A stretch of 64,000 nucleotides of DNA from positions 16,323 to 80,322 of IMG/VR virus record IMGVR_UViG_3300028859_000017. One strand, written 5' to 3'. Position 1 is the first letter of the stretch; every line of letters starts with the position of its first letter. The stretch comes from a virus. Positions 1 through 64,000 of this stretch are shown piece by piece. Under the pieces are notes generated by a model. That model saw only the letters and a program-made list of their open reading frames with translations, was not told where the DNA came from and did not search any database. The position numbers were made by a program, and so were the translations under genes.

Positions 1-137
1 TTTATACTATCAGCATAATCGTAAGAATTTTTAGGAGCTCTGTTAATATTTTTATAATAAGGACTTTCATCTTGTAGTAGTGGATTAAATGAAGATATCT
101 CTGCTTCTTGTGAAGTGTTATTATGTCTTACAGTCAT
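1..137 (-). CDS. Partial gene of unknown function (N-terminus only)
   Basis: An ATG at 137 opens a frame that runs off the left edge of the window, giving about 45 residues beginning MTVRHNNTSQEAE. An AAGGA sequence lies shortly upstream, and the start is one base beyond the stop of the 849-aa gene, so the two are probably translationally coupled in the tail/baseplate operon. The visible part is polar with no recognisable motif. Its position suggests a tail or baseplate component, but that rests on context only. Confidence 0.6.
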   Translation of the reverse strand, partial: MTVRHNNTSQEAEISSFNPLLQDESPYYKNINRAPKNSYDYADSI

Positions 138-138
138 T

Positions 139-2688
139 TTATCTTATCCTTACAATAGAGGCAGTACTGTTTACACCACTACAAGAAGTAGTTCCTACTA
201 ATAAATAAATTTTGTCTAATGGATTTAAAAATACAGTTGTGGAGAAAGAAGTTCCTAAAGTAAACCAGGACCCACTAGCTGTAGCAGACTCATATCTAGA
301 ATCTAAAACATAAATCGTGTTAGAACTATCTACCTTAAGTATAACAGATTGTAAAATAAAGGTTTTATAACTTGTTGGATTAGATAGATTTAAATCTATG
401 TGAAAAACAGCACCTTCAGTTCCTGAATTTAGACCATTAAAGGTATATGAACCATCATTGTTATAGGTAAAGTAAGAAGTAGTAGAAGTGATAAAGCCAT
501 TATCATAATCTGATGTAGGATTAACTGCTGAAACCCAATTAGTGGGACTTTGTGAGGCTCCAAAAGTAGTATTAGAGTAAGACTGTGACCCATTTAAGTT
601 TACATTAGCTCTACTCCAAGAAGCACATATTGAAGGACCTAAAATATTTTCTACTAAGGTATCTAAATTATTGTCTAAATATCCTTTATTTAGAATACAG
701 TTGGCAGCATCTGAAGAGGTAAGAGTGATAGCAGGGTCCATGTAAAGTCTAAAAGTAGAGGTACTATTAGCATTAAAAAGTAAAGAGGCTGAATTACACA
801 CTATAGAAGCTTGACTAACAGGACTATCAGGGCTAGTTATAATTATAGGATTATCATTAGTAAAAGATACAGTATTATTAAAGGTATTAGTTCCAGTAAA
901 AGTTTGGTTGTTAGCTAAAATAGCTGGCCCAACTATTGTGTTAGTGCTTACATACCATTTAACCCAAGAAACGGTAGTTAAATCAGTAGTGTTACTAAAG
1001 GTAGAATCTTGAGTAGTTAATCCTCTAACTGTTTGTAAGCCACCAATTCCAGAACTTGTTAATGCCGAAAATTGAACTGGGTTAGCACTAGCAATATTAG
1101 TAACTGACATTGTATTAAATAGCATAACAGTAGAAGAATCTGAATTACTAGTGACATCAGTATATAAGCTTCCAGTTATAGGATTACTAGATGAATTTCC
1201 TGCTAATGGAATCATATTTGCTATACTACTTGTTAGAGCATTTACAGCAGAATCCACATATGCTTTATTAGTTATTTCTAAGGCGTTTGATGCTGTATTT
1301 TTATAATAAGCTCCTATAGAGGTATTAAGAACTATCATATCAGTATCAAAAGATATTATAGCATTGTTGGCAGAATTTTTATTTGATATAGATAATGTAG
1401 AACTGCCAACTAAAGTAGATACCACATTAGAAGTAGAAGCATCTAAATAATTTAAAGTAGTATCAGTATTTGTTATATATCCTATAAAAGCCCCTAAACC
1501 ATTACTCTTAAAAGTTCCAAAAGAAATACCATGAGAATAGGACATGGCAGTAGTAGTTAAAAAGGGAGATAAAGTAGCACCAGTTATAGAAGTAGCTGTC
1601 TGACCATAACTTGTAGATATAGCATCAAATTGGGCAAACAGACCTATAGTAGAAGTTGCAGCAGAACTATTAAAATAAAGAGAAGTACTTATATTCTGAG
1701 AAAGCTCACTTAAATTAGTTGATAAATTCTGAGAATGAAGCATATAATTTTGAGTGAACCCATATAAGGTTCTTATATTTACTCCAGCTGTTCCGAGCTT
1801 ATCATTACTTAATAAGTCAGCAGCTAGAGCAGGAGAAGCAAAATGTAATTCATCTAATAAACTTTCAACATTAGCAACAGCAAAAGTTCCATCTTGATTT
1901 GTAGTTAGTTGAGAGCTTGAAAAATATACTGGTACAGTTGATGAGAAAGAAGAGGCTGTAAGTGAAGCCACAGAAGAAGCATACCCAACCTGATTTACAT
2001 AAGCTATAAATGGATATGCTGAATTAGTAGTATTTACTAAAACACCAAAATCAGATACTGATGTTACACTATTATCTATATATTTAGTAAGTAATCCAGT
2101 AGTGCTATCATTTATATTTTTAGCAATAAATCTATTATCACTTAATACGCTAACCTGATTACCTCCAAAAGATATAGTATTGGAAGTCAGTATTTTTCCT
2201 ACAAATAAATTTTGATAATTATATCCAGAATAATATAAATCAAAATAAACTTCATCAACTAAAGCTCCTCCAGGTCCAACTTTTAGAGCATTACCGGTAG
2301 AGGTAGATAAAAAACTATTATATAAATTAGAAATTGTAATAGTAGAGGAAAAGGAAAGTGCCTTATAATTAGAATTTCCCAAGGCAGCCGTTATCAAATA
2401 TATAGGTACAGTAGCATAATCTATAACGGTAATAGCTTGAGAAATATCTATTGGATGAAGAAGTCCATTATACCCAACATAAGCACAGGTTAAAGGTAAA
2501 AAACCACCAACAGGTTCTGTCTCTGGGTCAGCTGATATTTCTTGATAAAAACCAGCAGAAGCTATGACACTATTTAATAAATCAACATTACTGGAAATAT
2601 TATACAAAGGTCTGTTGTCCGAATTATACTCGTATATATCGGAAGCATTATAATAATTTACAGTATTCAGAGTGACTTTACTTGACAT
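139..2688 (-). CDS. Large virion protein with DNRPLY N-terminal domain, probably tail fibre or baseplate attached
   Basis: An 849-aa protein, Ser/Thr/Asn/Ala rich, with the low-charge repetitive composition of phage fibre and baseplate-periphery proteins. Residues about 12-50 carry a segment with DNRPLY at 24-29 that is clearly shared with the 429-aa protein at 4650-5939. The two probably use the same N-terminal domain to dock onto the same virion site. The middle contains repeated ITGSL / NKAYVDS / TLTS-type stretches reminiscent of fibre shafts. The C-terminal about 150 residues look like a beta-rich knob. No catalytic motif is visible. Start: ATG 2688 preceded by AAGG. The GIY-YIG gene separates it from the upstream baseplate genes. 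The structural role is a good inference; the exact part is not. Confidence 0.75.
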   Translation of the reverse strand: MSSKVTLNTVNYYNASDIYEYNSDNRPLYNISSNVDLLNSVIASAGFYQEISADPETEPVGGFLPLTCAYVGYNGLLHPIDISQAITVIDYATVPIYLITAALGNSNYKALSFSSTITISNLYNSFLSTSTGNALKVGPGGALVDEVYFDLYYSGYNYQNLFVGKILTSNTISFGGNQVSVLSDNRFIAKNINDSTTGLLTKYIDNSVTSVSDFGVLVNTTNSAYPFIAYVNQVGYASSVASLTASSFSSTVPVYFSSSQLTTNQDGTFAVANVESLLDELHFASPALAADLLSNDKLGTAGVNIRTLYGFTQNYMLHSQNLSTNLSELSQNISTSLYFNSSAATSTIGLFAQFDAISTSYGQTATSITGATLSPFLTTTAMSYSHGISFGTFKSNGLGAFIGYITNTDTTLNYLDASTSNVVSTLVGSSTLSISNKNSANNAIISFDTDMIVLNTSIGAYYKNTASNALEITNKAYVDSAVNALTSSIANMIPLAGNSSSNPITGSLYTDVTSNSDSSTVMLFNTMSVTNIASANPVQFSALTSSGIGGLQTVRGLTTQDSTFSNTTDLTTVSWVKWYVSTNTIVGPAILANNQTFTGTNTFNNTVSFTNDNPIIITSPDSPVSQASIVCNSASLLFNANSTSTFRLYMDPAITLTSSDAANCILNKGYLDNNLDTLVENILGPSICASWSRANVNLNGSQSYSNTTFGASQSPTNWVSAVNPTSDYDNGFITSTTSYFTYNNDGSYTFNGLNSGTEGAVFHIDLNLSNPTSYKTFILQSVILKVDSSNTIYVLDSRYESATASGSWFTLGTSFSTTVFLNPLDKIYLLVGTTSCSGVNSTASIVRIR

Positions 2689-2705
2689 TATATATTACCT
2701 TATAA

Positions 2706-3527
2706 TTAATTGACTTTTTCTATTGTAAAACCATTAGTCTTATAACCCAACTTAGCTGCTCTTGAAATATTAGTTATATTATACTGTTTAGAAATCTCAT
2801 TTAATCCAATAACATATTCTACAATTCCATCTGGGTGTATGATTTTCCACTGTTTCTTATTTAATTCTCCAACTAAATGTCTTGATTTTATTATGTTTTC
2901 CTTCTTTTGTTTTATTAAATATTCTCTGTTTTCAATAGCTTTTTGATTTAATTTAGTATCTTCAAATTTACAAGTCCATCCCCAATAAGTTTCAGAAGGA
3001 CTTTTTCCTGCAGCTAGTGAGTAAAGGGCATGTCTTATTACAACCTCATTTACTCTATTACTATTATTATCATATATCTCAAAATATCTTAAAACTTTTG
3101 TTCTAGTTACTACACCTTCTGGAGATGTCACTATATACCAATATTTAGAGTATGCTTCTGCTTTCTTTTTTTTATATTCTTCACTTCTTTTAATACCTGT
3201 ATTATTATATGCTGTTGGACTGATATTATATCCAATACTACTATCATAAGTTTTATAATAATCTAAATAATATTGTTCTCTAACTTCTAAATTAGAAGTT
3301 AATTCTAATATACCAAAAGTAAAAGAAGATTCTCCATCTATATTATAAGCACTTTGTAAATGTCTTGAATGATGCTTATTAGCTCTCAATAATCTTCTAT
3401 GTTTTCCAAAACGAAGTTTAAAATTATTAGCACTTCCAATATATTTTTTATTGTTTTTTATATTAGTTATTACATAAATACCAGAGTAAGTATTAACTTT
3501 CTTAGAACTCTCTGTTAAACTAATCAT
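2706..3527 (-). CDS. GIY-YIG homing endonuclease
   Basis: A 273-aa free-standing homing endonuclease. The GIY-YIG nuclease domain occupies residues about 14-80, with GIY at 16-18, YIG at 29-31, the conserved Arg near 39 and the catalytic Glu in the GILEL segment near 75. The C-terminal half has two related modules (SPEGVVTRT... and HPDGIVEYV...), each followed by a helix-turn-helix-like stretch, like the NUMOD/IENR1 DNA-binding repeats of this family. It sits between two virion genes and just after a terminator hairpin, so it looks like an insertion into the tail operon. ATG 3527 has AGGAA upstream. Family assignment is secure; the target site is unknown. Confidence 0.93.
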   Translation of the reverse strand: MISLTESSKKVNTYSGIYVITNIKNNKKYIGSANNFKLRFGKHRRLLRANKHHSRHLQSAYNIDGESSFTFGILELTSNLEVREQYYLDYYKTYDSSIGYNISPTAYNNTGIKRSEEYKKKKAEAYSKYWYIVTSPEGVVTRTKVLRYFEIYDNNSNRVNEVVIRHALYSLAAGKSPSETYWGWTCKFEDTKLNQKAIENREYLIKQKKENIIKSRHLVGELNKKQWKIIHPDGIVEYVIGLNEISKQYNITNISRAAKLGYKTNGFTIEKVN

Positions 3528-3544
3528 ATAGTTAATTCCTATAA

Positions 3545-3571
3545 AAATAGCCTACTAAATATAGGCTATTT
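3545..3571 (-). terminator. Rho-independent terminator hairpin
   Basis: Ten-base arms AAATAGCCTA and TAGGCTATTT flank a 7-base loop. There is a T run on both strands (TTTTTT on plus, TTTTTAT on minus), so it could work in both directions. It lies between the 97-aa baseplate gene and the GIY-YIG gene and would stop or attenuate tail-operon transcripts before the homing gene. Confidence 0.8.
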
Positions 3572-3859
3572 TTTTGAAACATCATCAAATTGTTTTTTTC
3601 TATCTACTTCCAGCTGTTCTGCTCTTTGTTGTAAATAAACTAAATCAATAGGCAATATATATTCTGTATACAGATACTCCATTTTAAGAGAAAAACGCAA
3701 AAGAACTTGTATATCGTATAAATAATGATGACTATAAAAGTTAGTAAAAAAGTAATACTGTATAGCCTCAAAATTATCCACGGATTCCAAGGTTACTGGG
3801 TAGTCAGCTCCTATGTAATTATAGAAAAAAGATATCAGTAAATGGTATATCGTAATCAT
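3566..3859 (-). CDS. Small protein downstream of gp26-like gene, possible baseplate hub assembly factor
   Basis: 97 aa with an aromatic and hydrophobic N-terminal half (many Tyr/Phe) and a charged, probably coiled-coil C-terminus (QQRAEQLEVDRKKQF). Its start overlaps the end of the gp26-like gene by about 40 bases, which implies translational coupling. In T4-related phages a small hub-assembly protein (gp51) often accompanies gp26, so that role is plausible from context. No family motif could be recognised. Confidence 0.65.
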   Translation of the reverse strand: MITIYHLLISFFYNYIGADYPVTLESVDNFEAIQYYFFTNFYSHHYLYDIQVLLRFSLKMEYLYTEYILPIDLVYLQQRAEQLEVDRKKQFDDVSKK

Positions 3860-4622
3860 TTACTTCATGGCAAAAAGGACACTCAGGATGTGCAGTTCCC
3901 ACAACTCCAAAATTACTAGTGCCCTCAAAAGCATTAGTAATTCGCTCAGCATCATTAGCAGAAAATATCTCTAGTAATTGGTCTTTAGGAACTTCTACTG
4001 GAAATCCAGTTACTGAAACTATATATGTCTTTAAGTATTCTAATAAAGGATATACTTTTCTACCAAAGCCTTCTTTAGCTGCTAACTCTGTTTGGATTCG
4101 CAGAGTACGCTCTATCTCCACTATATCCTTTCTAGTTAATCTCTTAACTTCAACTAAAATATGTAAATTATGCTCTTCTAAAAATCTAGGTAATTCAACA
4201 GTTTTAGTTTTCTCTATCATATCTGAGGCATAAGTTATAGAGGCCACTTCTGAAATATCATAATCAAATTTAAACTGTTTACGACATTTATTATTATCAC
4301 ACGATTTAAGAGAACTTACCTTAGAACCATTACTGTATAATCTAATCATATAAATTATATAGTTATAATCCTCCATAGATAAAAGCTGTAAATTTATAGG
4401 TTCTTGGATACAAGAAGTTAAAGTAGAATCAAATACCTTATTATCTAATCTTCCTGTAGCAGTTAAATTTTTTAATTCTTTAACTGTTAATCCTCTTACA
4501 TGTATGTTCTCAGGCACTGCTGGGTCAAAAAAACCAGAGGATGGTAGCCTTATTTCATGGTAAGGAGGTAGAAAAGCAGCTAATGAAAAAGAAGGTAGAA
4601 TAGCTTGTTGATGTTGTGTCAT
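3819..4622 (-). CDS. Baseplate hub subunit, T4 gp26-like
   Basis: About 267 aa. The N-terminus has a PPYHEIRLPSSGFF segment followed by VRGLTVKELKNLT, typical of the T4-type baseplate gp26 family, whose members begin with a 'proline-Ser-x-Gly' loop. Four cysteines form two knuckles, C-x4-C (SCDNNKC) in the middle and C-x2-C (CPFC) near the C-terminus, suggesting a bound zinc. The extreme C-terminus (DIPFTDIFFL) is hydrophobic. ATG 4622 is preferred over the TTG at 4631. It lies in the tail operon between the 429-aa virion protein and the 97-aa overlapping gene. The gp26 assignment is from remembered family features, not a search. Confidence 0.6.
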   Translation of the reverse strand: MTQHQQAILPSFSLAAFLPPYHEIRLPSSGFFDPAVPENIHVRGLTVKELKNLTATGRLDNKVFDSTLTSCIQEPINLQLLSMEDYNYIIYMIRLYSNGSKVSSLKSCDNNKCRKQFKFDYDISEVASITYASDMIEKTKTVELPRFLEEHNLHILVEVKRLTRKDIVEIERTLRIQTELAAKEGFGRKVYPLLEYLKTYIVSVTGFPVEVPKDQLLEIFSANDAERITNAFEGTSNFGVVGTAHPECPFCHEVNDYDIPFTDIFFL

Positions 4623-4649
4623 ATTACTCAACTATAAAATTACGGCATA

Positions 4650-5939
4650 TTAATAAATAGAAGGAGTTGTTATATTAGCTCTAAATATACTTGTATTTGC
4701 ATATAGATTATCGGCAGCTGTTCCAGATAAAATAGCTCTATATTGAGTTATTTGTCTTCCTAAACTATCGTAGACAAAAAAATCACAAACTATATTTCTA
4801 ATAGACTCACCACCTAGATTAGAATTTCCATTATATTTAGCATCATATACTGTAACGGTAGCAGTTACTTTACCATATAACGGATTAGTTAATGAAGTTA
4901 CTCTGGCATATTGATAGAACTTATTAATTTGAAAGCCTTTAAAAGTAGCTAAATTAGTAGAAAGAGTAAAGTCTAAACCACCATTAACTGCTTGCATTTC
5001 ATAATTCTCTAATCCAGAATTTGTTCCCAAAGTAAAAGTAGTTGGATATGATAAAGCTGACCATGAACTGGTAGTAAGTGAGGTCCCATTAGCATAAATT
5101 ACTGAATCTGTTCCATCATTATTTAAAAACTGTGAATAACTTTCTATAATTACCCAGTTAGGAGATAGGGTAGTATCATAAACTATACCACTTCCTATGG
5201 CATCATTAGTACTATCAACTAAAACTTGAGAAGTGGCTGGATTATAAGCTATTTTTAAAGGATTCATTTGAGAAGAAATACTACTTTGATATACTGTATT
5301 CTTTGTAAACTGTACTGGTGTAGCTCCAGCAGCCTGTAATAAAGCAAAGTTACGCTTCCTTGTTACTGCATAGTTATTAAGTGCATTTACTTCTGGTGTG
5401 GGGTCAACTGAGATGGCTTGATTTGTATTTTGTCCACCAACAGTAATATAATTATTTCTTACAACAGTGCCTAATACTAAACTAGAAGAGGAGTAGGTAG
5501 TAGATAAAACAATATTATTAGCAGAAGAAGATGGAGATATTAGTAAATACTGCCCTGGAGTAGTTCCATTAGGTAATATACCAGATAAGCCTAATACATC
5601 TAAATCAAGTAATCCAGCATTCCAAATAACTTTACTTAAACCAGCACCTGTGGAACCTATTACTAAACCTAAAATAGCTGGAGAATCTGAAGAGATTCCA
5701 GTAGAAGAGTCTGGATACTTAATTAAACCACTTGAGAGCAGTTCTACTCCACTACCTGGAGATAAGGCACTACCAGACACTGAAGCATGTTCACCATAGC
5801 CTATACCAGCTAACGAGCCAGCTACTGCCTCAATATTAGATTGTACTTGATATAAAGGTCTATTATCAGTAAGGTAATTATAGGTATCTGTAGGTGTGTA
5901 ATATAAAATATCTGATAATACTGGAGTAGGGGAATACAT
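4650..5939 (-). CDS. Virion protein with DNRPLY N-terminal domain (paralogue of the 849-aa protein)
   Basis: 429 aa, Ser/Gly/Thr rich. DNRPLY sits at residues 25-30 in a segment (YNYLTDNRPLYQVQSN) matching the 849-aa protein encoded at 139-2688. The region after it (about 50-170) looks like a beta-rich domain with GLVIGSTGAG and GQYLLISPSS. The rest resembles a compact beta structure. Likely a baseplate-periphery or fibre-connector protein; no enzyme motif is seen. It is in the middle of the tail operon, directly upstream of the gp26-like gene. Confidence 0.7.
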   Translation of the reverse strand: MYSPTPVLSDILYYTPTDTYNYLTDNRPLYQVQSNIEAVAGSLAGIGYGEHASVSGSALSPGSGVELLSSGLIKYPDSSTGISSDSPAILGLVIGSTGAGLSKVIWNAGLLDLDVLGLSGILPNGTTPGQYLLISPSSSANNIVLSTTYSSSSLVLGTVVRNNYITVGGQNTNQAISVDPTPEVNALNNYAVTRKRNFALLQAAGATPVQFTKNTVYQSSISSQMNPLKIAYNPATSQVLVDSTNDAIGSGIVYDTTLSPNWVIIESYSQFLNNDGTDSVIYANGTSLTTSSWSALSYPTTFTLGTNSGLENYEMQAVNGGLDFTLSTNLATFKGFQINKFYQYARVTSLTNPLYGKVTATVTVYDAKYNGNSNLGGESIRNIVCDFFVYDSLGRQITQYRAILSGTAADNLYANTSIFRANITTPSIY

Positions 5940-5965
5940 CTATTATCCTTAAAATAATTCTAAAC

Positions 5966-6460
5966 TTAATTGCCTATTATTGTTAAGGAACCAGTACCGG
6001 AAACATAAAAGCTTCTACTAGAATCCATTACCATATTTAAAGTAAATGCCTGTCCATCATTTGTTGTATCTGGAATTATAGGAATTTGATAAATTGTAGG
6101 AGGAGTTGTATTTGGTGAAATCCATCCAGAGAAAGATACTAAACAATTAGTTGATGTAGTCACAAATTGAAAATTAGTACAGAATTTGCCCAGAGTTATC
6201 AATGACCATGTACCGACTCCTGGAAGAGCTGTAGTTATGGCAACAGGAGCATTTGTATCAATAGTGGGACCAATAACCGTATAAGCACCCACTGGAACTA
6301 GACCGCCAGTATTAGAAAATCCAGAAGCATTTATCTGTGCCAAAGCTGCTTCAGAGACTGGCTGAATATCTCCTGGCTTTAATATTAAATTATTCCATTG
6401 AGAACTAGACTCTAACATTAGAGTTAACGTTGTTGAAGTATTTTGAATTAGATATTGCAT
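5966..6460 (-). CDS. Small virion-associated protein, unknown
   Basis: 164 aa, almost entirely uncharged and beta-strand-like (Thr/Ser/Ile/Val/Gly), with no catalytic motif, membrane segment or cysteine cluster of note. The N-terminus MQYLIQNTSTTLTLML and a mid-segment with several Pro/Thr resemble small decoration or fibre-associated proteins. It lies between the tape measure and the 429-aa structural gene and is probably co-transcribed with them. The virion assignment is contextual. Confidence 0.6.
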   Translation of the reverse strand: MQYLIQNTSTTLTLMLESSSQWNNLILKPGDIQPVSEAALAQINASGFSNTGGLVPVGAYTVIGPTIDTNAPVAITTALPGVGTWSLITLGKFCTNFQFVTTSTNCLVSFSGWISPNTTPPTIYQIPIIPDTTNDGQAFTLNMVMDSSRSFYVSGTGSLTIIGN

Positions 6461-6497
6461 ATATTGTGTCCTTTATTTAATTAGCATAAGAGATTAG

Positions 6498-8783
6498 TTA
6501 ATTTCCTTTACCTACTTGAAAAAAGCTTGCTGTAGCTATGGGAGTCATTGCTGGTACAGCTTTCCTCATAGTATTCTCATTTCCTGAAATACTTGCGAAT
6601 TGCTTTCCTTGAAGGGTTTGTATTACTACATCTAATTTATCATTAGTTGTGCTAGTATTATCCGCAGTTTGCTGTTGAACATCTAAGGCCTGTTGAGCTG
6701 TATCTAACTTATTACGCTCCATCCCAGCTAAGCTAAATTGTCCTTCTTTGTTTATTATCAAATCAGTATCTTTAAATCCTGATAAATCTTCTTTTTCTTT
6801 CGCTATAGCTGCCAATTTATTTGACATAGCAATCACTTTAGTATTTTGATTAACAGCTAGTGTATTATTTCTATTAGCTATATCTAATGGACCAAAAGCA
6901 GCTGTAACATCCATTTTTAAAATGTTTCCAAGACCTCCAGTATTAGTAGCATAAGATTTATCTCCACCAAGTAAGGAAGGAGCAGTTGTTTTCCAGGCAT
7001 AGGTAATGGCATCTGCAATTATTTGGCCGCCAAGCATTAAAACTTTAAGTAATGGATGAATTAAAGCATCCCAAAAAATAACCTTTAAAACACCAAGAAA
7101 TCCATTTGCGTTGCTAAGCTTATTGAAAATATCTCCTACCCAACCCATGAACTTATTTATCCAAGGAATCAAATTAGTAAAGAAACTATCAGCACCACTA
7201 AATACCTTCTCGATAAAATTACCCAAGCCAGTTACCATTTTACTTATTGGAGAACCTGGATTAGATAATTGTATTAAATATCTCTGTAAAGTCTCTCCCA
7301 TGTGGTCTAATAACTTCTGAATACCTGAATTTCCTGACACTGCTCTTTGGAACATATTAAATAAGGTATTTCTAAATCTATCAAATACTGAGGTAAAAGT
7401 TGCAGTAACATTTTTCCATGAATCTTCTAATCCACCAGACTTCATATATTCTGCATCTTGCTTAGCTTGTTCTAATGCCTTTTTCTGAGCTCCGGTCATA
7501 GTGGCTAGTTTAATAGCCATATCCTTAGACATTCCAAAAGACTGTTCAGCAACCTGTCCCAATATATTTAAATTTCCTCCAAATTGCTTACTTAAAGTCT
7601 CTAATTTAGTTGAGATTTTTAACATGGCATCAGTTCTATTAAACTGATTATTTAGCATATCACTTATGTTAGCTCCACCAGATATAGCCAATATAGCTCT
7701 AAAACCAGATTCCTGAGAAGTTATTAAATTTCCAGCTTGTTCAAAACTTGAGTTAATAGTGCTAACTGATATATTTAGAGCCTGTGCTAATCCTGCTAAT
7801 CCTGCTAAATCTGCTGTTAAATGCTCTGTAAATTTCTCACCTTTGTTTGAGGCTATCAAAAGAGCTGTTCCTACAGAGTTTATAGCTTCTTTAAAAGCAT
7901 CAAAAGATATAGTCCCTATCTTACCTGACATTTCAGCAGACTTATTAAACTTAGTAAAAGAATTTCCAATATTCTGAAAAGAATTTACTGTGAGTCCTGA
8001 ACCTCTCATTATTCCTGAGAAGAATGAGGCCATAGAATCAGCAGACTCTCCAGTAACTGTACTGAGCTGTAGAGTAGCCTTAGTTAGACTAACATTAGTA
8101 GCAATAGCTGGATTTAATCCGTTCTTAATATATCCTCCAATAGAGGCTAAAGTATCACCCAAAGCAAATCCATACCCACTTAAAGATTTTAAATTATTAT
8201 TTATTTCATTATTAAACATTCTAATCCTACTACTAGCAATACCTCCCATCATCTTACTAAACTCATTTAATTCATCCTGCCACTCTATAGCTGCTCCAAT
8301 AACATTTTTAAGACCTTGTAAAACTAGTATCAATCCTTGAAATAGCAAGCCAAAACCAAACGTAACTAAAGCATTTACAGCTCCTGCCAAAACTCCTATA
8401 GAATCTGACATAAGATAAATTTTACCTACAGTACTTGCTAATCCTTTTCCTATAAAACCTAATGAATTATAAAATTCTTGGTTACTATCTCCCCCAGCCT
8501 TTGATACTGCACCCATCATTGACATTTGTTTAACAAATCTAACATTACTTGGAGTTAGATTATCCAACATTTTTCCTATGCCTGGAAGCTTACCAAAAAA
8601 AGTATTTTTCATGTCTGTGGTTTTACTAAAATCAGACATATATTTAGCTATAGGAGTTAAAGCCTTCTTAATTTGCTGTTCATTTGCTGGATCTATTTGT
8701 ATACCAACTCTAGCAAAGGCCTTCAAAAAAGAAGCTTCTTTTCCAGCCGAGCCTTCTGAATTTGGTGTTGGAGTATCTGCCAT
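6498..8783 (-). CDS. Tail tape-measure-like protein
   Basis: 761 aa, mostly helical. Residues about 125-170 hold a long hydrophobic Gly/Ala/Leu stretch (AGAVNALVTFGFGLLFQG...) and 530-600 a second Trp/Phe-rich hydrophobic region, as in tape-measure proteins, which line the tube and act during DNA ejection. The intervening segments (SLTKATLQLSTVTGESADSMASFF, AELGKIG-like turns) match the 'gp-like tail length' style of many myoviruses. The C-terminal 120 residues are Gln/Asn/Thr rich. It is encoded beside tube, sheath and hub genes, which is the usual place. It is shorter than many tape measures, so a T4 gp29-like hub role is possible. Confidence 0.7.
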   Translation of the reverse strand: MADTPTPNSEGSAGKEASFLKAFARVGIQIDPANEQQIKKALTPIAKYMSDFSKTTDMKNTFFGKLPGIGKMLDNLTPSNVRFVKQMSMMGAVSKAGGDSNQEFYNSLGFIGKGLASTVGKIYLMSDSIGVLAGAVNALVTFGFGLLFQGLILVLQGLKNVIGAAIEWQDELNEFSKMMGGIASSRIRMFNNEINNNLKSLSGYGFALGDTLASIGGYIKNGLNPAIATNVSLTKATLQLSTVTGESADSMASFFSGIMRGSGLTVNSFQNIGNSFTKFNKSAEMSGKIGTISFDAFKEAINSVGTALLIASNKGEKFTEHLTADLAGLAGLAQALNISVSTINSSFEQAGNLITSQESGFRAILAISGGANISDMLNNQFNRTDAMLKISTKLETLSKQFGGNLNILGQVAEQSFGMSKDMAIKLATMTGAQKKALEQAKQDAEYMKSGGLEDSWKNVTATFTSVFDRFRNTLFNMFQRAVSGNSGIQKLLDHMGETLQRYLIQLSNPGSPISKMVTGLGNFIEKVFSGADSFFTNLIPWINKFMGWVGDIFNKLSNANGFLGVLKVIFWDALIHPLLKVLMLGGQIIADAITYAWKTTAPSLLGGDKSYATNTGGLGNILKMDVTAAFGPLDIANRNNTLAVNQNTKVIAMSNKLAAIAKEKEDLSGFKDTDLIINKEGQFSLAGMERNKLDTAQQALDVQQQTADNTSTTNDKLDVVIQTLQGKQFASISGNENTMRKAVPAMTPIATASFFQVGKGN

Positions 8784-8817
8784 TAATCTACCTAATTTCT
8801 AAAACTTAATTCAAATA

Positions 8818-11403
8818 TTAGCTACTAGTTCCAGTATTTATAGTAGTGCCATTGCTTGTAGTAGTTGTAGTTGTTACCGAGGCCCCTGCTGTTGTAGTTG
8901 TTGTAGTAGTGCCATTAGTGCTTGTTGTAGTAGTATTAGAAGATGTTGTTGGATTTTGAACAGCTGAATTTAAAGAGGCAAACTCAGCAAAAGCAGCATC
9001 CATCTGAGTTTTCAAAGACCCTGTCAGTAAAGTGCTAGTTAAAACCTGAGCTTGAGATTGAGTTGTAGATGAATAACTACTAGTATTAGTAGCAGGTACT
9101 GTAAGTTTAGAATTTCCCTGAGAAGACAGGCTCTCTAAGTTTACAGTCATTATATCATCTATAAGAGATGTATAATTATCAGAAGTAGTGGTTGAACTAG
9201 AGGAAGTTAATATGCTACTATAACTTTGAGTAGCTGTATTAGATACGTCATTAGGAACTTTAACTGCTCGTATTTCAGTTGTATAATCTCCTAAAGAAAT
9301 TCTATGTATAACAGTTTGAGGAAAATAAACACCACTAACCATTGGATTAAACTTAAAAGAAACTCCATCAGAAGTTGGATAATAGTTTATTATTTCAAAA
9401 ACCCCAATACCCTGTCTCAATAAATACGGGTCACCTAATACAGTCATACCAATAGTTAGTGGATACTGTAAAAAAGTACCTAATCGTTCAGATAATTTAT
9501 CATAAGAAAATTTATAAATGTTATTAGCATTAAAATAAGACTTATTAGCCCCTACTCCAGCAGTTAGAATAGCATCACTATCTCCAGCATATAGTTTTCT
9601 ATCTGCTAATCCTTTTTTAAATCTTCCTTTAATTACTTTGAATTTTTTCATTAAAGAAGTTCTCCAAATCTCTAAAGCTTGTTCAGGAGTTACATTAGCT
9701 GTATTTATTCCCAGTCCTTGTAATTTCTTTATAATAGTAGCTGTTGTGAGAGCTGATTGAGAAGAACTTGACACTTTATTTAAAGATAGTTTTACAGTAC
9801 CATTAGTGGCATTTATAGGAACGCCATCTTGTCTGGCGAATACTTCTTCATCATAATTATTTTTCATTACGGCTATATAATCATTAAAATTTAGTGTTAA
9901 ATCTAATACTTCACCTACAGTATTAGAGATTCCAGAAGCACCATATGAGTTATTTATTTGGGCTAATCGTTGAAATACATTTTCTCCGCCACCATAAAAA
10001 TACGGTATAGACGACCCTCCTGGACCATATATTACAGGTAAATTAGCTGCCATTATTGAAATATCTTCTGTATATTTAGGCAACATAACAAAAGCACCCG
10101 TATTTGTTAAATCACTAGATTGTAAATATACATTATTAGATGAAGTATATATATTTGCTGGAAAATAAGGCACCCAAATTAAAATACAACAATTAGCTAA
10201 TTTTACAGCATTACTATTTAACTGAGTTATATCAGATATTTTTTGAATACTGCTATCATTTTTGAATTGCTGTCGTAAAGCTGTTATATTAGCTGTGGCA
10301 CTGGAAGCATCTGATATAGCTGTATTTAAATTAGCGTTATTTACTGGATACCATCTACAATAAATATACTCTAATAATTCATTTATAGTATTTTCTAAAT
10401 TATTAGAATTTATTCTTAATGGGGCAGACTGAGGATTAACGAAAAAAGTTTCATTATAATATTGAGAAGAGGTAGATGAAGAAGTAGAAATTCCACTAGA
10501 GGTATTACTTGAGTTAGAGCCTAACTGTAATAAATCATCTAATGTAAATAATCGTAATCCTATAACTTTTTCTATAAGTAGTCTCAATTGTTGCTGAGGA
10601 TAATCTGATAATATTCCCAATGTAGCACTTGAATTTTGTAAACAGGCAGACCCAGCATCCTGTAATGTTAGAGTAAATTCAGAACCCATAGTTTTTCCAG
10701 GGTCTGTCATTTGTATATTAGTTACTAAAAAAGACATCATTGGAGAACGTATCTGTGTACCTGTAGTAGTACCGTCAGCAATATTCCAGCCAACTTTAAT
10801 TTCACAGACCGGTAATCCTGGAGTGGTATCTGATATATCTGAAGATTGGTCATTTAATCCGTCTGTTATAAAAGCTAATAATTCAATTGGGGTTCTACTA
10901 AAAAGTTTTAAGGTGCCTGTAATGGTATTATTAACACCTCCCATAGGCATAGATAATTCTAAATCTTCAAATAATACTTCTATTTGTAAAGAATTAAAAT
11001 AATTATCTGGAGAGATATCAACCCCAGATACATTTGCTTGTGGTATTAATGGAACAGCCTTTGCTCCATTTAAATATATTTCGGTGTATGGTACCCTAGT
11101 ATTATAGGTAGGTAATACTGGGTTTACTGTAGAAGAGGTAGTTAGAGCAGACTGAGTTGCTGCTTGTGCTGCTTCTGAACCCATTAGAGAAGTTAATAAT
11201 GTATTTATAGCATTAATGTTATTAGTTCTAACTGTCTGTAATGTAGAGGTTAAATTTGTAGATGAAGTATTAGTAGAAGTAACATCAGTTCCGATTACTT
11301 GTTGATTATTGCTTACAAAATTTTTATAAAATGTCTGTAAAGCAGCTAAAGCAGTTGCTGAAGTAACTTGAGAGGAAGAATCACTAGAAGAAGTTGTTGC
11401 CAT
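8818..11403 (-). CDS. Large baseplate hub protein with Thr-rich tail
   Basis: 861 aa. A central region (about 95-260) has the strand pattern of a hub or tail-tube-like domain, with FEDLELSMP and TLKLFSRTPIELLAFI followed by GSEFTLTLQDAGS. Residues 600-720 (GDPYLLRQGIGVFEIINYYP) resemble the second barrel of gp27/VgrG-type hubs. Both ends are low complexity: an N-terminal Ser/Thr region, and a C-terminal tail of about 45 residues that is almost entirely Thr/Ser/Asn/Gly. No lysozyme motif is visible. Adjacent to the 439-aa tube-end protein and tape measure. A hub role is inferred; confidence in a structural role is higher. Confidence 0.65.
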   Translation of the reverse strand: MATTSSSDSSSQVTSATALAALQTFYKNFVSNNQQVIGTDVTSTNTSSTNLTSTLQTVRTNNINAINTLLTSLMGSEAAQAATQSALTTSSTVNPVLPTYNTRVPYTEIYLNGAKAVPLIPQANVSGVDISPDNYFNSLQIEVLFEDLELSMPMGGVNNTITGTLKLFSRTPIELLAFITDGLNDQSSDISDTTPGLPVCEIKVGWNIADGTTTGTQIRSPMMSFLVTNIQMTDPGKTMGSEFTLTLQDAGSACLQNSSATLGILSDYPQQQLRLLIEKVIGLRLFTLDDLLQLGSNSSNTSSGISTSSSTSSQYYNETFFVNPQSAPLRINSNNLENTINELLEYIYCRWYPVNNANLNTAISDASSATANITALRQQFKNDSSIQKISDITQLNSNAVKLANCCILIWVPYFPANIYTSSNNVYLQSSDLTNTGAFVMLPKYTEDISIMAANLPVIYGPGGSSIPYFYGGGENVFQRLAQINNSYGASGISNTVGEVLDLTLNFNDYIAVMKNNYDEEVFARQDGVPINATNGTVKLSLNKVSSSSQSALTTATIIKKLQGLGINTANVTPEQALEIWRTSLMKKFKVIKGRFKKGLADRKLYAGDSDAILTAGVGANKSYFNANNIYKFSYDKLSERLGTFLQYPLTIGMTVLGDPYLLRQGIGVFEIINYYPTSDGVSFKFNPMVSGVYFPQTVIHRISLGDYTTEIRAVKVPNDVSNTATQSYSSILTSSSSTTTSDNYTSLIDDIMTVNLESLSSQGNSKLTVPATNTSSYSSTTQSQAQVLTSTLLTGSLKTQMDAAFAEFASLNSAVQNPTTSSNTTTTSTNGTTTTTTTAGASVTTTTTTSNGTTINTGTSS

Positions 11404-11408
11404 AAATA

Positions 11409-12728
11409 TTAACTTCCTAACGCTTTAGATATACGTGAGCCATAATTTTTATTAATAGTAGTTTGTACAACTGCTGTTAATCCTGAAGTTATGCTGCCCA
11501 AAGCAGCTATAGATTGTGAGTTATTAGCTGTAGTTGGTAACCCTAAATTCTGTAAATACTGTGCTGTATTAAACTGTCCTGACTGAGTAATTACTGTTCC
11601 AACACCTCCAGCAGTTCCTACCACAGAATATGTTATTTCTCCAGTAGAATCATCATAGGTAGCTGTAGAATTTCCAGCAAAAAAATCAGGAGAAGTTAAT
11701 ACTGGATTAAAGGAAGTATTATACTCACCTAATGTAGAGGAGTTAGTTTGCTCTATTCCTCCATTAAATCCATAATCAACAATATCCTCAGCATATTGAA
11801 CTGAATTTTGTTGGCTAGTTACTGTAAAATTAAATGTGACATAATAAATATAGGGAGAATGTGATAATAAAGAAGAAGAGCCAGACGAGGTTGAGGAGGT
11901 TACTGGAACATACCAAGGACCTTGAAAATCTATTGACATACTAGTGGTTATACAACGTAAAGCTTTCCAATTACCTATTTTAACTTTTACAGGTGAAGGC
12001 ATAAAATGATTTTTTGAAGGAGTTACCAAGGCAAATAATTGTTTTTCTAAATTTATATTTTCTGATAGTTGACCAGCACTGTCTGCAAAAAAAGTACCTG
12101 CTAAGGAAAAAGTTACTGGACTAGAAGAAGCAAAGATTTGAACTGGCTCTGGTCTGCCATAAAAATCTTTTTGATTCCAGTTAGCTGATTTTGAAAAAGA
12201 AATACTATCAGGTGTAGACTGAAATAAAATATACAAAGGAGAAGGTGAAGTAGTTGTGGAAGTATTACTAGTTCCTGCTAAGTTAAATTCAGTTTGTATA
12301 ACTATTGGAATAAAAGTAGAAGATATTTTAAAATTTTGATTATTTATAGAATCAGATGTAGTGGTGGAATTACCCGATTTTATAAAATTGATAACCCCAT
12401 TTATTATTGAACCAGTACTTCCGCTAACTGTTCCATTTCTACTTAAATAGGTTCCTAATTGAAAATCGGCAATTTCTGATACACTAGTCTTAAATCCAAT
12501 AGGTAAGGCAGCTAAGGCACCTGAAGCCACACCAGCACTAACTCCAGTTCCTAGTGTTGGAGAACTTGATGTTAGGTTACTATAATATCCAGAACTCTGC
12601 TGGGTAATACTTGATGGAGAGTTACTTGGTGTAGCTGTGGCTTGTAAGTCTGTTGCTGCTGTAGTAGAAGAGATGGCAGCAGAGGAAGTAGTTGACGAAG
12701 CTGCTACAGAAATATAACTATCAGACAT
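11409..12728 (-). CDS. Tail-tube-end or baseplate junction protein (gp48/gp54-like role)
   Basis: 439 aa. After a Ser/Thr-rich N-terminus of about 80 residues comes a folded region with SANWNQKDFYGRPEPVQIF, resembling the W...GR..P segment of baseplate proteins that cap or initiate the tail tube. Next come EKQLFALVTPSKN and KVKIGNWKALRCITTSMSIDF, then a YYVTFNFTVTS strand typical of tube-fold proteins. Encoded directly downstream of the sheath gene and upstream of the hub gene. The precise T4 counterpart is uncertain. Confidence 0.55.
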   Translation of the reverse strand: MSDSYISVAASSTTSSAAISSTTAATDLQATATPSNSPSSITQQSSGYYSNLTSSSPTLGTGVSAGVASGALAALPIGFKTSVSEIADFQLGTYLSRNGTVSGSTGSIINGVINFIKSGNSTTTSDSINNQNFKISSTFIPIVIQTEFNLAGTSNTSTTTSPSPLYILFQSTPDSISFSKSANWNQKDFYGRPEPVQIFASSSPVTFSLAGTFFADSAGQLSENINLEKQLFALVTPSKNHFMPSPVKVKIGNWKALRCITTSMSIDFQGPWYVPVTSSTSSGSSSLLSHSPYIYYVTFNFTVTSQQNSVQYAEDIVDYGFNGGIEQTNSSTLGEYNTSFNPVLTSPDFFAGNSTATYDDSTGEITYSVVGTAGGVGTVITQSGQFNTAQYLQNLGLPTTANNSQSIAALGSITSGLTAVVQTTINKNYGSRISKALGS

Positions 12729-12752
12729 ACAATATCCTTATAAAGTTAATTC

Positions 12753-12787
12753 AAAAAAAATAAAGGACCTAAAATATAAGGTCCTTT
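12753..12787 (-). terminator. Terminator downstream of the sheath gene
   Basis: Nine-base arms AAAGGACCT and AGGTCCTTT flank an 8-base loop; on the minus strand the stem is followed by a run of eight T. It sits 20 bases after the sheath stop and would end or attenuate the sheath message before the baseplate genes, letting the sheath be made in excess. Confidence 0.85.
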
Positions 12788-12808
12788 ACATTTAACTATA
12801 ATAAGCTA

Positions 12809-15511
12809 TTAAGAAGTTGAAGAAACAGTAGTAGTAGATGAGGTAAGACCAGTTTGTGGCATAACTTGGAAGGTCTCCACAATTATTTCTGCTGCTAAAG
12901 TTGGAACAATACTAATTACCATTGCTAACTGGTTATTTGATAATACTAGGGCAGTATTAACATCTGGACCTACATCAATAGTGTAAGACTGTATAGCTCC
13001 TGCTTTAAGTTTAGCACTTAGTAAGGTATCAGCAACTTGCTTTAGCTGATAGGCTGTAGTAGAATTACCTGGCTGGAATTCAAAAGTAACTGAAGCAGTA
13101 GCAATGACTTTACGAAGATTAAGTAGCATTCGTCTAACATTTACTCTATCTAAAGCAGTACTTGCAGTTTGTAAGGTTGCTTGACCCTTAATATAAATGC
13201 CATAAGAAGGTTCATTAACAATAGGGTTAATACCAGCCAAAGCTAAGGCATCTCTATCCCCCTGAGAGAACTTTCTTTCTGTTGATAGGGCATCAGTTAA
13301 CATACCACGATTAATACCTGCTGGAGCATAATATACATCAGCAACATTATCATTATATGCATACTGTCCTGCTACCATTCCAGAAGGTGGAACATACACA
13401 TTCTTACTATTAACAGAATCTGCTATCTTAATCCATGGATAATACATAGCAGCATAAGAGCTATTTATATTTGCTATATTATTACGATAAGAAATTACTT
13501 CCTGTACAGTTAGTCCAAAAGGAGTATCTATAATAGCTATAGAGTCACCACGAGCAGCACAGATAGTTACCATAGCAGCAGAAACACCTGGATCAGCAGA
13601 CCAACCTGGAGCAACTAATATATTTATATCAATTGTACCAGCATTATTAAAAGAGTATAATCCAGTGGAAACACCATCACCTATAATATCATAAGAGGTT
13701 ATGGCAGAACCCACAGAACCACCCAGTAAAAATCCAGTTAATGATTTATTATAACCACTAGTAGTTGATATATAATTTGTTCCACTTGTAATTCCAGAAC
13801 TAGTTTCAGAAAGCAGGAAACCAGGAGTCCAAGTTAAATTATCGCCATTATTTGTTAATGTACCAGTAGTAATATTTAGAATATCAACTGTAGTATAATC
13901 TATTTTTAGAAGGGCTATTCTAGATGAAGAGGCCATCTGAGATTGAATATTCTCTATAGTACCATAGTAAGATTCCTTTAAAGTAAAATCAGAGAGTCTT
14001 ACTGATGAAGTGGATATAGAGGAAGAAGCAGTTCTAGAATATATATTGACAGTGTAGTTTTGTTCACTAGTGCTGGTAATATCCCCAGCAACCATACTTA
14101 AAGTAATTGAAGTATCTGAATCATCAGTTTCTCCTAGACTTGTAAACTTAATAACAGTTGGTACATAAGAACTACCTGAAGTCACCATACTCCAACTTGG
14201 TCTATAATAACCAACAGCAAAAGTTCCAGTAAGAATCTGGTCTGTAGAAACTATATGAGAACTAACTGCTAAGGTTTGTGTTGAGTATTTAAATACTCCA
14301 GAAAATCCTGCTACTAATGAAGCCAGTCTAAGTTGCAGAATGTTTCCATTAGCATCTAAGTTAGTAGTTACAGCACTAAATCCCTCAGAGTTACCTCCTG
14401 AAGTTATTGAGCCAATACCATATACTGTAGAGGAAGGTAGCAAAGTTCTGCAGTTATTATAGAATAATAAACTGTTAGGAGAACCAGAAGTGGGAGCTGT
14501 AGTAGAGTTAACTAAAGCCAGTAAAGCAGTTAATGTAGCATTAAGTATTGCGAGAGTATTTGCATTATTTCCAGAAACTGTGGGATCAAAAATAGGAACT
14601 TCTATATTATAAGAAGTAACTGTGCCTGTTGAAGGAGTAACTGATAGTAGACTTTCTAAATCAGAATTACTAAAAGTGCCTGCCTGAACATGCTCTAGTA
14701 AAGTAGTTCCGCTAGCTGAAGTATATACTAAATTTATAGGAACACTAGTAGAGGTTAAACCTACAGTAATGAGACCAGTTCCTGTAGAAGGTGCTGTCCA
14801 AGTAGTAGGAACAGCTAAGGCAATAGTTCCACTAGGAAGAGCAGTAGCAGGAGAATTAGAAGATGCAAAGGCACTTAATGAAAGTGATACCTGTGGGATA
14901 GAGCCAGATACTCCTACTCCAGTTATAGTTGGAGTAGTATTTTTTCCTGCACCTGTTAAAATAGTAAATGGAACACCTAGAACAGGAGAGTTAGCCCCCA
15001 AAGTAGCTAGGGTAGAAAAATCTGAACCTAACTTTCCATTAGCATGTGCTGTATTAGTAGTATCAGTTGGGTCGAAATAAGGTATTGAAGTATCAGCAGG
15101 TAAGACTATAGTGCATCCAGGACCAGAAACTGTTGGTAAGTCAGCTAGATTAAAGGTAAGAGTAGAGCTAGTTTGTCCAGCTAATGTCCAAGTTCCAGTA
15201 TATTGAGTATATCCTTGTGGTAAAAACATAGCTTCAGAAGCATAGGAAGCTGTGCTAGAGGCTACCCGAGTAACCCATAACATAGTGCCCTGTTCTAAAT
15301 AAGCCATGGCAGCATAACCCATATAATCCGATGGATCAACTTTACCAAAAGTGCTTACAAATTCAGCCTGAGTAGTTATTAAGGTTGGGGAATTTGTTGG
15401 ACCAGAGCTAGCAGTTCCAACCATACCCACAATAGTAGTTGATAAGTCTGATACATAGGCTGATAAATCTAATTCGACAGTATATACACCAGGTGATACG
15501 TAAGTGCTCAT
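12809..15511 (-). CDS. Contractile tail sheath protein
   Basis: 900 aa, longer than T4 gp18 (about 660). The N-terminus has the sheath hallmark of a YVSPGVYTVELDLS start followed by a TTIVGMVGTASSGP loop. The C-terminal about 250 residues form the conserved sheath core: AAMYYPWIKIAD, PPSGMVAGQYAYND, NRGMLTDALSTERKFSQGDRDAL, GINPIV, VNVRRMLLNLRKVI and the FEFQPGN and VAAEIIVETFQVM-type closing strands. The long Ser/Thr/Gly-rich middle (about 150-580) is the variable outer part. It lies between terminators, downstream of the tube gene, as expected for a highly expressed late gene. Confidence 0.95.
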   Translation of the reverse strand: MSTYVSPGVYTVELDLSAYVSDLSTTIVGMVGTASSGPTNSPTLITTQAEFVSTFGKVDPSDYMGYAAMAYLEQGTMLWVTRVASSTASYASEAMFLPQGYTQYTGTWTLAGQTSSTLTFNLADLPTVSGPGCTIVLPADTSIPYFDPTDTTNTAHANGKLGSDFSTLATLGANSPVLGVPFTILTGAGKNTTPTITGVGVSGSIPQVSLSLSAFASSNSPATALPSGTIALAVPTTWTAPSTGTGLITVGLTSTSVPINLVYTSASGTTLLEHVQAGTFSNSDLESLLSVTPSTGTVTSYNIEVPIFDPTVSGNNANTLAILNATLTALLALVNSTTAPTSGSPNSLLFYNNCRTLLPSSTVYGIGSITSGGNSEGFSAVTTNLDANGNILQLRLASLVAGFSGVFKYSTQTLAVSSHIVSTDQILTGTFAVGYYRPSWSMVTSGSSYVPTVIKFTSLGETDDSDTSITLSMVAGDITSTSEQNYTVNIYSRTASSSISTSSVRLSDFTLKESYYGTIENIQSQMASSSRIALLKIDYTTVDILNITTGTLTNNGDNLTWTPGFLLSETSSGITSGTNYISTTSGYNKSLTGFLLGGSVGSAITSYDIIGDGVSTGLYSFNNAGTIDINILVAPGWSADPGVSAAMVTICAARGDSIAIIDTPFGLTVQEVISYRNNIANINSSYAAMYYPWIKIADSVNSKNVYVPPSGMVAGQYAYNDNVADVYYAPAGINRGMLTDALSTERKFSQGDRDALALAGINPIVNEPSYGIYIKGQATLQTASTALDRVNVRRMLLNLRKVIATASVTFEFQPGNSTTAYQLKQVADTLLSAKLKAGAIQSYTIDVGPDVNTALVLSNNQLAMVISIVPTLAAEIIVETFQVMPQTGLTSSTTTVSSTS

Positions 15512-15567
15512 AGTTCTAACCTTTACAAAATATTACTAAATAAACCTCTGATAAACCACTAACTATA

Positions 15568-15575
15568 AATTAATT
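15568..15575 (-). promoter_or_regulatory. AATTAATT element upstream of sheath gene (candidate late promoter)
   Basis: The palindrome AATTAATT, in minus-strand context GTAATTAATTTATA, lies about 57 bases before the sheath start. The same 14 bases occur before the tail-tube gene at 16308-16321. Similar elements precede the capsid, portal and other late genes. Promoter function is inference, and AT-rich DNA makes chance matches common. Confidence 0.35.
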
Positions 15576-15640
15576 ACATATTATATTTCACAAGACTTTT
15601 TAAACTTTTTTATTGTATTGTGTTATTTTTTATTGACATA

Positions 15641-15679
15641 TAAAAATATTGCTACAAACATATTATCATTTGTAGCAAT
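15641..15679 (-). terminator. Terminator between tail tube and sheath genes
   Basis: Perfect 11-base arms ATTGCTACAAA and TTTGTAGCAAT with a 10-base loop, followed on the minus strand by ATTTTTATA. It lies about 85 bases after the tail-tube stop. It overlaps a 41-codon GTG frame (15623-15748) that I do not regard as a secure gene. Confidence 0.75.
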
Positions 15680-15763
15680 AGCTGTATTATTTATGTGGCA
15701 TTTTTCTAAAGCTGTTAAAAACTCAAACTGTTTATCAGCCAAATTCACTATATAATTCTTTCA

Positions 15764-16255
15764 TTAAGAAGTAGTTATAGTCACTTCATCTACAGCTAAT
15801 ACTAAAGTGATTTCCTGGTGACCATCTTTATCTTCCCAGCTTAAATCTTTCCTAGCAAAACTCTTAGGCCAAGCACCAACCAATACCCAAGACTCAACTA
15901 CTGAGTGGTCAGGACCATACATTAGTAAGGTTATATTTTTCTTATAAGCAGAAGGAAAGCCCATTAAAGAAGTAGAGACATCAAAAATAGAAGTATGCCA
16001 AGTTTCAATAGAAGTAAGTGCTGAGCTATCTGTGAAGTCGTAGAACACGCAAGTCACATCACTATAGCTAATTTTGGAACCAGCTACTTTATAGTAAGTA
16101 TGCATTCTATGTATATCAGTCTCTTCTACTGATATTTGTGGTATTGTTACACTCTTACAGGTCAGTCTTAAATTATCGTCTAGTAATAACTCGTACCGGT
16201 TTAAGCGTTTAGGTTCTTGAGTGTTCGCCGTCCAGCCCATTAAACTTGAAGACAT
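15764..16255 (-). CDS. Tail tube protein, T4 gp19-like
   Basis: 163 aa, the usual size of T4 gp19. The sequence shows the tube-fold pattern: RLNRYELLLDDNLRLTCKSVTIPQISVEETDI, then the KVAGSKISYSDVTCVFYD strands, a WHTSIFD helix, and the closing ARKDLSWEDKDGHQEITLVLAVDEV strands. Hexamers of this protein stack to form the inner tail tube. ATG 16255 is preceded by AAGGAG at good spacing. It has its own terminator downstream and an AATTAATT element upstream, as expected for an abundant late product. Confidence 0.93.
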   Translation of the reverse strand: MSSSLMGWTANTQEPKRLNRYELLLDDNLRLTCKSVTIPQISVEETDIHRMHTYYKVAGSKISYSDVTCVFYDFTDSSALTSIETWHTSIFDVSTSLMGFPSAYKKNITLLMYGPDHSVVESWVLVGAWPKSFARKDLSWEDKDGHQEITLVLAVDEVTITTS

Positions 16256-16312
16256 TGTAGTTAACTCCTTAATAATACGTATATCACTTTACTTATTAGT
16301 CTAACACATATA

Positions 16313-16320
16313 AATTAATT
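16313..16320 (-). promoter_or_regulatory. AATTAATT element upstream of tail tube gene (candidate late promoter)
   Basis: The minus-strand context GTAATTAATTTATA is identical over 14 bases to the element before the sheath gene. It lies about 58 bases before the tube start. The matching sequence and spacing at two neighbouring late genes are what support it; function is inferred. Confidence 0.38.
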
Positions 16321-16355
16321 ACTTCTTTTATCCTTATATTCTTTAATAAAATTTT

Positions 16356-16442
16356 CTAGCCAACTTTTTCAATTACTGTAAGCCTTCCAAAAATAAAGCC
16401 AATACTAACACAAGTATTTGTTGTAGCTAATCTATCTCCCAT
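16356..16442 (-). CDS. Very small ORF, 28 aa
   Basis: ATG 16442 with AAAGGA eight bases upstream opens a 28-codon frame overlapping the end of the 45-aa gene. The product is mostly hydrophobic and ends FGRLTVIEKVG. That resembles the opening of the zinc-repeat units in the HNH genes of this window (FGRLTAL, YGKLTVV), so it could be a remnant of one rather than a functional gene. Coding status is uncertain. Confidence 0.35.
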   Translation of the reverse strand: MGDRLATTNTCVSIGFIFGRLTVIEKVG

Positions 16443-16564
16443 TTTGTATTCCTTTTATTCTCCTCTAGTTTCTTTTTATTTGGTATAATTCTTGTGTAGT
16501 GTTCTGGACTAAGTCTACCCTTTATATAGGTAAACAAGGGCTTATGTTTCTTTTTATACTTCAT
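16427..16564 (-). CDS. Small basic protein, 45 aa
   Basis: ATG 16564 lies inside the last codons of the 89-aa membrane-protein gene, with GGAG nine bases upstream. The frame gives 45 residues starting MKYKKKHKPLF, rich in Lys/Arg/Asn. Tight overlap on both sides and a plausible ribosome site support a real gene. No known family. It fills most of the 298-base gap between the tail tube and the membrane protein. Confidence 0.5.
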   Translation of the reverse strand: MKYKKKHKPLFTYIKGRLSPEHYTRIIPNKKKLEENKRNTKWEID

Positions 16565-16823
16565 CAGGCTTTACTCCAACTTTAGCAAATATTACATGAG
16601 CAATTTCCTTGATACTAGATACTGAATAGCCACCAATTGTAAGATAGAATAAATAATCAGTAAACTTACCAACATATGTAAAATTAGTAAATATTTTCCA
16701 TGGATTTATTAATATCACAATATGTAGCAGAATCATAATAGCAAAAGCAGCTGTTGATATAAGTCTTCCAAAACTAGCAGACACATCATCTGAATAAACC
16801 TTACTTAGCCAATTTAAAAACAT
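16554..16823 (-). CDS. Small membrane protein, holin-like
   Basis: 89 aa with two hydrophobic segments: about residues 20-42 (LISTAAFAIMILLHIVILINPW) and about 54-78 (YLFYLTIGGYSVSSIKEIAHVIF). A short polar loop joins them and the tail is charged (KVGVKPDEV). Size and topology fit a class II-type holin or another small phage inner-membrane protein. There is no adjacent endolysin to confirm it. It is expressed with the nucleotide kinase gene just upstream. Confidence 0.55.
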   Translation of the reverse strand: MFLNWLSKVYSDDVSASFGRLISTAAFAIMILLHIVILINPWKIFTNFTYVGKFTDYLFYLTIGGYSVSSIKEIAHVIFAKVGVKPDEV

Positions 16824-16832
16824 ATTTACTCC

Positions 16833-17339
16833 CTACATATATTTAATTATAATGCTATCTAATTGGCTATATAGATTCTCAAATGATGAATTATTATCTA
16901 CTATATAATCATAATCAGTAAAGAAATCTAACTCTAATTCTGAAGAGTGGTTCATATTGGTTGCTCCCCTACTAATTCTTACATCCTCATTAGCTACTAT
17001 TCTAATAACAATAAAACCTTCCTCTTTTAATTTAATAAGTTCATTGAGATATCTAGAGTCTGTGATAAATATAGAATTTGTATTACATTTCATTTTATCT
17101 ATTAATTTAGATACCCAAATATCAGATTGCTGTTGTCTAGCCCAATCACCTAAAAATTGTAAAAACACTCTATTTTTTTCTTGTTTAAATCCTAAATTAT
17201 CTTGAACCATATGTAAAATATCGTATATGGGCTCAGCAAATGAGAACAATTCGGCATTTTTAATATAATTATGTTTAATATAAGTAGCAGAAACATCCTT
17301 ACCGCTCCTCATATTTCCAGCAAAGGCTATTTTTATCAT
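16833..17339 (-). CDS. Deoxynucleoside monophosphate kinase
   Basis: 168 aa. The P-loop GNMRSGKD is at residues 8-15, followed by FSFAEPIYDILHMV, a GDWARQQQSDIWV segment and an ITDSRYLNE segment. This layout is that of phage dNMP kinases (T4 gp1 type), which phosphorylate dNMPs for phage DNA synthesis. The protein is shorter than T4 gp1 (241 aa) but looks complete. The ATG at 17339 overlaps the stop of the upstream zinc-array nuclease gene (ATGA), so its translation is now coupled to that selfish gene. Confidence 0.82.
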   Translation of the reverse strand: MIKIAFAGNMRSGKDVSATYIKHNYIKNAELFSFAEPIYDILHMVQDNLGFKQEKNRVFLQFLGDWARQQQSDIWVSKLIDKMKCNTNSIFITDSRYLNELIKLKEEGFIVIRIVANEDVRISRGATNMNHSSELELDFFTDYDYIVDNNSSFENLYSQLDSIIIKYM

Positions 17340-18568
17340 ACTGTAATCTCCTCGATATATTGTTCTAAGTTCTTTTCTTCTGTGTATGGAATAATTATTA
17401 GTTTTATATTATTTTCCTTAGCATATTGAACTTTCTCTATATCACGTTGCCTAGCTTTTAAATATTGTTCTTCTGTTTTATGAAAGTAATTTGGATAGAT
17501 ATAATGCTGATAACCATGATATTCAAAGGCTATTTTATGGTCTTCATTATAGCCATCCCATTCATATCTTTTACTATCGTACAAAAACCTTGTTTTAGTC
17601 AGAGTAAAACCAAACTTAGATTCTAATAATTCCTTACATCTAAGTTCTGTCTTAAAGGAAGCACATTCAGGACACCAAGTATTACTATTTTTAATATGGC
17701 CCCAATTAGCTTCCCATTGATGTGTTTCTTTACATTCCCATAATAATTTATTACTATTATCTATATAAGTTGTGGATAACAATTTTCCTTTTTTACTCTT
17801 AGCAAAATTTTGTAGCTCTATAATATCAGGTTTAGCCTTCCTAGCACAAATAGCACACCAGCTATTACTATTTTTAATACTGCCCCAATTGGCTTTCCAC
17901 TCATGTCCTTTTTCACATTTCCATAACATCTTAGTAATATTATTTATATACTCAGTAGAGACTAACTTGCCACCTTTATTTATGGCATATTCTTGTAATT
18001 CAGTTATATTAGGTTTAAGTGAGGAGCACCCAGGACACCAACTTTTTTTATTTTTAATATCTGTCCATTTAGCTTCCCATTGATGCCCTTCCTCACATTC
18101 CCATAACATCTTAGTAATATTATTTATATACTCAGTAGAGACTAACTTGCCACCTTTATTTATGGCATATTCTTGTAATTCAGTTATATTAGGTTTAACA
18201 CTACCTGAACAGTAGGGACACCAACTTTTTTTATTTTTAATATCTGTCCATTTAGCTTCCCATTGATGCCCTTCCTCACATTCCCATAACATTTTAGTCT
18301 TACTATTTATATATTTAATAGATACTAACTTGCCACTTCTGCTTCTAGCAAATTTTTGTAATTCAGTTATATTACATTTTTTAACCTTCCAAGCACAGTA
18401 AGGACACCAACTTCCTTGACGAACACTATTCCAGTTAGCTTCCCATTGATGCTTTTCTTTACATTCCCATGACATTTTTGTGAGAGCATTTATATACTCA
18501 GTAGATATTAACTTACCATCTTTATTAAGGGCAAATTCTTGACATACTTCTAAGTTACACTTTTTCAT
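17336..18568 (-). CDS. Zinc-ribbon-array homing-type nuclease (family A, copy 1)
   Basis: 410 aa. Five tandem units of about 60 residues each follow the pattern ELQ-x-FA ... GKL-STEYIN ... TKMLWEC-x-GHQWEA-W ... WCPYC. The Cys/His positions suggest one zinc ribbon per unit, presumably for DNA binding. The C-terminal about 100 residues form a nuclease-like domain (FKTELRCKELLE, RYEWDGYN, FEYHGYQHY, RDIEKVQYA, LIIIPY). The Asp of WDGYN, the Glu of FEYHG and the following Gln-His suggest a PD-(D/E)XK/Vsr-like fold. Two more full copies and a remnant occur in this window. Unit-to-unit DNA identity is very high (see the repeat at 17921-18197). Homing function is inferred. Confidence 0.75.
   Translation of the reverse strand: MKKCNLEVCQEFALNKDGKLISTEYINALTKMSWECKEKHQWEANWNSVRQGSWCPYCAWKVKKCNITELQKFARSRSGKLVSIKYINSKTKMLWECEEGHQWEAKWTDIKNKKSWCPYCSGSVKPNITELQEYAINKGGKLVSTEYINNITKMLWECEEGHQWEAKWTDIKNKKSWCPGCSSLKPNITELQEYAINKGGKLVSTEYINNITKMLWKCEKGHEWKANWGSIKNSNSWCAICARKAKPDIIELQNFAKSKKGKLLSTTYIDNSNKLLWECKETHQWEANWGHIKNSNTWCPECASFKTELRCKELLESKFGFTLTKTRFLYDSKRYEWDGYNEDHKIAFEYHGYQHYIYPNYFHKTEEQYLKARQRDIEKVQYAKENNIKLIIIPYTEEKNLEQYIEEITV
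17921..18197 (-). repeat. 97-base direct repeats inside the zinc-array nuclease gene
   Basis: Positions 17921-18017 and 18101-18197 read as identical over 97 bases, exactly 180 bases apart (60 codons, one zinc-ribbon unit). A further stretch starting at 18033 is repeated from 18216, 183 bases away. This indicates recent tandem duplication of whole zinc units. Confidence 0.85.
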
Positions 18569-18583
18569 ATCACAATATTCCTA

Positions 18584-19747
18584 TTAGATATACTTAACAT
18601 AAACCAGCTTTCCGCAGTCAAAGACGCGGAATTGAAAAAGCACATCTCTTGTATAATCGAGCTCAGTTTGTGTTGGAAGAATACCATGAAGATTACATTT
18701 TTTATTTGATTGCTTTCCTCTAACAATACATTTGCCTTCCTTAGCCGATTCCACAGAACACCAATAAGAATAATCGGATTGTAAAGTAGCATATAATTCA
18801 AAGTTTAAAACATTATAAAGATTACCTTGACTTATTCTTCTATCTGCCCAAGAGACAACGGTGTTATATCCTTTAGACTTTAAATCTTTTTCAGCAAAGG
18901 CCAAAACCTTACTTGAGCCACCTGGAATATTATAATTTGATTTTATAGCCAATCTATCTAATACAGTTGTGGTAGGCGAATTCCAGATACTTTGCGCACG
19001 GTGATGTCTTCCAAATGATACAACTTCAATTAAGACATTATTTACATCATATAGCCCATAAAAAAGATAAGATAAATTAGCAGGCCCTTGAATATGCTCT
19101 TCTTTTAAAAACTCATTTGCTTCTTGTTTAGTTATTGCTTTTACTGTACATTTTCTGGCAAATACTGTAATTTTATTTTGTTTAAGTGCTGAAGATAAGA
19201 AGTTAATCATCTTACTTCTTTTGGACTCCCATTCGTTTTCAAACACTGTAAGAACACGATTTCCGTCATTAACAAGTTCCTCCATATTTGAAATAATTAC
19301 TTTCTTAGCCTCAGCATAAGTTTTACACTTTCCTGATGATACTAGAATTTCTTGATGAAACTTACTTAGCTCAACAAAGGTAATAGCAAGCTTACTATTT
19401 TCTTCAAGTAAGGCTGATAATCCAAACTTCATATTTTTGAGAGTAAATGTTAGATTTGGATATAGTTTAATAATATCACTATAAAAAGTATCAGTAGCTG
19501 TTACTGGTATTACTGGAGCCACTTGAACTATTGCTGATTTGTTAAAGGTTTTTCTAATAACATCCCTATAGCAGCCACATGAAGTAGTATTTCCAGAAAC
19601 TAATGAGCCTGTAGCAACTTCTGTAGTTTTTCCACACTCACAAAGACATTCCCATATAGCTTTACGTTGATATCTCTTATCAGAAAGCTTAACAACAGTT
19701 AGCTTTCCATAAACATTACCAAGAAGAGATTTTGGTTTTCCAGACAT
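18584..19747 (-). CDS. Hef-like homing endonuclease with N-terminal CxCxCG zinc unit
   Basis: 387 aa. Residues about 8-60 form one zinc unit of family B (YGKLTVV ... WECLCECG ... SGNTTSCGC). Residues about 165-370 match the C-terminal half of Hef-type phage homing endonucleases: VLTVFENEW, FARKCTVKAI, EANEFLKEEHIQG, a GLYDVNNVLIEVVSFGRHHR strand pair, GGSSKVLAFAE, VSWADRRISQGNLYNVLNF. Where relatives, as I remember them, carry a catalytic Glu in an LAIEYNG segment, this protein reads LAITFVE, so cleavage activity is doubtful. It lies in a run of three selfish genes between the capsid gene and the dNMP kinase. Confidence 0.72.
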   Translation of the reverse strand: MSGKPKSLLGNVYGKLTVVKLSDKRYQRKAIWECLCECGKTTEVATGSLVSGNTTSCGCYRDVIRKTFNKSAIVQVAPVIPVTATDTFYSDIIKLYPNLTFTLKNMKFGLSALLEENSKLAITFVELSKFHQEILVSSGKCKTYAEAKKVIISNMEELVNDGNRVLTVFENEWESKRSKMINFLSSALKQNKITVFARKCTVKAITKQEANEFLKEEHIQGPANLSYLFYGLYDVNNVLIEVVSFGRHHRAQSIWNSPTTTVLDRLAIKSNYNIPGGSSKVLAFAEKDLKSKGYNTVVSWADRRISQGNLYNVLNFELYATLQSDYSYWCSVESAKEGKCIVRGKQSNKKCNLHGILPTQTELDYTRDVLFQFRVFDCGKLVYVKYI

Positions 19748-19751
19748 TAGA

Positions 19752-20822
19752 TTAGTTCTCCATAAGTTCTGTTAAATAATTTTGAATATTTGTATTAATC
19801 TCATCTATAACTAACAAGTCTATTGGATTAGTAGACTCTCTAAGTGAGGCTACCTTAGATAAATACTCAGCAAACTCCATATCTACATCACCATTAAAGT
19901 TATTACAGTGGGCCTGTCCATGGTGTAGTTTACATAAAGTAATTAGATTAGTAGGTTCTGCTGCCAATGAAATATCCTCTGCTCTTTTAGTAATATGATG
20001 AACATACAAGTCTCCTCCTTGTTTATTACAGATAGCACATTTATAACCATCCGATTTCATAACTAATCTAGTAACAGGCCTTATAATACTTGAAATATGT
20101 TCTCTAATAGTTGACATTAAAATATCAGCAGGTTGTCCTTTTGATAGTCTATATTCCATAAAACGTTTCTGTGTTGCTTCCTTATTTAGACATCCACAAG
20201 ATTTAACAGCACCACTTAATAAATTACAAATATTAACTTCAGTGATTATTCCACAGTCACATACACATTTCCAAAAGTATCCTCCACCAGTTCTTCTATC
20301 CAAAGAACTAATAGCTGTTAATTTACCAAACTTTTGATTTGTAATATCTTTCTTATTTGAAATACCCTGAGCCTTAGCTTGATCCATATGAGCACAGCCA
20401 CATGATTTGGTATTACCTCTCTTAACATCTGAAAGTGGCTTTTCTACTATATTACCACAGTCACATCTAAATTTCCAAATAGTCACACCATTTTTCTTAT
20501 TTTCTGTTGGCTCCAATGCCAAAAGTCTATTAAACTTTTGTCCAGTTATATCCTTAGTATTAACTATTTTTCGTTGTTCTGCTCCAAAGCAACCACAACT
20601 TACAGTTACTCCACTAGTCAAAGCACTTCCTATAACTGTAGAATAATTTCCGCAAGAACATTTACATAGCCAAAATATAGTTCCAGTATTAGATTTTCCT
20701 GTATTTTCTATAGGATACAAAGCAACTAACTTTCCATAAACATTATTTGTTAGGTCTTTAGCTTTTTTTGTTAATGAAATCCTGTTTAACAATGTGACAT
20801 CATAATCTGATGGGTATACCAT
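19752..20822 (-). CDS. HNH homing endonuclease with three zinc units (family B)
   Basis: 356 aa. Three units of about 60 residues (YGKLVAL..., FNRLLAL..., FGKLTAI...) each contain W-x-C-x-CxCG and end in SCGC, so each probably holds one zinc. The C-terminal HNH nuclease (about 250-320) shows CAICNKQGGDLYVHHI, then NLITLCKLHHGQAH, with the catalytic His pair and zinc-binding cysteines. ATG 20822 has GGAGGTG upstream and a TCGATA-type element about 20 bases before that. It sits immediately after the capsid-gene terminator, so it carries its own promoter-like signal. Confidence 0.88.
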   Translation of the reverse strand: MVYPSDYDVTLLNRISLTKKAKDLTNNVYGKLVALYPIENTGKSNTGTIFWLCKCSCGNYSTVIGSALTSGVTVSCGCFGAEQRKIVNTKDITGQKFNRLLALEPTENKKNGVTIWKFRCDCGNIVEKPLSDVKRGNTKSCGCAHMDQAKAQGISNKKDITNQKFGKLTAISSLDRRTGGGYFWKCVCDCGIITEVNICNLLSGAVKSCGCLNKEATQKRFMEYRLSKGQPADILMSTIREHISSIIRPVTRLVMKSDGYKCAICNKQGGDLYVHHITKRAEDISLAAEPTNLITLCKLHHGQAHCNNFNGDVDMEFAEYLSKVASLRESTNPIDLLVIDEINTNIQNYLTELMEN

Positions 20823-20840
20823 GTAGCACCTCCAACATAT

Positions 20841-20852
20841 ATTATCGGCAAT
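20841..20852 (-). promoter_or_regulatory. CGATA element (ATTGCCGATAAT)
   Basis: Minus-strand match to TTTRYCGATAHT with the first T replaced by A. It is about 19 bases before the HNH gene start, with the Shine-Dalgarno sequence in between. It is one of ten sites; see the finding on the shared motif. Confidence 0.6.
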
Positions 20853-20913
20853 GGTGATATAAAGTGTAGGGAAAATAAAAAATTATTTGCTATGTCACAT
20901 AAGGCCTAGCCAC

Positions 20914-20941
20914 ACAAAAAGAAGGCCCAATAAAGGGCCCT
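20914..20941 (-). terminator. Terminator downstream of the major capsid gene
   Basis: On the minus strand AGGGCCC and GGGCCTT form a seven-pair stem (one G-T pair) with a 6-base loop, followed by CTTTTTG. It is unusually GC-rich for this genome and lies about 35 bases after the capsid stop, matching a highly transcribed gene. Confidence 0.8.
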
Positions 20942-20972
20942 CATTTTGCTTATAGTTACTATAGGATTAAGG

Positions 20973-22577
20973 TTAAACAACACCATAATCAGAGGCAGGA
21001 GTGGAACCAGATGTATAGAGGTTCTGAACCTGGAGAACACCTAAACCGTACGCGCCGTCGAGTAGAAGCTGATGGTCGTAACGTTGCTGTAAGCCGACAA
21101 CAGTTGAGAAAATATCACCTGAGAGGACATCAATTGAAGGTGGGGTAAGATATGTCACGAAGGGAAAGTACGCATATGGAGCCTTGCCTAAATCTTTAGA
21201 AGTGAAGCCCATGAGAATCTTGTCTGACTGGGGAAACTGAGGAGCCTTAGCAACAGTGAAGTTGTTGATGCTACCAAACTTCTCAGCATCAATACTGAAA
21301 TCACCCTGAGCCTTATGACCAGTATCAGTAGCCATCTTAAATTCGGCAGTATTCTGAAGCAGTGTAAATACATGGGGATGGGTAACAGCAAACATACCCT
21401 CACCACGAAGGAAGTCAATACTCATATCATTAGCAAGATAGTTCATCTTATGAACTAGTTCCTGGTTCTTCTGGAACATAGTGCCCCGGAAAGAGTTTGC
21501 AGGATAAGAAGCATCATAAGTAGAAATCTTACCAGCATTGGCCATCATGTCAAGCATCATTTCTAGGTCAATTTCAAGTGCCATTGACTCAGTCATGCCA
21601 CCAACTAGTTCCTTTAGAGCATCCATACGACCTTCAGTATAAGCTTCAAGGTCCTGAATAGCTTCTGCGGAAATCTGAGCAAAGTTCTTACGTGAACGAG
21701 TGCTAACCTGGATTAGACTCTGAACGAAACTAACTTCACCAAGAGCCTTATTACGTTCCTGATTATACTGATAGGTTACTGAGAAAGTAGCTGTTCCAGT
21801 AATAGTAAGACCAACAGCAGTAGCGGCAGCAGCAGCAGTCTGATTGAAGGTAATAGAAGGAACACCAGAACCATTAGTAGTTACAGTGCCATTAACATTG
21901 TCAGGGGAAACTGCAGCCATAACACCAGCACTATTATCAATAGCCACTACTACGGAATTACGAGGAATAGCACTATCATAAACTGCAATTGAAGCAGTGC
22001 CACTAATGTACGGAGTATAGGTGGGAGTATAACCAGATAAAGTAGAAGTTCCACCTACCTCAGTTACCTGCTGACCTGAGTAGTTGGCATCAATACCTGA
22101 AGTGGTATCTTCATACTGTGTTGCGCCTGAACCATAACGCTTGTAGGAAGCTGGGTTCATGTATTCCTGACCGGCAGTTGTAGCACCCTTAGTGGTATTA
22201 CGAGAAAGTCGGAAGGTCTGAATTACCTGAGTAGGAACATCAAGCTGGCGAGTAGCAATAAACTTAGTAACAACAATCTGTGGGAATACACGAGTTATAA
22301 TTGTTGGAAGCATTGCTTTGTTATAAGTTGCAACAGAGGCTGAGGTAGTTGCTTCAGTCAGTGGCTGATTCTTGGTGGCATACTGGAGTGATTTTACAGC
22401 ATGAAGAAAAACAGTATTACGATATTCAGCATCTGGAATAGCAGTCTGTAGATTTTCATTAAAAGTCTTCCAGAAAGAAGACTTGCCAGCCTTCTTAGCT
22501 GCTTGTTCATCACGCTCAAGAATTGCTCGTACTCGTTGCTCACTTAGCATTTCTAAATTAACAGGGTTTGTAAACAT
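20973..22577 (-). CDS. Major capsid protein, T4 gp23-like
   Basis: 534 aa, close to T4 gp23 (521). A prohead-protease-type site LTE|A is at residues 73-76, the usual position of gp23 maturation cleavage. It is followed by the conserved MLPTIITRVFPQIVVTKFIATRQLD region. The HK97-fold core continues through NKALGEVSFVQS, KNFAQISAEAIQDLEA, and the C-terminal KILMGFTSKDLGKAPYAYFPFVTYL. The middle (about 165-270) contains a Val/Thr/Ala-rich insertion. The gene is visibly richer in G and C than its neighbours, probably reflecting codon selection for high expression. ATG 22577 has AGGAGA upstream. Confidence 0.95.
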   Translation of the reverse strand: MFTNPVNLEMLSEQRVRAILERDEQAAKKAGKSSFWKTFNENLQTAIPDAEYRNTVFLHAVKSLQYATKNQPLTEATTSASVATYNKAMLPTIITRVFPQIVVTKFIATRQLDVPTQVIQTFRLSRNTTKGATTAGQEYMNPASYKRYGSGATQYEDTTSGIDANYSGQQVTEVGGTSTLSGYTPTYTPYISGTASIAVYDSAIPRNSVVVAIDNSAGVMAAVSPDNVNGTVTTNGSGVPSITFNQTAAAAATAVGLTITGTATFSVTYQYNQERNKALGEVSFVQSLIQVSTRSRKNFAQISAEAIQDLEAYTEGRMDALKELVGGMTESMALEIDLEMMLDMMANAGKISTYDASYPANSFRGTMFQKNQELVHKMNYLANDMSIDFLRGEGMFAVTHPHVFTLLQNTAEFKMATDTGHKAQGDFSIDAEKFGSINNFTVAKAPQFPQSDKILMGFTSKDLGKAPYAYFPFVTYLTPPSIDVLSGDIFSTVVGLQQRYDHQLLLDGAYGLGVLQVQNLYTSGSTPASDYGVV

Positions 22578-22631
22578 TCAATTATCTCCTGGATAAAATT
22601 AATTATAGTTTTGTTACACTTTAAGTAGGTA

Positions 22632-23480
22632 TTAACCTAAATAAATCTCATAATCTAAAGCACTTGACTCTTTTGATTCAGTTACAACTTCTTTTTCTTG
22701 CTTTTTAGTTGCCAGATTTTCGGCAATTACTTTAAGTTTATTACGCTGTGGTGTGACTTCTACAGGCTTATCTACTACACTCTCAGTTACAACTACTTCT
22801 GGTTTCTGAGTAGCTTCTACTTCACGTTCCTTTAAAGCCTGTTTAGCAGCTTCAAGACATTTCTTTCCTTCTTCTAAATTCTTTGGTTCCATCTTAGTAA
22901 CTGTTTCATAAAGTAAAGCAATTTTTTCAGTTGGGTAGCCAGAGCATTCTGAGACAACTAGTGAATGTAAATCACCAATTAATGCTTTTGCTTCTAATAC
23001 CTTAATCTTTTTAAGGGACTCGTTAAGCTTATTCTTCATACTATCAAGGTCTGCTTGATTCTTTCCTTCTAGCTCATTTATGTTTATAAAGGGAGCCATT
23101 TCACTAACTGCCTTTGAGAAAGCTTCTTGAATTTTAGTAGATGTATTGGTAGCCTTAACATCTTCTTCTATAGCTTTAGTAATCTTTTTAACAGATTCAT
23201 TCATGAATTCGTAAACTTCTTTACCAAGCTTCTTCTTGGCTTCATTAAACTTAGCTTCATAAAAATCCTTTAGCTTAGTCTCATAAAGATTAGATTTAGC
23301 TAAGATAGTCTTCTTAAAAATAAAGGCTTCCTTTTCAAAGGACTTCTTCTGTTCTACTAATTTAGTTTTTTCAGTGTCTAATTCTGCCTTTGATTCTGCT
23401 ATAGCTGCCTGAATCTGCTCTTCAATAATCTGATGAACATCAGCATTTGCTAATAGTTCTTTAATCTGCTTCATATTCAT
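22632..23480 (-). CDS. Prohead core (scaffold) protein, gp22-like
   Basis: 282 aa, very rich in Lys/Glu/Ala with long predicted coiled coils (residues 15-110 and 120-220). This is typical of the internal scaffold around which the T4-type capsid assembles and which the prohead protease later degrades. It lies exactly where gp22 is found, between the protease gene and the capsid gene. The C-terminal 60 residues (Val/Thr/Lys/Glu) look disordered. Assignment is by composition and position. Confidence 0.8.
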   Translation of the reverse strand: MNMKQIKELLANADVHQIIEEQIQAAIAESKAELDTEKTKLVEQKKSFEKEAFIFKKTILAKSNLYETKLKDFYEAKFNEAKKKLGKEVYEFMNESVKKITKAIEEDVKATNTSTKIQEAFSKAVSEMAPFININELEGKNQADLDSMKNKLNESLKKIKVLEAKALIGDLHSLVVSECSGYPTEKIALLYETVTKMEPKNLEEGKKCLEAAKQALKEREVEATQKPEVVVTESVVDKPVEVTPQRNKLKVIAENLATKKQEKEVVTESKESSALDYEIYLG

Positions 23481-23503
23481 ATTTATTCACCTATATAAAA
23501 TAA

Positions 23504-24130
23504 TTACTTACTTCTGAACATATCCCGTAAATCATCGATAAACTTTTTGCGCTCTAACTCATATTCTAACTTACGTTTAAAATCTAAACCTTCATTTACT
23601 GGTTGTATAAATGCTTTTTGTGTAGATGGGTCATGTACTGCATCAAAAGTGACAAGCTTATACTCATCTACAACGGTACTGTCATAACCCTCAGTAACTG
23701 AACCAAAACCTCTACTAGAAATACCGACAGTACAGTTATTTCTAATTAAAGCTCCTAACATTCTTCCTGAAGGGGTTCCTGCTGGGCCTGGGTCATCGAA
23801 AACTACTGCCTCACCTATTAAATCATTACCAGAAAATTTTAAATTTGTAATTACATGACTTACATTTTTTAAAGACACAGTAGGAGATTGGTTTTCTGGG
23901 TGGTCCATCTCGCCCAACATATTGCGTGACATTAAGCTTTCACTAGCTTCTTGAATTGCTTTATCTAAAACTTTGTATGGATAAACACGTCCATTTTGAT
24001 TTTTAGAGTCTGCTCTTTGAAATACACCTCTAAATTTAAGGCATTTCCAAGATGAATTTGAGTTTAGCTTTTCTTCTAAGAGCTCAAAGCCTTTTGTTGA
24101 AGAGGTTACTTCGATTAATGGATTATACAT
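23504..24130 (-). CDS. Prohead core protein protease, gp21-like
   Basis: 208 aa, near the T4 gp21 length (212). Recognisable S77-family segments are NQNGRVYPYKVLDKAI, the catalytic-His region GEMDHPEN, LIGEAVVFDDPGPAG and the catalytic-Ser region VGISSRGFGSV, then DAVHDPSTQKAFI. It cleaves scaffold, capsid and internal proteins after (L/I)xE during head maturation. The LTE|A site in the capsid protein and similar N-terminal sites in two plus-strand proteins fit this. ATG 24130 is the start; a TATAAATA sequence 39 bases upstream may be coincidental. Confidence 0.93.
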   Translation of the reverse strand: MYNPLIEVTSSTKGFELLEEKLNSNSSWKCLKFRGVFQRADSKNQNGRVYPYKVLDKAIQEASESLMSRNMLGEMDHPENQSPTVSLKNVSHVITNLKFSGNDLIGEAVVFDDPGPAGTPSGRMLGALIRNNCTVGISSRGFGSVTEGYDSTVVDEYKLVTFDAVHDPSTQKAFIQPVNEGLDFKRKLEYELERKKFIDDLRDMFRSK

Positions 24131-24176
24131 TTACTGTCTCTTTCCCACAACTCATATTTCGTGCCTATTATTTATA

Positions 24177-25442
24177 TTATATCCCAGGACCTTGCTTTTC
24201 TTGTGTCTCTTCATACCCTGGGAGTGTTTGTGGCTCTACACCTGGAACACCTTGGTCTTCAGGAGTATTTTCGGGCTCTTCAACAGATTCAGGATTTTCG
24301 CCACCATCATCTGCCTTTAGTTCGACTTCTTCAGCACCTAAATCTTGTTCTGGAGTATATAAATCAGAATCTAAGAAGGTTGAAATTATAGGATTCCATC
24401 GAGCCTCTATATCAGATAGTTCATCATCTGCTAGGTCAGGCTTATTTAATATATCTAAATCTGTTTTTAGTCTATCATCTAAATCTGCTGATATATTAAG
24501 ATTTTCACTATTATTTGCTTCACGACTAACAAAGGAGGACATACCATCTAATATGGAAGTTAATATATCTTTATGGAGCTGTTTAACTTCTTCATCACTT
24601 AGATTTTCAGGAGAAAACTCTTCAAAATCCTTTTTACCTTCGTCATCTGGAAAATCTGTTTCTATGTCTTCTGGAGAATTATAATCTTCATCAGAAACAC
24701 TATCAGAATCTTCAGAAGGAAATTTTCCATCATCAAGGCTATAATCATTATCCATAGCCTGTTTAATATCTTCATTTACTTCATTTAATGTTTTAGCAGT
24801 CTCAAAAAGCTTTTCTGTAATACTTTCTGAACGTTCCTTATTACCAAGCAAAGCATCCTCAATTATAGAAACTACCTTGTCTTTACCTAAAAATAATACT
24901 GGGCCACAGGACTCTATAATAGAAGTATAATCTGATAAATCTAAGTCTTCAGCCTCACTTAAGGTAACTAAAGAAAAAATGTCGGATTTAAATTCATTAA
25001 TTAAAGAATTTCCAGATTTACGTAGTTTAAAACCAGGAGCCTTCTTAATGAGATTTTCTGTGAAGGTTTCTGGAAATCGTCTCTTGAGTAGCTGATATTG
25101 ATAAAACTCTTCGCAAAACTTATTTAGGTCATCTTCAGCAGATACATAGTCTTCTTCTACTAAATTATCAATAAGCTTTATTACCTGCTCTTTAAGTTCT
25201 TTATCAGTTTGCTTAGCTGATACATAGATAACTTCATTATCTAATATATCTTCAGCAGTCATCTTAGATTCTGATAAATTGTGCTTAAACTTAGCCAATA
25301 CTAGATAATTATTTTTTTGAAATAGCACGGAATCATCAGTATACTCAAGAATAGAGCAATCCTCAGTTAAAAGGTTATGAAGCTTTTCCTCTAGAGCTCT
25401 ATTTCCACTCTTTAATATAGATGTTAAAGTTTTTAAACTCAT
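24177..25442 (-). CDS. Acidic head-region protein of unknown function
   Basis: 421 aa. The N-terminal about 210 residues look folded and helical (TLTSILKSGNRALEEKLHNLLTED, LVLAKFKHNLSESK, EEFYQYQLLKRRFPE). The rest is strongly acidic, with long Asp/Glu/Ser-rich stretches and a Pro/Glu-rich tail. An LLTE|D sequence near residue 25 could be a prohead-protease site. Lying between portal and protease, it may be a second prohead core or internal protein. I do not recognise a family. Confidence 0.6.
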   Translation of the reverse strand: MSLKTLTSILKSGNRALEEKLHNLLTEDCSILEYTDDSVLFQKNNYLVLAKFKHNLSESKMTAEDILDNEVIYVSAKQTDKELKEQVIKLIDNLVEEDYVSAEDDLNKFCEEFYQYQLLKRRFPETFTENLIKKAPGFKLRKSGNSLINEFKSDIFSLVTLSEAEDLDLSDYTSIIESCGPVLFLGKDKVVSIIEDALLGNKERSESITEKLFETAKTLNEVNEDIKQAMDNDYSLDDGKFPSEDSDSVSDEDYNSPEDIETDFPDDEGKKDFEEFSPENLSDEEVKQLHKDILTSILDGMSSFVSREANNSENLNISADLDDRLKTDLDILNKPDLADDELSDIEARWNPIISTFLDSDLYTPEQDLGAEEVELKADDGGENPESVEEPENTPEDQGVPGVEPQTLPGYEETQEKQGPGI

Positions 25443-25492
25443 ATAAATATGCCTTTTTAAGTATCTGCTTACAAATTAATTATATAATTTTA

Positions 25493-27415
25493 TTATTTAA
25501 AAATCTCTTCTGGTTCTGTTAATTTAGCTATCTTTTTTTCAGTTAGTGATACGGTACATCTAGAAGAGTCAGTCAATCCTACTAGACCTTCTTTTCTAAT
25601 ACTTTCCTGTAATGATAAAAGCTCTCTTGAATACCGTTTAACTTCACAAATAATATTCTCAGTTTCTATAAGTAAATCTCCTAAATGCCTTCTATTTTGT
25701 AATAGGGGCACTCCACCTACTTGTTCCATACCTTGCTGACCTCCCTGTACTTCTGGAGCCATTTCTTGACCTTGCTGAGGCATTTCTGGAGGAGCTTCCA
25801 TTCCACCACCCATTGCTGAACCTAAATCACCACCCATTGGCATTCCTCCACCCATAGCACCTTCACCACCTTGTTGAGGAGCTGTTGGGTCTATCTCAAA
25901 CATTTTTTCTATCTCTGAATCTGTTTTATGTAGTATATGTTTAGCAACCCAACGACGATTAACTCCAAAACCAGTATAACTACTAGCTAAGTTTAATAAC
26001 TCACTCTCAACTTCTATTCTGGCCTTTTCTTCAACATAAGAGGGTCTGGACATTACTAAACTGAAGGACTTTAAATCAGCCTTCTCTTGTATGCCCTTAA
26101 TAGCTAAATGAATTATACATAAATCTTTAATAGCCTCTAAATAATCTTCTTGTATATTCTGAATAGCCTTACTAAATGTCACATTCTGCTGAGATAACAT
26201 GCCCTTAGAAGACACATCACCCTCATAACCAAGGAAAGATTTAGGAACTTTAAGAGCAGCAAATAACCTATTATTAAGAAAAGACACATCTTCTATTTCA
26301 CCAACATTTGCTACACCCTGTAATTGTTCTACTTTAGTTGCTCCATTCTTCTGTATTGGAATGTAAAGATTAGCATTCATATCAAGTAGCTGATAACGCT
26401 CATTAAGTTTACCAGTTGGGTCAAAATATTCTTTTTTAGCTAAGGCATTTATCTGCTTCTTAACTATGTTTTCAGCATCAGCACCTTGGGCATTACCTAC
26501 ATCAACATAAAATACCAGCCTAGTTGGAGCTCTATTAAGTCTATAAATAATAAGAGAATCAAAAAGTAAATCTAATTTCTTCCAAGTATCAACTGCAGTA
26601 TCGAGAGGTGAACATCCATAGGGCGCGAAAAGACCACTTCCACGAAGTTTAAAATGAAGCATCTCATATTTAAGAAATGTAATCAGAGAAGATTCGTTTT
26701 CCTTATTGGCACTATCACCAGTCATATAGGGCAATGACAAGGTATTAAGATTTATATATGGATTTGTGGTGGTTGAACTAACATTAGCATTTTGTACTGC
26801 TGATTTAAGAACATCTAAATCCTGAACATATCCTATTAAAATTCCTTTTTCCTCTAAACGATACACAGAAATAGCATCAAGTTCCTTAATTCCTGTCACA
26901 CCAGCTACAGAATCTAATTTAAGAGCAGTAAAGTGGTCACCATACTTAACCATATTACGTATAATAGACCAACTTAAATAGTTATTTATACCAGTAGTCT
27001 CTAATAATTCTGATAATTCATCCTCTATATATTTTGAAGATGAATGAACACCTATAACTTTACCATCCTGATTCTTCTGGGTAGCTTCATTAGCATATAC
27101 ATCCAAAGCAGAAGCTATTAAATCAGAATCCATCCGATCGTAGGTCGCATATCTTGCATGTCGTAAAGTCTCTCTTTCCAGATACTTGTGGTAATTTTTT
27201 CCAAGCGAGTCCTCGGCGAAAATTGAACCTCTTCCAAGTCCCTTTTTTGAGATTACTGTGGGCTCAACCATAGGCTTAGCTGCTAATTCTCTATTAGTAG
27301 TAGATAGAGCTTTTTCTATAGAGCTTCTAGCATTAAACTCATTAGGTTTTGAATTACTAAAAATCCTACCTAGAGCAGTAAATATATTCTTTAGCTTAGA
27401 TTCATCATTTGCCAT
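25493..27415 (-). CDS. Portal protein, gp20-like
   Basis: 640 aa. Portal hallmarks include MDSDLIASALDVYANEAT near residue 100, WSIIRNMVKYGDHF, LNRAPTRLVFYVDVGN, YFDPTGKLNERYQLLDMNANLYIPI, LPGVANVGEIEDV-like LQGVANVGEIEDVSFL and ALKVPKSFLGYEGD. It forms the dodecameric DNA entry channel at one capsid vertex. Residues about 500-565 are a Gly/Met/Gln/Pro low-complexity insertion, unusual for the family. It is followed on the minus strand by head genes and preceded by an inserted HNH gene. Confidence 0.94.
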   Translation of the reverse strand: MANDESKLKNIFTALGRIFSNSKPNEFNARSSIEKALSTTNRELAAKPMVEPTVISKKGLGRGSIFAEDSLGKNYHKYLERETLRHARYATYDRMDSDLIASALDVYANEATQKNQDGKVIGVHSSSKYIEDELSELLETTGINNYLSWSIIRNMVKYGDHFTALKLDSVAGVTGIKELDAISVYRLEEKGILIGYVQDLDVLKSAVQNANVSSTTTNPYINLNTLSLPYMTGDSANKENESSLITFLKYEMLHFKLRGSGLFAPYGCSPLDTAVDTWKKLDLLFDSLIIYRLNRAPTRLVFYVDVGNAQGADAENIVKKQINALAKKEYFDPTGKLNERYQLLDMNANLYIPIQKNGATKVEQLQGVANVGEIEDVSFLNNRLFAALKVPKSFLGYEGDVSSKGMLSQQNVTFSKAIQNIQEDYLEAIKDLCIIHLAIKGIQEKADLKSFSLVMSRPSYVEEKARIEVESELLNLASSYTGFGVNRRWVAKHILHKTDSEIEKMFEIDPTAPQQGGEGAMGGGMPMGGDLGSAMGGGMEAPPEMPQQGQEMAPEVQGGQQGMEQVGGVPLLQNRRHLGDLLIETENIICEVKRYSRELLSLQESIRKEGLVGLTDSSRCTVSLTEKKIAKLTEPEEIFK

Positions 27416-27419
27416 AAAA

Positions 27420-28517
27420 TTAATTCCTTGATTTTACTTGCTCTAATAACTTTTCTGCCAATTCTTCATCATAGAGTTTTGATACTCCTTTATGAGTTTT
27501 ATATAAGTGACATGTTCTACACACTATTATTAGATTGTCCAAGTCCTTTATTTTTTCTGGAGCCACACTTTTGGGAATTATATGGTGACATTCTAACCTA
27601 TTAGCTGTTGTATCCTGACAACCACATAATTGACATTTATAATTATCTCTCTCAAGTACTTGTGGCTTTAAAACTCTTGACACATACCAGGCTATGCTTA
27701 TATTATTTTTATAATTAATATCTATCTTACATCTACTTGTAGTATATTCAGTGGCTTTTTGTATAATTTCCTTTTTATGCTCTTTATAATACTTAGAATA
27801 CCATACTTTATGTTGCTTTATTATGGCTTCTTTATGTTCTTCGTTATAAGTTTTTTGATACTCTTTTATTCTTTCTAAATTATTTAATTTATATATTTTA
27901 TTGGCTAAGCTTACTTTTTCTTTATTTATTTCTACATAAACTTTCTTTTTTAACTGTAATTCCTTTATATGAGTTTTATAATATACTCTAGTATACTCTT
28001 TTATTTGTTCTGAATGAGCTAACCTATATATTTTTTTCTTCTGTAAAATAATAGACCTATTATCATTACGATATTTCCTATTATAAACTTGTCTACATTC
28101 ATTACAATAGTGATATAATCCATTCTTTACTGCTTTATCTTCAGCAAAATAGGTTTTATTTTTTTCTACTCCACAGATAGAGCATTTTTGAACCTCAGTA
28201 ACTACAGCATCTACTCTTAGTTTGTTTTGTTTTTGATACAAAGATACCTTAGTTTTATTACATTCCTTACAAATTACACTATATCCATCTTTTTTATATT
28301 TATCCTTGGCAAATTCTTTTACATTTTTTTCTATATTACATTTAGTACATTGCTTAACTGTAATTTCCTTATTTACAATACTACAGCCATAAGTTTTAGA
28401 GTATTCTTTTACACACACCTTACACCAAATCTGTAAGCTATCTTTTGTTTTGGAATGCCTACCAAAAAAACTAGTATCCTTCTCAATACCACATTTTGAA
28501 CATGTTTTTACTGGCAT
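27420..28517 (-). CDS. HNH homing endonuclease with three CxxC zinc modules and a charged repeat linker
   Basis: 365 aa from ATG 28517, chosen over an upstream TTG because GAGGT lies seven bases before it. The N-terminal third has three C-x2-C ... C-x2-C modules (CSKCGIEKD, CTKCNIEKN, CSICGVEKN), each about 45 residues. The middle third is a Lys/Tyr/Glu-rich helical linker of repeated YKxHxKEI-like units. The C-terminus is an HNH nuclease: CQLCGCQDTTANRLECHHIIP, then NLIIVCRTCHLYKTH. It is inserted between terminase large subunit and portal and has its own CGATA element about 20 bases upstream. Confidence 0.88.
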   Translation of the reverse strand: MPVKTCSKCGIEKDTSFFGRHSKTKDSLQIWCKVCVKEYSKTYGCSIVNKEITVKQCTKCNIEKNVKEFAKDKYKKDGYSVICKECNKTKVSLYQKQNKLRVDAVVTEVQKCSICGVEKNKTYFAEDKAVKNGLYHYCNECRQVYNRKYRNDNRSIILQKKKIYRLAHSEQIKEYTRVYYKTHIKELQLKKKVYVEINKEKVSLANKIYKLNNLERIKEYQKTYNEEHKEAIIKQHKVWYSKYYKEHKKEIIQKATEYTTSRCKIDINYKNNISIAWYVSRVLKPQVLERDNYKCQLCGCQDTTANRLECHHIIPKSVAPEKIKDLDNLIIVCRTCHLYKTHKGVSKLYDEELAEKLLEQVKSRN

Positions 28518-28536
28518 ATCACATACCTCTACATAC

Positions 28537-28548
28537 AATATCGGTAAA
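28537..28548 (-). promoter_or_regulatory. CGATA element (TTTACCGATATT)
   Basis: Exact minus-strand match to TTTRYCGATAHT, ending about 20 bases before the HNH gene start, with GAGGT in between. It provides the inserted gene with a promoter-like signal independent of the terminase operon. Confidence 0.62.
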
Positions 28549-28565
28549 TCCTATTCATACTGTAG

Positions 28566-30545
28566 CTATCTATTACGATTACTGAAGAAATTATTATGCA
28601 TTTCTGTGAGGGCTCTAAATTCCTCACTAAATATGTCATCTACTGAAAACTTTCTAGCTGTTGGAATAAGTGATATACTCTCTGCTAAACTATAACTATT
28701 ATCAAGTATTAAGCCTCCCATATTACCTATGAGGTCCTCTGCTGCTCTTTCACGTTCCCATTGCTCTACAGGATGTTGAAGGTCTAAATCCTCTACTCCA
28801 GTACCATCATATTCACCAGATTTTATTTTGTGATATAATATAAGTCTACTCTCCAACATATCCTTAGATATACCCATCTTATTAGAATGATACTCTAAAT
28901 ACTCATCACTATATCTGCCATTCATAAGAGAAGAACTAGCATCATATATTACATTAGAGTCTTCTTGAGGTCTATGAATATGTTCTTTTGGTGTTAGAGA
29001 AACAACAGCTAATGATAGAGCCAATACAGCATCATCATTACCGTGCTTAGCTTCCATTTTTCTAGAGCCATCAGAATATATGGCACCAGCTGTAAAATTC
29101 TGCATTTGTAATTGTAATCTAGAACTATGTAAATTAGAGGCATTGGCTGTATTATTATAAAATAATAATAACTTTTCTATAAGTAAAGACCTAGTTGCTC
29201 TATTAGTCTGAAATCCTGGAGTTCCTTTAATTGGATCATACCATATATTATTATATCTTTTTTGTTCTAATAAATAAAATACCATTTCTGAATAAGAGTT
29301 AGCTTCTATAACTAATATAGCATTATTGTAGTGTCTACCAGCACGTATTAGAATATCTACAAATACTTCAGTTGGTAATTTTCCAATATATTCAGCACAT
29401 TGTTCATAAGTATCTTGGTCGATAACTTGGAAACTAGTATAATCCTTTGCTGTAGGTTTATTAGAGGCACAATCTACCCCTATTATATATTTTCTATTTT
29501 GTTCTGCTTTTTTCCATACAAGAAAAGTATCCTCATAAGTAGCTCCACCATATATTTGATTTAATATAGGCACATTATAATTTATAGCTGCTAATGCTTT
29601 TACATCAAATAATGAAAATAAATTTACCTGGAAAGCACAAAGATACTCTTGTTTAAACTTCTCTTCATTACCATTATCAAGTCTAATCTGGTCCTGTCTA
29701 AAGTTAGGATTCTTTGTAAATATAGATGAAACTGTCCAAGGTAATTCAAATAACTTCCAATTAGTCTCTCCAGGTTTATTTAAAGTTTTATTTGCTTGAG
29801 CAGTTGATACAGTTCTATAAAACCAATTTTCTGGTGAATTACCATTAGGAGTACTAATAGCAATAAGTTTACCATCAGAAGCAGCCACAGTAGGACCAAT
29901 AGCTTTCACAACTTCATCACAATCCTTGACGAAAGCTGCTTCATCAAGTAATACAAGAGTGGCAGAGAACGAACGAGCAGCATTGGCATTTGAAGTAATG
30001 GCTTTTATTCTGGATTTAGTATCAAATTCTACTTCACTTTTACTATATAAAGTACAAGAAGGCTTTAGCCACTCAGGGAGAAACTCGTAAGCTGTTTTAA
30101 GCTTTACAATAAACTCTTCTGCTGATTCTCTTCTATGGGCAACAATTAAACATCTTTTACCAGTTGAAAATATAGAAAACCAAAGAGCATAAAACATTAG
30201 AGATGTAGAAACACCTAACTGTCTTGCCTTTACAGTAATGACATATTTTTCATCAACAAAGGCTCTTAATAAAGTTCTCTGATATGGCTCCAAAACCATA
30301 GGGATTATGCCAGCCCCACCCGGACCGGTTATAAATCCATAAGTATTAGCAAAATATTCAATACTTTCAATACATTTCTTACGTTCTGTCTCAATATATT
30401 CTATTAAACAAGCCTTAATCTCATCTTCATTCTTGCCTTCAACTCTCCAATGCTTTATAAGTCTCTGTGGCTCATAGGAAATATGATGCTTGTCTTCAAC
30501 TTCATGCTGATATTTCTTTGCTAAAACTTTTTTACCTGATGCCAT
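28566..30545 (-). CDS. Terminase large subunit, gp17-like
   Basis: 659 aa, similar to T4 gp17 (610). The ATPase domain has Walker A KARQLGVST at 106-114 and Walker B LVLLDE at 197-202, followed by the coupling motif region AISTPNG. The nuclease domain has GVDCASNKPTAKDYTSF with the first catalytic Asp and a second acidic site in HGNDDAVLALSLA. The enzyme cuts and translocates DNA into the prohead through the portal. The start (ATG 30545) is one base from the stop of the inserted zinc-array nuclease, which also supplies its ribosome site. Confidence 0.95.
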   Translation of the reverse strand: MASGKKVLAKKYQHEVEDKHHISYEPQRLIKHWRVEGKNEDEIKACLIEYIETERKKCIESIEYFANTYGFITGPGGAGIIPMVLEPYQRTLLRAFVDEKYVITVKARQLGVSTSLMFYALWFSIFSTGKRCLIVAHRRESAEEFIVKLKTAYEFLPEWLKPSCTLYSKSEVEFDTKSRIKAITSNANAARSFSATLVLLDEAAFVKDCDEVVKAIGPTVAASDGKLIAISTPNGNSPENWFYRTVSTAQANKTLNKPGETNWKLFELPWTVSSIFTKNPNFRQDQIRLDNGNEEKFKQEYLCAFQVNLFSLFDVKALAAINYNVPILNQIYGGATYEDTFLVWKKAEQNRKYIIGVDCASNKPTAKDYTSFQVIDQDTYEQCAEYIGKLPTEVFVDILIRAGRHYNNAILVIEANSYSEMVFYLLEQKRYNNIWYDPIKGTPGFQTNRATRSLLIEKLLLFYNNTANASNLHSSRLQLQMQNFTAGAIYSDGSRKMEAKHGNDDAVLALSLAVVSLTPKEHIHRPQEDSNVIYDASSSLMNGRYSDEYLEYHSNKMGISKDMLESRLILYHKIKSGEYDGTGVEDLDLQHPVEQWERERAAEDLIGNMGGLILDNSYSLAESISLIPTARKFSVDDIFSEEFRALTEMHNNFFSNRNR

Positions 30546-30546
30546 A

Positions 30547-31440
30547 TTATCTACCTATTATATCACTTATATCACTTATATAACTCTCTAAATTTTTCTC
30601 TTCTGTATAGGGTATTATGATTAGTTTTATATTATTCTCTTTGGCATATATCACTTTATCCATATCACGTTGTTTAGCTTTTAAATGCTGTTCTTCTGTT
30701 TTTTGAAAAAAATTTGGAAATATATAGTGCTGATAACCATGATACTCAAATGCTATTTTATGTTCTTCATTATAACCATCCCATTGATATCTATGTTTAT
30801 TATATTTAAAATTAGTCTTTATAAATTTAATATTTAGTTTTTGTTCTAATAACTCTTTACATTTATACTCTGTCTTAAAAGAGGCACATTCAGGACACCA
30901 TTGCCTTTGATCCTTTATAGCATGCCATATAGCATGCCATATAGCATGCCATTGATGACCCTCTTTACATTCCCATAGCATTTTAGTATTATTGTTTATA
31001 TAAACAGAGTCTAAACATTTTCCATTTCTTGATTTAGCATAATTACAGCACTCAGAAATATCGGATTTAACATTCCCGCAGCAATATGGGCACCAAGTAT
31101 TATCTGAGTTAACTACATGCCAACAAGAAAACCATGAGTGACCACTACTACATTCCCACTCCATCTTAGCTTTATTATTGGTGTAGTTAGTTGACTTCAG
31201 TTTTCCTCCTCTAGCTATAGCATAGGCTTGTAAAATCTCTATTGAAGTCCTAACACAACTATTACAAGTAGGACACCAAGTATTATGAAAGCTTACCTCA
31301 CTCCAGTTAGCCTTCCACTGATGACCCTTCTCACATTCCCATAACATCTTTGTTCTATTATTTATATAAACAATATCCAAGCATTTACCATTCTTAGATT
31401 TAGCATGCTCTTGACATACCTCTATAGTTCCTCTTCTCAC
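30547..31440 (-). CDS. Zinc-ribbon-array homing-type nuclease (family A, copy 2)
   Basis: 297 aa from a GTG start at 31440; AGGAG lies five bases upstream, inside the end of the terminase small subunit gene. Three zinc-ribbon units (WECEKGHQWKANW..WCPTC, WECSSGHSWFSCW..WCPYC, WECKEGHQWHAIW..WCPEC) precede the same C-terminal nuclease domain as copies 1 and 3 (FKTEYKCKELLE, RYQWDGYN, FEYHGYQHY, RDMDKVIYA, LIIIPY). The third unit is expanded by a triplicated HAIW. It sits precisely between small and large terminase genes with no visible damage to either. Confidence 0.75.
   Translation of the reverse strand: MRRGTIEVCQEHAKSKNGKCLDIVYINNRTKMLWECEKGHQWKANWSEVSFHNTWCPTCNSCVRTSIEILQAYAIARGGKLKSTNYTNNKAKMEWECSSGHSWFSCWHVVNSDNTWCPYCCGNVKSDISECCNYAKSRNGKCLDSVYINNNTKMLWECKEGHQWHAIWHAIWHAIKDQRQWCPECASFKTEYKCKELLEQKLNIKFIKTNFKYNKHRYQWDGYNEEHKIAFEYHGYQHYIFPNFFQKTEEQHLKAKQRDMDKVIYAKENNIKLIIIPYTEEKNLESYISDISDIIGR
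30917..30952 (-). repeat. Three perfect 12-base tandem repeats
   Basis: The plus-strand unit ATAGCATGCCAT occurs three times in a row, encoding the HAIW HAIW HAI expansion in the third zinc unit of the nuclease gene. Other copies of the unit have a single WEANW-type segment here, so this is a local slippage expansion that keeps the frame. Confidence 0.85.
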
Positions 31441-31442
31441 TA

Positions 31443-31973
31443 CTACTCCTCTGATAGCAAATCAGTTATTGACGATTCCTTTAATGTATTTTTAGTATTT
31501 AAATGCTCTGTTTCAAAATCTAAAGAATCTTCAGCATCTATATCAATAGTTGTAAAAGGTAAAGTCTGTTGATGTGATTTTTTTTCATTTATAGATTTTT
31601 GTGTAGACACTGTAGCCCCTAAAGCCGCTCCCAAACCAATACCAGAGAGTATAGAATCAATATCGGTACCCTGAGACTTTTTCTTAGTACTAACATCAAT
31701 ACTTTTATCACTAACCAGAGTCTTAAGAATGTCATTACGTTTCTTAAAGGTATCCATTCTAATTTCATAGAATCTAGCTAAAGCTATTGCTAAAACAGCA
31801 TCAGTAGATTGTACCACCCTATCTTGGAGAATTTCGACAATAGCATCTAAGTCTGATGAAACTATTTCTAACTCACTAAGTTGTTTAGCTACTTCATCAT
31901 CTACTATGTTATTAGTTTTATCTATTCTTGACTCAGTTTTATTCTTCTTTATTTGTGGAGTAGTATCTGACAT
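31443..31973 (-). CDS. Probable terminase small subunit, gp16-like
   Basis: 176 aa, close to T4 gp16 (164). The central region (about 28-95) is helical and heptad-like (EVAKQLSELEIVSSDLDAIVEIL, ALARFYEIRMDTFKKRNDIL), consistent with the oligomerising helices of small terminases. The C-terminus is polar. It precedes the large subunit gene, separated only by the inserted nuclease. Assignment rests on size, helical content and position. Confidence 0.6.
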   Translation of the reverse strand: MSDTTPQIKKNKTESRIDKTNNIVDDEVAKQLSELEIVSSDLDAIVEILQDRVVQSTDAVLAIALARFYEIRMDTFKKRNDILKTLVSDKSIDVSTKKKSQGTDIDSILSGIGLGAALGATVSTQKSINEKKSHQQTLPFTTIDIDAEDSLDFETEHLNTKNTLKESSITDLLSEE

Positions 31974-31974
31974 C

Positions 31975-33291
31975 TTATAACTTTCTAAAAATTGTAATCA
32001 TTCTAAATCTATGATTAGTAGACTTACACATTCCTATTACAGCCTCTAAACTAAATTCATCCTTTCTATACATTGGAAGAACTTGGTCTAACCATACAAC
32101 ATAAGTTCCAGATACTAGCCCTCTTCCTAAGGCCTTCATTACTTTATTTCGTTTAATCATAGTAGTTTGATAGTGGTCACAATCCTCAACTGAATATGGA
32201 GGGTCTGCTAATACTAAATCAAAAGTAGCTAATGGAACATTAAGTAGTGATTGAGCATCGTCTACATAATCAGGATTATTAGCTGGATTTATATCTACAG
32301 TCTTACCAGGAAATATAACTGTATCAACTTTACCAGAAAACAAATGAAGAACATTCAATTTATCAGGAAAAAGTGCCTTAATACGTTTTAAATAGCCAGC
32401 TGGGTATGAATTATGAGAAGCCAAACCATAGGCTACAAAAGTTTTTGACTCTGTATTCATACCAATAAATTCATGGTCGGAATTAGTTGGAGTTATACAT
32501 TTAATTTTAATAACTCCATTTTTTATTGGTAATTTCGAATTTATCCAGCCATTTAACATTCTAATTGGCCTAGTAATTCCAAGAAGCATTAATGAATCTG
32601 AAAAATTGTTAGTTCTTGTTTCACATTGAACTTTGCCAGTTTTTCTGTGCCTCTCTTTAGAAACAAATGGAACTTTAAGCAATGTCAAAATATCTATTAT
32701 TTTACTTTGTACTAATCCTGGATTCTGTGTTATATTAATACGAAGCCCCGCGCCGGAATCTAAATTGCCTTCTCCATCAATAATTCCACCTAACCAACCA
32801 GCATCATTACTGTTGTCTACATTATCCCATTGATTACATACCGCTCTAATTAAATCTCCATTTTTAAGCTCATCTGCCCTTCTCCATGTAGTTCTATTTT
32901 TTGGTTTACTATTCCCATTAACTAGCCAAAGATGACTATTACTACAGATAAAATTCCTCCCGTCTTCTAATTCAATTTTTATTCCCGGTAAAGTTACTGG
33001 TCCCACATCAATTACCTTTGTTGGGTATACTGCTCTTTTATTTAAATTAATAATAGTTTCGTCAAATCCAACAAGCATATCACCCGCTTTGACTTTGGAC
33101 ATAGGAATCCATCGTAAATCAGCAGTAAGCACTGGAGCATCTGGTGCCAAACAGCCATAATAATCTTTTCTTGCTTGATAGTTATTGCCCATAATCCAAG
33201 TCCCTACAACCCTATCATCCTCTCCTATAAATAAAGACTTAGGAAATCCTGTCTCTTTTACATAATTTTCTATTCTTTCTTCCCAGTTCAT
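31975..33291 (-). CDS. DPPY-motif DNA methyltransferase-like protein interrupted by an intein
   Basis: The frame encodes 438 aa: a 46-aa N-extein, a 248-aa intein (residues 47-294) and a 144-aa C-extein. After splicing the host protein would be 190 aa. It has LNVLHLFSGKVD (SAM-binding motif I-like), DDAQSLLNVPLATFDLVLADPPY with DPPY at 363-366 of the precursor, and TYVVWLDQVLPMY. This fits a small adenine- or N4-cytosine-type DNA methyltransferase. The exact base modified is unknown. It lies between the sigma-factor and terminase genes in one operon; start ATG 33291. Confidence 0.75.
   Translation of the reverse strand: MNWEERIENYVKETGFPKSLFIGEDDRVVGTWIMGNNYQARKDYYGCLAPDAPVLTADLRWIPMSKVKAGDMLVGFDETIINLNKRAVYPTKVIDVGPVTLPGIKIELEDGRNFICSNSHLWLVNGNSKPKNRTTWRRADELKNGDLIRAVCNQWDNVDNSNDAGWLGGIIDGEGNLDSGAGLRINITQNPGLVQSKIIDILTLLKVPFVSKERHRKTGKVQCETRTNNFSDSLMLLGITRPIRMLNGWINSKLPIKNGVIKIKCITPTNSDHEFIGMNTESKTFVAYGLASHNSYPAGYLKRIKALFPDKLNVLHLFSGKVDTVIFPGKTVDINPANNPDYVDDAQSLLNVPLATFDLVLADPPYSVEDCDHYQTTMIKRNKVMKALGRGLVSGTYVVWLDQVLPMYRKDEFSLEAVIGMCKSTNHRFRMITIFRKL
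32410..33153 (-). other. Intein with a single LAGLIDADG motif
   Basis: It begins with Cys47 (CLAPDAPVLTAD, block A), has block B with a conserved His at 120 (FICSNSH), and one LAGLIDADG-type motif, WLGGIIDGEG, at 166-175. It ends with VAYGLASHN followed by Ser, giving the penultimate His, terminal Asn and Ser+1 needed for splicing. At 248 aa it is longer than mini-inteins but shorter than usual two-motif endonuclease inteins. A locally GC-rich stretch near 32745-32765 differs from the AT-rich surroundings, suggesting foreign origin. Confidence 0.88.
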
Positions 33292-33292
33292 A

Positions 33293-34273
33293 TCATTCCT
33301 TATCTTCTATACTATCTGAAACATTTTGCTTTTGAGAGAATATTATTAGAGGTCCAAATGTCTCTTTTAATAACTCAAGAGCATCCTGAACCTCTTTTAT
33401 CTTAACACCACATTCATTTTTTAAAGTAAATACTAAATTATTTGCTAATCGTGGCCCTGCTTCTGGTATATGAATAAGTTCCAATAATTTTGTTATTATT
33501 TTTTTATTTAAAGGAGTTATTAAATCATCTTCTATGTTTGATAAATACTCTAAAACTAATAAAAATTCCTGGAAAATTATAGGGGCATCAGTAGAAAGAT
33601 AGGCTTCATTACCAAATAATCGTGAAATATTATCATAACTAACATTAGTGATTCGTTCAGCACCATAGTTCATAGTAATTGTAGTTATACCATAGTTTAA
33701 AATCATTACAAAATATGTGAATACTCTGGCATAAATTGGATTACCCCTATCATCAGTTCCTACAACTCTATTAGGGTCAAACTTATCCATGGCCTGAATA
33801 ATTTTTAATATGGCACTTTGAAAAATTTCCTCATATGCTAACCCATGCTTATGACGGGCATATTTGAAGATTACCCCATCGATAAGCTGATAACAATAAG
33901 TTAAAAAATCATTCCTATCATTATAGTCTTTACTATCATGCCATTTAGTCCATAAATATTTTCCTACATCCTCTATAAAATAGTTATTAGACTTCTTTCC
34001 TCTTTTCTTTTTATCGGCAAGTTCTGGATATCTTTCAGGATATAAGCTATATGCCTTTAATAGAAAAGAAGAACTATACTTATTATTAGGAAATTTATCA
34101 AGCATTTCACCAATAATTCGTTTTTCCATAAAGTCCACATCAATTTTAGAATATAGAATTACTCTATATCCGTGCTTAACATCTTTTCCAATATCATCTC
34201 GGTCTATGCCAAGATTATCATATATATTTTCATAAGTTGGTAAATTTACTTCAAAATTATTATCTATTTCCAA
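33293..34273 (-). CDS. Late sigma factor, gp55-like
   Basis: 326 aa. Residues about 140-205 hold a sigma region 2-like stretch (YEEIFQSAILKIIQAMDKFDPNR ... VFTYFVMILNYGITTITMNYG). It corresponds to the core-binding and -10-recognising part of sigma-70 relatives, as in T4 gp55. No region 4 is evident, which also fits gp55. It would direct host RNA polymerase to phage late promoters. The start appears to be TTG 34273 (GAAGG six bases upstream); the nearby ATG at 34278 is out of frame and stops after four codons. A CGATA element lies about 35 bases upstream. Confidence 0.75.
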   Translation of the reverse strand: MEIDNNFEVNLPTYENIYDNLGIDRDDIGKDVKHGYRVILYSKIDVDFMEKRIIGEMLDKFPNNKYSSSFLLKAYSLYPERYPELADKKKRGKKSNNYFIEDVGKYLWTKWHDSKDYNDRNDFLTYCYQLIDGVIFKYARHKHGLAYEEIFQSAILKIIQAMDKFDPNRVVGTDDRGNPIYARVFTYFVMILNYGITTITMNYGAERITNVSYDNISRLFGNEAYLSTDAPIIFQEFLLVLEYLSNIEDDLITPLNKKIITKLLELIHIPEAGPRLANNLVFTLKNECGVKIKEVQDALELLKETFGPLIIFSQKQNVSDSIEDKE

Positions 34274-34307
34274 AGCATACCTTCTTTAATTACTTAATTA
34301 TAACTAC

Positions 34308-34320
34308 AATATCGGATAAA
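34308..34320 (-). promoter_or_regulatory. CGATA element with one extra base (TTTATCCGATATT)
   Basis: Minus-strand variant of TTTRYCGATAHT with one inserted base, about 35 bases before the TTG start of the sigma gene. It lies downstream of a terminator, so it would restart transcription for the sigma, methyltransferase and terminase operon. Confidence 0.5.
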
Positions 34321-34339
34321 CTAAATTAATTCTTAATAT

Positions 34340-34373
34340 AAAAATACCCTAATTTAGTAAGAATTAGGGTATT
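34340..34373 (-). terminator. Terminator after zinc-array nuclease copy 3
   Basis: Twelve-base arms AATACCCTAATT and AATTAGGGTATT with a 7-base loop; on the minus strand the stem runs into TTTTTATATT. It separates the UvsX/nuclease unit from the sigma-factor operon. Confidence 0.85.
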
Positions 34374-34398
34374 CAATATAGTAAGTAAGAAATAAAAA

Positions 34399-35460
34399 TT
34401 ATATAGTTATATTCTCTATTTGCTTATTAATATATTCCTCTAAATTATTATTTTCAGTATATGGAATAATTATTAATTTTATATTATTTTCATTAGCATA
34501 TATCACTTTATCCATATCTCTTTGAACTGCTTTTTCATGTATCTCTAAAGTTCTATGCCAATGATTAGGATAAATATAATGCTGAATTCCTTGATACTCA
34601 AAGGCTGCTTTATGTTCCTCATTATAGCCATCAAATTCATATCTATTACCCTTGTAAATAAAACGTGTCTTCTTAAATTTATAACCTAATTTTTGCTCTA
34701 AAAGTTCTTTACATTTATATTCTGTTTTAAAAGAAGAACATTCAGGGCACCAACTATGGTTATTTTTAATATTATCCCAAATAGCTTCCCACTGATGACC
34801 TTTTTCACACCCCCATACCATTTTTGTATTACTATTTATATATTTAGTGGATATTAATTTACCTTGTTTGCTAGAGGCAAATTGCTGTAACTCAATAATG
34901 CTACATTTTCGTAATTCAGCACAGCACTCTGGACACCAACTTTTGGAATTTTTAATGTGATCCCAACGAGCTTCCCATTGATGACCCTCTGAACACTCCC
35001 ATAATAATTTAGTATTATTATTTATATATTTAATAGATAATAGTCTTCCATTTTTATTTTCAGCATGTTTTTGTAACTCCTTTATATCACAAAGGGTGCT
35101 AGAACATGCTGGACACCACTGACCAGCATTTTTAATATTATTCCAACAAGCTTCCCATTGATGCCCCTCTGAACACTCCCATAATAATTTAGTATTATTA
35201 TTTATATATTTAGTGGATATTAATTTACCTTGTTTGCTAGAGGCATATTCCTGTAATTCAATTATATTAGGTTTAGCTTTTCCAGCACAATAAGGACACC
35301 AACTACCACTATTAATACTATTCCAATGAGCTTCCCATTGATGCCCATCTTTACATTGCCACAATAATTTATGCTTACTATCAACATATTCTGTAGATAA
35401 TAATAAGCCACCTTTAGCAGCAGCAAAGGCCTGTAAGGTAGCTACATCATATTTTTTCAT
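34399..35460 (-). CDS. Zinc-ribbon-array homing-type nuclease (family A, copy 3)
   Basis: 353 aa. Four zinc-ribbon units (WQCKDGHQWEAHW..WCPYC, WECSEGHQWEACW..WCPAC, WECSEGHQWEARW..WCPEC, WGCEKGHQWEAIW..WCPEC) precede the family C-terminal domain (FKTEYKCKELLE, RYEFDGYN, FEYQGIQHY, RDMDKVIYA, LIIIPY). The ATG at 35460 directly abuts the UvsX stop, so it is translated as a coupled rider on the recombinase message. The number of zinc units differs between copies (5, 3, 4), suggesting that binding length or specificity changes by unit gain and loss. Confidence 0.75.
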   Translation of the reverse strand: MKKYDVATLQAFAAAKGGLLLSTEYVDSKHKLLWQCKDGHQWEAHWNSINSGSWCPYCAGKAKPNIIELQEYASSKQGKLISTKYINNNTKLLWECSEGHQWEACWNNIKNAGQWCPACSSTLCDIKELQKHAENKNGRLLSIKYINNNTKLLWECSEGHQWEARWDHIKNSKSWCPECCAELRKCSIIELQQFASSKQGKLISTKYINSNTKMVWGCEKGHQWEAIWDNIKNNHSWCPECSSFKTEYKCKELLEQKLGYKFKKTRFIYKGNRYEFDGYNEEHKAAFEYQGIQHYIYPNHWHRTLEIHEKAVQRDMDKVIYANENNIKLIIIPYTENNNLEEYINKQIENITI

Positions 35461-36624
35461 TTAATCATCTATTCCAGATAAGTCAGCTATATCTCTAATA
35501 TCAGAAGCATCAGGAAGAATAGCCTCTTCAGAACCAGCTGAAAAATTAAGTTTCTCACTATAGCAATTACGCATCATTTTTAGAAAATGCTGCTTATTTT
35601 CCTCAGACTCGTTAAATAATTTAGTGAATGTATCAATAGAATTAAACTTTTTCTCGGAACCATCTGGCATGATAATAGTCTTCCAAGCAGCTTTACCCAT
35701 ATAATCAGCATCATTTAATAAATCATAGACAATATGTGGATTGTAATAACCACGGTCATCATAATACAAACGTAGCGGAATGGTCCTCCCTAAAGCAGCC
35801 GAGGACTTACATTTTATTATTTTTGTTCTCACGAAATGACCAGAAGGAAGCTTGGGGTCAGAGCCTATAAATTTACCTCTATCCATAAATAATCTAGAAA
35901 TACAGGCATAACGAACAGCATCTCCTCCAACAGTAGTATATACAGGTCCTTGCCAAGAACTAGTCATGCCACCAATTTGCTGTCTTACTTGATTTATAAT
36001 TAATACAGCTAGGTTAGTCTCACGGCACAGCATTTTAGTTCGTTTTAGACCTTTTGAAATCATTTTAGCAGTCATGGCCACAGTGCTTGTCTCATAATCA
36101 CTTTCTAATTCGGCCCTGGTGCTTAATCCTGCCAGGGAATCTAAAACTACTAAACTAGGAACAGATATATTTTTACGCTGAATATAATTAGCGATTTTTT
36201 CAATTTGAGCAAAAGCACGTTCTGCCAAATCCTCTACTGTAATAATACACTTTTTAGTGTCAACACCGAAATTTTCCATTCTAAACCGATCGCCTGACCC
36301 GCCCTCAGTGTCAATAAGGCAAGCAAGGCCACCAAGCTTCTGAACTTGAGCCAACATATGAATACCGAAGGAGCTCTTCCCCGACCCCTCTTTTCCCGAA
36401 ATTTCTGCCATAGCTCCCTGTATAAGGCCTCCTCCAAGTAAGAAATCTAACGAATCTATTCCAGTTGGTATAAAAGACCTTACAAAGTCTTCATCATCTA
36501 GTGCTGTATTGCCACCAAATTCCTTTCTCAATTGGCTCTTAAATTCGTCAAGGTCATTAAAATTATCGGTAGCATTAATGATACTTATATCTCTATCTAA
36601 TTTATTTGATTTTTTGGCTGGCAT
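35461..36624 (-). CDS. uvsX: RecA/UvsX-type recombinase
   Basis: 387 aa from ATG 36624, chosen because GGAGAT precedes it; the frame extends upstream without support. Walker A GKEGSGKS is at 77-84, Walker B-like SLVVLDSLAGL follows, and the L2-type region INQVRQQIGG and the GDAVRYACISRLF strand are present. The C-terminus is acidic (ASDIRDIADLSGIDD). The protein forms filaments on ssDNA for strand exchange and recombination-dependent replication together with the SSB encoded next door. A CGATA element lies 20 bases upstream of the start. Confidence 0.93.
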   Translation of the reverse strand: MPAKKSNKLDRDISIINATDNFNDLDEFKSQLRKEFGGNTALDDEDFVRSFIPTGIDSLDFLLGGGLIQGAMAEISGKEGSGKSSFGIHMLAQVQKLGGLACLIDTEGGSGDRFRMENFGVDTKKCIITVEDLAERAFAQIEKIANYIQRKNISVPSLVVLDSLAGLSTRAELESDYETSTVAMTAKMISKGLKRTKMLCRETNLAVLIINQVRQQIGGMTSSWQGPVYTTVGGDAVRYACISRLFMDRGKFIGSDPKLPSGHFVRTKIIKCKSSAALGRTIPLRLYYDDRGYYNPHIVYDLLNDADYMGKAAWKTIIMPDGSEKKFNSIDTFTKLFNESEENKQHFLKMMRNCYSEKLNFSAGSEEAILPDASDIRDIADLSGIDD

Positions 36625-36643
36625 TATGTCATCTCCATAGTAT

Positions 36644-36655
36644 ATTATCGACAAA
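36644..36655 (-). promoter_or_regulatory. CGATA element (TTTGTCGATAAT)
   Basis: Exact minus-strand match to TTTRYCGATAHT, 20 bases before the uvsX start and just downstream of a terminator, which is the expected place for an independent promoter. Confidence 0.65.
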
Positions 36656-36659
36656 TACA

Positions 36660-36684
36660 AGAAAAGCCTGAGAGATATCCCAGG
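36660..36684 (-). terminator. Probable weak terminator before uvsX
   Basis: Arms GCCTG and CAGGC flank a 10-base loop, followed on the minus strand by TTTTCTTG. Together with the hairpin at 36857-36890 it encloses the nuclease remnant. Confidence 0.55.
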
Positions 36685-36690
36685 CACCTT

Positions 36691-36843
36691 CTATAGGTTA
36701 GTGATATAATCTTCTAAATTCTTTTCTTCTGTATAGGGTATTATTAATAATTTTATATTATTTTCTCTAGCATATTCTATCTTATCTAAATCACGTTGTT
36801 TTGCTGCTAAATGTCTAAGGTCTGTAATAGTATAAGTAATCAT
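36691..36843 (-). pseudogene. Remnant of a fourth family-A zinc-array nuclease
   Basis: A 50-codon frame from ATG 36843 to TAG 36691. After about 13 unrelated residues it reads LAAKQRDLDKIEYARENNIK, then LLIIPYTEEKNLEDYI. This is the last about 38 residues of the family-A nuclease domain (compare RDMDKVIYAKENNIK and LIIIPYTEEKNLE in the other copies). The zinc units and the WDGYN and FEYHG catalytic segments are gone. It lies between the SSB and UvsX genes, between two terminator hairpins, and marks an old insertion that decayed by deletion. Confidence 0.85.
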
Positions 36844-36856
36844 AGGATATACCAGA

Positions 36857-36890
36857 AATAAAAATGCCTACAAATTATCTTGTAGGCATT
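36857..36890 (-). terminator. Terminator downstream of the SSB gene
   Basis: Eleven-base arms AATGCCTACAA and TTGTAGGCATT with a 6-base loop, followed on the minus strand by TTTTTATTT. Confidence 0.85.
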
Positions 36891-36907
36891 CCATTATCTA
36901 GTCTTTA

Positions 36908-37774
36908 TTAGTCCTCATCCAAAAGTTTTCGCATTTCATCAAGGTCTATTTCACTACCTACTTCTGGTTCCTTTGACTGAGCCTTTCGTGGTTCTGGCTT
37001 ATACTTATCGAGCATTGCGTGTTCTATTTCAGCTTCATCAAGCTCTTCATCAGCCTCTACTGGAGTTGAACTAAATTCCTTAAACTTAGCAGCAAGTTCA
37101 GTATCATTGAGAGGAGAAACAACACTAGTGAGGTCTGGAGAAGCATCAACAAGAGAGTCCCAAATTTTCTTAGCATTTTTGCCATCAAAGGCAGCAGATG
37201 AATCGCCGAAATCCCAGCTGATCGTTGTAACCGTATTCTTTCCTGTGGCTTTGGTTTTTAGAAGCTCCACATCACGACCGGTCTGAAAATCAACAAAATC
37301 AATTTCCTTTTCTAGCTTGCTTTCAATAAGGCTCATTACCGACTGAGAAGAAGCTCTAACAATCTTAATATCATCAGAGGAAATGTTAGCTGGATCAATT
37401 TCATTTGGCTGAAAACCAACTAGCAAATAATGCTTTTTAGCAAATAACTTCTTAGCTGCTTCGAGATATTCCTTGTCATTAGTCTTTGTAAACTTACGAT
37501 AAGTCTTTGAGGCTAAATCACAGAAGGGGCAGAAACGATCCTCTGTTTGACGGGGGCAGGCAATACTCTCAAAATGACCATCAGGGAATGTGACAGCATG
37601 ATGATTAAAAATACTAATAGGAAGCTCTAGATTTTCTGACTTTAGTGGTAGAAATCTCAGAGTGTACTTATGACCAGCATCATACTTCATCCAATTGAGA
37701 CCAGAAGAAGCTTTCTTGGCCTTTGACTGTTCCATCTTCTGCTTAAACTTTTCGAAATTAGTAGTAGTAGCCAA
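36908..37774 (-). CDS. Single-stranded DNA-binding protein, gp32-like
   Basis: 288 aa from TTG 37774, selected because AAAGGA stands six bases upstream; a GTG at 37816 has no ribosome site. The N-terminus is basic (KFKQKMEQSKAKKASS, a gp32-like LAST-type region). Then come the OB-fold strands (YTLRFLPLKSEN, ISIFNHHAVTFPDGH) and the zinc site CPRQTEDRFCPFC with a nearby His. The C-terminus is acidic (EVGSEIDLDEMRKLLDED), used by gp32 to contact replication proteins. It protects ssDNA and works with UvsX and primase. Confidence 0.88.
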   Translation of the reverse strand: MATTTNFEKFKQKMEQSKAKKASSGLNWMKYDAGHKYTLRFLPLKSENLELPISIFNHHAVTFPDGHFESIACPRQTEDRFCPFCDLASKTYRKFTKTNDKEYLEAAKKLFAKKHYLLVGFQPNEIDPANISSDDIKIVRASSQSVMSLIESKLEKEIDFVDFQTGRDVELLKTKATGKNTVTTISWDFGDSSAAFDGKNAKKIWDSLVDASPDLTSVVSPLNDTELAAKFKEFSSTPVEADEELDEAEIEHAMLDKYKPEPRKAQSKEPEVGSEIDLDEMRKLLDED

Positions 37775-37862
37775 TTTATTTCCTTTTGCGAACTTAATCG
37801 CTGAAAAGATACCCACTTAGGCATCAAAATTATTAATCATATAATTAATTCAGTAGTTTCTT

Positions 37863-37887
37863 GGTAGCTGTTTCTCTGTCTGCTACC
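37863..37887 (-). promoter_or_regulatory. Hairpin in the SSB leader, possible translational operator
   Basis: Six-base arms GGTAGC and GCTACC enclose a purine-rich 13-base loop in the mRNA, about 90 bases before the TTG start. T4 gp32 represses its own mRNA by binding structure and unpaired leader bases; an analogous role here is an inference only. Confidence 0.4.
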
Positions 37888-37901
37888 CTTGCTACATAAC
37901 T

Positions 37902-37913
37902 AATATCGGTAAG
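37902..37913 (-). promoter_or_regulatory. CGATA element (CTTACCGATATT)
   Basis: Minus-strand match to TTTRYCGATAHT with one mismatch at the first base. It is about 128 bases before the SSB TTG start, leaving an unusually long leader that contains a hairpin. Confidence 0.55.
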
Positions 37914-37947
37914 CACTCAGAAAACATGAGAAAAAATTTTTGAAAAT

Positions 37948-38484
37948 TTACCACATAACCTGACCCATAGGAACGAAATCACTAGGGTGAAGGGCATAAT
38001 CATCAGGTTCAACTACATCATTATACTTACACCAAGAGGTATTAGCACTAACTTCAAGCATATTAGCCACTAATACTGAGCAGTCCATTGCCCTATAACG
38101 AAATAGCTGCTGAAAAATAGGCTTAAATGTCCAACAACCAAAGGTAAGCCTATGTAAGAAATGGTTTAAGGCAGAATCAGCTAAACATAAATATCCATAA
38201 GGCTCATGTCTCCAAAAACTTTTTTCATTAATTTCTGGAAGATTAAAAGTTGGTCTAAAACAAAAAACTTCCTCAGCATCTTCTAAATAATAAAAAGGAG
38301 CATAGGATAAAGTTCTCAAAGTAAGTGCTTCAAGAATGTATAGCTTTCCATCCACCTCTCTGACAGCAGCTGAATGGACAAAAGAACTTCCTTCAATCAA
38401 TCTAATTAGTTTCTGAAGGAAAGTTGCTTTTTCTTTATGTGTAAAAAGTAAAATATCGCCATGACGCAATTCGGTATACAGCAT
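37948..38484 (-). CDS. YiiX-like permuted papain-fold (NlpC/P60-type) hydrolase
   Basis: 178 aa. The N-terminal GDILLFTHKEK motif is followed by a catalytic-His segment (SSFVHSAAV), a LYILEAL strand, and a late catalytic-Cys segment (YRAMDCSVLVANML). This His-before-Cys order is that of the circularly permuted NlpC/P60 (YiiX/YaeF) families, which cleave amide bonds in peptidoglycan peptides or lipids. In a phage a lysis or entry role is likely. It is the last gene before the divergent region, with a strong AGGAGG ribosome site partly enclosed in a hairpin. No signal peptide is seen. Confidence 0.7.
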   Translation of the reverse strand: MLYTELRHGDILLFTHKEKATFLQKLIRLIEGSSFVHSAAVREVDGKLYILEALTLRTLSYAPFYYLEDAEEVFCFRPTFNLPEINEKSFWRHEPYGYLCLADSALNHFLHRLTFGCWTFKPIFQQLFRYRAMDCSVLVANMLEVSANTSWCKYNDVVEPDDYALHPSDFVPMGQVMW

Positions 38485-38490
38485 TAAACC

Positions 38491-38512
38491 TCCTAAAATT
38501 AATTATTTAGGA
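38491..38512 (-). promoter_or_regulatory. Hairpin overlapping the ribosome site of the amidase gene
   Basis: Inverted repeat TCCTAAA and TTTAGGA with loop ATTAATTA. On the minus-strand mRNA the second arm includes AGGA of the Shine-Dalgarno AGGAGG, so folding would hide the ribosome site of the hydrolase gene. Confidence 0.45.
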
Positions 38513-38670
38513 TACCAAATATTTATTTTCAAAAACCCTAAAGTTTCTCCAATATTATACGATAATAAAGCAGCAACTTGTCGCTTAAATATTAACCTTC
38601 AAGCAAAGCAAAGAAAGCCTAAACAAACAAGTAAAACCTAAAAGATAGAAGTTCAAAACAAAAATAAATC

Positions 38671-38691
38671 GTTCGAAGCGAAGCTGAGAAC
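38671..38691 (+). promoter_or_regulatory. DNA mini-hairpin 1 containing GCGAAGC
   Basis: Arms GTTC and GAAC, then a GA/GA internal pair, then AGC and GCT around the loop GAA. The core GCGAAGC (38678-38684) is the sequence known to form an extraordinarily stable single-strand DNA hairpin. It lies about 100 bases before the first plus-strand gene. Confidence 0.55.
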
Positions 38692-38722
38692 TGGGTTGAG
38701 AGAACGAAGTTCGAGCAACCCA
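38692..38722 (+). promoter_or_regulatory. DNA mini-hairpin 2 with GAA loop
   Basis: Outer arms TGGGTTG and CAACCCA (7 pairs), internal loop AGA/GAG, inner arms GAAC and GTTC (4 pairs), loop GAA. It directly follows hairpin 1 with no gap. Could act as DNA (origin, hairpin promoter) or as a structured 5' leader RNA. Confidence 0.55.
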
Positions 38723-38785
38723 TAAGGAACTGGAACTAGAACTAAGAAGATAAATAAGTAGTATGAAAGCTGACAATGAATAACT

Positions 38786-39928
38786 ATGGCTTCTATTAAA
38801 TTTAGACAAAAATTATCTGGAAGACTTAGAACTGGAAAAAGGTCTAAAAAACTTAATACCAGAACTAAGATATCTGAGAATAATAACAATCCTCTTCTAA
38901 TTGTTGATATAACTTATCTTGAGGAATTATTGTTATTCAGACAGCAGTGTAAAACTTCTGCTCTCTATAATAAATCCATAGAAGAATTAGTTAAAAGAGT
39001 ATATACATGGCTATATTCTGCTTTTACTATAATAAACCCTTCTGGAATTCTGTTTATTTCAGAACAAAATACAACTTTAACACAGGCTTTAAATCAGTCT
39101 GTAATATATGGAAATGTTAAAAATATCATATTCTCTTTACTTAATCAACAGATAAATAATAAATCTATCTGTATTCTTTCTAATAATTTAGATTTATGGT
39201 CTCTAGTCTCCTTTTCTGCTAAAATATCTTTTCTGGCTATAAATTCAGATAATAGACTTTATTACTATAATAATAAAACTGGTTTAGATATTCTTTCTAA
39301 ACTTATAGGAACTTATAAAATAGTAAATAAACTTGGATTAGATAGTTTAAAGTATATGAGTCTTCAATATCTTTATATGTTGCTTTTTTATATTCAATTT
39401 ACTAACAAGAAGAAAAATGAAGATTTTTATTTTGATAAAGATTATTTTAAAAACAACTATAAAAAATTTTCTAAATCAAATGGATTAGGTCTGGAACTCA
39501 TAGCTAAAGCCCATAAGTTTTTAAGTTATGCTTTTTTAACTAAACCAGAATTTTTAGATTATTTCTTTCTGGGCAACTCTTCCCACTTCTCCTTAAATCT
39601 TCAGCGTTTAATGAAGCTTTTATATTTTGATAGAGTTTTATTAGAGGGTATGAAAGCATCCTATGATAAAGTTCAAAAACCTTCTGTAATACCTAATATA
39701 GACTTCTCTAATACCCAGCCAGAGCTCCCAAGTCAGTTTAAATGTTATACTATGCTGTGGAATAATGATACCTCCTGTGATAGCCTACAAGAGCAGAAAA
39801 TATTTGATAGAATAAGTAATAGGTATAATAAAAAACTTGAGGAACCTATTGAACAAGCTGAAATTACCGATAATAATAGTATTAATACTGTTGAGAATTA
39901 TGTAAAAAACCTTTTATCGGAGATATAG
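38786..39928 (+). CDS. Degenerate FEN/5'-3' exonuclease paralogue
   Basis: 380 aa with a Lys/Arg-rich N-terminus (FRQKLSGRLRTGKRSKK). From residue about 37 it tracks the next gene's product: LLIVDITYLEELLLF against VLLIDGHNLLIRVMF, ICILSNNLDLWSLV against VIILSNDSDFLQLV, and YLYMLLFYIQFTN against YLFYKVIVGDTSDN. The acidic metal ligands of the active family are mostly replaced and the EADD segment is absent. It is therefore probably non-catalytic, perhaps a DNA-binding or regulatory partner of the active enzyme. The similarity is seen by eye only. It is the first gene of the plus-strand block and overlaps the next gene by one base. Confidence 0.6.
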   Translation: MASIKFRQKLSGRLRTGKRSKKLNTRTKISENNNNPLLIVDITYLEELLLFRQQCKTSALYNKSIEELVKRVYTWLYSAFTIINPSGILFISEQNTTLTQALNQSVIYGNVKNIIFSLLNQQINNKSICILSNNLDLWSLVSFSAKISFLAINSDNRLYYYNNKTGLDILSKLIGTYKIVNKLGLDSLKYMSLQYLYMLLFYIQFTNKKKNEDFYFDKDYFKNNYKKFSKSNGLGLELIAKAHKFLSYAFLTKPEFLDYFFLGNSSHFSLNLQRLMKLLYFDRVLLEGMKASYDKVQKPSVIPNIDFSNTQPELPSQFKCYTMLWNNDTSCDSLQEQKIFDRISNRYNKKLEEPIEQAEITDNNSINTVENYVKNLLSEI

Positions 39929-40983
39929 TGGTAAGTCCTAAATTCATGGATTCACAAAATGTTCTCTTAATTGATGGACACAATCTCTTAATAAGGGTAA
40001 TGTTTTCTAAGAATAAGGGTTCAGTAGTGATATCCGAACCTGAGTTAATACAGGAATGTGCTGAAATTTTTATTAATCAAATCAGTCTTTGTATCAGGAA
40101 ATATTCTTGTAAGCGACTTTATGTAGCATTTGATAATGGTGGCTCTATAAGAAAGAAAGCTATCTTTGAAGCATATAAAGCAAATAGACCTGCCTCAGGA
40201 ACTAACTATGGACAAGTTTCCGCTTTTAATGATACTAGTAGTGATTTATTTAGTAAGTTAAAAGAAAAAGTATTAGAGCTTTGTAATATACTTAATCTAA
40301 CTGTTTTCTGTGAGTATGGAATAGAAGCAGATGATTACATAGGAATTGCTACTAAAGAGCTTACTAATATAGGTAAGCAAGTTATTATTCTGAGTAATGA
40401 TAGCGACTTTCTTCAGCTTGTTAGAACCCCTTCTGTAATTTGTTCTATTCCCTATAATAAATCAGAGGTATCTTTAGATAATTTTACTCGTTACTTTTCT
40501 GAATTGCCAAAAACAAAAGGAGTAACTATTAGTAGTTATGAATATTTGTTTTATAAGGTTATAGTTGGAGATACTTCAGATAATATTAATGGAATTAAAG
40601 GAATTGGTTATAAGACTTTATTTAAATTAATGAAAGAACAATTACCATTAGAAAATAAATCTACTTTAGATATTTATGTTAAAAATAATTTAGATTATAT
40701 TAAACTTCTTTCTTCACGGAATTCAACTAAATTAGAGAAACTTATTCACGAGAATATAGAATTACTTGAACGTAATTATAAGTTAATAGATTTAACTTCT
40801 TCTGTAATTTCTTCAAATACAGTATCCTTAACCTTAAAAAAGTTATTAGAGGTCGGTGAGCTTCCTGGAAAAAAAGAAACCATTCATAAATTTCATGAGT
40901 TATTTCCATTAGCTACTAATTATATAGACTTTGTTATCAGCACTTTATTTGCCTTTAAACCGGTCTATAAAGAACCTGAGTAA
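39928..40983 (+). CDS. 5'-3' exonuclease / RNase H of FEN family
   Basis: 351 aa. GTG start at 39928 with GGAG five bases upstream. FEN-family signature segments: LLIDGHNL with Asp16, LYVAFDNGG, EADDYIGIA with paired acidic ligands, IILSNDSDFLQL, and VGDTSDNINGIKGIG (acidic ligands plus helix-hairpin-helix), all in the right order. In T4 the homologue removes RNA primers and flaps from lagging-strand fragments. All catalytic acids appear intact, in contrast to the preceding paralogue. Co-transcribed with that gene and followed by primase. Confidence 0.88.
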   Translation: MVSPKFMDSQNVLLIDGHNLLIRVMFSKNKGSVVISEPELIQECAEIFINQISLCIRKYSCKRLYVAFDNGGSIRKKAIFEAYKANRPASGTNYGQVSAFNDTSSDLFSKLKEKVLELCNILNLTVFCEYGIEADDYIGIATKELTNIGKQVIILSNDSDFLQLVRTPSVICSIPYNKSEVSLDNFTRYFSELPKTKGVTISSYEYLFYKVIVGDTSDNINGIKGIGYKTLFKLMKEQLPLENKSTLDIYVKNNLDYIKLLSSRNSTKLEKLIHENIELLERNYKLIDLTSSVISSNTVSLTLKKLLEVGELPGKKETIHKFHELFPLATNYIDFVISTLFAFKPVYKEPE

Positions 40984-40995
40984 TTTGTCGATACT
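40984..40995 (+). promoter_or_regulatory. CGATA element (TTTGTCGATACT)
   Basis: Exact plus-strand match to TTTRYCGATAHT directly after the exonuclease stop and about 18 bases before the primase start, with GGGAGG between. Confidence 0.65.
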
Positions 40996-41012
40996 TACTG
41001 TGGGAGGTTGCA

Positions 41013-41915
41013 ATGTCTGACTCTGAGTATGTGATAAACTGTCCAAGATGTGATTCTTGTAAGTCTCCTAAGCTTTATGTAAATCCAACGAAGGCAATGT
41101 TTAATTGCTTCAGATGTGGATGGCATGGTAGGCTTTCTGAATTGTATAAATATCCTGAGATAATATCTTCTTTACAAGATAAGATTAGCTTATCTGAATT
41201 TACTAAGTTGAAATCTTTTAAACCTTTAACAGTTAAGAATGTAGATGCCTTAGAGGATTTAAATCCAGTTCGTGAAATTTCCTTTGAAGATGCTCAATAT
41301 TCTTACTTAGTTTCAAGAGGATGGTCAGAGGAGCTTATTTTTATTTACAGACCTTTAGTTTCTTTAAATCCTGCTTATTTAGATAGGGTTATTTTGCCTG
41401 TGATTAGAGAAGATAAGATAGTTTATTGGACCGCAAGAAGTATTAAATCAGATGGCTCAATGAAATATAAAAATCCTTCTATCCCAAGAAAGGATATTAT
41501 ATTTGAGTCTAAGTTATCTGAAAATAAGTTTTTTCCAGATAGTTTAGTAATATGTGAGGGTATTTTTGATGCTTGCTCTATTCCAAATGCTGTGGCTTTA
41601 TTTGGAAAAACTATAACCAAGGAAAATGAGACTAACTTACTTCAAAAATTAATGGGAAAATCTAAGGTATATGTAGCATTGGATTTTGGAGCAGAATCTT
41701 GGATACAAACTATCTGTAGTAAGCTTCATAATTGGATGCCTAATAAGGAGGTATACTACATAGATACTTCTAAATATAAAGACAATGATTTAGGAAAATT
41801 AGCTGAGACTTTAAGTTCCTTTGATTTAATGGCTTGGATACAAACAAATAGTATTAGATATATGCCACAATCAACAATGGAAACTTTAAAGAGTAGACTG
41901 AAGCTGTATAATTAA
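41013..41915 (+). CDS. DNA primase with zinc ribbon and Toprim domain, gp61-like
   Basis: 300 aa. The N-terminal zinc ribbon uses C10, C13, C32 and C35 (CPRC ... CFRCGWHG). The Toprim region has VICEGIFDACSI with the catalytic Glu. The second Toprim acidic motif, normally DxD, reads ALDFGAE, which is atypical. It makes RNA primers on ssDNA together with a replicative helicase encoded elsewhere. ATG 41013 has GGGAGG upstream. Confidence 0.85.
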   Translation: MSDSEYVINCPRCDSCKSPKLYVNPTKAMFNCFRCGWHGRLSELYKYPEIISSLQDKISLSEFTKLKSFKPLTVKNVDALEDLNPVREISFEDAQYSYLVSRGWSEELIFIYRPLVSLNPAYLDRVILPVIREDKIVYWTARSIKSDGSMKYKNPSIPRKDIIFESKLSENKFFPDSLVICEGIFDACSIPNAVALFGKTITKENETNLLQKLMGKSKVYVALDFGAESWIQTICSKLHNWMPNKEVYYIDTSKYKDNDLGKLAETLSSFDLMAWIQTNSIRYMPQSTMETLKSRLKLYN

Positions 41916-41919
41916 GTTT

Positions 41920-43056
41920 ATGGATATTCCAAAATTTATTATCTCAGAAAATTTTTCATGGCTTCTAAAAGAATTAGAGGCATATGACGATCCAAAGGTT
42001 ACTTATAAATGGCAGGGCCGCAAAGATTTAAGAGGTGGCCTTAGGATGATGTATAGAGAGTATGTTGATTTTGCTAAAAATGTAATTATAACTAAATCTC
42101 CCTCTCCTACTAATGTTAGTTTTGGTGCTACCACAGTAGAGTGTGATGAGTGGCATGTCCTACACAATGACTATCAAAATAAAGAGTTAAAGGAAAGATA
42201 TCCTAAAAATGGTTATACTTGTTTAGTTACGAGTAGAAATTCATTACTAAATGGAACAGCTACTCGTTATTATTGTTCTTGTGATTGTATGGCATTTCAG
42301 ACTTTATTTAAGTCAGAAATGCTAAAATATGGATATACAAATGGAACTACTTTACCTTCTACAGGCGTGAAAAAACAACAGGCTGCTGTATGTAAGCATT
42401 TATTTTCTATATTGACCAAGAAATATGCTGATTTTATCTCCAAAGAATCTGGCCCTGAAGAAAGTGCCTTTATTGTATCTAAGGAAATTAAGGCACAAGA
42501 ACAACCCTTGCCAGCTGAACCTATTCAAGCAGTTTCGCCAAGTGAAGTAAAGAAAAGGGGAAGAATTGCTAAGACTACAGATGAGCGTAAAGCAGATTAT
42601 GAGAAAGTAATTAGACGCTCTTTAAAGTTCTTTAGTAATGTTATGCCAAATACTGTTGAAGTGTATAAAAATTCCAGAGCTAAAAATGCTTCTGGAGAAT
42701 TATATAAGAAATACAAATTTATGGTTAAGAAGTATTTTCAAGGTTGGGTTATTGTGTTTACTAATCCAGCACTCAATCCATTACGAGATAAAATAAAAGA
42801 TAAAGACTTAGTTCCAATAATGACTAGATTAGCTAATAAGACAGTTCCCTCTGGAGATACTATAGTAGTATACACTAAGTATTTTTCAAAAGATGAACTT
42901 ATGAATATGATTAAATCAGAAACTAGAGAAATACAGCAAAATCAAATAGATAAACTTAACAAATCTGGAATAGCCTATACTTTAACAGAAGGAATAGAGA
43001 TTTTAGATAGTGACGATAATACTTCAATACTTCACGTATTACTAGGGGTTTCTTAA
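41920..43056 (+). CDS. SWIM-type zinc-finger protein
   Basis: 378 aa. Residues about 120-170 read YYCSCDCMAFQTLF ... AAVCKHLFSIL, the CxCx(n)CxH pattern of SWIM zinc fingers, which bind DNA or proteins. The flanking segments (VTYKWQGRKDLRGGLRMMYREY, AGWVIVFTNPALNPLR-like) do not match a known enzyme. A Pro/Glu linker near 190-215 leads to a basic second domain. It follows primase after four bases and overlaps the next gene (TAATG), so it is likely part of the replication operon; the function is unknown. Confidence 0.6.
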   Translation: MDIPKFIISENFSWLLKELEAYDDPKVTYKWQGRKDLRGGLRMMYREYVDFAKNVIITKSPSPTNVSFGATTVECDEWHVLHNDYQNKELKERYPKNGYTCLVTSRNSLLNGTATRYYCSCDCMAFQTLFKSEMLKYGYTNGTTLPSTGVKKQQAAVCKHLFSILTKKYADFISKESGPEESAFIVSKEIKAQEQPLPAEPIQAVSPSEVKKRGRIAKTTDERKADYEKVIRRSLKFFSNVMPNTVEVYKNSRAKNASGELYKKYKFMVKKYFQGWVIVFTNPALNPLRDKIKDKDLVPIMTRLANKTVPSGDTIVVYTKYFSKDELMNMIKSETREIQQNQIDKLNKSGIAYTLTEGIEILDSDDNTSILHVLLGVS

Positions 43057-43457
43057 TGACTATAACTCTTATATTTGAAAAAACTGTAGCTGTAAAATAT
43101 GATACAGTTAATTATCCTGCTGATACTACTGCTGCTTTAGTTAGGCCTTACACAGATTTGCTAGTTGTTTCTAGCAATACTGATACTCCTCCGCAAGTTA
43201 CGGATTTCGATGCCACTCAAATATCTGTGTTTTATAATGGCCAGGAACTAGGGACTACTACCACTTCAAAATATTTTTATTCAGTTACCGCAACCCCAGC
43301 AAGCCCTTCTACAGCTACCTTAACTGGTTTTACTATTACAATACATGCCAATCAATCTTATACTAGTCCAGGATATGTTGGTCAGACTGCTTATGCCCTT
43401 TTAATAGGTCCTAACGATTTATTCTTCTTAAATTATACTTATACAATATATAGTTAG
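43056..43457 (+). CDS. Small beta-rich protein, unknown
   Basis: 133 aa, low in charge, rich in Thr/Tyr/Val, with strand-like stretches (MTITLIFEKTVAV, ISVFYNGQEL, YALLIGPNDLFFLNYTYTIYS). There is no signal peptide, membrane segment or catalytic motif. The composition resembles virion decoration proteins more than replication proteins. It overlaps the SWIM gene stop by one base (TAATG). Confidence 0.6.
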   Translation: MTITLIFEKTVAVKYDTVNYPADTTAALVRPYTDLLVVSSNTDTPPQVTDFDATQISVFYNGQELGTTTTSKYFYSVTATPASPSTATLTGFTITIHANQSYTSPGYVGQTAYALLIGPNDLFFLNYTYTIYS

Positions 43458-43464
43458 GAATATA

Positions 43465-43950
43465 ATGCTAAAAACGCAAGAGAAACTTTTACAAGATGCT
43501 AAAATACAAATAGCACAATATTTGTATAGGTCATTACAAGAACCTACTAATGTCTTAACTATGCTGCTACAGGATATTTCTGGTAATGGAAATCTAAATT
43601 GGCAGATGGATTCAAATAAAAATAAATTATCTAAAGTATTTTATGAGATAGCTAAAAAAATAAATGCCTACACTTTAGATAATGGTGATTTTAGAACTTA
43701 TGTTTTATTACAATTAGTTGAAATTGTATATAATGAATATAAAGAAGAATTATTTACCCAGTTTTTACAGCAAGGGTATAATGCCCTACCTGAAAGTATA
43801 GTAGCTTCTTTGTCTGATGACTATTCTAAACAGCCTCCACAAAATACAAATTTTCCAGGAACTGAAAATACGTCAGATAAATTTATACCTATTTCAGTAA
43901 AAGACAGATTAATACCTGAAGCCTTATACTCAGTAAAAGACATTGATTAA
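43465..43950 (+). CDS. Unknown helical protein
   Basis: 161 aa. The first about 110 residues are helical (EKLLQDAKIQIAQYLYRSLQE, FRTYVLLQLVEIVYNEYKEELF); the tail is Pro/Asn/Ser-rich. No recognisable motif. It starts seven bases after the preceding stop and precedes a gene whose start may lie inside its end. Confidence 0.6.
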   Translation: MLKTQEKLLQDAKIQIAQYLYRSLQEPTNVLTMLLQDISGNGNLNWQMDSNKNKLSKVFYEIAKKINAYTLDNGDFRTYVLLQLVEIVYNEYKEELFTQFLQQGYNALPESIVASLSDDYSKQPPQNTNFPGTENTSDKFIPISVKDRLIPEALYSVKDID

Positions 43951-44032
43951 AAAACTAAAGTTGACTGATTTTTTATCCCATACCTCTATTATCGACAGTC
44001 CTTTAACTTTTCAACCAAAGGAATTCGACAAT

Positions 44033-44314
44033 ATGAGTTATCCTATGTCGGATTTTTATAAGGCCATATCAGAACATACTGGATTATTTATAGTTAATGG
44101 TATAAGTTATACCTCTCTTATACCATCTATAAATAATCTATATTTTTTTATTAAGGAGTCAGTCAATGTTGAATACTTGTTATCTTTCAATGCTATTATT
44201 GACATTAAACAGAAAAAGCTTAATGAATTTATAGTGTTTTATTATCCAGATAGTAAGGTAACTATATTATTACAGGATTTTAATAATGTCAAAGAAAACA
44301 AAACAACAACTTAA
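44033..44314 (+). CDS. Unknown small protein
   Basis: 93 aa from ATG 44033, which has AAAGGA ten bases upstream. The frame is open back to a TTG at 43943 (123 aa), but that start lacks a ribosome site. The product is mixed alpha/beta with hydrophobic strands (GLFIVNGISYTSLI, YLLSFNAIIDI, FIVFYYPDSKVTILL). It overlaps the next gene by 29 bases. No family recognised. Confidence 0.55.
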   Translation: MSYPMSDFYKAISEHTGLFIVNGISYTSLIPSINNLYFFIKESVNVEYLLSFNAIIDIKQKKLNEFIVFYYPDSKVTILLQDFNNVKENKTTT

Positions 44315-44699
44315 GGCCAATCTATATGAGAATGATTATGATTATTTTGAAGAAGAGTTAGAAGCTCCAGTAACTAAATTTAAACATATAACTAATACAG
44401 TAGTTAAAAAAATAAAACCAATAGTTATACAGACAACAGGAGTTACTGAAGCTGAAAAAAAGTTAGAATTACAAAATAAAGTCTTTGGTGGAAAAATATC
44501 AGATAAAACTGTCTCTTGTAATTGTAATAAATGTGGTCATCATATTAATGGAGTATTAGTAAGTACTATTTATTCTCCCATTTCTGATTTGGTAACTCCC
44601 TTTATTTCTTATGAGTGTTCTTATTGTAAACACATAGGCTATAGAAGTGTTAAAGAAAAATCATTAATAGCAAAAGAATTTGATGCAATTTATTTCTAA
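44286..44699 (+). CDS. Zinc-ribbon protein
   Basis: 137 aa. A basic and acidic N-terminus (MSKKTKQQLK, YFEEELEAP) precedes a C-terminal zinc ribbon, CNCNKCGHH ... CSYCKHIG, with four well-placed cysteines. It could bind DNA, RNA or a polymerase subunit; no function can be named. Its reading frame overlaps the end of the previous gene. Confidence 0.65.
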   Translation: MSKKTKQQLKANLYENDYDYFEEELEAPVTKFKHITNTVVKKIKPIVIQTTGVTEAEKKLELQNKVFGGKISDKTVSCNCNKCGHHINGVLVSTIYSPISDLVTPFISYECSYCKHIGYRSVKEKSLIAKEFDAIYF

Positions 44700-44711
44700 T
44701 TTACCGATATT
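44700..44711 (+). promoter_or_regulatory. CGATA element (TTTACCGATATT)
   Basis: Exact match to TTTRYCGATAHT, beginning on the last base of the preceding stop codon's neighbourhood and 20 bases before the next start. Confidence 0.62.
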
Positions 44712-44731
44712 TTAATAAAGGACTTTAACTT

Positions 44732-45073
44732 ATGGATTTAATAAAGAAAGCATATGTTTGTGTTAATTGTAAACACAAGGGAGTAATTCTTAATGCTATT
44801 AAAAAGAACGAAGTAATTAGTACTGATTTTTTAAGTGATTATGTTAGACCTTTGGGAATAATTACTGATTCAAAAATTTATAAATACAATATCATTAGAG
44901 ATGACTGTGACATTGTTGTAAGTAAGAAACCTTTTGAGTGTGTGTGTGAGAAGTGTGGAAAATCCTCAATAGAATATATACCAACTCAGAAGTTTGATAA
45001 TGTTCTTAACTTCTATAGTGCTGCTGAACCTGAGAAATGGCTTAGGGGCTTTAATGGCTTGGGAAAACGGTAG
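44732..45073 (+). CDS. Small zinc-ribbon protein
   Basis: 113 aa with two knuckles, CVNCKHKG near residue 10 and CVCEKCGKS near 70, probably one shared zinc ribbon. The rest is mixed. It is preceded by a CGATA element and AAAGGA. It may be related in function to the zinc-ribbon protein just upstream. Phage proteins of this type often modify host RNA polymerase or act on nucleic acid, but nothing here proves either. Confidence 0.65.
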   Translation: MDLIKKAYVCVNCKHKGVILNAIKKNEVISTDFLSDYVRPLGIITDSKIYKYNIIRDDCDIVVSKKPFECVCEKCGKSSIEYIPTQKFDNVLNFYSAAEPEKWLRGFNGLGKR

Positions 45074-45117
45074 AATAGTAATTAAATGTAGTAAGTTTTT
45101 ACATCTGAAGGATTGTG

Positions 45118-48100
45118 ATGGTTGACCGTTTATTTAAAAACCTTTTTCAAGAAGCTAAAAGTCCACGAAGAATAAAAGACCCCTTAGCTTTTACTTCACT
45201 AGCTAAGAAGGAAGAAGAGTCAAAGGGTAAGAAACCAGATAAGAAAACCGTAGCTGTTAATGAGCCTTCTGTGGATACTACTCCACTCTCTTTCAATACC
45301 CTAGATAGTGAAAAACGAGTTGAGGAATTAGCTAAATCTAAGTATGTCAATAAGGCTACTTCAGAAAGTGACCCCAATAAAAATTCAGAGGATACTAATT
45401 TAGAAGCTAGATGGGCAGAAGAAAAGGCCCAATATGGCTCTTCTTATATTAAAAATAGAAAATCAGTAAATGAGTTCTTTGAGGATGCCAAAGAATTACC
45501 CGTACTTATAAGTAGTGGAAGATGTAGATATCTAGTAGATAGTATTAAGAATATAATAACCACTAACGAAAATGTATTAGCTGCTTCAGAAACTGACCCT
45601 TCATTTAAAGAGTTAATGTTATTGCTATCAAACCAATCAAATTTCGGTTTAAATTCAAGAAAGCTTAGTGATGTAAATGCTAATATGCCAGGATATGTAT
45701 TTTTTCTATCCTTGGTTTTTCCACTATTAGAACAGAATATAGTGGTTGATTTTTTTAAAAATGCCAATACAGTAAATTTCTTTTCTTCCCTACAAAAAAT
45801 GTATTCTGGAACTATTTTTAACTCAATAGAATTTTCACCAGAAACTAATTTCAATTCCTTAGAACACATAAAAGACAGTAAGTTAAAATCATTTATTCAT
45901 ATATTACAAGAGAGTGTTGTATCTGATTCTGAAGAAGATGCTGAAATTAAACGATTACTTTCTATAGGGTTAAACTATGTAGCATTAGGAATGAAAGAAA
46001 GTACAATAAAAGCTATTGGCAATAATAAGCATAGAAATGAAATTTCAAAAACTATTTATTATTCTATTTTAAGTTCATATACTCCATTTAATATGGACTT
46101 ATTTCAATTAGACAATAAAAAAGTAACTGATAATATGGCAAGTAATCGCACTTCTGATGACTTTTTGACTTCTAGTGCTGATACACTAGTAGCAGCTAAA
46201 AGAACTTTAATACTAGAAGACCCTATTCTAACTAAGGGCACTTTAGGTAGAAACATAAGAGATGAATTAGCTTTTACTTATGCAAAAAATAGTGATAAGC
46301 TTAAAAAGCAAAGAAAGAATACCAGAATAGCAAAAGTAAGAGAAGTTGAAAAGATAAATAATGACACTATTAAATTTTTTCATGTGGTAGTAGAGAATTT
46401 CCCAGAATTAAAAGACTCCTTTACTGAATTAGATAATATTTTAGAGGACTTTTTTACAGAGACTTCCTTACCTACTAAGGAAGAAGATAAAAATCAAAAC
46501 GATAAGTTAACTAGTCTGTGTCATGAGGCTTTTGAGAGGCTACATACTTTTGCAATAAATGGTCTAGATAAGTTAGATGTAGTTTTAACTAATCCGGATT
46601 ATCTAACCAATATTTTTAATTCAGCAATAAAAAATAATCCAAAAATATTAGAGGAATTATCAACAGAGCAGGATAGACTGTCTTATGTGAATAGCACATA
46701 TGTGGCTCCATTTAAGGCTACTCTAGAAAGAAAATATAGAGAGTTTTCAGAAGTTACTGAGGGTGATATTTATGTATTACTTAAGACAGTAGTTTCTATA
46801 ACACTGGCTAAAACTGGCTTGTTATCTATAAAAGAATTAAAGAAGAATTTAGAAGAAACATATAAAAAGCATTTAAGTGATGCTTCCCTTACTTCAAATG
46901 GATATAGATTTGATGGCTTTATCTTTTTTAGAAGTGTATTAAAATTAGATGAACTTTTATTGGAAGCTGATAAGATAGTAAGAAAATCTCCCAAACAATT
47001 AGAGGCTTCTTTAAATACTAAAAAAGCAGAGAGAGATACTCATGCGGATTATTTTAATCAGCTACAGACTGCTAGAAAGAGAATTTTAGATACAGAGTAT
47101 TTATTACATCATATGAATGCTGCGGTATCCCTTTTATTTAAAAAGATTTCTGCTAAAATAGCTAATGCTGATTTAGCTACTCTGAGAGAATTAGTATTTG
47201 GTATAGAAGATACTGATAAAGAAACTAATAATGGACTATCATCGTTCTTTAATGATTTAATAAAGGATATATCAGCTAATTTCTTTTCTGAGCAATCTCC
47301 ATATAAATTATACCTGCTATCAGAGGAAGATATACTACAAAATTCAGAAAAGGCCAATATTTTAATTGTTAATGATTTAATACAAAAAGCCAAGAATAAA
47401 GTGTTAGCCACTGAAGGTGTTTTCAGTACTAATATGGATTATTATGAAGGTTTAACTAATGACTATATAGACTTTATCAATTTAGCTGCCTCAATACAAA
47501 AGAATTTTTCTGGTCTAAGTATGACTTCTGAGGGTATTCCAGAATTAAACTTCAATCTTGACCCAGCAAGTGATTCTAATAGTTTCTTCGGTAATTTTTT
47601 TAGTGGATTACCTACTACTGTATCTATTAATCCAATAGCAACTTTATGTTTTCATAAGTTTATTCTTTCTAAATTAACCTCTTTAGTATCTCCAGTATTA
47701 CAGACTGTTTCTGTAGATAGAATTCTTTTACCAGATGTTAAAAAGGCTAATAAAGGTGCTGTATCGCAAATAGATGCTTATTTTAAAAACTTATATTCAG
47801 TATCAGTAATTGGACTTAAAACAGCTATTAAAGACATAGATGCTAGAATACTAGAGGCTGCGGGTAATACTACTCAACGATTCGTTTTAAGTGCTGAGAA
47901 CTCAAGTACCTATTTTATTCCAGGTGAAATAAATGAGGATTTTAATAAATTTACAATGTTATTAGGAAGTAAGGCTGTATTATATGCCCTTAGAAAATCT
48001 AATAACCTAAAAAATTCTGCTCAGTTGTTTTTTAATAGTATAGCTGTTTCTCAGGCTTTTGAATCTACTCCAAAAACTAGTGACCCAGCAACTGACCCGT

Positions 48101-50181
48101 CCTCATATGCTATCTCTAAAATACAAAGTGCCGTAGATATTATATCTACAGCTATTAATTTAAAGGCTTTCAGTTGTGCTACCTTAGGTAATCCAGAAAC
48201 CAATGAACTATTAGCTAATTTAGTTAATAAGTATCAAAAAGAAGGAGAAGAAGCTAAGGCTAATGATGTAATGAATAATATGGCTAAGGCAACTTCCCTA
48301 CTTGATAAGTTTACAAAAGAATCTGGTTTTATAGGAACTCAACTTATAAACAAAGAAGATAATAGAATATCAAATCCTATTTTAACTTTAATTTTAGATA
48401 AATTTAATAAGTTTATAACAAATGAACAGATTGATAAGATTGTAGCAGAGGTTAAGACTCAGCGAGAAGAGTCAGAAACTTCAGGAACTGCTTCTTTCTC
48501 TAAGGCAGAGACTGTGTTACCTAAGACTGGAATAATGTATTTAAATACAGTTATTACAGAAAAGGAGCCTGAAGAAACCACTCCAGAAACTCCATTAGGT
48601 AACGTAGAAAATCCTGAGGCTAATCCTACAGAAACTAATCCCTCTCCATTTGTAAATGAGAATGGTATATTAAAGTTTACTTTACAGCCTATTAAAAATA
48701 TAGTTAAAGAATTAAACTCTACCATAAGTGGAGAAACTCATACTACTTTAGGAAAAGATAAAAGATACGGTACAAATGTAGTGCAGGTAAAATCCTATTC
48801 GCAATATATAAGTGAGTTAACTGGAGCTATCTCAGTTGCTTCAAATTCTTATATAGATTTCTATAATGGAATTGGATTACCAGCTATTGCTTCTGAAGTA
48901 AAGACATTATCTGATGCTTCTTTTTATAATTGCTCTACTTTAAGTGGTTTTTTTAAGGTAATAGCTAAGGAGTATATTTTTAATGTGGGCACTCAAACTA
49001 CTCTATTAAATTTATTGGCCAAATTAAAACCAGAAGGGGCCATTACACAAAAAGATACCTCCACTGGAACAGATACTTCAAATATAACACTACCAGAATT
49101 ATTTTCAATTGAGCACTTTAAAGCAAAAAATAGTAATGATATGTTAGAGCAAAATTTTAATGCCTATAAAGGGTCCAAACACGTATTTAGTTTATTAGGT
49201 ATGGGATATACTATATCTCAGATATTAAGTAAAGTTAATACTATTTTACTAGAAAAAGGAAATGATCCAGAATTCTTAGAGTTGGCTGATGAAGAAATTT
49301 CATTATATTCAGAATCATCCTCTTATAATCAAGCAGAGGATGATTTGACTAAGAGCAGTATACAACCAACTCCATCGTATGTTGAACCCTCTGAAGATAA
49401 TATGCCTTTAGGGAATGAGCAAGAATTTTTAGGGTCTCCTTATTATATTAAAAGTAGACCTTGGACAGCATCTAAATTAAACTCTGCATTTATTACCAGA
49501 TACTGTACCTTACTTGACCCCAATACCTATCTATCCAATAATATTACACCAGAAGAGAAAGAAAGAAATAAGAAAGCAGCAATAAGTCTTCTTAAAACTC
49601 TTTCAAATATCTCATCTACAGAGCAAGGCAAAAAAATTAATGCTGATATAACTCAGGCTATTAAATCTGGGATTGGTGTAAATGCTATAACTGGGAATCC
49701 AGTATCTTCTATAATAACTGATGAAACTCAGTTTCCCTCCTTTGTTAAAGAGAATATACTTCAGTTAGCTAAGCAGATATTAGAAGCAGTTGAAGGAGAG
49801 AAGCAACTTCCTAACCCAACTACAGAAACTAATGCTAATAATAATGCTTTACAGGAAGATTCTAGGACATTAAATATTTTAGCAGCCGTTTTACGAGTAT
49901 ACCATCACGTAAATCCCTCTCAGCAAGGACTGTTAAAAGCAGATAATACTCCATTTACATTTAGTTTTATGGAACCAGAATATTGGATTTTACAAAAAGT
50001 AAACAGTTCACTACAACAGGCTCTTAAGGTGATTGATAAGTTTGCGAAACGACAAGATAAAATTCAATTTAGAATAAATACTAAAAGTCCTAATAACATG
50101 GCCTATATTCAAGTATTTCATTTTGCTAAACTAAAGGCCTTAATAACTAACTTCTATACTCCAACTTCTGAGCAGATATAA
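45118..50181 (+). CDS. Giant orphan protein, probable internal virion protein
   Basis: 1687 aa from ATG 45118 (AAGGA six bases upstream; a GTG three bases earlier is too close to it). The N-terminus MVDRLFKNLFQE|AKSP resembles T4 internal-protein targeting peptides that end in a prohead-protease site, here after Glu12. Residues 15-110 are charged and disordered. The bulk is helical with no membrane segment, P-loop or nuclease motif. A Pro/Thr/Asn-rich linker lies near 1155-1185. It heads an operon of unknown genes. Packaging inside the head and ejection with DNA is the best guess. Confidence 0.65.
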   Translation: MVDRLFKNLFQEAKSPRRIKDPLAFTSLAKKEEESKGKKPDKKTVAVNEPSVDTTPLSFNTLDSEKRVEELAKSKYVNKATSESDPNKNSEDTNLEARWAEEKAQYGSSYIKNRKSVNEFFEDAKELPVLISSGRCRYLVDSIKNIITTNENVLAASETDPSFKELMLLLSNQSNFGLNSRKLSDVNANMPGYVFFLSLVFPLLEQNIVVDFFKNANTVNFFSSLQKMYSGTIFNSIEFSPETNFNSLEHIKDSKLKSFIHILQESVVSDSEEDAEIKRLLSIGLNYVALGMKESTIKAIGNNKHRNEISKTIYYSILSSYTPFNMDLFQLDNKKVTDNMASNRTSDDFLTSSADTLVAAKRTLILEDPILTKGTLGRNIRDELAFTYAKNSDKLKKQRKNTRIAKVREVEKINNDTIKFFHVVVENFPELKDSFTELDNILEDFFTETSLPTKEEDKNQNDKLTSLCHEAFERLHTFAINGLDKLDVVLTNPDYLTNIFNSAIKNNPKILEELSTEQDRLSYVNSTYVAPFKATLERKYREFSEVTEGDIYVLLKTVVSITLAKTGLLSIKELKKNLEETYKKHLSDASLTSNGYRFDGFIFFRSVLKLDELLLEADKIVRKSPKQLEASLNTKKAERDTHADYFNQLQTARKRILDTEYLLHHMNAAVSLLFKKISAKIANADLATLRELVFGIEDTDKETNNGLSSFFNDLIKDISANFFSEQSPYKLYLLSEEDILQNSEKANILIVNDLIQKAKNKVLATEGVFSTNMDYYEGLTNDYIDFINLAASIQKNFSGLSMTSEGIPELNFNLDPASDSNSFFGNFFSGLPTTVSINPIATLCFHKFILSKLTSLVSPVLQTVSVDRILLPDVKKANKGAVSQIDAYFKNLYSVSVIGLKTAIKDIDARILEAAGNTTQRFVLSAENSSTYFIPGEINEDFNKFTMLLGSKAVLYALRKSNNLKNSAQLFFNSIAVSQAFESTPKTSDPATDPSSYAISKIQSAVDIISTAINLKAFSCATLGNPETNELLANLVNKYQKEGEEAKANDVMNNMAKATSLLDKFTKESGFIGTQLINKEDNRISNPILTLILDKFNKFITNEQIDKIVAEVKTQREESETSGTASFSKAETVLPKTGIMYLNTVITEKEPEETTPETPLGNVENPEANPTETNPSPFVNENGILKFTLQPIKNIVKELNSTISGETHTTLGKDKRYGTNVVQVKSYSQYISELTGAISVASNSYIDFYNGIGLPAIASEVKTLSDASFYNCSTLSGFFKVIAKEYIFNVGTQTTLLNLLAKLKPEGAITQKDTSTGTDTSNITLPELFSIEHFKAKNSNDMLEQNFNAYKGSKHVFSLLGMGYTISQILSKVNTILLEKGNDPEFLELADEEISLYSESSSYNQAEDDLTKSSIQPTPSYVEPSEDNMPLGNEQEFLGSPYYIKSRPWTASKLNSAFITRYCTLLDPNTYLSNNITPEEKERNKKAAISLLKTLSNISSTEQGKKINADITQAIKSGIGVNAITGNPVSSIITDETQFPSFVKENILQLAKQILEAVEGEKQLPNPTTETNANNNALQEDSRTLNILAAVLRVYHHVNPSQQGLLKADNTPFTFSFMEPEYWILQKVNSSLQQALKVIDKFAKRQDKIQFRINTKSPNNMAYIQVFHFAKLKALITNFYTPTSEQI

Positions 50182-50182
50182 T

Positions 50183-52294
50183 ATGACTCTTAATAAAGAG
50201 GATTTATATAAATCTATTTTAACAAGACTCGATAAAAGAGAATTGGAGGAAGTTTTAGCTGTTCCTAAGATAGCTGGCTTCGGATTAGATACTGTTCCAA
50301 TGAAGCCAAAAAAAACAACTGGTTCTACTGTAAGTGATTTTTTACAGAACACTAAAGATGACTATTCCAAGCAACATATTGTTCCACATCTTATTAATAC
50401 TGATATGATGAAACATTTTGGACAACTTACTCCAGAACAACAGTCACAATTACAGCAACAAGCAATAGATTATAGTAATAAAATAAAAGAGGTTAATTGG
50501 ACACAATATTTTTATAACACTGATATTTTACGTCAAAAAAGAGTTAGATTATATACCTTTCTAAAAAAAGCTTCTGTTTCCTCTGTAGCACCTACAACAG
50601 AAAGTTTTTATACTAATTATGCGTGTAATTTATTTGAGGCCTCCATATCTACCACTCCAGGAGATAGATCAGGTGACTATTTATTTTTAAACTCTAATGA
50701 AGAAACTAGAGCCTATGTTAGAGCAGATTTAGAATCTAATTTATATGTAGGAACTTCTAGTAAGGGTCCTAGATATTTTGAGTTTATACAAGGACACTTA
50801 ACTGTTAATACAGAAGAGGCTAGAAGAGTAGTCTCTTTTTCTTCCTCTATATTAGAAGAAATAAAAGCAAAAGTAATTTCAGAGTTGACTCCCTATTTTA
50901 ATAGTCCATCTGAAAAGGACTTTTTAAATAATATATCTAATAATCAACTTCCTTTAGTTTTTCTTGATTCTCTTATGTTTGGATTAGTGGACACTTTAAA
51001 TTTTCCATCAACTAAGGATTATGGAACTGGTCATCAAGCAGGTAATGGATTGCTTGGAAATCCTATACTATCTAATAGTAATATAGAACCAGCATTAAGT
51101 GAAAATATAAAAAATAATTTAACAAAATGTATTCATAACACTAATCCTTATCTAAAAAATATCTCTAATCTATTACAAGTAATGAGTAAATCTCGTTCTA
51201 AAAACACAGTTTATAATTCATTAACTAACGTAATCATAGGAAATTTTGCCAATCTTAATGCTAAGTTAGCATCAGTTTGTGGTGTAAGTAATTTTGATTT
51301 TACTCCTATTTTTTGTTCGGAAGATTCAGAAAATAGAATATCCACTCTTATATCATTAGGAGAAAATGAATTTTTTAGGTCTTTTAGTAATGTAGAGAGA
51401 ACAATTCCAAATCCATTTATTAGACTTACCTTTACTAAAGCTTCTTTAAGTTATAATAAGGATAAACAAGCATATTTGTTAATGACTAAAAATGTTAGTG
51501 GTATTAGTTGTAAATCTAAATCCACAGAAAGATATTCTACAACTAGTAATTGGCATGGCTTAGGAATTCCTTTGGACCAACATAATTTTATTTTACAAAA
51601 AGCCCAACAGGATTTTGGTAATATAGATGCTTCTTCTTATCTTTCTGTATTAGCCTCCCTAGACACAAGAGGAGAGACTGCTCAAAATATATACTCAGGA
51701 GGCTCTGAAAACTCTACTGCTGTTCAGTTTCAACAATTTTTAGCCTCTATTTATCAATCTGATGGTAGTTTTAAAACTAATTTTGTAGTATTTGCTTTAA
51801 TACCAAGAATATTTTTTCAGTATAATTCTGACTATACTACTTTAAAAGGATTTAAATCAAGTACTAGACCATTATATTTTAGTAATTTATATGACAAAGT
51901 AAGAACTACGACTATAGATAGTGTATATACCCCAGTAAATCCTGAGGTTAATCTAATGGCTACTGAGGATATGGAGCTATTAGACGATATTAGAGATAGA
52001 TTTTTACAAATAATGTATAACTTTAATACCACTACTTCACAGGTAGAGGATTTAAAGAATGATTTTATAGCCTTAACTACAAATATTATAAATGGATACT
52101 GGACTTGTGATAAATTTATTATACGTCATGAATCGGATTCCTCAGTATATAGTCAGGATTTAGGTTTATTTAATCCACTTAATGAAATTAAGGGTGATTT
52201 ACAGTTTAATAGGGAATTACTAGAAAAATCTAATATATTAACTTTACGAGAAAATTGGATTTCAGAGCAAGAAAAATTAAGGGAAGGTAAGTAA
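50183..52294 (+). CDS. Large unknown protein, co-encoded with the 1687-aa protein
   Basis: 703 aa, mixed alpha/beta, Asn/Ser-rich, with no motif I recognise. Segments such as YYFEFIQGHLTVN-like, RLTFTKASLSYNKDKQAYLLMTKN and VVFALIPRIFFQYN suggest a folded beta-containing body; the ends are helical and charged. It starts one base after the 1687-aa gene stop and overlaps the next gene by one base, so the three are almost certainly co-expressed. A virion role is plausible. Confidence 0.6.
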   Translation: MTLNKEDLYKSILTRLDKRELEEVLAVPKIAGFGLDTVPMKPKKTTGSTVSDFLQNTKDDYSKQHIVPHLINTDMMKHFGQLTPEQQSQLQQQAIDYSNKIKEVNWTQYFYNTDILRQKRVRLYTFLKKASVSSVAPTTESFYTNYACNLFEASISTTPGDRSGDYLFLNSNEETRAYVRADLESNLYVGTSSKGPRYFEFIQGHLTVNTEEARRVVSFSSSILEEIKAKVISELTPYFNSPSEKDFLNNISNNQLPLVFLDSLMFGLVDTLNFPSTKDYGTGHQAGNGLLGNPILSNSNIEPALSENIKNNLTKCIHNTNPYLKNISNLLQVMSKSRSKNTVYNSLTNVIIGNFANLNAKLASVCGVSNFDFTPIFCSEDSENRISTLISLGENEFFRSFSNVERTIPNPFIRLTFTKASLSYNKDKQAYLLMTKNVSGISCKSKSTERYSTTSNWHGLGIPLDQHNFILQKAQQDFGNIDASSYLSVLASLDTRGETAQNIYSGGSENSTAVQFQQFLASIYQSDGSFKTNFVVFALIPRIFFQYNSDYTTLKGFKSSTRPLYFSNLYDKVRTTTIDSVYTPVNPEVNLMATEDMELLDDIRDRFLQIMYNFNTTTSQVEDLKNDFIALTTNIINGYWTCDKFIIRHESDSSVYSQDLGLFNPLNEIKGDLQFNRELLEKSNILTLRENWISEQEKLREGK

Positions 52295-52557
52295 TGGAAA
52301 ACCAACCAGCTACATTCTCACAGCAAGAAATGACACTAGCAGAAATGATGTTTATCTTAAGTGCTAGTTTTTATGTTGAGGCTTCTAATATAGGACAAAA
52401 GGCCCTGGAAGAAAAAAATCAAAATTTCGTAGTAGTTAGAAATGAAAATGACCCAACAGTAAAGGATGAGGAAGCTAAAGCAGAGTCTGAAATGGCCTCG
52501 ATGGAGTCGGAGGAGGCCTCATTAGAGCCACCTCCCGAAGATTCTTCTATCAGTTAA
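52294..52557 (+). CDS. Small acidic protein
   Basis: 87 aa. The N-terminal half is helical and hydrophobic (EMMFILSASFYVEASNIGQKAL); the C-terminal half is Glu/Ser/Ala-rich and disordered (EAKAESEMASMESEEASLEPPPE). It overlaps the previous stop by one base (TAATG). The acidic tail may mimic DNA or mediate protein contacts; the function is unknown. Confidence 0.6.
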   Translation: MENQPATFSQQEMTLAEMMFILSASFYVEASNIGQKALEEKNQNFVVVRNENDPTVKDEEAKAESEMASMESEEASLEPPPEDSSIS

Positions 52558-52564
52558 TCCTGAA

Positions 52565-52576
52565 TTTGTCGATACT
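52565..52576 (+). promoter_or_regulatory. CGATA element (TTTGTCGATACT)
   Basis: Plus-strand exact match, identical over 12 bases to the element before primase, about 21 bases before the TTG start of the nuclease gene. Confidence 0.65.
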
Positions 52577-52597
52577 AGTATTACCTCGGAGGCTTCG

Positions 52598-53992
52598 TTG
52601 TTGGACGAAACTACTATAAATTATATACAGCCCAGTTTAAAATTTTCTATAAAGAAATATTTTCCTCTAAAAGAGAAAACTTTACTGTATGATGCTCTGC
52701 TATTCTGTAGCCTAGTGTCCAAGACACCATCCTTTGCCTCATCTTCTGATTTGGATGCTTTTTCTATTCTGATAAACAACTGTAAGCAGTGTAATATCTC
52801 ATTAGGTAAATATTTAAGTTGTGCTTACTCCTATATTCAAAAATATACCTCACCTGGACACAAACTTAGTTTAGGATATTTTCTAAACGATTCAGTAGTT
52901 GAGTATTGTAGTAAATTTATAGATAATTTTACTACTTCTTCTTTATTATTAGAACAAGTTAAGGATGACATTCTTCTAACTGAAAAAAATATAAGAGAAA
53001 TTGCTGTCACGGATTCTGTTTCTTATGAGGATGCCTTTAATAAATATAAAAAGGAAGGAAAATTAACTTCTTATTTTTTAGCCTATAAAAGATATTGTCA
53101 CTCTCCTCTTGTAGCATCCTCGGGTTCTTTATATTTAGATAAACTTTCAGTTATTTTGGAGCCTTTCTTCACTTATATTTTAGCTAAAAATAGCACATAT
53201 GTTTCAGATAAAATAGAGGAATGGAATAATTCTAAGTTAGAAGATTTTAGTTTCTGTCCTAAATATTTTACAGATAGATATATTACAAATGAATTGGTAG
53301 AGGAATGTTTAGGTAATGAGGCTACAAAACAAGGTTCTAAATTACATCTTATTTTTGAGACTATTTTTACCAGATACAATAAAAGTAAAACTAAAAATCT
53401 TAAAAATATAGCCTCTAACTATTTTTCTTCTAATAAATATTTAGACATCAAGAATGAGTTAGCAGAACATACTCCATTTATAGAAAGTTTATTCTTGGAT
53501 GATACTTCTATTTTTTATCAGTTAATAAATCCTTCATCTATTGTATTAGTAGAACATTTAATGAAGGGTAATTTGTCGAATTATGACTTTTATGGAACTG
53601 CTGATTTAATTATAATTAATGAAAATATAGCTCATATTTTAGATTATAAATCATCTAAATTAGATGAGAAATATTTAGAAAAAAACAATACTAAATATAA
53701 TAAACAAATTAGCTTATATGCTAAGCTTCTAAAAAATGAATATCCTAAGTTAGAAACAATTGATGGCACCTTAATTTATACTAGAGGTCTATTACATCCA
53801 TTTAAGGAATTGGCTTTTAATATTGATATAGATAGGGCAAAAGACATAACAAAGATTAAACAAACTTTAAAGTCTGGTATACTTCTTCCTAATACTAGAA
53901 GTTGTTTTTTATGTAGGCATCCTAATTGTATTTTTAGAACTAGGGAAAGTATTTGGGACATTAATGGGAATAAAAAGAAAAAGATTAATTAA
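52598..53992 (+). CDS. Cas4/RecB-like PD-(D/E)XK nuclease with probable Fe-S cysteines
   Basis: 464 aa with a TTG start at 52598 (or 52601); GGAGG lies five to eight bases upstream. Nuclease motifs in order: KQGSKLHLIFE (GxxxH), YGTADLIIINENIAHILDYKSSK (the D...DxK core), YNKQISLYAKLL (QxxxY). Four cysteines, one in DFSFCPKYF before the nuclease core and three in SCFLCRHPNC near the end, match the split 4Fe-4S site of Cas4/AddB-type nucleases. It probably processes DNA ends in recombination. The N-terminal 200 residues are unassigned. There are no CRISPR genes nearby. Confidence 0.8.
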   Translation: MLDETTINYIQPSLKFSIKKYFPLKEKTLLYDALLFCSLVSKTPSFASSSDLDAFSILINNCKQCNISLGKYLSCAYSYIQKYTSPGHKLSLGYFLNDSVVEYCSKFIDNFTTSSLLLEQVKDDILLTEKNIREIAVTDSVSYEDAFNKYKKEGKLTSYFLAYKRYCHSPLVASSGSLYLDKLSVILEPFFTYILAKNSTYVSDKIEEWNNSKLEDFSFCPKYFTDRYITNELVEECLGNEATKQGSKLHLIFETIFTRYNKSKTKNLKNIASNYFSSNKYLDIKNELAEHTPFIESLFLDDTSIFYQLINPSSIVLVEHLMKGNLSNYDFYGTADLIIINENIAHILDYKSSKLDEKYLEKNNTKYNKQISLYAKLLKNEYPKLETIDGTLIYTRGLLHPFKELAFNIDIDRAKDITKIKQTLKSGILLPNTRSCFLCRHPNCIFRTRESIWDINGNKKKKIN

Positions 53993-54009
53993 CTTTGATG
54001 AGGTATAGT

Positions 54010-54606
54010 ATGAATTTAAAAATAAGAGACTTTCTTCAAGAAGCTATTGATGATGTAAATCTTCCCAAAGAACCTACAAGTGCCCAGGAAGTAAGTGGTG
54101 CCCCAATGTCGGATGCTGATTTTCCTGCTGCTACAGGTGCTTCTGATGCTGCCCCTGCTAAGCCTGGACTAACTGCCCCTCAAATGCCTTCTCCGTCAGG
54201 TTCTGCTTCTAATACTGTTCAGAAAGATGTAATTAATCCAGAACTTATACGTGCTATAACCATTCCACTAAAGAGTTATGTAGGTTCTTTTGAAAAACTC
54301 TTTGATAAAGATATGACTGTAGATAACGCAGTTCCTCATATTGATGAGTTTTTAAAGATATTAGCTGGCTGTGCTGATAGTATAGCAACATTGGCTGGTG
54401 GACAGGCTACAGAGCCTCCAATTGAGCCATCAGTTGCCCAAGCACCCATTGAGCCCACTGCTGAACCAGTTCCCACAGAACAGCCTGCAGAGGCCTTATC
54501 AGCTCCTTTAGAGGCCCCTTCTGCTGGTGGTCAAGAAGGATATACTGATCCATTTGGTCATGCAGATGAGTCTCCATATACTAATCCACTTGAGGCTGCT
54601 TATTAA
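54010..54606 (+). CDS. Pro/Ala-rich probable internal head protein
   Basis: 198 aa from ATG 54010 (GAGGT five bases upstream). The first residues MNLKIRDFLQE|A closely resemble the T4 internal-protein targeting peptide (remembered as MKTYQEFIAE|A), with a prohead-protease site after Glu11. A short helical domain (about 70-125) with LIRAITIPLKSYVGSFEKLFDKD lies between two Pro/Ala/Glu-rich disordered regions. Capsid targeting followed by removal of the peptide is the likely fate. Its cargo role is unknown. Confidence 0.65.
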   Translation: MNLKIRDFLQEAIDDVNLPKEPTSAQEVSGAPMSDADFPAATGASDAAPAKPGLTAPQMPSPSGSASNTVQKDVINPELIRAITIPLKSYVGSFEKLFDKDMTVDNAVPHIDEFLKILAGCADSIATLAGGQATEPPIEPSVAQAPIEPTAEPVPTEQPAEALSAPLEAPSAGGQEGYTDPFGHADESPYTNPLEAAY

Positions 54607-54899
54607 TGTCTTCCTATACTACTAAATTTAATGTGGGCGATACAGCTTATAGAATTTATCATGATAATCCAGTATCTGTTAATATTACTGATATTTATAT
54701 TCATGATTCTTTAAGTAATGTTGGTTGCCCTGAAGTTTCGTATAAGATTTCCTATGCTCTAAATGCCTCTGGAGTAGGAAATCCAAGGCCTGGACCTACT
54801 TTATTTAATGAGCATGAGCTATTTTATTTAGATGAAATTACAGGTATTCTGACGGTTATTTTAGCACAAAAAACAGCTAATTTACAGGCCTTACAATAA
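54606..54899 (+). CDS. Small protein, paralogue 1 of a tandem pair
   Basis: 97 aa. The KFNVGDTAYRIYHDNPVSVNITDIYI pattern matches the next gene's product (NFSVNDIAYFV ... VKITNVYL). It is probably a small SH3-like beta barrel. The overlap with preceding and following genes is TAATG-type. Function unknown. Confidence 0.6.
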   Translation: MSSYTTKFNVGDTAYRIYHDNPVSVNITDIYIHDSLSNVGCPEVSYKISYALNASGVGNPRPGPTLFNEHELFYLDEITGILTVILAQKTANLQALQ

Positions 54900-55177
54900 T
54901 GACTACACAACAACTTACAGCAAATTTTTCGGTAAATGACATAGCTTATTTTGTTATTTTTGCTACTGCTAATTTATATGCTGTAAAGATTACTAATGTG
55001 TATTTAAAAACTATAGACAGCCAATCTACTGTTATGTATGATTTGTTAAGATTAGATAAAAATTTTATAATTCAAGCAATACCTCAAAATCAAGTGCTTA
55101 CCTTTACAGAAGCAAAAACTAGTTTGATTAATTATTTACAAACACAGCTTTCTATAGTAAATAACTTAACGGCATAA
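54899..55177 (+). CDS. Small protein, paralogue 2 of a tandem pair
   Basis: 92 aa, sharing the F-x-VNDIAY ... VKIT-x-VYL ... Y pattern with the 97-aa protein just upstream, to a limited but consistent degree. It is probably a duplicated beta-barrel domain. It overlaps the previous gene by one base. Confidence 0.6.
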   Translation: MTTQQLTANFSVNDIAYFVIFATANLYAVKITNVYLKTIDSQSTVMYDLLRLDKNFIIQAIPQNQVLTFTEAKTSLINYLQTQLSIVNNLTA

Positions 55178-55178
55178 A

Positions 55179-55709
55179 ATGACAACTTTGTATAATAAAT
55201 TATTTGAGACTTTTAGTAGTTTAACAGCAAAAGATGCTGTTAATGGAGTTATAGGTGGTGTAGTCTCCCCATACTCAGTTCCAGCTAAAGATTCTATAGG
55301 TATTTCTATTGAATCATTGAATGACTCTAAAAAGATACAAAGTCAGATAATTTTAGTACATAAGAAGTGTAGTGAACATATTTATATGGCTTCTTCACCT
55401 AATGTGGAGGGTTTTAAGACTCTTTGTGCCAGATTAAAGACAGCTATAGAACTTAACAAACTATTCAGTGATGACCCTGTGCTACAAAATAAATTAGCCG
55501 AGATTTTAGCTTACGGATATATATCTAAGAATTCTGAGTATTTAATCTATCCCGATTTTGGAGTAGCTAAAACAAAAGCCCAAAACGTGTATCAGGTTGT
55601 AAATAAACTAGGTTTAACCGCATTTTCACCTAATGATGAAAATCTAATTAAGACCTTATTACTATCCGTTTTCTATTCACCTAAAAAAGAAGATAAGAAA
55701 GAAGCATAA
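55179..55709 (+). CDS. Unknown protein
   Basis: 176 aa, mixed alpha/beta, with a basic C-terminus (SPKKEDKKEA). The N-terminus TTLYNKLFETFSSLTAKD is helical and faintly like the targeting peptides above, but lacks a clean cleavage site. No motif recognised. The start is one base from the previous stop. Confidence 0.55.
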   Translation: MTTLYNKLFETFSSLTAKDAVNGVIGGVVSPYSVPAKDSIGISIESLNDSKKIQSQIILVHKKCSEHIYMASSPNVEGFKTLCARLKTAIELNKLFSDDPVLQNKLAEILAYGYISKNSEYLIYPDFGVAKTKAQNVYQVVNKLGLTAFSPNDENLIKTLLLSVFYSPKKEDKKEA

Positions 55710-55710
55710 C

Positions 55711-56328
55711 ATGAGTCTAGGCACTGATTTAACATTTATAGAAAAATATCACAGGGATATTATTTGGATTCTTCTAGCTGGTCTTGCTGTATTTGGAACT
55801 ATTTATATTAAAGATAGGCTACACAATGAAACTATTACTAAAGAGAATGCTCAAATAGCAAGTCTAAATATAGAAGCTGTGAAACTAACTGCTGCCAAAG
55901 ATACTGCTGATGCTGCTGCTACTTCTGTCTATAATTTATATCAGTTAGAACATTCAAAAGTAGTAGCCTTATTGAGTAAAAAGCCTGTAATTACACCAAC
56001 ACCTACTGTTAGTAATGCTGTAGTGGCACCTGCTCCTTTAGTTCAATTACCAAATACTCCAACACCTACTACATTACCTGATTGTCAACAAGAATTAGCT
56101 GCAGTTAAAGCAGATGATGCTCAGTGTGTAGATACTGTAAACGATTTACAGACAGACAAGGCAGCTGATCAAGCTTTAATAAACAATCAATCACAGACTA
56201 TCTTTAATGTTGATGTAGAGAACACACAATTAAAAAAGGATGTTAATGTCCAGACTAAGAGAAAAAAGCTATGGCGTGATTCAGCATTAGCAGAAGCTGC
56301 TTTAATTGCTCTACACTTCTTACTTTAA
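55711..56328 (+). CDS. Membrane-anchored coiled-coil protein, spanin-like
   Basis: 205 aa. One transmembrane helix near residues 17-36 (IIWILLAGLAVFGTIYI) is followed by a coiled coil (ENAQIASLNIEAVKLTAAKDTAD), a Pro/Thr/Val-rich linker (about 95-125), two cysteines (DCQQEL, AQCVDT), more coiled coil, and a hydrophobic C-terminus (ALAEAALIALHFLL). The layout resembles inner-membrane spanins but with an added C-terminal hydrophobic end. It stands next to a peptidoglycan-type enzyme gene, which supports a lysis role. Confidence 0.55.
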   Translation: MSLGTDLTFIEKYHRDIIWILLAGLAVFGTIYIKDRLHNETITKENAQIASLNIEAVKLTAAKDTADAAATSVYNLYQLEHSKVVALLSKKPVITPTPTVSNAVVAPAPLVQLPNTPTPTTLPDCQQELAAVKADDAQCVDTVNDLQTDKAADQALINNQSQTIFNVDVENTQLKKDVNVQTKRKKLWRDSALAEAALIALHFLL

Positions 56329-56356
56329 GTAAAAACAGCAATCTAAGAGGTAATCC

Positions 56357-56767
56357 ATGAGTATAACTTTTAAAATAACTACTGGAACTATAACTAATGA
56401 TGAGGATTCCACTGTCTTAACTAGTAGTGCTTATGCTGGTAATGATAGTAGAATACCTCAAAATCCAAATAGAATACATGGTAAAAATAATCCAAATATG
56501 TGCTCGGTTCATTTTATAGGCCCATTACCACCTGGAAAATATAATATAGGCTCCTTTGAAAACCATCCAGTAGTAGGCGAAAATAGTGCTCAATTAACTC
56601 AAATTTCTGGAAATACCTTTGGAAGGTCTGCTTTTTTTATTCATGGACAAGAAGCTCCAAATGGTTCTAATTATTTACAGGAATCAGAAGGCTGTATAGT
56701 TGTTCCACATAATGATAGACTAAAAATAGCAGCCCTTGCTCCAAAAATTTTAACTGTAATAGTATAA
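56357..56767 (+). CDS. L,D-transpeptidase/DUF2778-like peptidoglycan enzyme
   Basis: 136 aa. FFIHGQ and, about 20 residues later, ESEGCIVV reproduce the HG ... S-x-GC(I) catalytic signature of YkuD/Tlde1-type enzymes, which cut or exchange bonds in peptidoglycan peptides. The upstream LPPGKYNIGSFENHP segment is also typical of that fold. There is no signal peptide. It may act as an endolysin-type or virion-borne hydrolase. ATG 56357 has AGAGGT upstream. Confidence 0.7.
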   Translation: MSITFKITTGTITNDEDSTVLTSSAYAGNDSRIPQNPNRIHGKNNPNMCSVHFIGPLPPGKYNIGSFENHPVVGENSAQLTQISGNTFGRSAFFIHGQEAPNGSNYLQESEGCIVVPHNDRLKIAALAPKILTVIV

Positions 56768-56780
56768 TTATTATTTTATA

Positions 56781-56792
56781 TTTGTCGATAAT
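56781..56792 (+). promoter_or_regulatory. CGATA element (TTTGTCGATAAT)
   Basis: Exact match to TTTRYCGATAHT, identical to the uvsX element, about 17 bases before the ATG at 56809 with GGAG between. Confidence 0.65.
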
Positions 56793-56808
56793 AGATTTTG
56801 GAGACTGT

Positions 56809-56985
56809 ATGAATGATGAACAAAGTATTACGTTTACACAACAAGAATTACGTGTTTTGTTAGATATATTAAATAAGTATAGTATTTCAATAAGTGTTAG
56901 TGATTTATCAAAGATACAAAAGCAAGAAATACAGTCTCCATTATTAACTATTTTTGACAAGTTAACTGAATCACAAGGGAGCTAA
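56809..56985 (+). CDS. Small unknown protein, 58 aa
   Basis: ATG 56809 has TTGGAG upstream; a TTG at 56782 is part of the CGATA element itself and is rejected. The product is helical (QQELRVLLDILNKYSISIS, LSKIQKQEI) and begins MNDEQSITFT. No family. It leads a set of very small genes placed between the lysis-type enzyme and ribonucleotide reductase. Confidence 0.6.
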   Translation: MNDEQSITFTQQELRVLLDILNKYSISISVSDLSKIQKQEIQSPLLTIFDKLTESQGS

Positions 56986-56988
56986 TAT

Positions 56989-57051
56989 ATGGTTTGTTTG
57001 TCCGAAAAGGCAAGAGCAAATTATGAGAGTAGTATTGAAGTAAGTAATTAA
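56989..57051 (+). CDS. Tiny ORF, 20 aa
   Basis: ATG 56989 with GGGAG six bases upstream opens a frame for MVCLSEKARANYESSIEVSN. The good ribosome site and close spacing after the previous stop support translation; the function, if any, is unknown. Confidence 0.35.
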   Translation: MVCLSEKARANYESSIEVSN

Positions 57052-57085
57052 ATTATATCAATAAGTTAATGAAAGGATATTATAA

Positions 57086-57235
57086 ATGAAGAATGGTAGC
57101 GAAAAGCATGGTGTTGGAGGCGAGCAGAAAGGTCCTGTAAAGGTTCCTGGTAAGACTCAGAAGAATGGTATTTTACGTGATACTCGTAAGGGTACTGTAA
57201 AGCCTAGTGGTGGTATTAAGGAAGATAAGCGTTAA
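57086..57235 (+). CDS. Small basic Gly/Lys-rich protein, 49 aa
   Basis: ATG 57086 with AAAGGA upstream. The protein starts MKNGSEKHGVGGEQKGPV and is dominated by Lys/Gly, with no hydrophobic core, so it is probably disordered. Codons are less AT-rich than neighbours. It may be a nucleic-acid-binding or virion-packaged peptide. Confidence 0.6.
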   Translation: MKNGSEKHGVGGEQKGPVKVPGKTQKNGILRDTRKGTVKPSGGIKEDKR

Positions 57236-57265
57236 TTAGTAATGTAATTTAAAGGAGATAATAAG

Positions 57266-57379
57266 ATGGTAGATAAAAAGAAAGACTCAGGTAAGAAACT
57301 TCCACCCTGGCTTAAGAAGGATGGTAAGGACGATAAGAAGATGGATAAGAAAGACAAGAAGGGTAAGGATTGTAAGTAG
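57266..57379 (+). CDS. Small Lys/Asp-rich protein, 37 aa
   Basis: ATG 57266 with the strong AAAGGAG site upstream. Nearly half the residues are Lys, alternating with Asp (KKDGKDDKKMDKKDKKGKD), and there is a single Cys near the end. Strong initiation signals make expression likely despite the size. The function is unknown. Confidence 0.6.
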   Translation: MVDKKKDSGKKLPPWLKKDGKDDKKMDKKDKKGKDCK

Positions 57380-57400
57380 TCTTTATTTGTGGGTGCTGTA

Positions 57401-57544
57401 GTGCCATTTAAATCAGATAAGCAGCGAAAGTTCTTTAACATTAATAAAGGTAAGTTAGAGAACTCAGGTGTTAACGTTGAAGAATGGAATAAGTCTAGTA
57501 AGGGCAAGAAATTACCAAAAGTAGCACCCAACAAAAAGAAATAA
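57401..57544 (+). CDS. Small PFKSxKQR-type phage protein, 47 aa
   Basis: GTG start at 57401 (an in-frame GTG at 57389 is possible). The product starts MPFKSDKQRKFFN, a motif recalled from small proteins of many tailed phages, then becomes Lys/Asn-rich. The ribosome site is weak. It is followed by a strong terminator that closes the operon. Confidence 0.55.
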   Translation: MPFKSDKQRKFFNINKGKLENSGVNVEEWNKSSKGKKLPKVAPNKKK

Positions 57545-57573
57545 TAAATAGTTATCGATTTTGATTATATCTT

Positions 57574-57603
57574 AGAGACCCGTTAATTTGGGTCTCTTTT
57601 TTG
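57574..57603 (+). terminator. Strong terminator after the small-protein cluster
   Basis: Eight-base arms AGAGACCC and GGGTCTCT with an 8-base loop, followed by a run of T. It isolates the ribonucleotide reductase gene from the operon upstream. Confidence 0.9.
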
Positions 57604-57618
57604 TAATTTTTTGTATGA

Positions 57619-57631
57619 TTTGACCGATACT
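57619..57631 (+). promoter_or_regulatory. CGATA element with one extra base (TTTGACCGATACT)
   Basis: Variant of TTTRYCGATAHT with one inserted base, directly after the terminator and about 69 bases before the reductase ATG. It is the only promoter-like sequence available for this gene. Confidence 0.55.
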
Positions 57632-57699
57632 CATTATTACATAAAATTGCTATTCCTGTGGCTAGGGTATCGCAATTAAATATACAGGAGTCGAAGCAC

Positions 57700-60294
57700 A
57701 TGCCAGAAGCACTAAATGACGAAGCATTACAGTATCTTCTAAATAAGAACGTAGCGGTAGAAACCGCTACAGCAGCACAATTATCAGATGCCGTAGCCTA
57801 TGGAGATTGTTATAAATGGTACATTGAGAATCAGAAAGTAATGCCGAATACTGCTGATTTAGCCTCTGCTATATTTATACAGAAGTATGCCTTACATGAT
57901 AATAGTGGAATTTGTCTTGAACAAACCCCAGAAGATATGTGGGATAGAATTGCTAAAGTTCTCGCTGAGGAAGAAGTAAAAACTAATCCAGATATATCAA
58001 AAACTTATGATTTTTGGTTTACTCAATTTAGAGATATTCTGACTAATTGGAAATATACTCCTCAGGGTTCTGGACTGTATTCTTTAGGTAATCCATATGT
58101 AAAAGCTTCAGCCAGTAATTGTTTTATTTTAGAAAAAATATCTGACAACCTTGATTCTATCTTCGATACAGCAAAGAATATGGCTAAGATATATGCAGCA
58201 AGAGGTGGTTGTGGTATAAACTTATCTAATCTGCGTCCAAGTGGCTCTCAAACTAACAATGCTGCCAAAAGTTCTACCGGGGCTTATAGTTTTTGCGACT
58301 TCTTCTCACATGTTACTGCTGCCATAGGACAATCAGGTAGGCGTGGTGCTTTAATGTGCTGCCTTGAAGTTCATCACCCAGACATTTTTAACTTTATACA
58401 GATGAAGCAGGATTTAGATAAGCAATGGTTTTTTAATGAGTTATCAGAATCTGGAATAGATATTAATAATTGGAAGTATTCTAGTATTGCTGATAGACTA
58501 AAATCAACTTCCCATGCTAATGTGTCAGTATTAGTAGATAACACTTTTATTAACGCAGTAGAAAATGACTTAGATTATGAACTTTGGTATGAGTTTGAGA
58601 ATAACCAATACCCTAGAATTTCAAAAACTGTAAAAGCTAAGGATATTTGGAGCAAACTTATAGAAGGAGCTACTAATTCAGCAGAACCTGGAATAATAAA
58701 TTTTGAGTTAGTAAAGAAAGAATCTCCCGCTGACTGTTATTCAGAGATTACTGATTATATTATTATTGATCCAATAACAAATACTACTAAGAATGTATCG
58801 TATTCCTTTGAGACTGTAGGTTTTAATCCTTGTGCTGAGGTTCCTGCTAGTAGAGATGATTCTTGTTGCTTAGGTACACATAACCTTACAGCATTTGTTA
58901 TTAGTCCATATAAAGACAATGCTACATTTCATTATACAGAATTTGAACGTGTTGTTAAGTTATCTACAAGAGCTCAGGACAATATTAAAAATATAGATAT
59001 AATGCTACTTCCATTAGAAGGATTACGCAATTCAGCTATATTAGGAAGACGTATTGGAATGGGCTGTACAGGGCTCGCAGACACGTTAGCAATGCTTGGG
59101 CTACGGTACGACTCTGAAGAAGCTATTGAGACTTCTAGACGTATTTATGAGCTATTAAGAGACTCTGTATATGCTTCTTCTGAACAGTTAGCTATTGAGA
59201 AGGGTGCTTTTCCTGCTTATGATGCTACTAAAGAAAATGGCCATGTATTTCTGTCAAGACTACCAAAAGAACTTCAAAATAAGCCACGAAGAAATATAGC
59301 TTGTTTAACCAGTGCTCCAAATGGTTCAATGTCAATATTGATGCGTAATACTTCTTCTGGATTAGAGCCAGTATTTGAAACTGAAGAGTATACTAGAAAT
59401 GTTAAAAAGCCAGGAACTAATGACTTTGTTCAATTCAAAGTAAAGCATCAAGCTATTGAGGATTGTATAAATGCAGGTGGTGACCCTTCTGTATTTGTTA
59501 AAGCAGGTAATATTAATGGTGATATGAGAATAAAACTTCAGGCAACTATTCAACTATATATTGACCATGCCATTAGTTCAACAATAAACCTACCCAAAGG
59601 AACTACACAAGAGACTGTTGGCAAGCTATATATGAGTGCCTTTAAAGCTGGATGCAAGGGACTTACCGTTTATGTTGATGAATGTCGTTCTGGAGTTTTG
59701 AATGTTATAAAAGAAGAGCCTAAAAATAAGCCAAATAAAAGTATAGAAAGACCAAAAACTACTGATGTTGATATATTTAAGACTCGTTATAAGGAAAAAT
59801 CTTATATGATTTTAGTAGGAAAAGCAGATAATATCCCCTGTGAGATTTTTGGCGGGGAAGAATCCGGTCTAAGTCTTCCAACTAAATATAAATCTGCTAC
59901 TTTAACTAAAAAATCGCGTGGTCATTACACTCTTCAAATCCAACTTTCAGACGACCCAGAAGATATTTTAAAGGTTAATAACTTAGGAAATCTATTTCCA
60001 GCAGGTGATGTTATAACTATAGCAAGAATGATTAGTATGTCACTACGAAATGGAATAGCAGTTTCTGAAATCGTAGAACAGCTAGCTAAGAGTGGGTCTT
60101 CATTATATGATGCCCCAACTGTGTTTGCTAGAGTTCTTAAAAACTATATTTCAGATGAGGAAGTTATAGCTAAAGAAAAAGCTAAAAATAAGCCATGCCC
60201 AGAATGTGGTTCTGAGTTACTCTATAAACGTGAGTCTGGATGTCTTACTGAGGTATGTTCTAGTTGTAATTACTCTAATTCAAAATGCGGTTAA
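57700..60294 (+). CDS. nrdJ: Class II (adenosylcobalamin-dependent) ribonucleotide reductase
   Basis: 864 aa from ATG 57700 (GGAG nine bases upstream; a GTG at 57658 lacks a site). The sequence shows SASNCFILEKISDNLDSIF and AARGGCGINLSNLRPSG in the N-terminal half, FNPCAEVPA with the NPCxE radical-transfer Cys and Glu, LTSAPNGSMSILM and GLEPVFE. The C-terminal zinc ribbon CPECG ... CSSCNYSNSKCG is typical of NrdJ, which makes dNTPs from ribonucleotides using vitamin B12 without an NrdB partner. No NrdB gene is seen. It is followed by an HNH-type gene. Confidence 0.9.
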   Translation: MPEALNDEALQYLLNKNVAVETATAAQLSDAVAYGDCYKWYIENQKVMPNTADLASAIFIQKYALHDNSGICLEQTPEDMWDRIAKVLAEEEVKTNPDISKTYDFWFTQFRDILTNWKYTPQGSGLYSLGNPYVKASASNCFILEKISDNLDSIFDTAKNMAKIYAARGGCGINLSNLRPSGSQTNNAAKSSTGAYSFCDFFSHVTAAIGQSGRRGALMCCLEVHHPDIFNFIQMKQDLDKQWFFNELSESGIDINNWKYSSIADRLKSTSHANVSVLVDNTFINAVENDLDYELWYEFENNQYPRISKTVKAKDIWSKLIEGATNSAEPGIINFELVKKESPADCYSEITDYIIIDPITNTTKNVSYSFETVGFNPCAEVPASRDDSCCLGTHNLTAFVISPYKDNATFHYTEFERVVKLSTRAQDNIKNIDIMLLPLEGLRNSAILGRRIGMGCTGLADTLAMLGLRYDSEEAIETSRRIYELLRDSVYASSEQLAIEKGAFPAYDATKENGHVFLSRLPKELQNKPRRNIACLTSAPNGSMSILMRNTSSGLEPVFETEEYTRNVKKPGTNDFVQFKVKHQAIEDCINAGGDPSVFVKAGNINGDMRIKLQATIQLYIDHAISSTINLPKGTTQETVGKLYMSAFKAGCKGLTVYVDECRSGVLNVIKEEPKNKPNKSIERPKTTDVDIFKTRYKEKSYMILVGKADNIPCEIFGGEESGLSLPTKYKSATLTKKSRGHYTLQIQLSDDPEDILKVNNLGNLFPAGDVITIARMISMSLRNGIAVSEIVEQLAKSGSSLYDAPTVFARVLKNYISDEEVIAKEKAKNKPCPECGSELLYKRESGCLTEVCSSCNYSNSKCG

Positions 60295-60295
60295 T

Positions 60296-61330
60296 GTGAA
60301 ATTAGAAGATCTATATAAATATCAGTTTGATAGTAATGTATCTCCAAAAAACAACATTATTGGTAAGGTTTTCGGGCAGCTAAAAATTTTAGACCTAGTT
60401 GGTAAATGTCTAAAAAATAAAAGTAGGGTCATTTATTATAAGGCACAGTGTTCTTGTGGTAATTTTACTCTAGTTTCTTCACAGGACCTAGTTAAAGGGG
60501 ATACTAAAAGTTGTGGATGTTTAAAAATTAAGTTAGCATCTAGTGATTTAGTAAATAAAAAATTTGGTAGATTGACTGCTTTAAATACAGTTCCTAGAAA
60601 AGAAAAAAATAAAAGTAATTTAGCTTATTGGAATTGCTTATGTGATTGTGGTAATTATCATATAGCTTCTTCTAGGTCATTAATTGATGGTCTTGTTACT
60701 AGTTGTGGATGTTTGTTAATAGAAAAACAAAAAATAAATTTTGAAAAAGTTAAAAGCATAGGCCAAGTTGAATATATAGAACCACTAAAACTACTTCAAT
60801 CAGGAAAAATTTTATGTTTGTGTCATGGGTGTAATAAATTGATAGAAAGAAAGGCATCTAGTTTAATAAGAATGGAAGTAAAATCTTGCGGCTGTAAGGC
60901 AAATGAATTAAAATCAAAGGCAGCCGGCGGGACAGGTAACTCTGGTGAAGTAGTAAAATTAAGTAGAATAATAAGAGAATACATAAGTGAGAAATGGACT
61001 AAAAAATTAAGACTTCTTTACGGCATTCAAGACACTTCTAAGGAGGTAATCCATCATCTGAATACGGTTTCTAATATCCTTATGAAGTTCAAAATAAAAA
61101 CAACAGAAGATTATATGGGCCTATCAGAAGAAACTTTACTGGCCTTAGAAAATGACTTATTAGATTATTCAAATGGCTTGCCTTTAATAATTGAATGGCA
61201 TAAGCAATTACATAAAGCTCTAGGATATAATCATACTAAAAAGCAATCATTAATTTGGATTAATAATAAAAGGAAAGAAAATGGTCTGTTATTCTTGACC
61301 TGGAATGAGCAACTTCAGAAGTATGAGTAG
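60296..61330 (+). CDS. HNH-type homing endonuclease with three zinc units (family B)
   Basis: 344 aa from a GTG at 60296, one base after the reductase stop; the open frame extends into the reductase but an upstream start is unlikely. Zinc units FGQLKIL ... CSCG ... SCGC and FGRLTAL ... CLCDCG ... SCGC, plus a third, divergent CLCHGC ... SCGC, match the 356-aa gene at 19752. The C-terminus has KEVIHHLNTV ... PLIIEWHKQLHKALG, an HNH-like His arrangement without the usual cysteine pairs. Placement after RNR is a common site for phage homing genes. Confidence 0.75.
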   Translation: MKLEDLYKYQFDSNVSPKNNIIGKVFGQLKILDLVGKCLKNKSRVIYYKAQCSCGNFTLVSSQDLVKGDTKSCGCLKIKLASSDLVNKKFGRLTALNTVPRKEKNKSNLAYWNCLCDCGNYHIASSRSLIDGLVTSCGCLLIEKQKINFEKVKSIGQVEYIEPLKLLQSGKILCLCHGCNKLIERKASSLIRMEVKSCGCKANELKSKAAGGTGNSGEVVKLSRIIREYISEKWTKKLRLLYGIQDTSKEVIHHLNTVSNILMKFKIKTTEDYMGLSEETLLALENDLLDYSNGLPLIIEWHKQLHKALGYNHTKKQSLIWINNKRKENGLLFLTWNEQLQKYE

Positions 61331-61435
61331 TGTTAAGCCCTATAATATAAATAAAGGATGAGGCTGTTTTATTGTATAAATATAGAATGTAATTAACTGT
61401 ATACTTAATATAAATTAATAACTGGAGACATTCTA

Positions 61436-63724
61436 ATGTCAGAACAACGCATAACTACACCAGGAATTATAACTACTAGTGTATCAACTCTTCCATTAAG
61501 AACTCCACTTCTTAATTTAGAATTAGATCAAAGCGCATCACCATCAAGTATAGCCAATCTATTAGCAATAGACACAGCAGTAGGACAAGCTGCTTTAGGT
61601 AATAGTGGTAGTGTATCTCCCATTCCTTCTAGTGTTGCTCTTAGAGACTCTAGTGGTAATTTAGCAGCTAATCAATTCAACGGTTCTGCTTTGGGATTAA
61701 CCGGTCTTACTTCAAACCAAATAACTAACGCATTAGGATTTACTCCATATAATACTTCTAATACTGCTGGTTATATAACCTCTTCTGCTCTGTCTTCCTA
61801 TGCAGTTTTAAATTCTTCCCCTACTTTTACAGGTTCTATTACTTGCTCTTCTATTATAACATCTGGGGCTAGTATTACCTCTAATACTATACCAGTAACT
61901 TCATTGAATGTAACAGGAACAGCTAGTAGTAGTACTTATTTAAGAGGAGACGGTAGCTGGAATACTGCCCCAGGTGCTGTTCCTTCAGCTATATCTTATA
62001 CTGCTACTGGAGGATCTACTTCATCCAGTCTTCAGTCTATTCTGGATACTAGTGGTGTAAATGTTATATCTTTTGGTGCTATTCCAAATAATCTTACCTT
62101 TGATCAATCAAGTGCTTTTAATAATGCCATTGCTTATGCTGTAGCACATGGTATAGGTAAGGTAATTGTTCCATGTGGTTATTATGCTTGTAATATATTA
62201 ATAACTCAAAATGGAGTATTACTAGAATGTGGGCAACCTCAGGACTGGTATACTCCAAAAGCCTATCTTACGGCTTGGACTTTATCTAGTCCAGTAATAC
62301 AGGTAGGAAACGATACTGGATTTGTTTATGGTGTATCCTTAAATAATGTGTGTCTTAATGGGAGCGGCCCTAATGGACAAGGAACACTTGGATTATTTTT
62401 GGGAGGTGGCTGTAATGGTATTAATATATCTAATTTTTCTTGCGAGAACTTTACCAGTGCTGGATTACTGATAGGTGGCTCTACTAATTACCAAGTAGAG
62501 TATATTAACTTTGCTAATTGTAATTTTTCTGGCCATTATACCCAAGCATATACTTCTATAATTACCGTAAATGCTGGAACTGGATCAGTATGGACTAGTG
62601 CTGTGTATTTATCAAATTGTAATTTAATAAGTAATACATATGGAACTTATAGTATATTATTAAATAGTTCCTCGCTTATTTGGAATGGAGGTTGGTTACA
62701 AATAGGATTAAATGGTATAACTATTACAGGGTCAGGTGGTGGAATTTCTGGATCAGGGACACAAATTGAATATGCTGCGGCCGGTGCTGCATTGGTTGTT
62801 CCTAGTGCTACCAATGTTTGTGTTTCTTCCTATATATCAGGAAATATAACCATAAATACCCTGGATTTATTAAAAGACTCAAATGGAGTTACACATGCTA
62901 TAAATCAACCAGGACTAGGCCCTAATTGTGAGATAGGAATGTTTTGTCATCATATAGGTCTACAGTATTTTACTGGATATAATGGTAATGGGGCCTCCTC
63001 TACAGATACTACTATGTATTTGAGTGGTGGATATAACAGCACTGGAAGTTTTGATATGGGAAATAATATTGGAACTTCAGTAAACACCAGATTACGTTCA
63101 GATGGTTCCTTTCTAGTTATGTCATCTGGAGGAACTCAGATGGTTGTTTCTCCAGTATCAAGTGCTACTAATTGGTTTGCTGTACAAGGCTCTAATGGAG
63201 GAGCTGTACAAATAGGAACTGCTAACAACTCAGAAAGCGGTTCAATCGGTTTAAATATAGTTACTCAGGGTGGTGGTGCTGTTCAAATAAGTGGTCATAC
63301 TATTTTAGCAACCTCCAGTGCTGTTACTTCCCATACATCTGCTGCCCCTACTGGAACTACCTTAACTACTGCTGTTATGATGGCAATTGGAGGAACTATT
63401 ACTCCAGTAAATTCAACAAGAGTAGAGGTAACTATTTGTGGTATGTTATCAAATACTACAGCAGGAGATGGAGCAACAGTAGATTTGAGATACGGTACAG
63501 GAACAGCACCCATAAATGGAGCAGCAGTTACAGGAACACTACTTGGTTTGTCAATAGGGCCAATAATTTCATCAGTGGCTGCTCAAAAAACCCCATTTAC
63601 TATTACATATAGTGCTACTGGATTAACTATTGCTACTGCTTATTGGATAGATTGTTCTTTGATGGCAGTTACTGGAGGTACCGCCTCTGTGTCAAATATC
63701 TCAATATCAGCAACAGAAATATAA
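61436..63724 (+). CDS. Tail fibre/tailspike with pectate-lyase-like beta-helix
   Basis: 762 aa. The N-terminal 170 residues hold typical fibre repeats (LTSNQITNALGFTPYN, AGYITSSALSSYA, STYLRGDGSW). Residues about 205-260 read VISFGAIPNNLTFDQSSAFNNAI and KVIVPCGYYACNI, the start of a pectate-lyase/tailspike beta-helix, which continues to about 480. The C-terminal third is a Thr/Gly/Ala-rich beta domain. Such spikes bind or degrade surface polysaccharide; no chaperone domain is seen. ATG 61436 has TGGAGA upstream and TATAAATA sequences at 61346 and 61375. Confidence 0.85.
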   Translation: MSEQRITTPGIITTSVSTLPLRTPLLNLELDQSASPSSIANLLAIDTAVGQAALGNSGSVSPIPSSVALRDSSGNLAANQFNGSALGLTGLTSNQITNALGFTPYNTSNTAGYITSSALSSYAVLNSSPTFTGSITCSSIITSGASITSNTIPVTSLNVTGTASSSTYLRGDGSWNTAPGAVPSAISYTATGGSTSSSLQSILDTSGVNVISFGAIPNNLTFDQSSAFNNAIAYAVAHGIGKVIVPCGYYACNILITQNGVLLECGQPQDWYTPKAYLTAWTLSSPVIQVGNDTGFVYGVSLNNVCLNGSGPNGQGTLGLFLGGGCNGINISNFSCENFTSAGLLIGGSTNYQVEYINFANCNFSGHYTQAYTSIITVNAGTGSVWTSAVYLSNCNLISNTYGTYSILLNSSSLIWNGGWLQIGLNGITITGSGGGISGSGTQIEYAAAGAALVVPSATNVCVSSYISGNITINTLDLLKDSNGVTHAINQPGLGPNCEIGMFCHHIGLQYFTGYNGNGASSTDTTMYLSGGYNSTGSFDMGNNIGTSVNTRLRSDGSFLVMSSGGTQMVVSPVSSATNWFAVQGSNGGAVQIGTANNSESGSIGLNIVTQGGGAVQISGHTILATSSAVTSHTSAAPTGTTLTTAVMMAIGGTITPVNSTRVEVTICGMLSNTTAGDGATVDLRYGTGTAPINGAAVTGTLLGLSIGPIISSVAAQKTPFTITYSATGLTIATAYWIDCSLMAVTGGTASVSNISISATEI

Positions 63725-63806
63725 TTACTATTAATAACTAGTAAATATATAGGGAATATATAAACTGTCTGCTAGTCTGGAATAAGTAACTCCCTCTAAT
63801 ATAAAT

Positions 63807-63836
63807 AAAGGACCTTATTACTGGTCCTTTATTTTT
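63807..63836. terminator. Bidirectional terminator between convergent genes
   Basis: Eight-base arms AAAGGACC and GGTCCTTT with an 8-base loop and a T-rich tail on both strands. It separates the plus-strand tail fibre gene from the minus-strand gene entering from the right. Confidence 0.85.
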
Positions 63837-63856
63837 ATATATTTATTTATATTTTA

Positions 63857-64000
63857 CTATAGGGTAATAAGTCTATAATCTACACCAGCATTAAGACATT
63901 GAACAACACCAGCTGCCTCTAAATAATTTTCAACAAATATAATATTTTTATTATCAGGATATATTACATCTTTAAGACATGTAGTATTTTCTTTTACCAC
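63857..64000 (-). CDS. Partial gene of unknown function (C-terminus only)
   Basis: The last 47 codons of a minus-strand gene, ending in TAG at 63857. The visible end contains NKNIIFVENYLEAAGVVQCL and finishes VDYRLITL. No motif can be assigned. It shows that transcription switches back to the minus strand beyond the fibre gene. Confidence 0.65.
   Translation of the reverse strand: MVKENTTCLKDVIYPDNKNIIFVENYLEAAGVVQCLNAGVDYRLITL

Follow-up and report, generated by a model that had tools for sequence, protein, structure and literature searches.

We consider it quite probable that the DNA methyltransferase-like gene described here, located in a 64,000-nucleotide stretch of a viral record (IMG/VR IMGVR_UViG_3300028859_000017; hereafter the window), is interrupted by a mobile class-1-type intein carrying one complete LAGLIDADG half-domain, which belongs to a large family of single-motif inteins and would home as an I-CreI-like homodimer, rather than by a two-motif intein in decay. 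What is new is the single-motif architecture as a class, together with a near-isogenic record of homing, rather than the intein itself. Coordinates of all features are given in Table 1.

Table 1. Features of the invaded methyltransferase gene (positions in the window; residues numbered within the intein; a slash after YG marks the insertion point)
Feature	Position	Strand	Basis or remark
Precursor ORF: N-extein, intein and C-extein	31975..33291	(-)	438 aa
N-extein, last residues ...QARKDYYG	33154..33291	(-)	46 aa; aligned with empty homologues
C-extein, first residues Ser(+1)-Tyr-Pro; SAM motif I LHLFSG and ADPPYS	31975..32409	(-)	homologue alignment
Intein, Cys1 ... His247-Asn248	32410..33153	(-)	248 aa; exact ends from near-isogenic empty alleles L002/L003
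N-terminal splicing (Hint) region, residues 1-112; Cys1/Gly24/His74 (block B)	32818..33153	(-)	conservation, AlphaFold2 model, Foldseek to inteins
Single LAGLIDADG half-domain, residues 113-202, alpha-beta-beta-alpha-beta-beta-alpha	32548..32817	(-)	leave-one-out profile, 70.1 bits; AlphaFold2 secondary structure
LAGLIDADG motif LGGIIDGEG, residues 121-129; Asp126 and catalytic-position Glu128	32767..32793	(-)	conservation
C-terminal splicing region (blocks F/G), residues 214-248, SHN end	32410..32514	(-)	conservation
Downstream half of invaded motif YG/(G/S)YPxGYLKR	32383..32409	(-)	most conserved stretch of N-terminal part
5′ co-conversion tract	33154..33181	(-)	28 bp: 12 mismatches to L003, 13 to L002
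3′ co-conversion tract	32401..32409	(-)	9 bp: 5 mismatches, including the +1 codon GGC (Gly) to TCA (Ser)

Judging by its sequence, the extein is a phage SAM-dependent methyltransferase of the DPPY type. When spliced it measures 190 aa, and its residues 11–189 match PHROG 3816 ("DNA methyltransferase"; profile positions 16–202/203) with an E of 9e-47, whereas the unspliced precursor gives a poorer value (1e-40). Both the LHLFSG (SAM) motif and ADPPYS are conserved among homologues. The top fold matches of the extein are the tRNA N-methyltransferases TrmN and Trm11, so that DNA is a putative substrate. A tblastn search of 50,697 phage records, with the spliced extein as query, gave no match at E ≤ 0.01.

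The in-frame insert comprises precursor residues 47–294; it opens with Cys directly after residue 46 and ends in HN/S (the slash marking the splice junction). NCBIfam rSAM_Rv_intein, which models an intein-containing mycobacterial radical-SAM protein, covers precursor residues 47–296 and with them the whole insert (E 1.6e-8), and Pfam Intein_splicing covers insert residues 20–248 (E 8e-5, below Pfam's curated cut-off). The AlphaFold2 (AF2) model, built with 66 aligned sequences as input, reaches a pLDDT of 94.6 and a pTM of 0.90, and Foldseek matches its Hint fold to solved inteins with E values down to 1.5e-9. Sequence and model together provide Cys1, block B His74, HN/S, a Hint fold and intein-free alleles at the exact site, and we therefore regard the insert as a class-1-type intein, its splicing being predicted from the complete set of residues. 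A sequence-only reading of this DNA had already placed an intein of 248 aa at 32410–33153 in a methyltransferase-like gene, with all splicing residues present and the insertion after residue 46, before the SAM motif; the ORF, Intein_splicing, rSAM_Rv_intein and PHROG 3816 agree with it, as does the alignment of empty homologues on the position. Its remark that local GC content differs from the surroundings does not hold: the values are 34.1% (intein), 32.8% (extein) and 32.5% (whole window), a negligible difference. An assembly error was rejected, as the invaded locus recurs in another contig (L008/L024) with 100% identity over 6.2 kb.

The segment that interrupts the Hint domain, residues 116–194, is modelled as one alpha-beta-beta-alpha-beta-beta-alpha LAGLIDADG half-domain (helix 116–128, strands 129–132 and 138–143, helix 147–158, strands 163–169 and 175–181, helix 184–194). 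The presence of this conserved 90-residue half-domain excludes a mini-intein, i.e., one with no endonuclease domain. The lone LAGLIDADG-type motif reads WLGGIIDGEG at residues 120–129, in line with the single motif seen by the sequence-only reading, which had also proposed a structure-based search for a second, degenerate one. A half-domain profile from which the window sequence was left out detects a single copy in the window intein, and the same profile detects two copies (12.8 and 41.5 bits) in the positive control, a 345-aa two-motif relative named L115. Because both halves of this control are detected, a second degenerate copy in the window intein should have shown; a two-motif intein with a hidden second half was consequently rejected, the leave-one-out profile and the AF2 model both giving one half only. 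The control itself (L115:305-1339) is a relative of the splicing domain from an actinobacterial bin, in whose first half Ala replaces the Asp of the motif, and it is possibly a link between one- and two-motif inteins.

Compared with the PDB, the half-domain profile matches I-MsoI best and I-CreI weakly, and also finds I-AniI and PI-PfuI. I-MsoI and I-CreI are homodimers. The conserved Gln (Q143) aligns with a Gln of I-MsoI in the profile alignment. Among nucleases with two halves, the profile favours the second one, both in PI-PfuI (20.8 vs 12.1 bits) and in I-AniI (21.1 vs 8.8 bits), and likewise in the nuclease of PDB entry 2dch.

A scan of viral contigs recovered 22 loci encoding the extein. 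Uninterrupted reading through the site was observed in 21, and the 22nd (L008/L024) is the identical phage with its intein; empty-site homologues, which the sequence-only reading had called for as a check, thus exist. Methyltransferases in which this segment is a regular domain, which it had named as refuting an intein, were not found among these loci. Two degenerate-pattern scans of the viral contigs for other invaded methyltransferases, possible donors, gave only the identical phage. The empty alleles read Y-G-G-Y-P-(A/H)-G-Y-L-K in the 18 loci compared as DNA, and the two most divergent empty homologues have Ala where the others have the second Gly, so the residue at +1 in every empty allele seen is Gly (or Ala). 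Residues Y45, G46, Y48, P49, Y52, L53 and R55 are invariant in 12 aligned empty homologues. On this alignment, the intein splits an invariant YG.YP.GYL.R motif, the most invariant of the N-terminal region. Inteins usually sit at conserved sites of this kind, so it is not the unusual target it had been taken for.

Two of the empty alleles, L002 and L003, come from phages almost identical to that of the window: over 8–11 kb, the majority of 250-bp blocks agree at 99–100%. When the window is compared with L003, 17 of the 22 mismatches fall in 37 of 1455 bp (P about 2e-23 under even scatter) and five in the remaining ~1.4 kb compared; outside the tract there are zero differences for 126 bp upstream and 756 bp downstream. 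L002 displays the same footprint and an extra patch of seven mismatches at +51 to +78. At either edge of the tract the outermost difference is synonymous (AAT/AAC; CCT/CCA), a pattern that favours copying of the tract over selection on splicing context. Relatives out to 63% identity share the empty flank consensus V-x-(S/T)-x-(Y/F/L)-Y-G-G, and since the window flank A-R-K-D-Y-Y-G-S alone departs from it, the invaded allele is the derived one. Splicing requires Ser, Thr or Cys at +1. As the +1 Gly to Ser change lies within the tract, the conversion would have carried the residue that the intein needs. The flanks fit a recent homing event in which co-conversion supplied the splicing nucleophile, and the near-isogenic pair, with and without the intein, looks like a natural record of one such event at base resolution. 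That inteins import the needed +1 residue by conversion was speculated before (PMC11855218), and a Gly to Ser change within a 37-bp tract bears on that speculation. A point against this reading is that donor and recipient flanks would have differed at 46% of tract positions, and a nuclease homing between them would have to be tolerant.

We hypothesize the following sequence of events. The precursor would splice via Cys1, the block-B His, Asn248 and Ser+1, restoring the methyltransferase; two copies of the excised intein would then join by their LAGLIDADG helices, giving a homodimeric endonuclease like I-CreI; the dimer would cut the empty allele within the conserved YG.YP.GYL.R codons; and repair from the invaded allele would copy the intein along with a few tens of bp of flank, including the Ser codon, whose import would be needed since the +1 residue is Gly (or Ala) in all empty alleles seen. 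Single-domain LAGLIDADG enzymes such as I-CreI and I-ShaI are known to pair for a double-strand break (PMC11270868). Each intein would contribute one half-site reader and one active site, and a double-strand break would thus require pairing with a second intein. A homodimeric nuclease similar to I-CreI and I-MsoI is the likeliest homing mechanism, with dimer formation and cutting as predictions. A shared pseudo-palindrome was sought at 66 reconstructed sites: the highest even-centre value (half-widths 6 and 8) lies at −2, but it is weak and codon-phase effects are of similar size.

The sequence-only reading had offered two alternatives for the single motif: a dimeric endonuclease, which we favour as a prediction, and an intermediate in loss of the nuclease, which we do not. 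In the latter case, half of a two-motif nuclease would have been lost, with the rest inactive and the intein inherited vertically. The retained half is indeed closer to the second (C-terminal) half of two-motif nucleases, as the scores within L115 indicate, and the second halves of PI-PfuI and I-AniI likewise score higher, which leaves room for the loss of a first half when the family arose. However, the half-domain is complete and confidently folded in the AF2 model, catalytic residues are conserved across the 66 same-size inteins listed, and the flank footprint suggests that the window intein moved recently; we judge degeneration to be very unlikely. An equally slim chance is given to the idea that the intein nuclease is inactive and that the insert was carried along by a cut from the free-standing nuclease genes found ~1–2 kb off (30547-31440 and 34399-35460). 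Literature cited in PMC10643990 describes how inactive elements hitch-hike on nucleases next to them, and the neighbouring gene at 34399-35460 and nearby patches also vary between near-identical phages. Nevertheless, the divergent tract is just 37 bp long and tight around the intein, and the DNA toward the downstream nuclease gene equals L003 for 756 bp, although a cut by the neighbour would be expected to convert the whole interval.

The direction of the change deserves similar consideration, because one pair of states alone gives none: the ancestor might have been invaded, and L002 and L003 might have lost the insert by recombination with an ordinary empty allele. Since deeper relatives are all empty and share the flank consensus of L002 and L003, with QARKDYYG/S the odd one out, gain is more parsimonious and we find loss unlikely. 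The notion that the insert is an ordinary, non-splicing methyltransferase domain can practically be set aside, given that, once spliced, the protein can be aligned over its full length to PHROG 3816 and to the 21 homologues lacking the insert, and that a full set of splicing residues is in place.

As a single-sequence query, the window intein matched only itself in the viral contigs, and a five-sequence profile, made from the window intein and four phage inteins, was needed to reveal its family: at least 80 viral loci and 12 cellular-genome loci. Among the matches listed there are 66 full-length single-motif inteins (the window and 65 others) of 237–289 aa. All have one DGEG-type motif, located near residue 114–149, and an Asn end followed by C, S or T. 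Seven positions are invariant in all 66 listed (C1, G24, H74, D126, Q143, G243 and N248), and E128 is kept in 65/66, P196 in 60/66 and H247 in 50/66. Conservation of the motif is partly by construction, the search seeds and patterns having included it; this does not apply to Q143, which lay outside the search pattern, to P196 or to the lack of a second half. Host genes among the matches listed include several terminase families, portal, DNA polymerase, UvsX/RecA, nucleotide phosphatase and D12 methyltransferase. Cultured phages are represented by the terminase-like and portal inteins of C1 mycobacteriophages and by a Gordonia portal intein; the mycobacteriophage members are already catalogued as inteins in PMC5050341.

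The family is large and apparently little-remarked, and the literature searched, whose coverage is incomplete, yielded no account of one-motif or homodimeric LAGLIDADG inteins as a class. On balance, we lean towards seeing single-motif LAGLIDADG inteins as a large, coherent and so far unnamed phage class, whose mobility needs the pairing of two whole inteins, which either retains the C-terminal half of former two-motif inteins or represents the half-size state whose duplication gave rise to such nucleases, and which is able to bring its own +1 nucleophile into sites otherwise unable to splice. From a widespread one-half class it follows that homing needs a dimer of the excised intein; this links splicing to dimer formation and to the symmetry of the target, all of which can be tested in one 248-residue protein. 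Small homodimeric intein nucleases could also serve as compact DNA-cutting scaffolds.

The surroundings of the gene offer further observations. The phage is rich in homing-type nucleases: GIY-YIG and HNH nuclease genes, 2706-3527 (-) and 27420-28538 (-), lie between structural genes. Window positions 34399-35460 (-), with counterparts at L002:2466-3890 and L003:426-1490, encode a treble-clef-repeat (DUF4379/CapR) protein with a nuclease-like C-terminus, which has four units in the window and six in L002 (366 nt longer, i.e., two 183-nt units) in nearly identical surroundings; phages this similar that differ in their number of putative DNA-reading modules could be retargeting fast. Two more treble-clef-repeat paralogues, 17336-18568 (-) and 30547-31440 (-), are placed between phage genes like free-standing homing nucleases. 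Beside the latter, at about 31463-31644, there are 23 mismatches to both L002 and L003 in otherwise identical DNA, a patch that looks like another short conversion tract. A possible DNA-modification gene, 18584-19747 (-), has a Mom-family domain (PF25680, E 1.4e-9) after a cysteine-rich N-terminus. The terminase, 28566-30545 (-), has its nearest counterparts in Flavobacterium phage immuto and Microcystis phage Mel-JY01, and at about 30% identity it places this phage far from cultured ones.

Regarding known systems, the closest are the C1 mycobacteriophage terminase-like (Pham3880) and portal (PORT) inteins (PMC5050341) and the Gordonia portal intein, full-length homologues of 254–275 aa with 25–36% identity. 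They have one DGEG motif in the same place as the window intein, but they reside in other host genes, at other sites and in distant phages. In the portions of Kelley et al. 2016 consulted (PMC5050341), a four-block, two-motif layout is given for the tested TerL1 inteins, with no mention of a one-motif class. I-CreI and I-MsoI share with the window intein one motif per chain and the same half-domain fold, and the conserved Gln aligned to that of I-MsoI; unlike it, they are free-standing proteins of group I introns. The window half-domain sits inside a splicing domain, and dimerisation must for this reason join two whole inteins. PI-PfuI, PI-SceI, TliVMA and PhoVMA, the top Foldseek and HMM matches, combine Hint and LAGLIDADG domains in cis as the window intein does, but they have two halves and about 360–460 residues in the solved structures. 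The intein nucleases of solved structure among the search matches all have two LAGLIDADG halves, and in Foldseek no solved intein could be superimposed over the full model (TMq at most 0.49; nearest TliVMA, PhoVMA and PI-PfuI).

Phage methylase genes have been seen to host LAGLIDADG inteins before, namely an actinophage methylase intein (PMC9957025) and the DNMT-1/2 inteins (PMC5050341); the actinophage methylase Atcoo in the structure library matches weakly (TMq 0.41). The haloarchaeal MCM-d intein (PMC10643990) parallels the footprint described here, since its empty alleles have a non-nucleophile at +1, its invaded alleles have Ser, and flank co-conversion was inferred. In that case, however, the Pro to Ser change was deduced from phylogeny, whereas the Gly to Ser change in the window is visible in a near-isogenic pair at base resolution.
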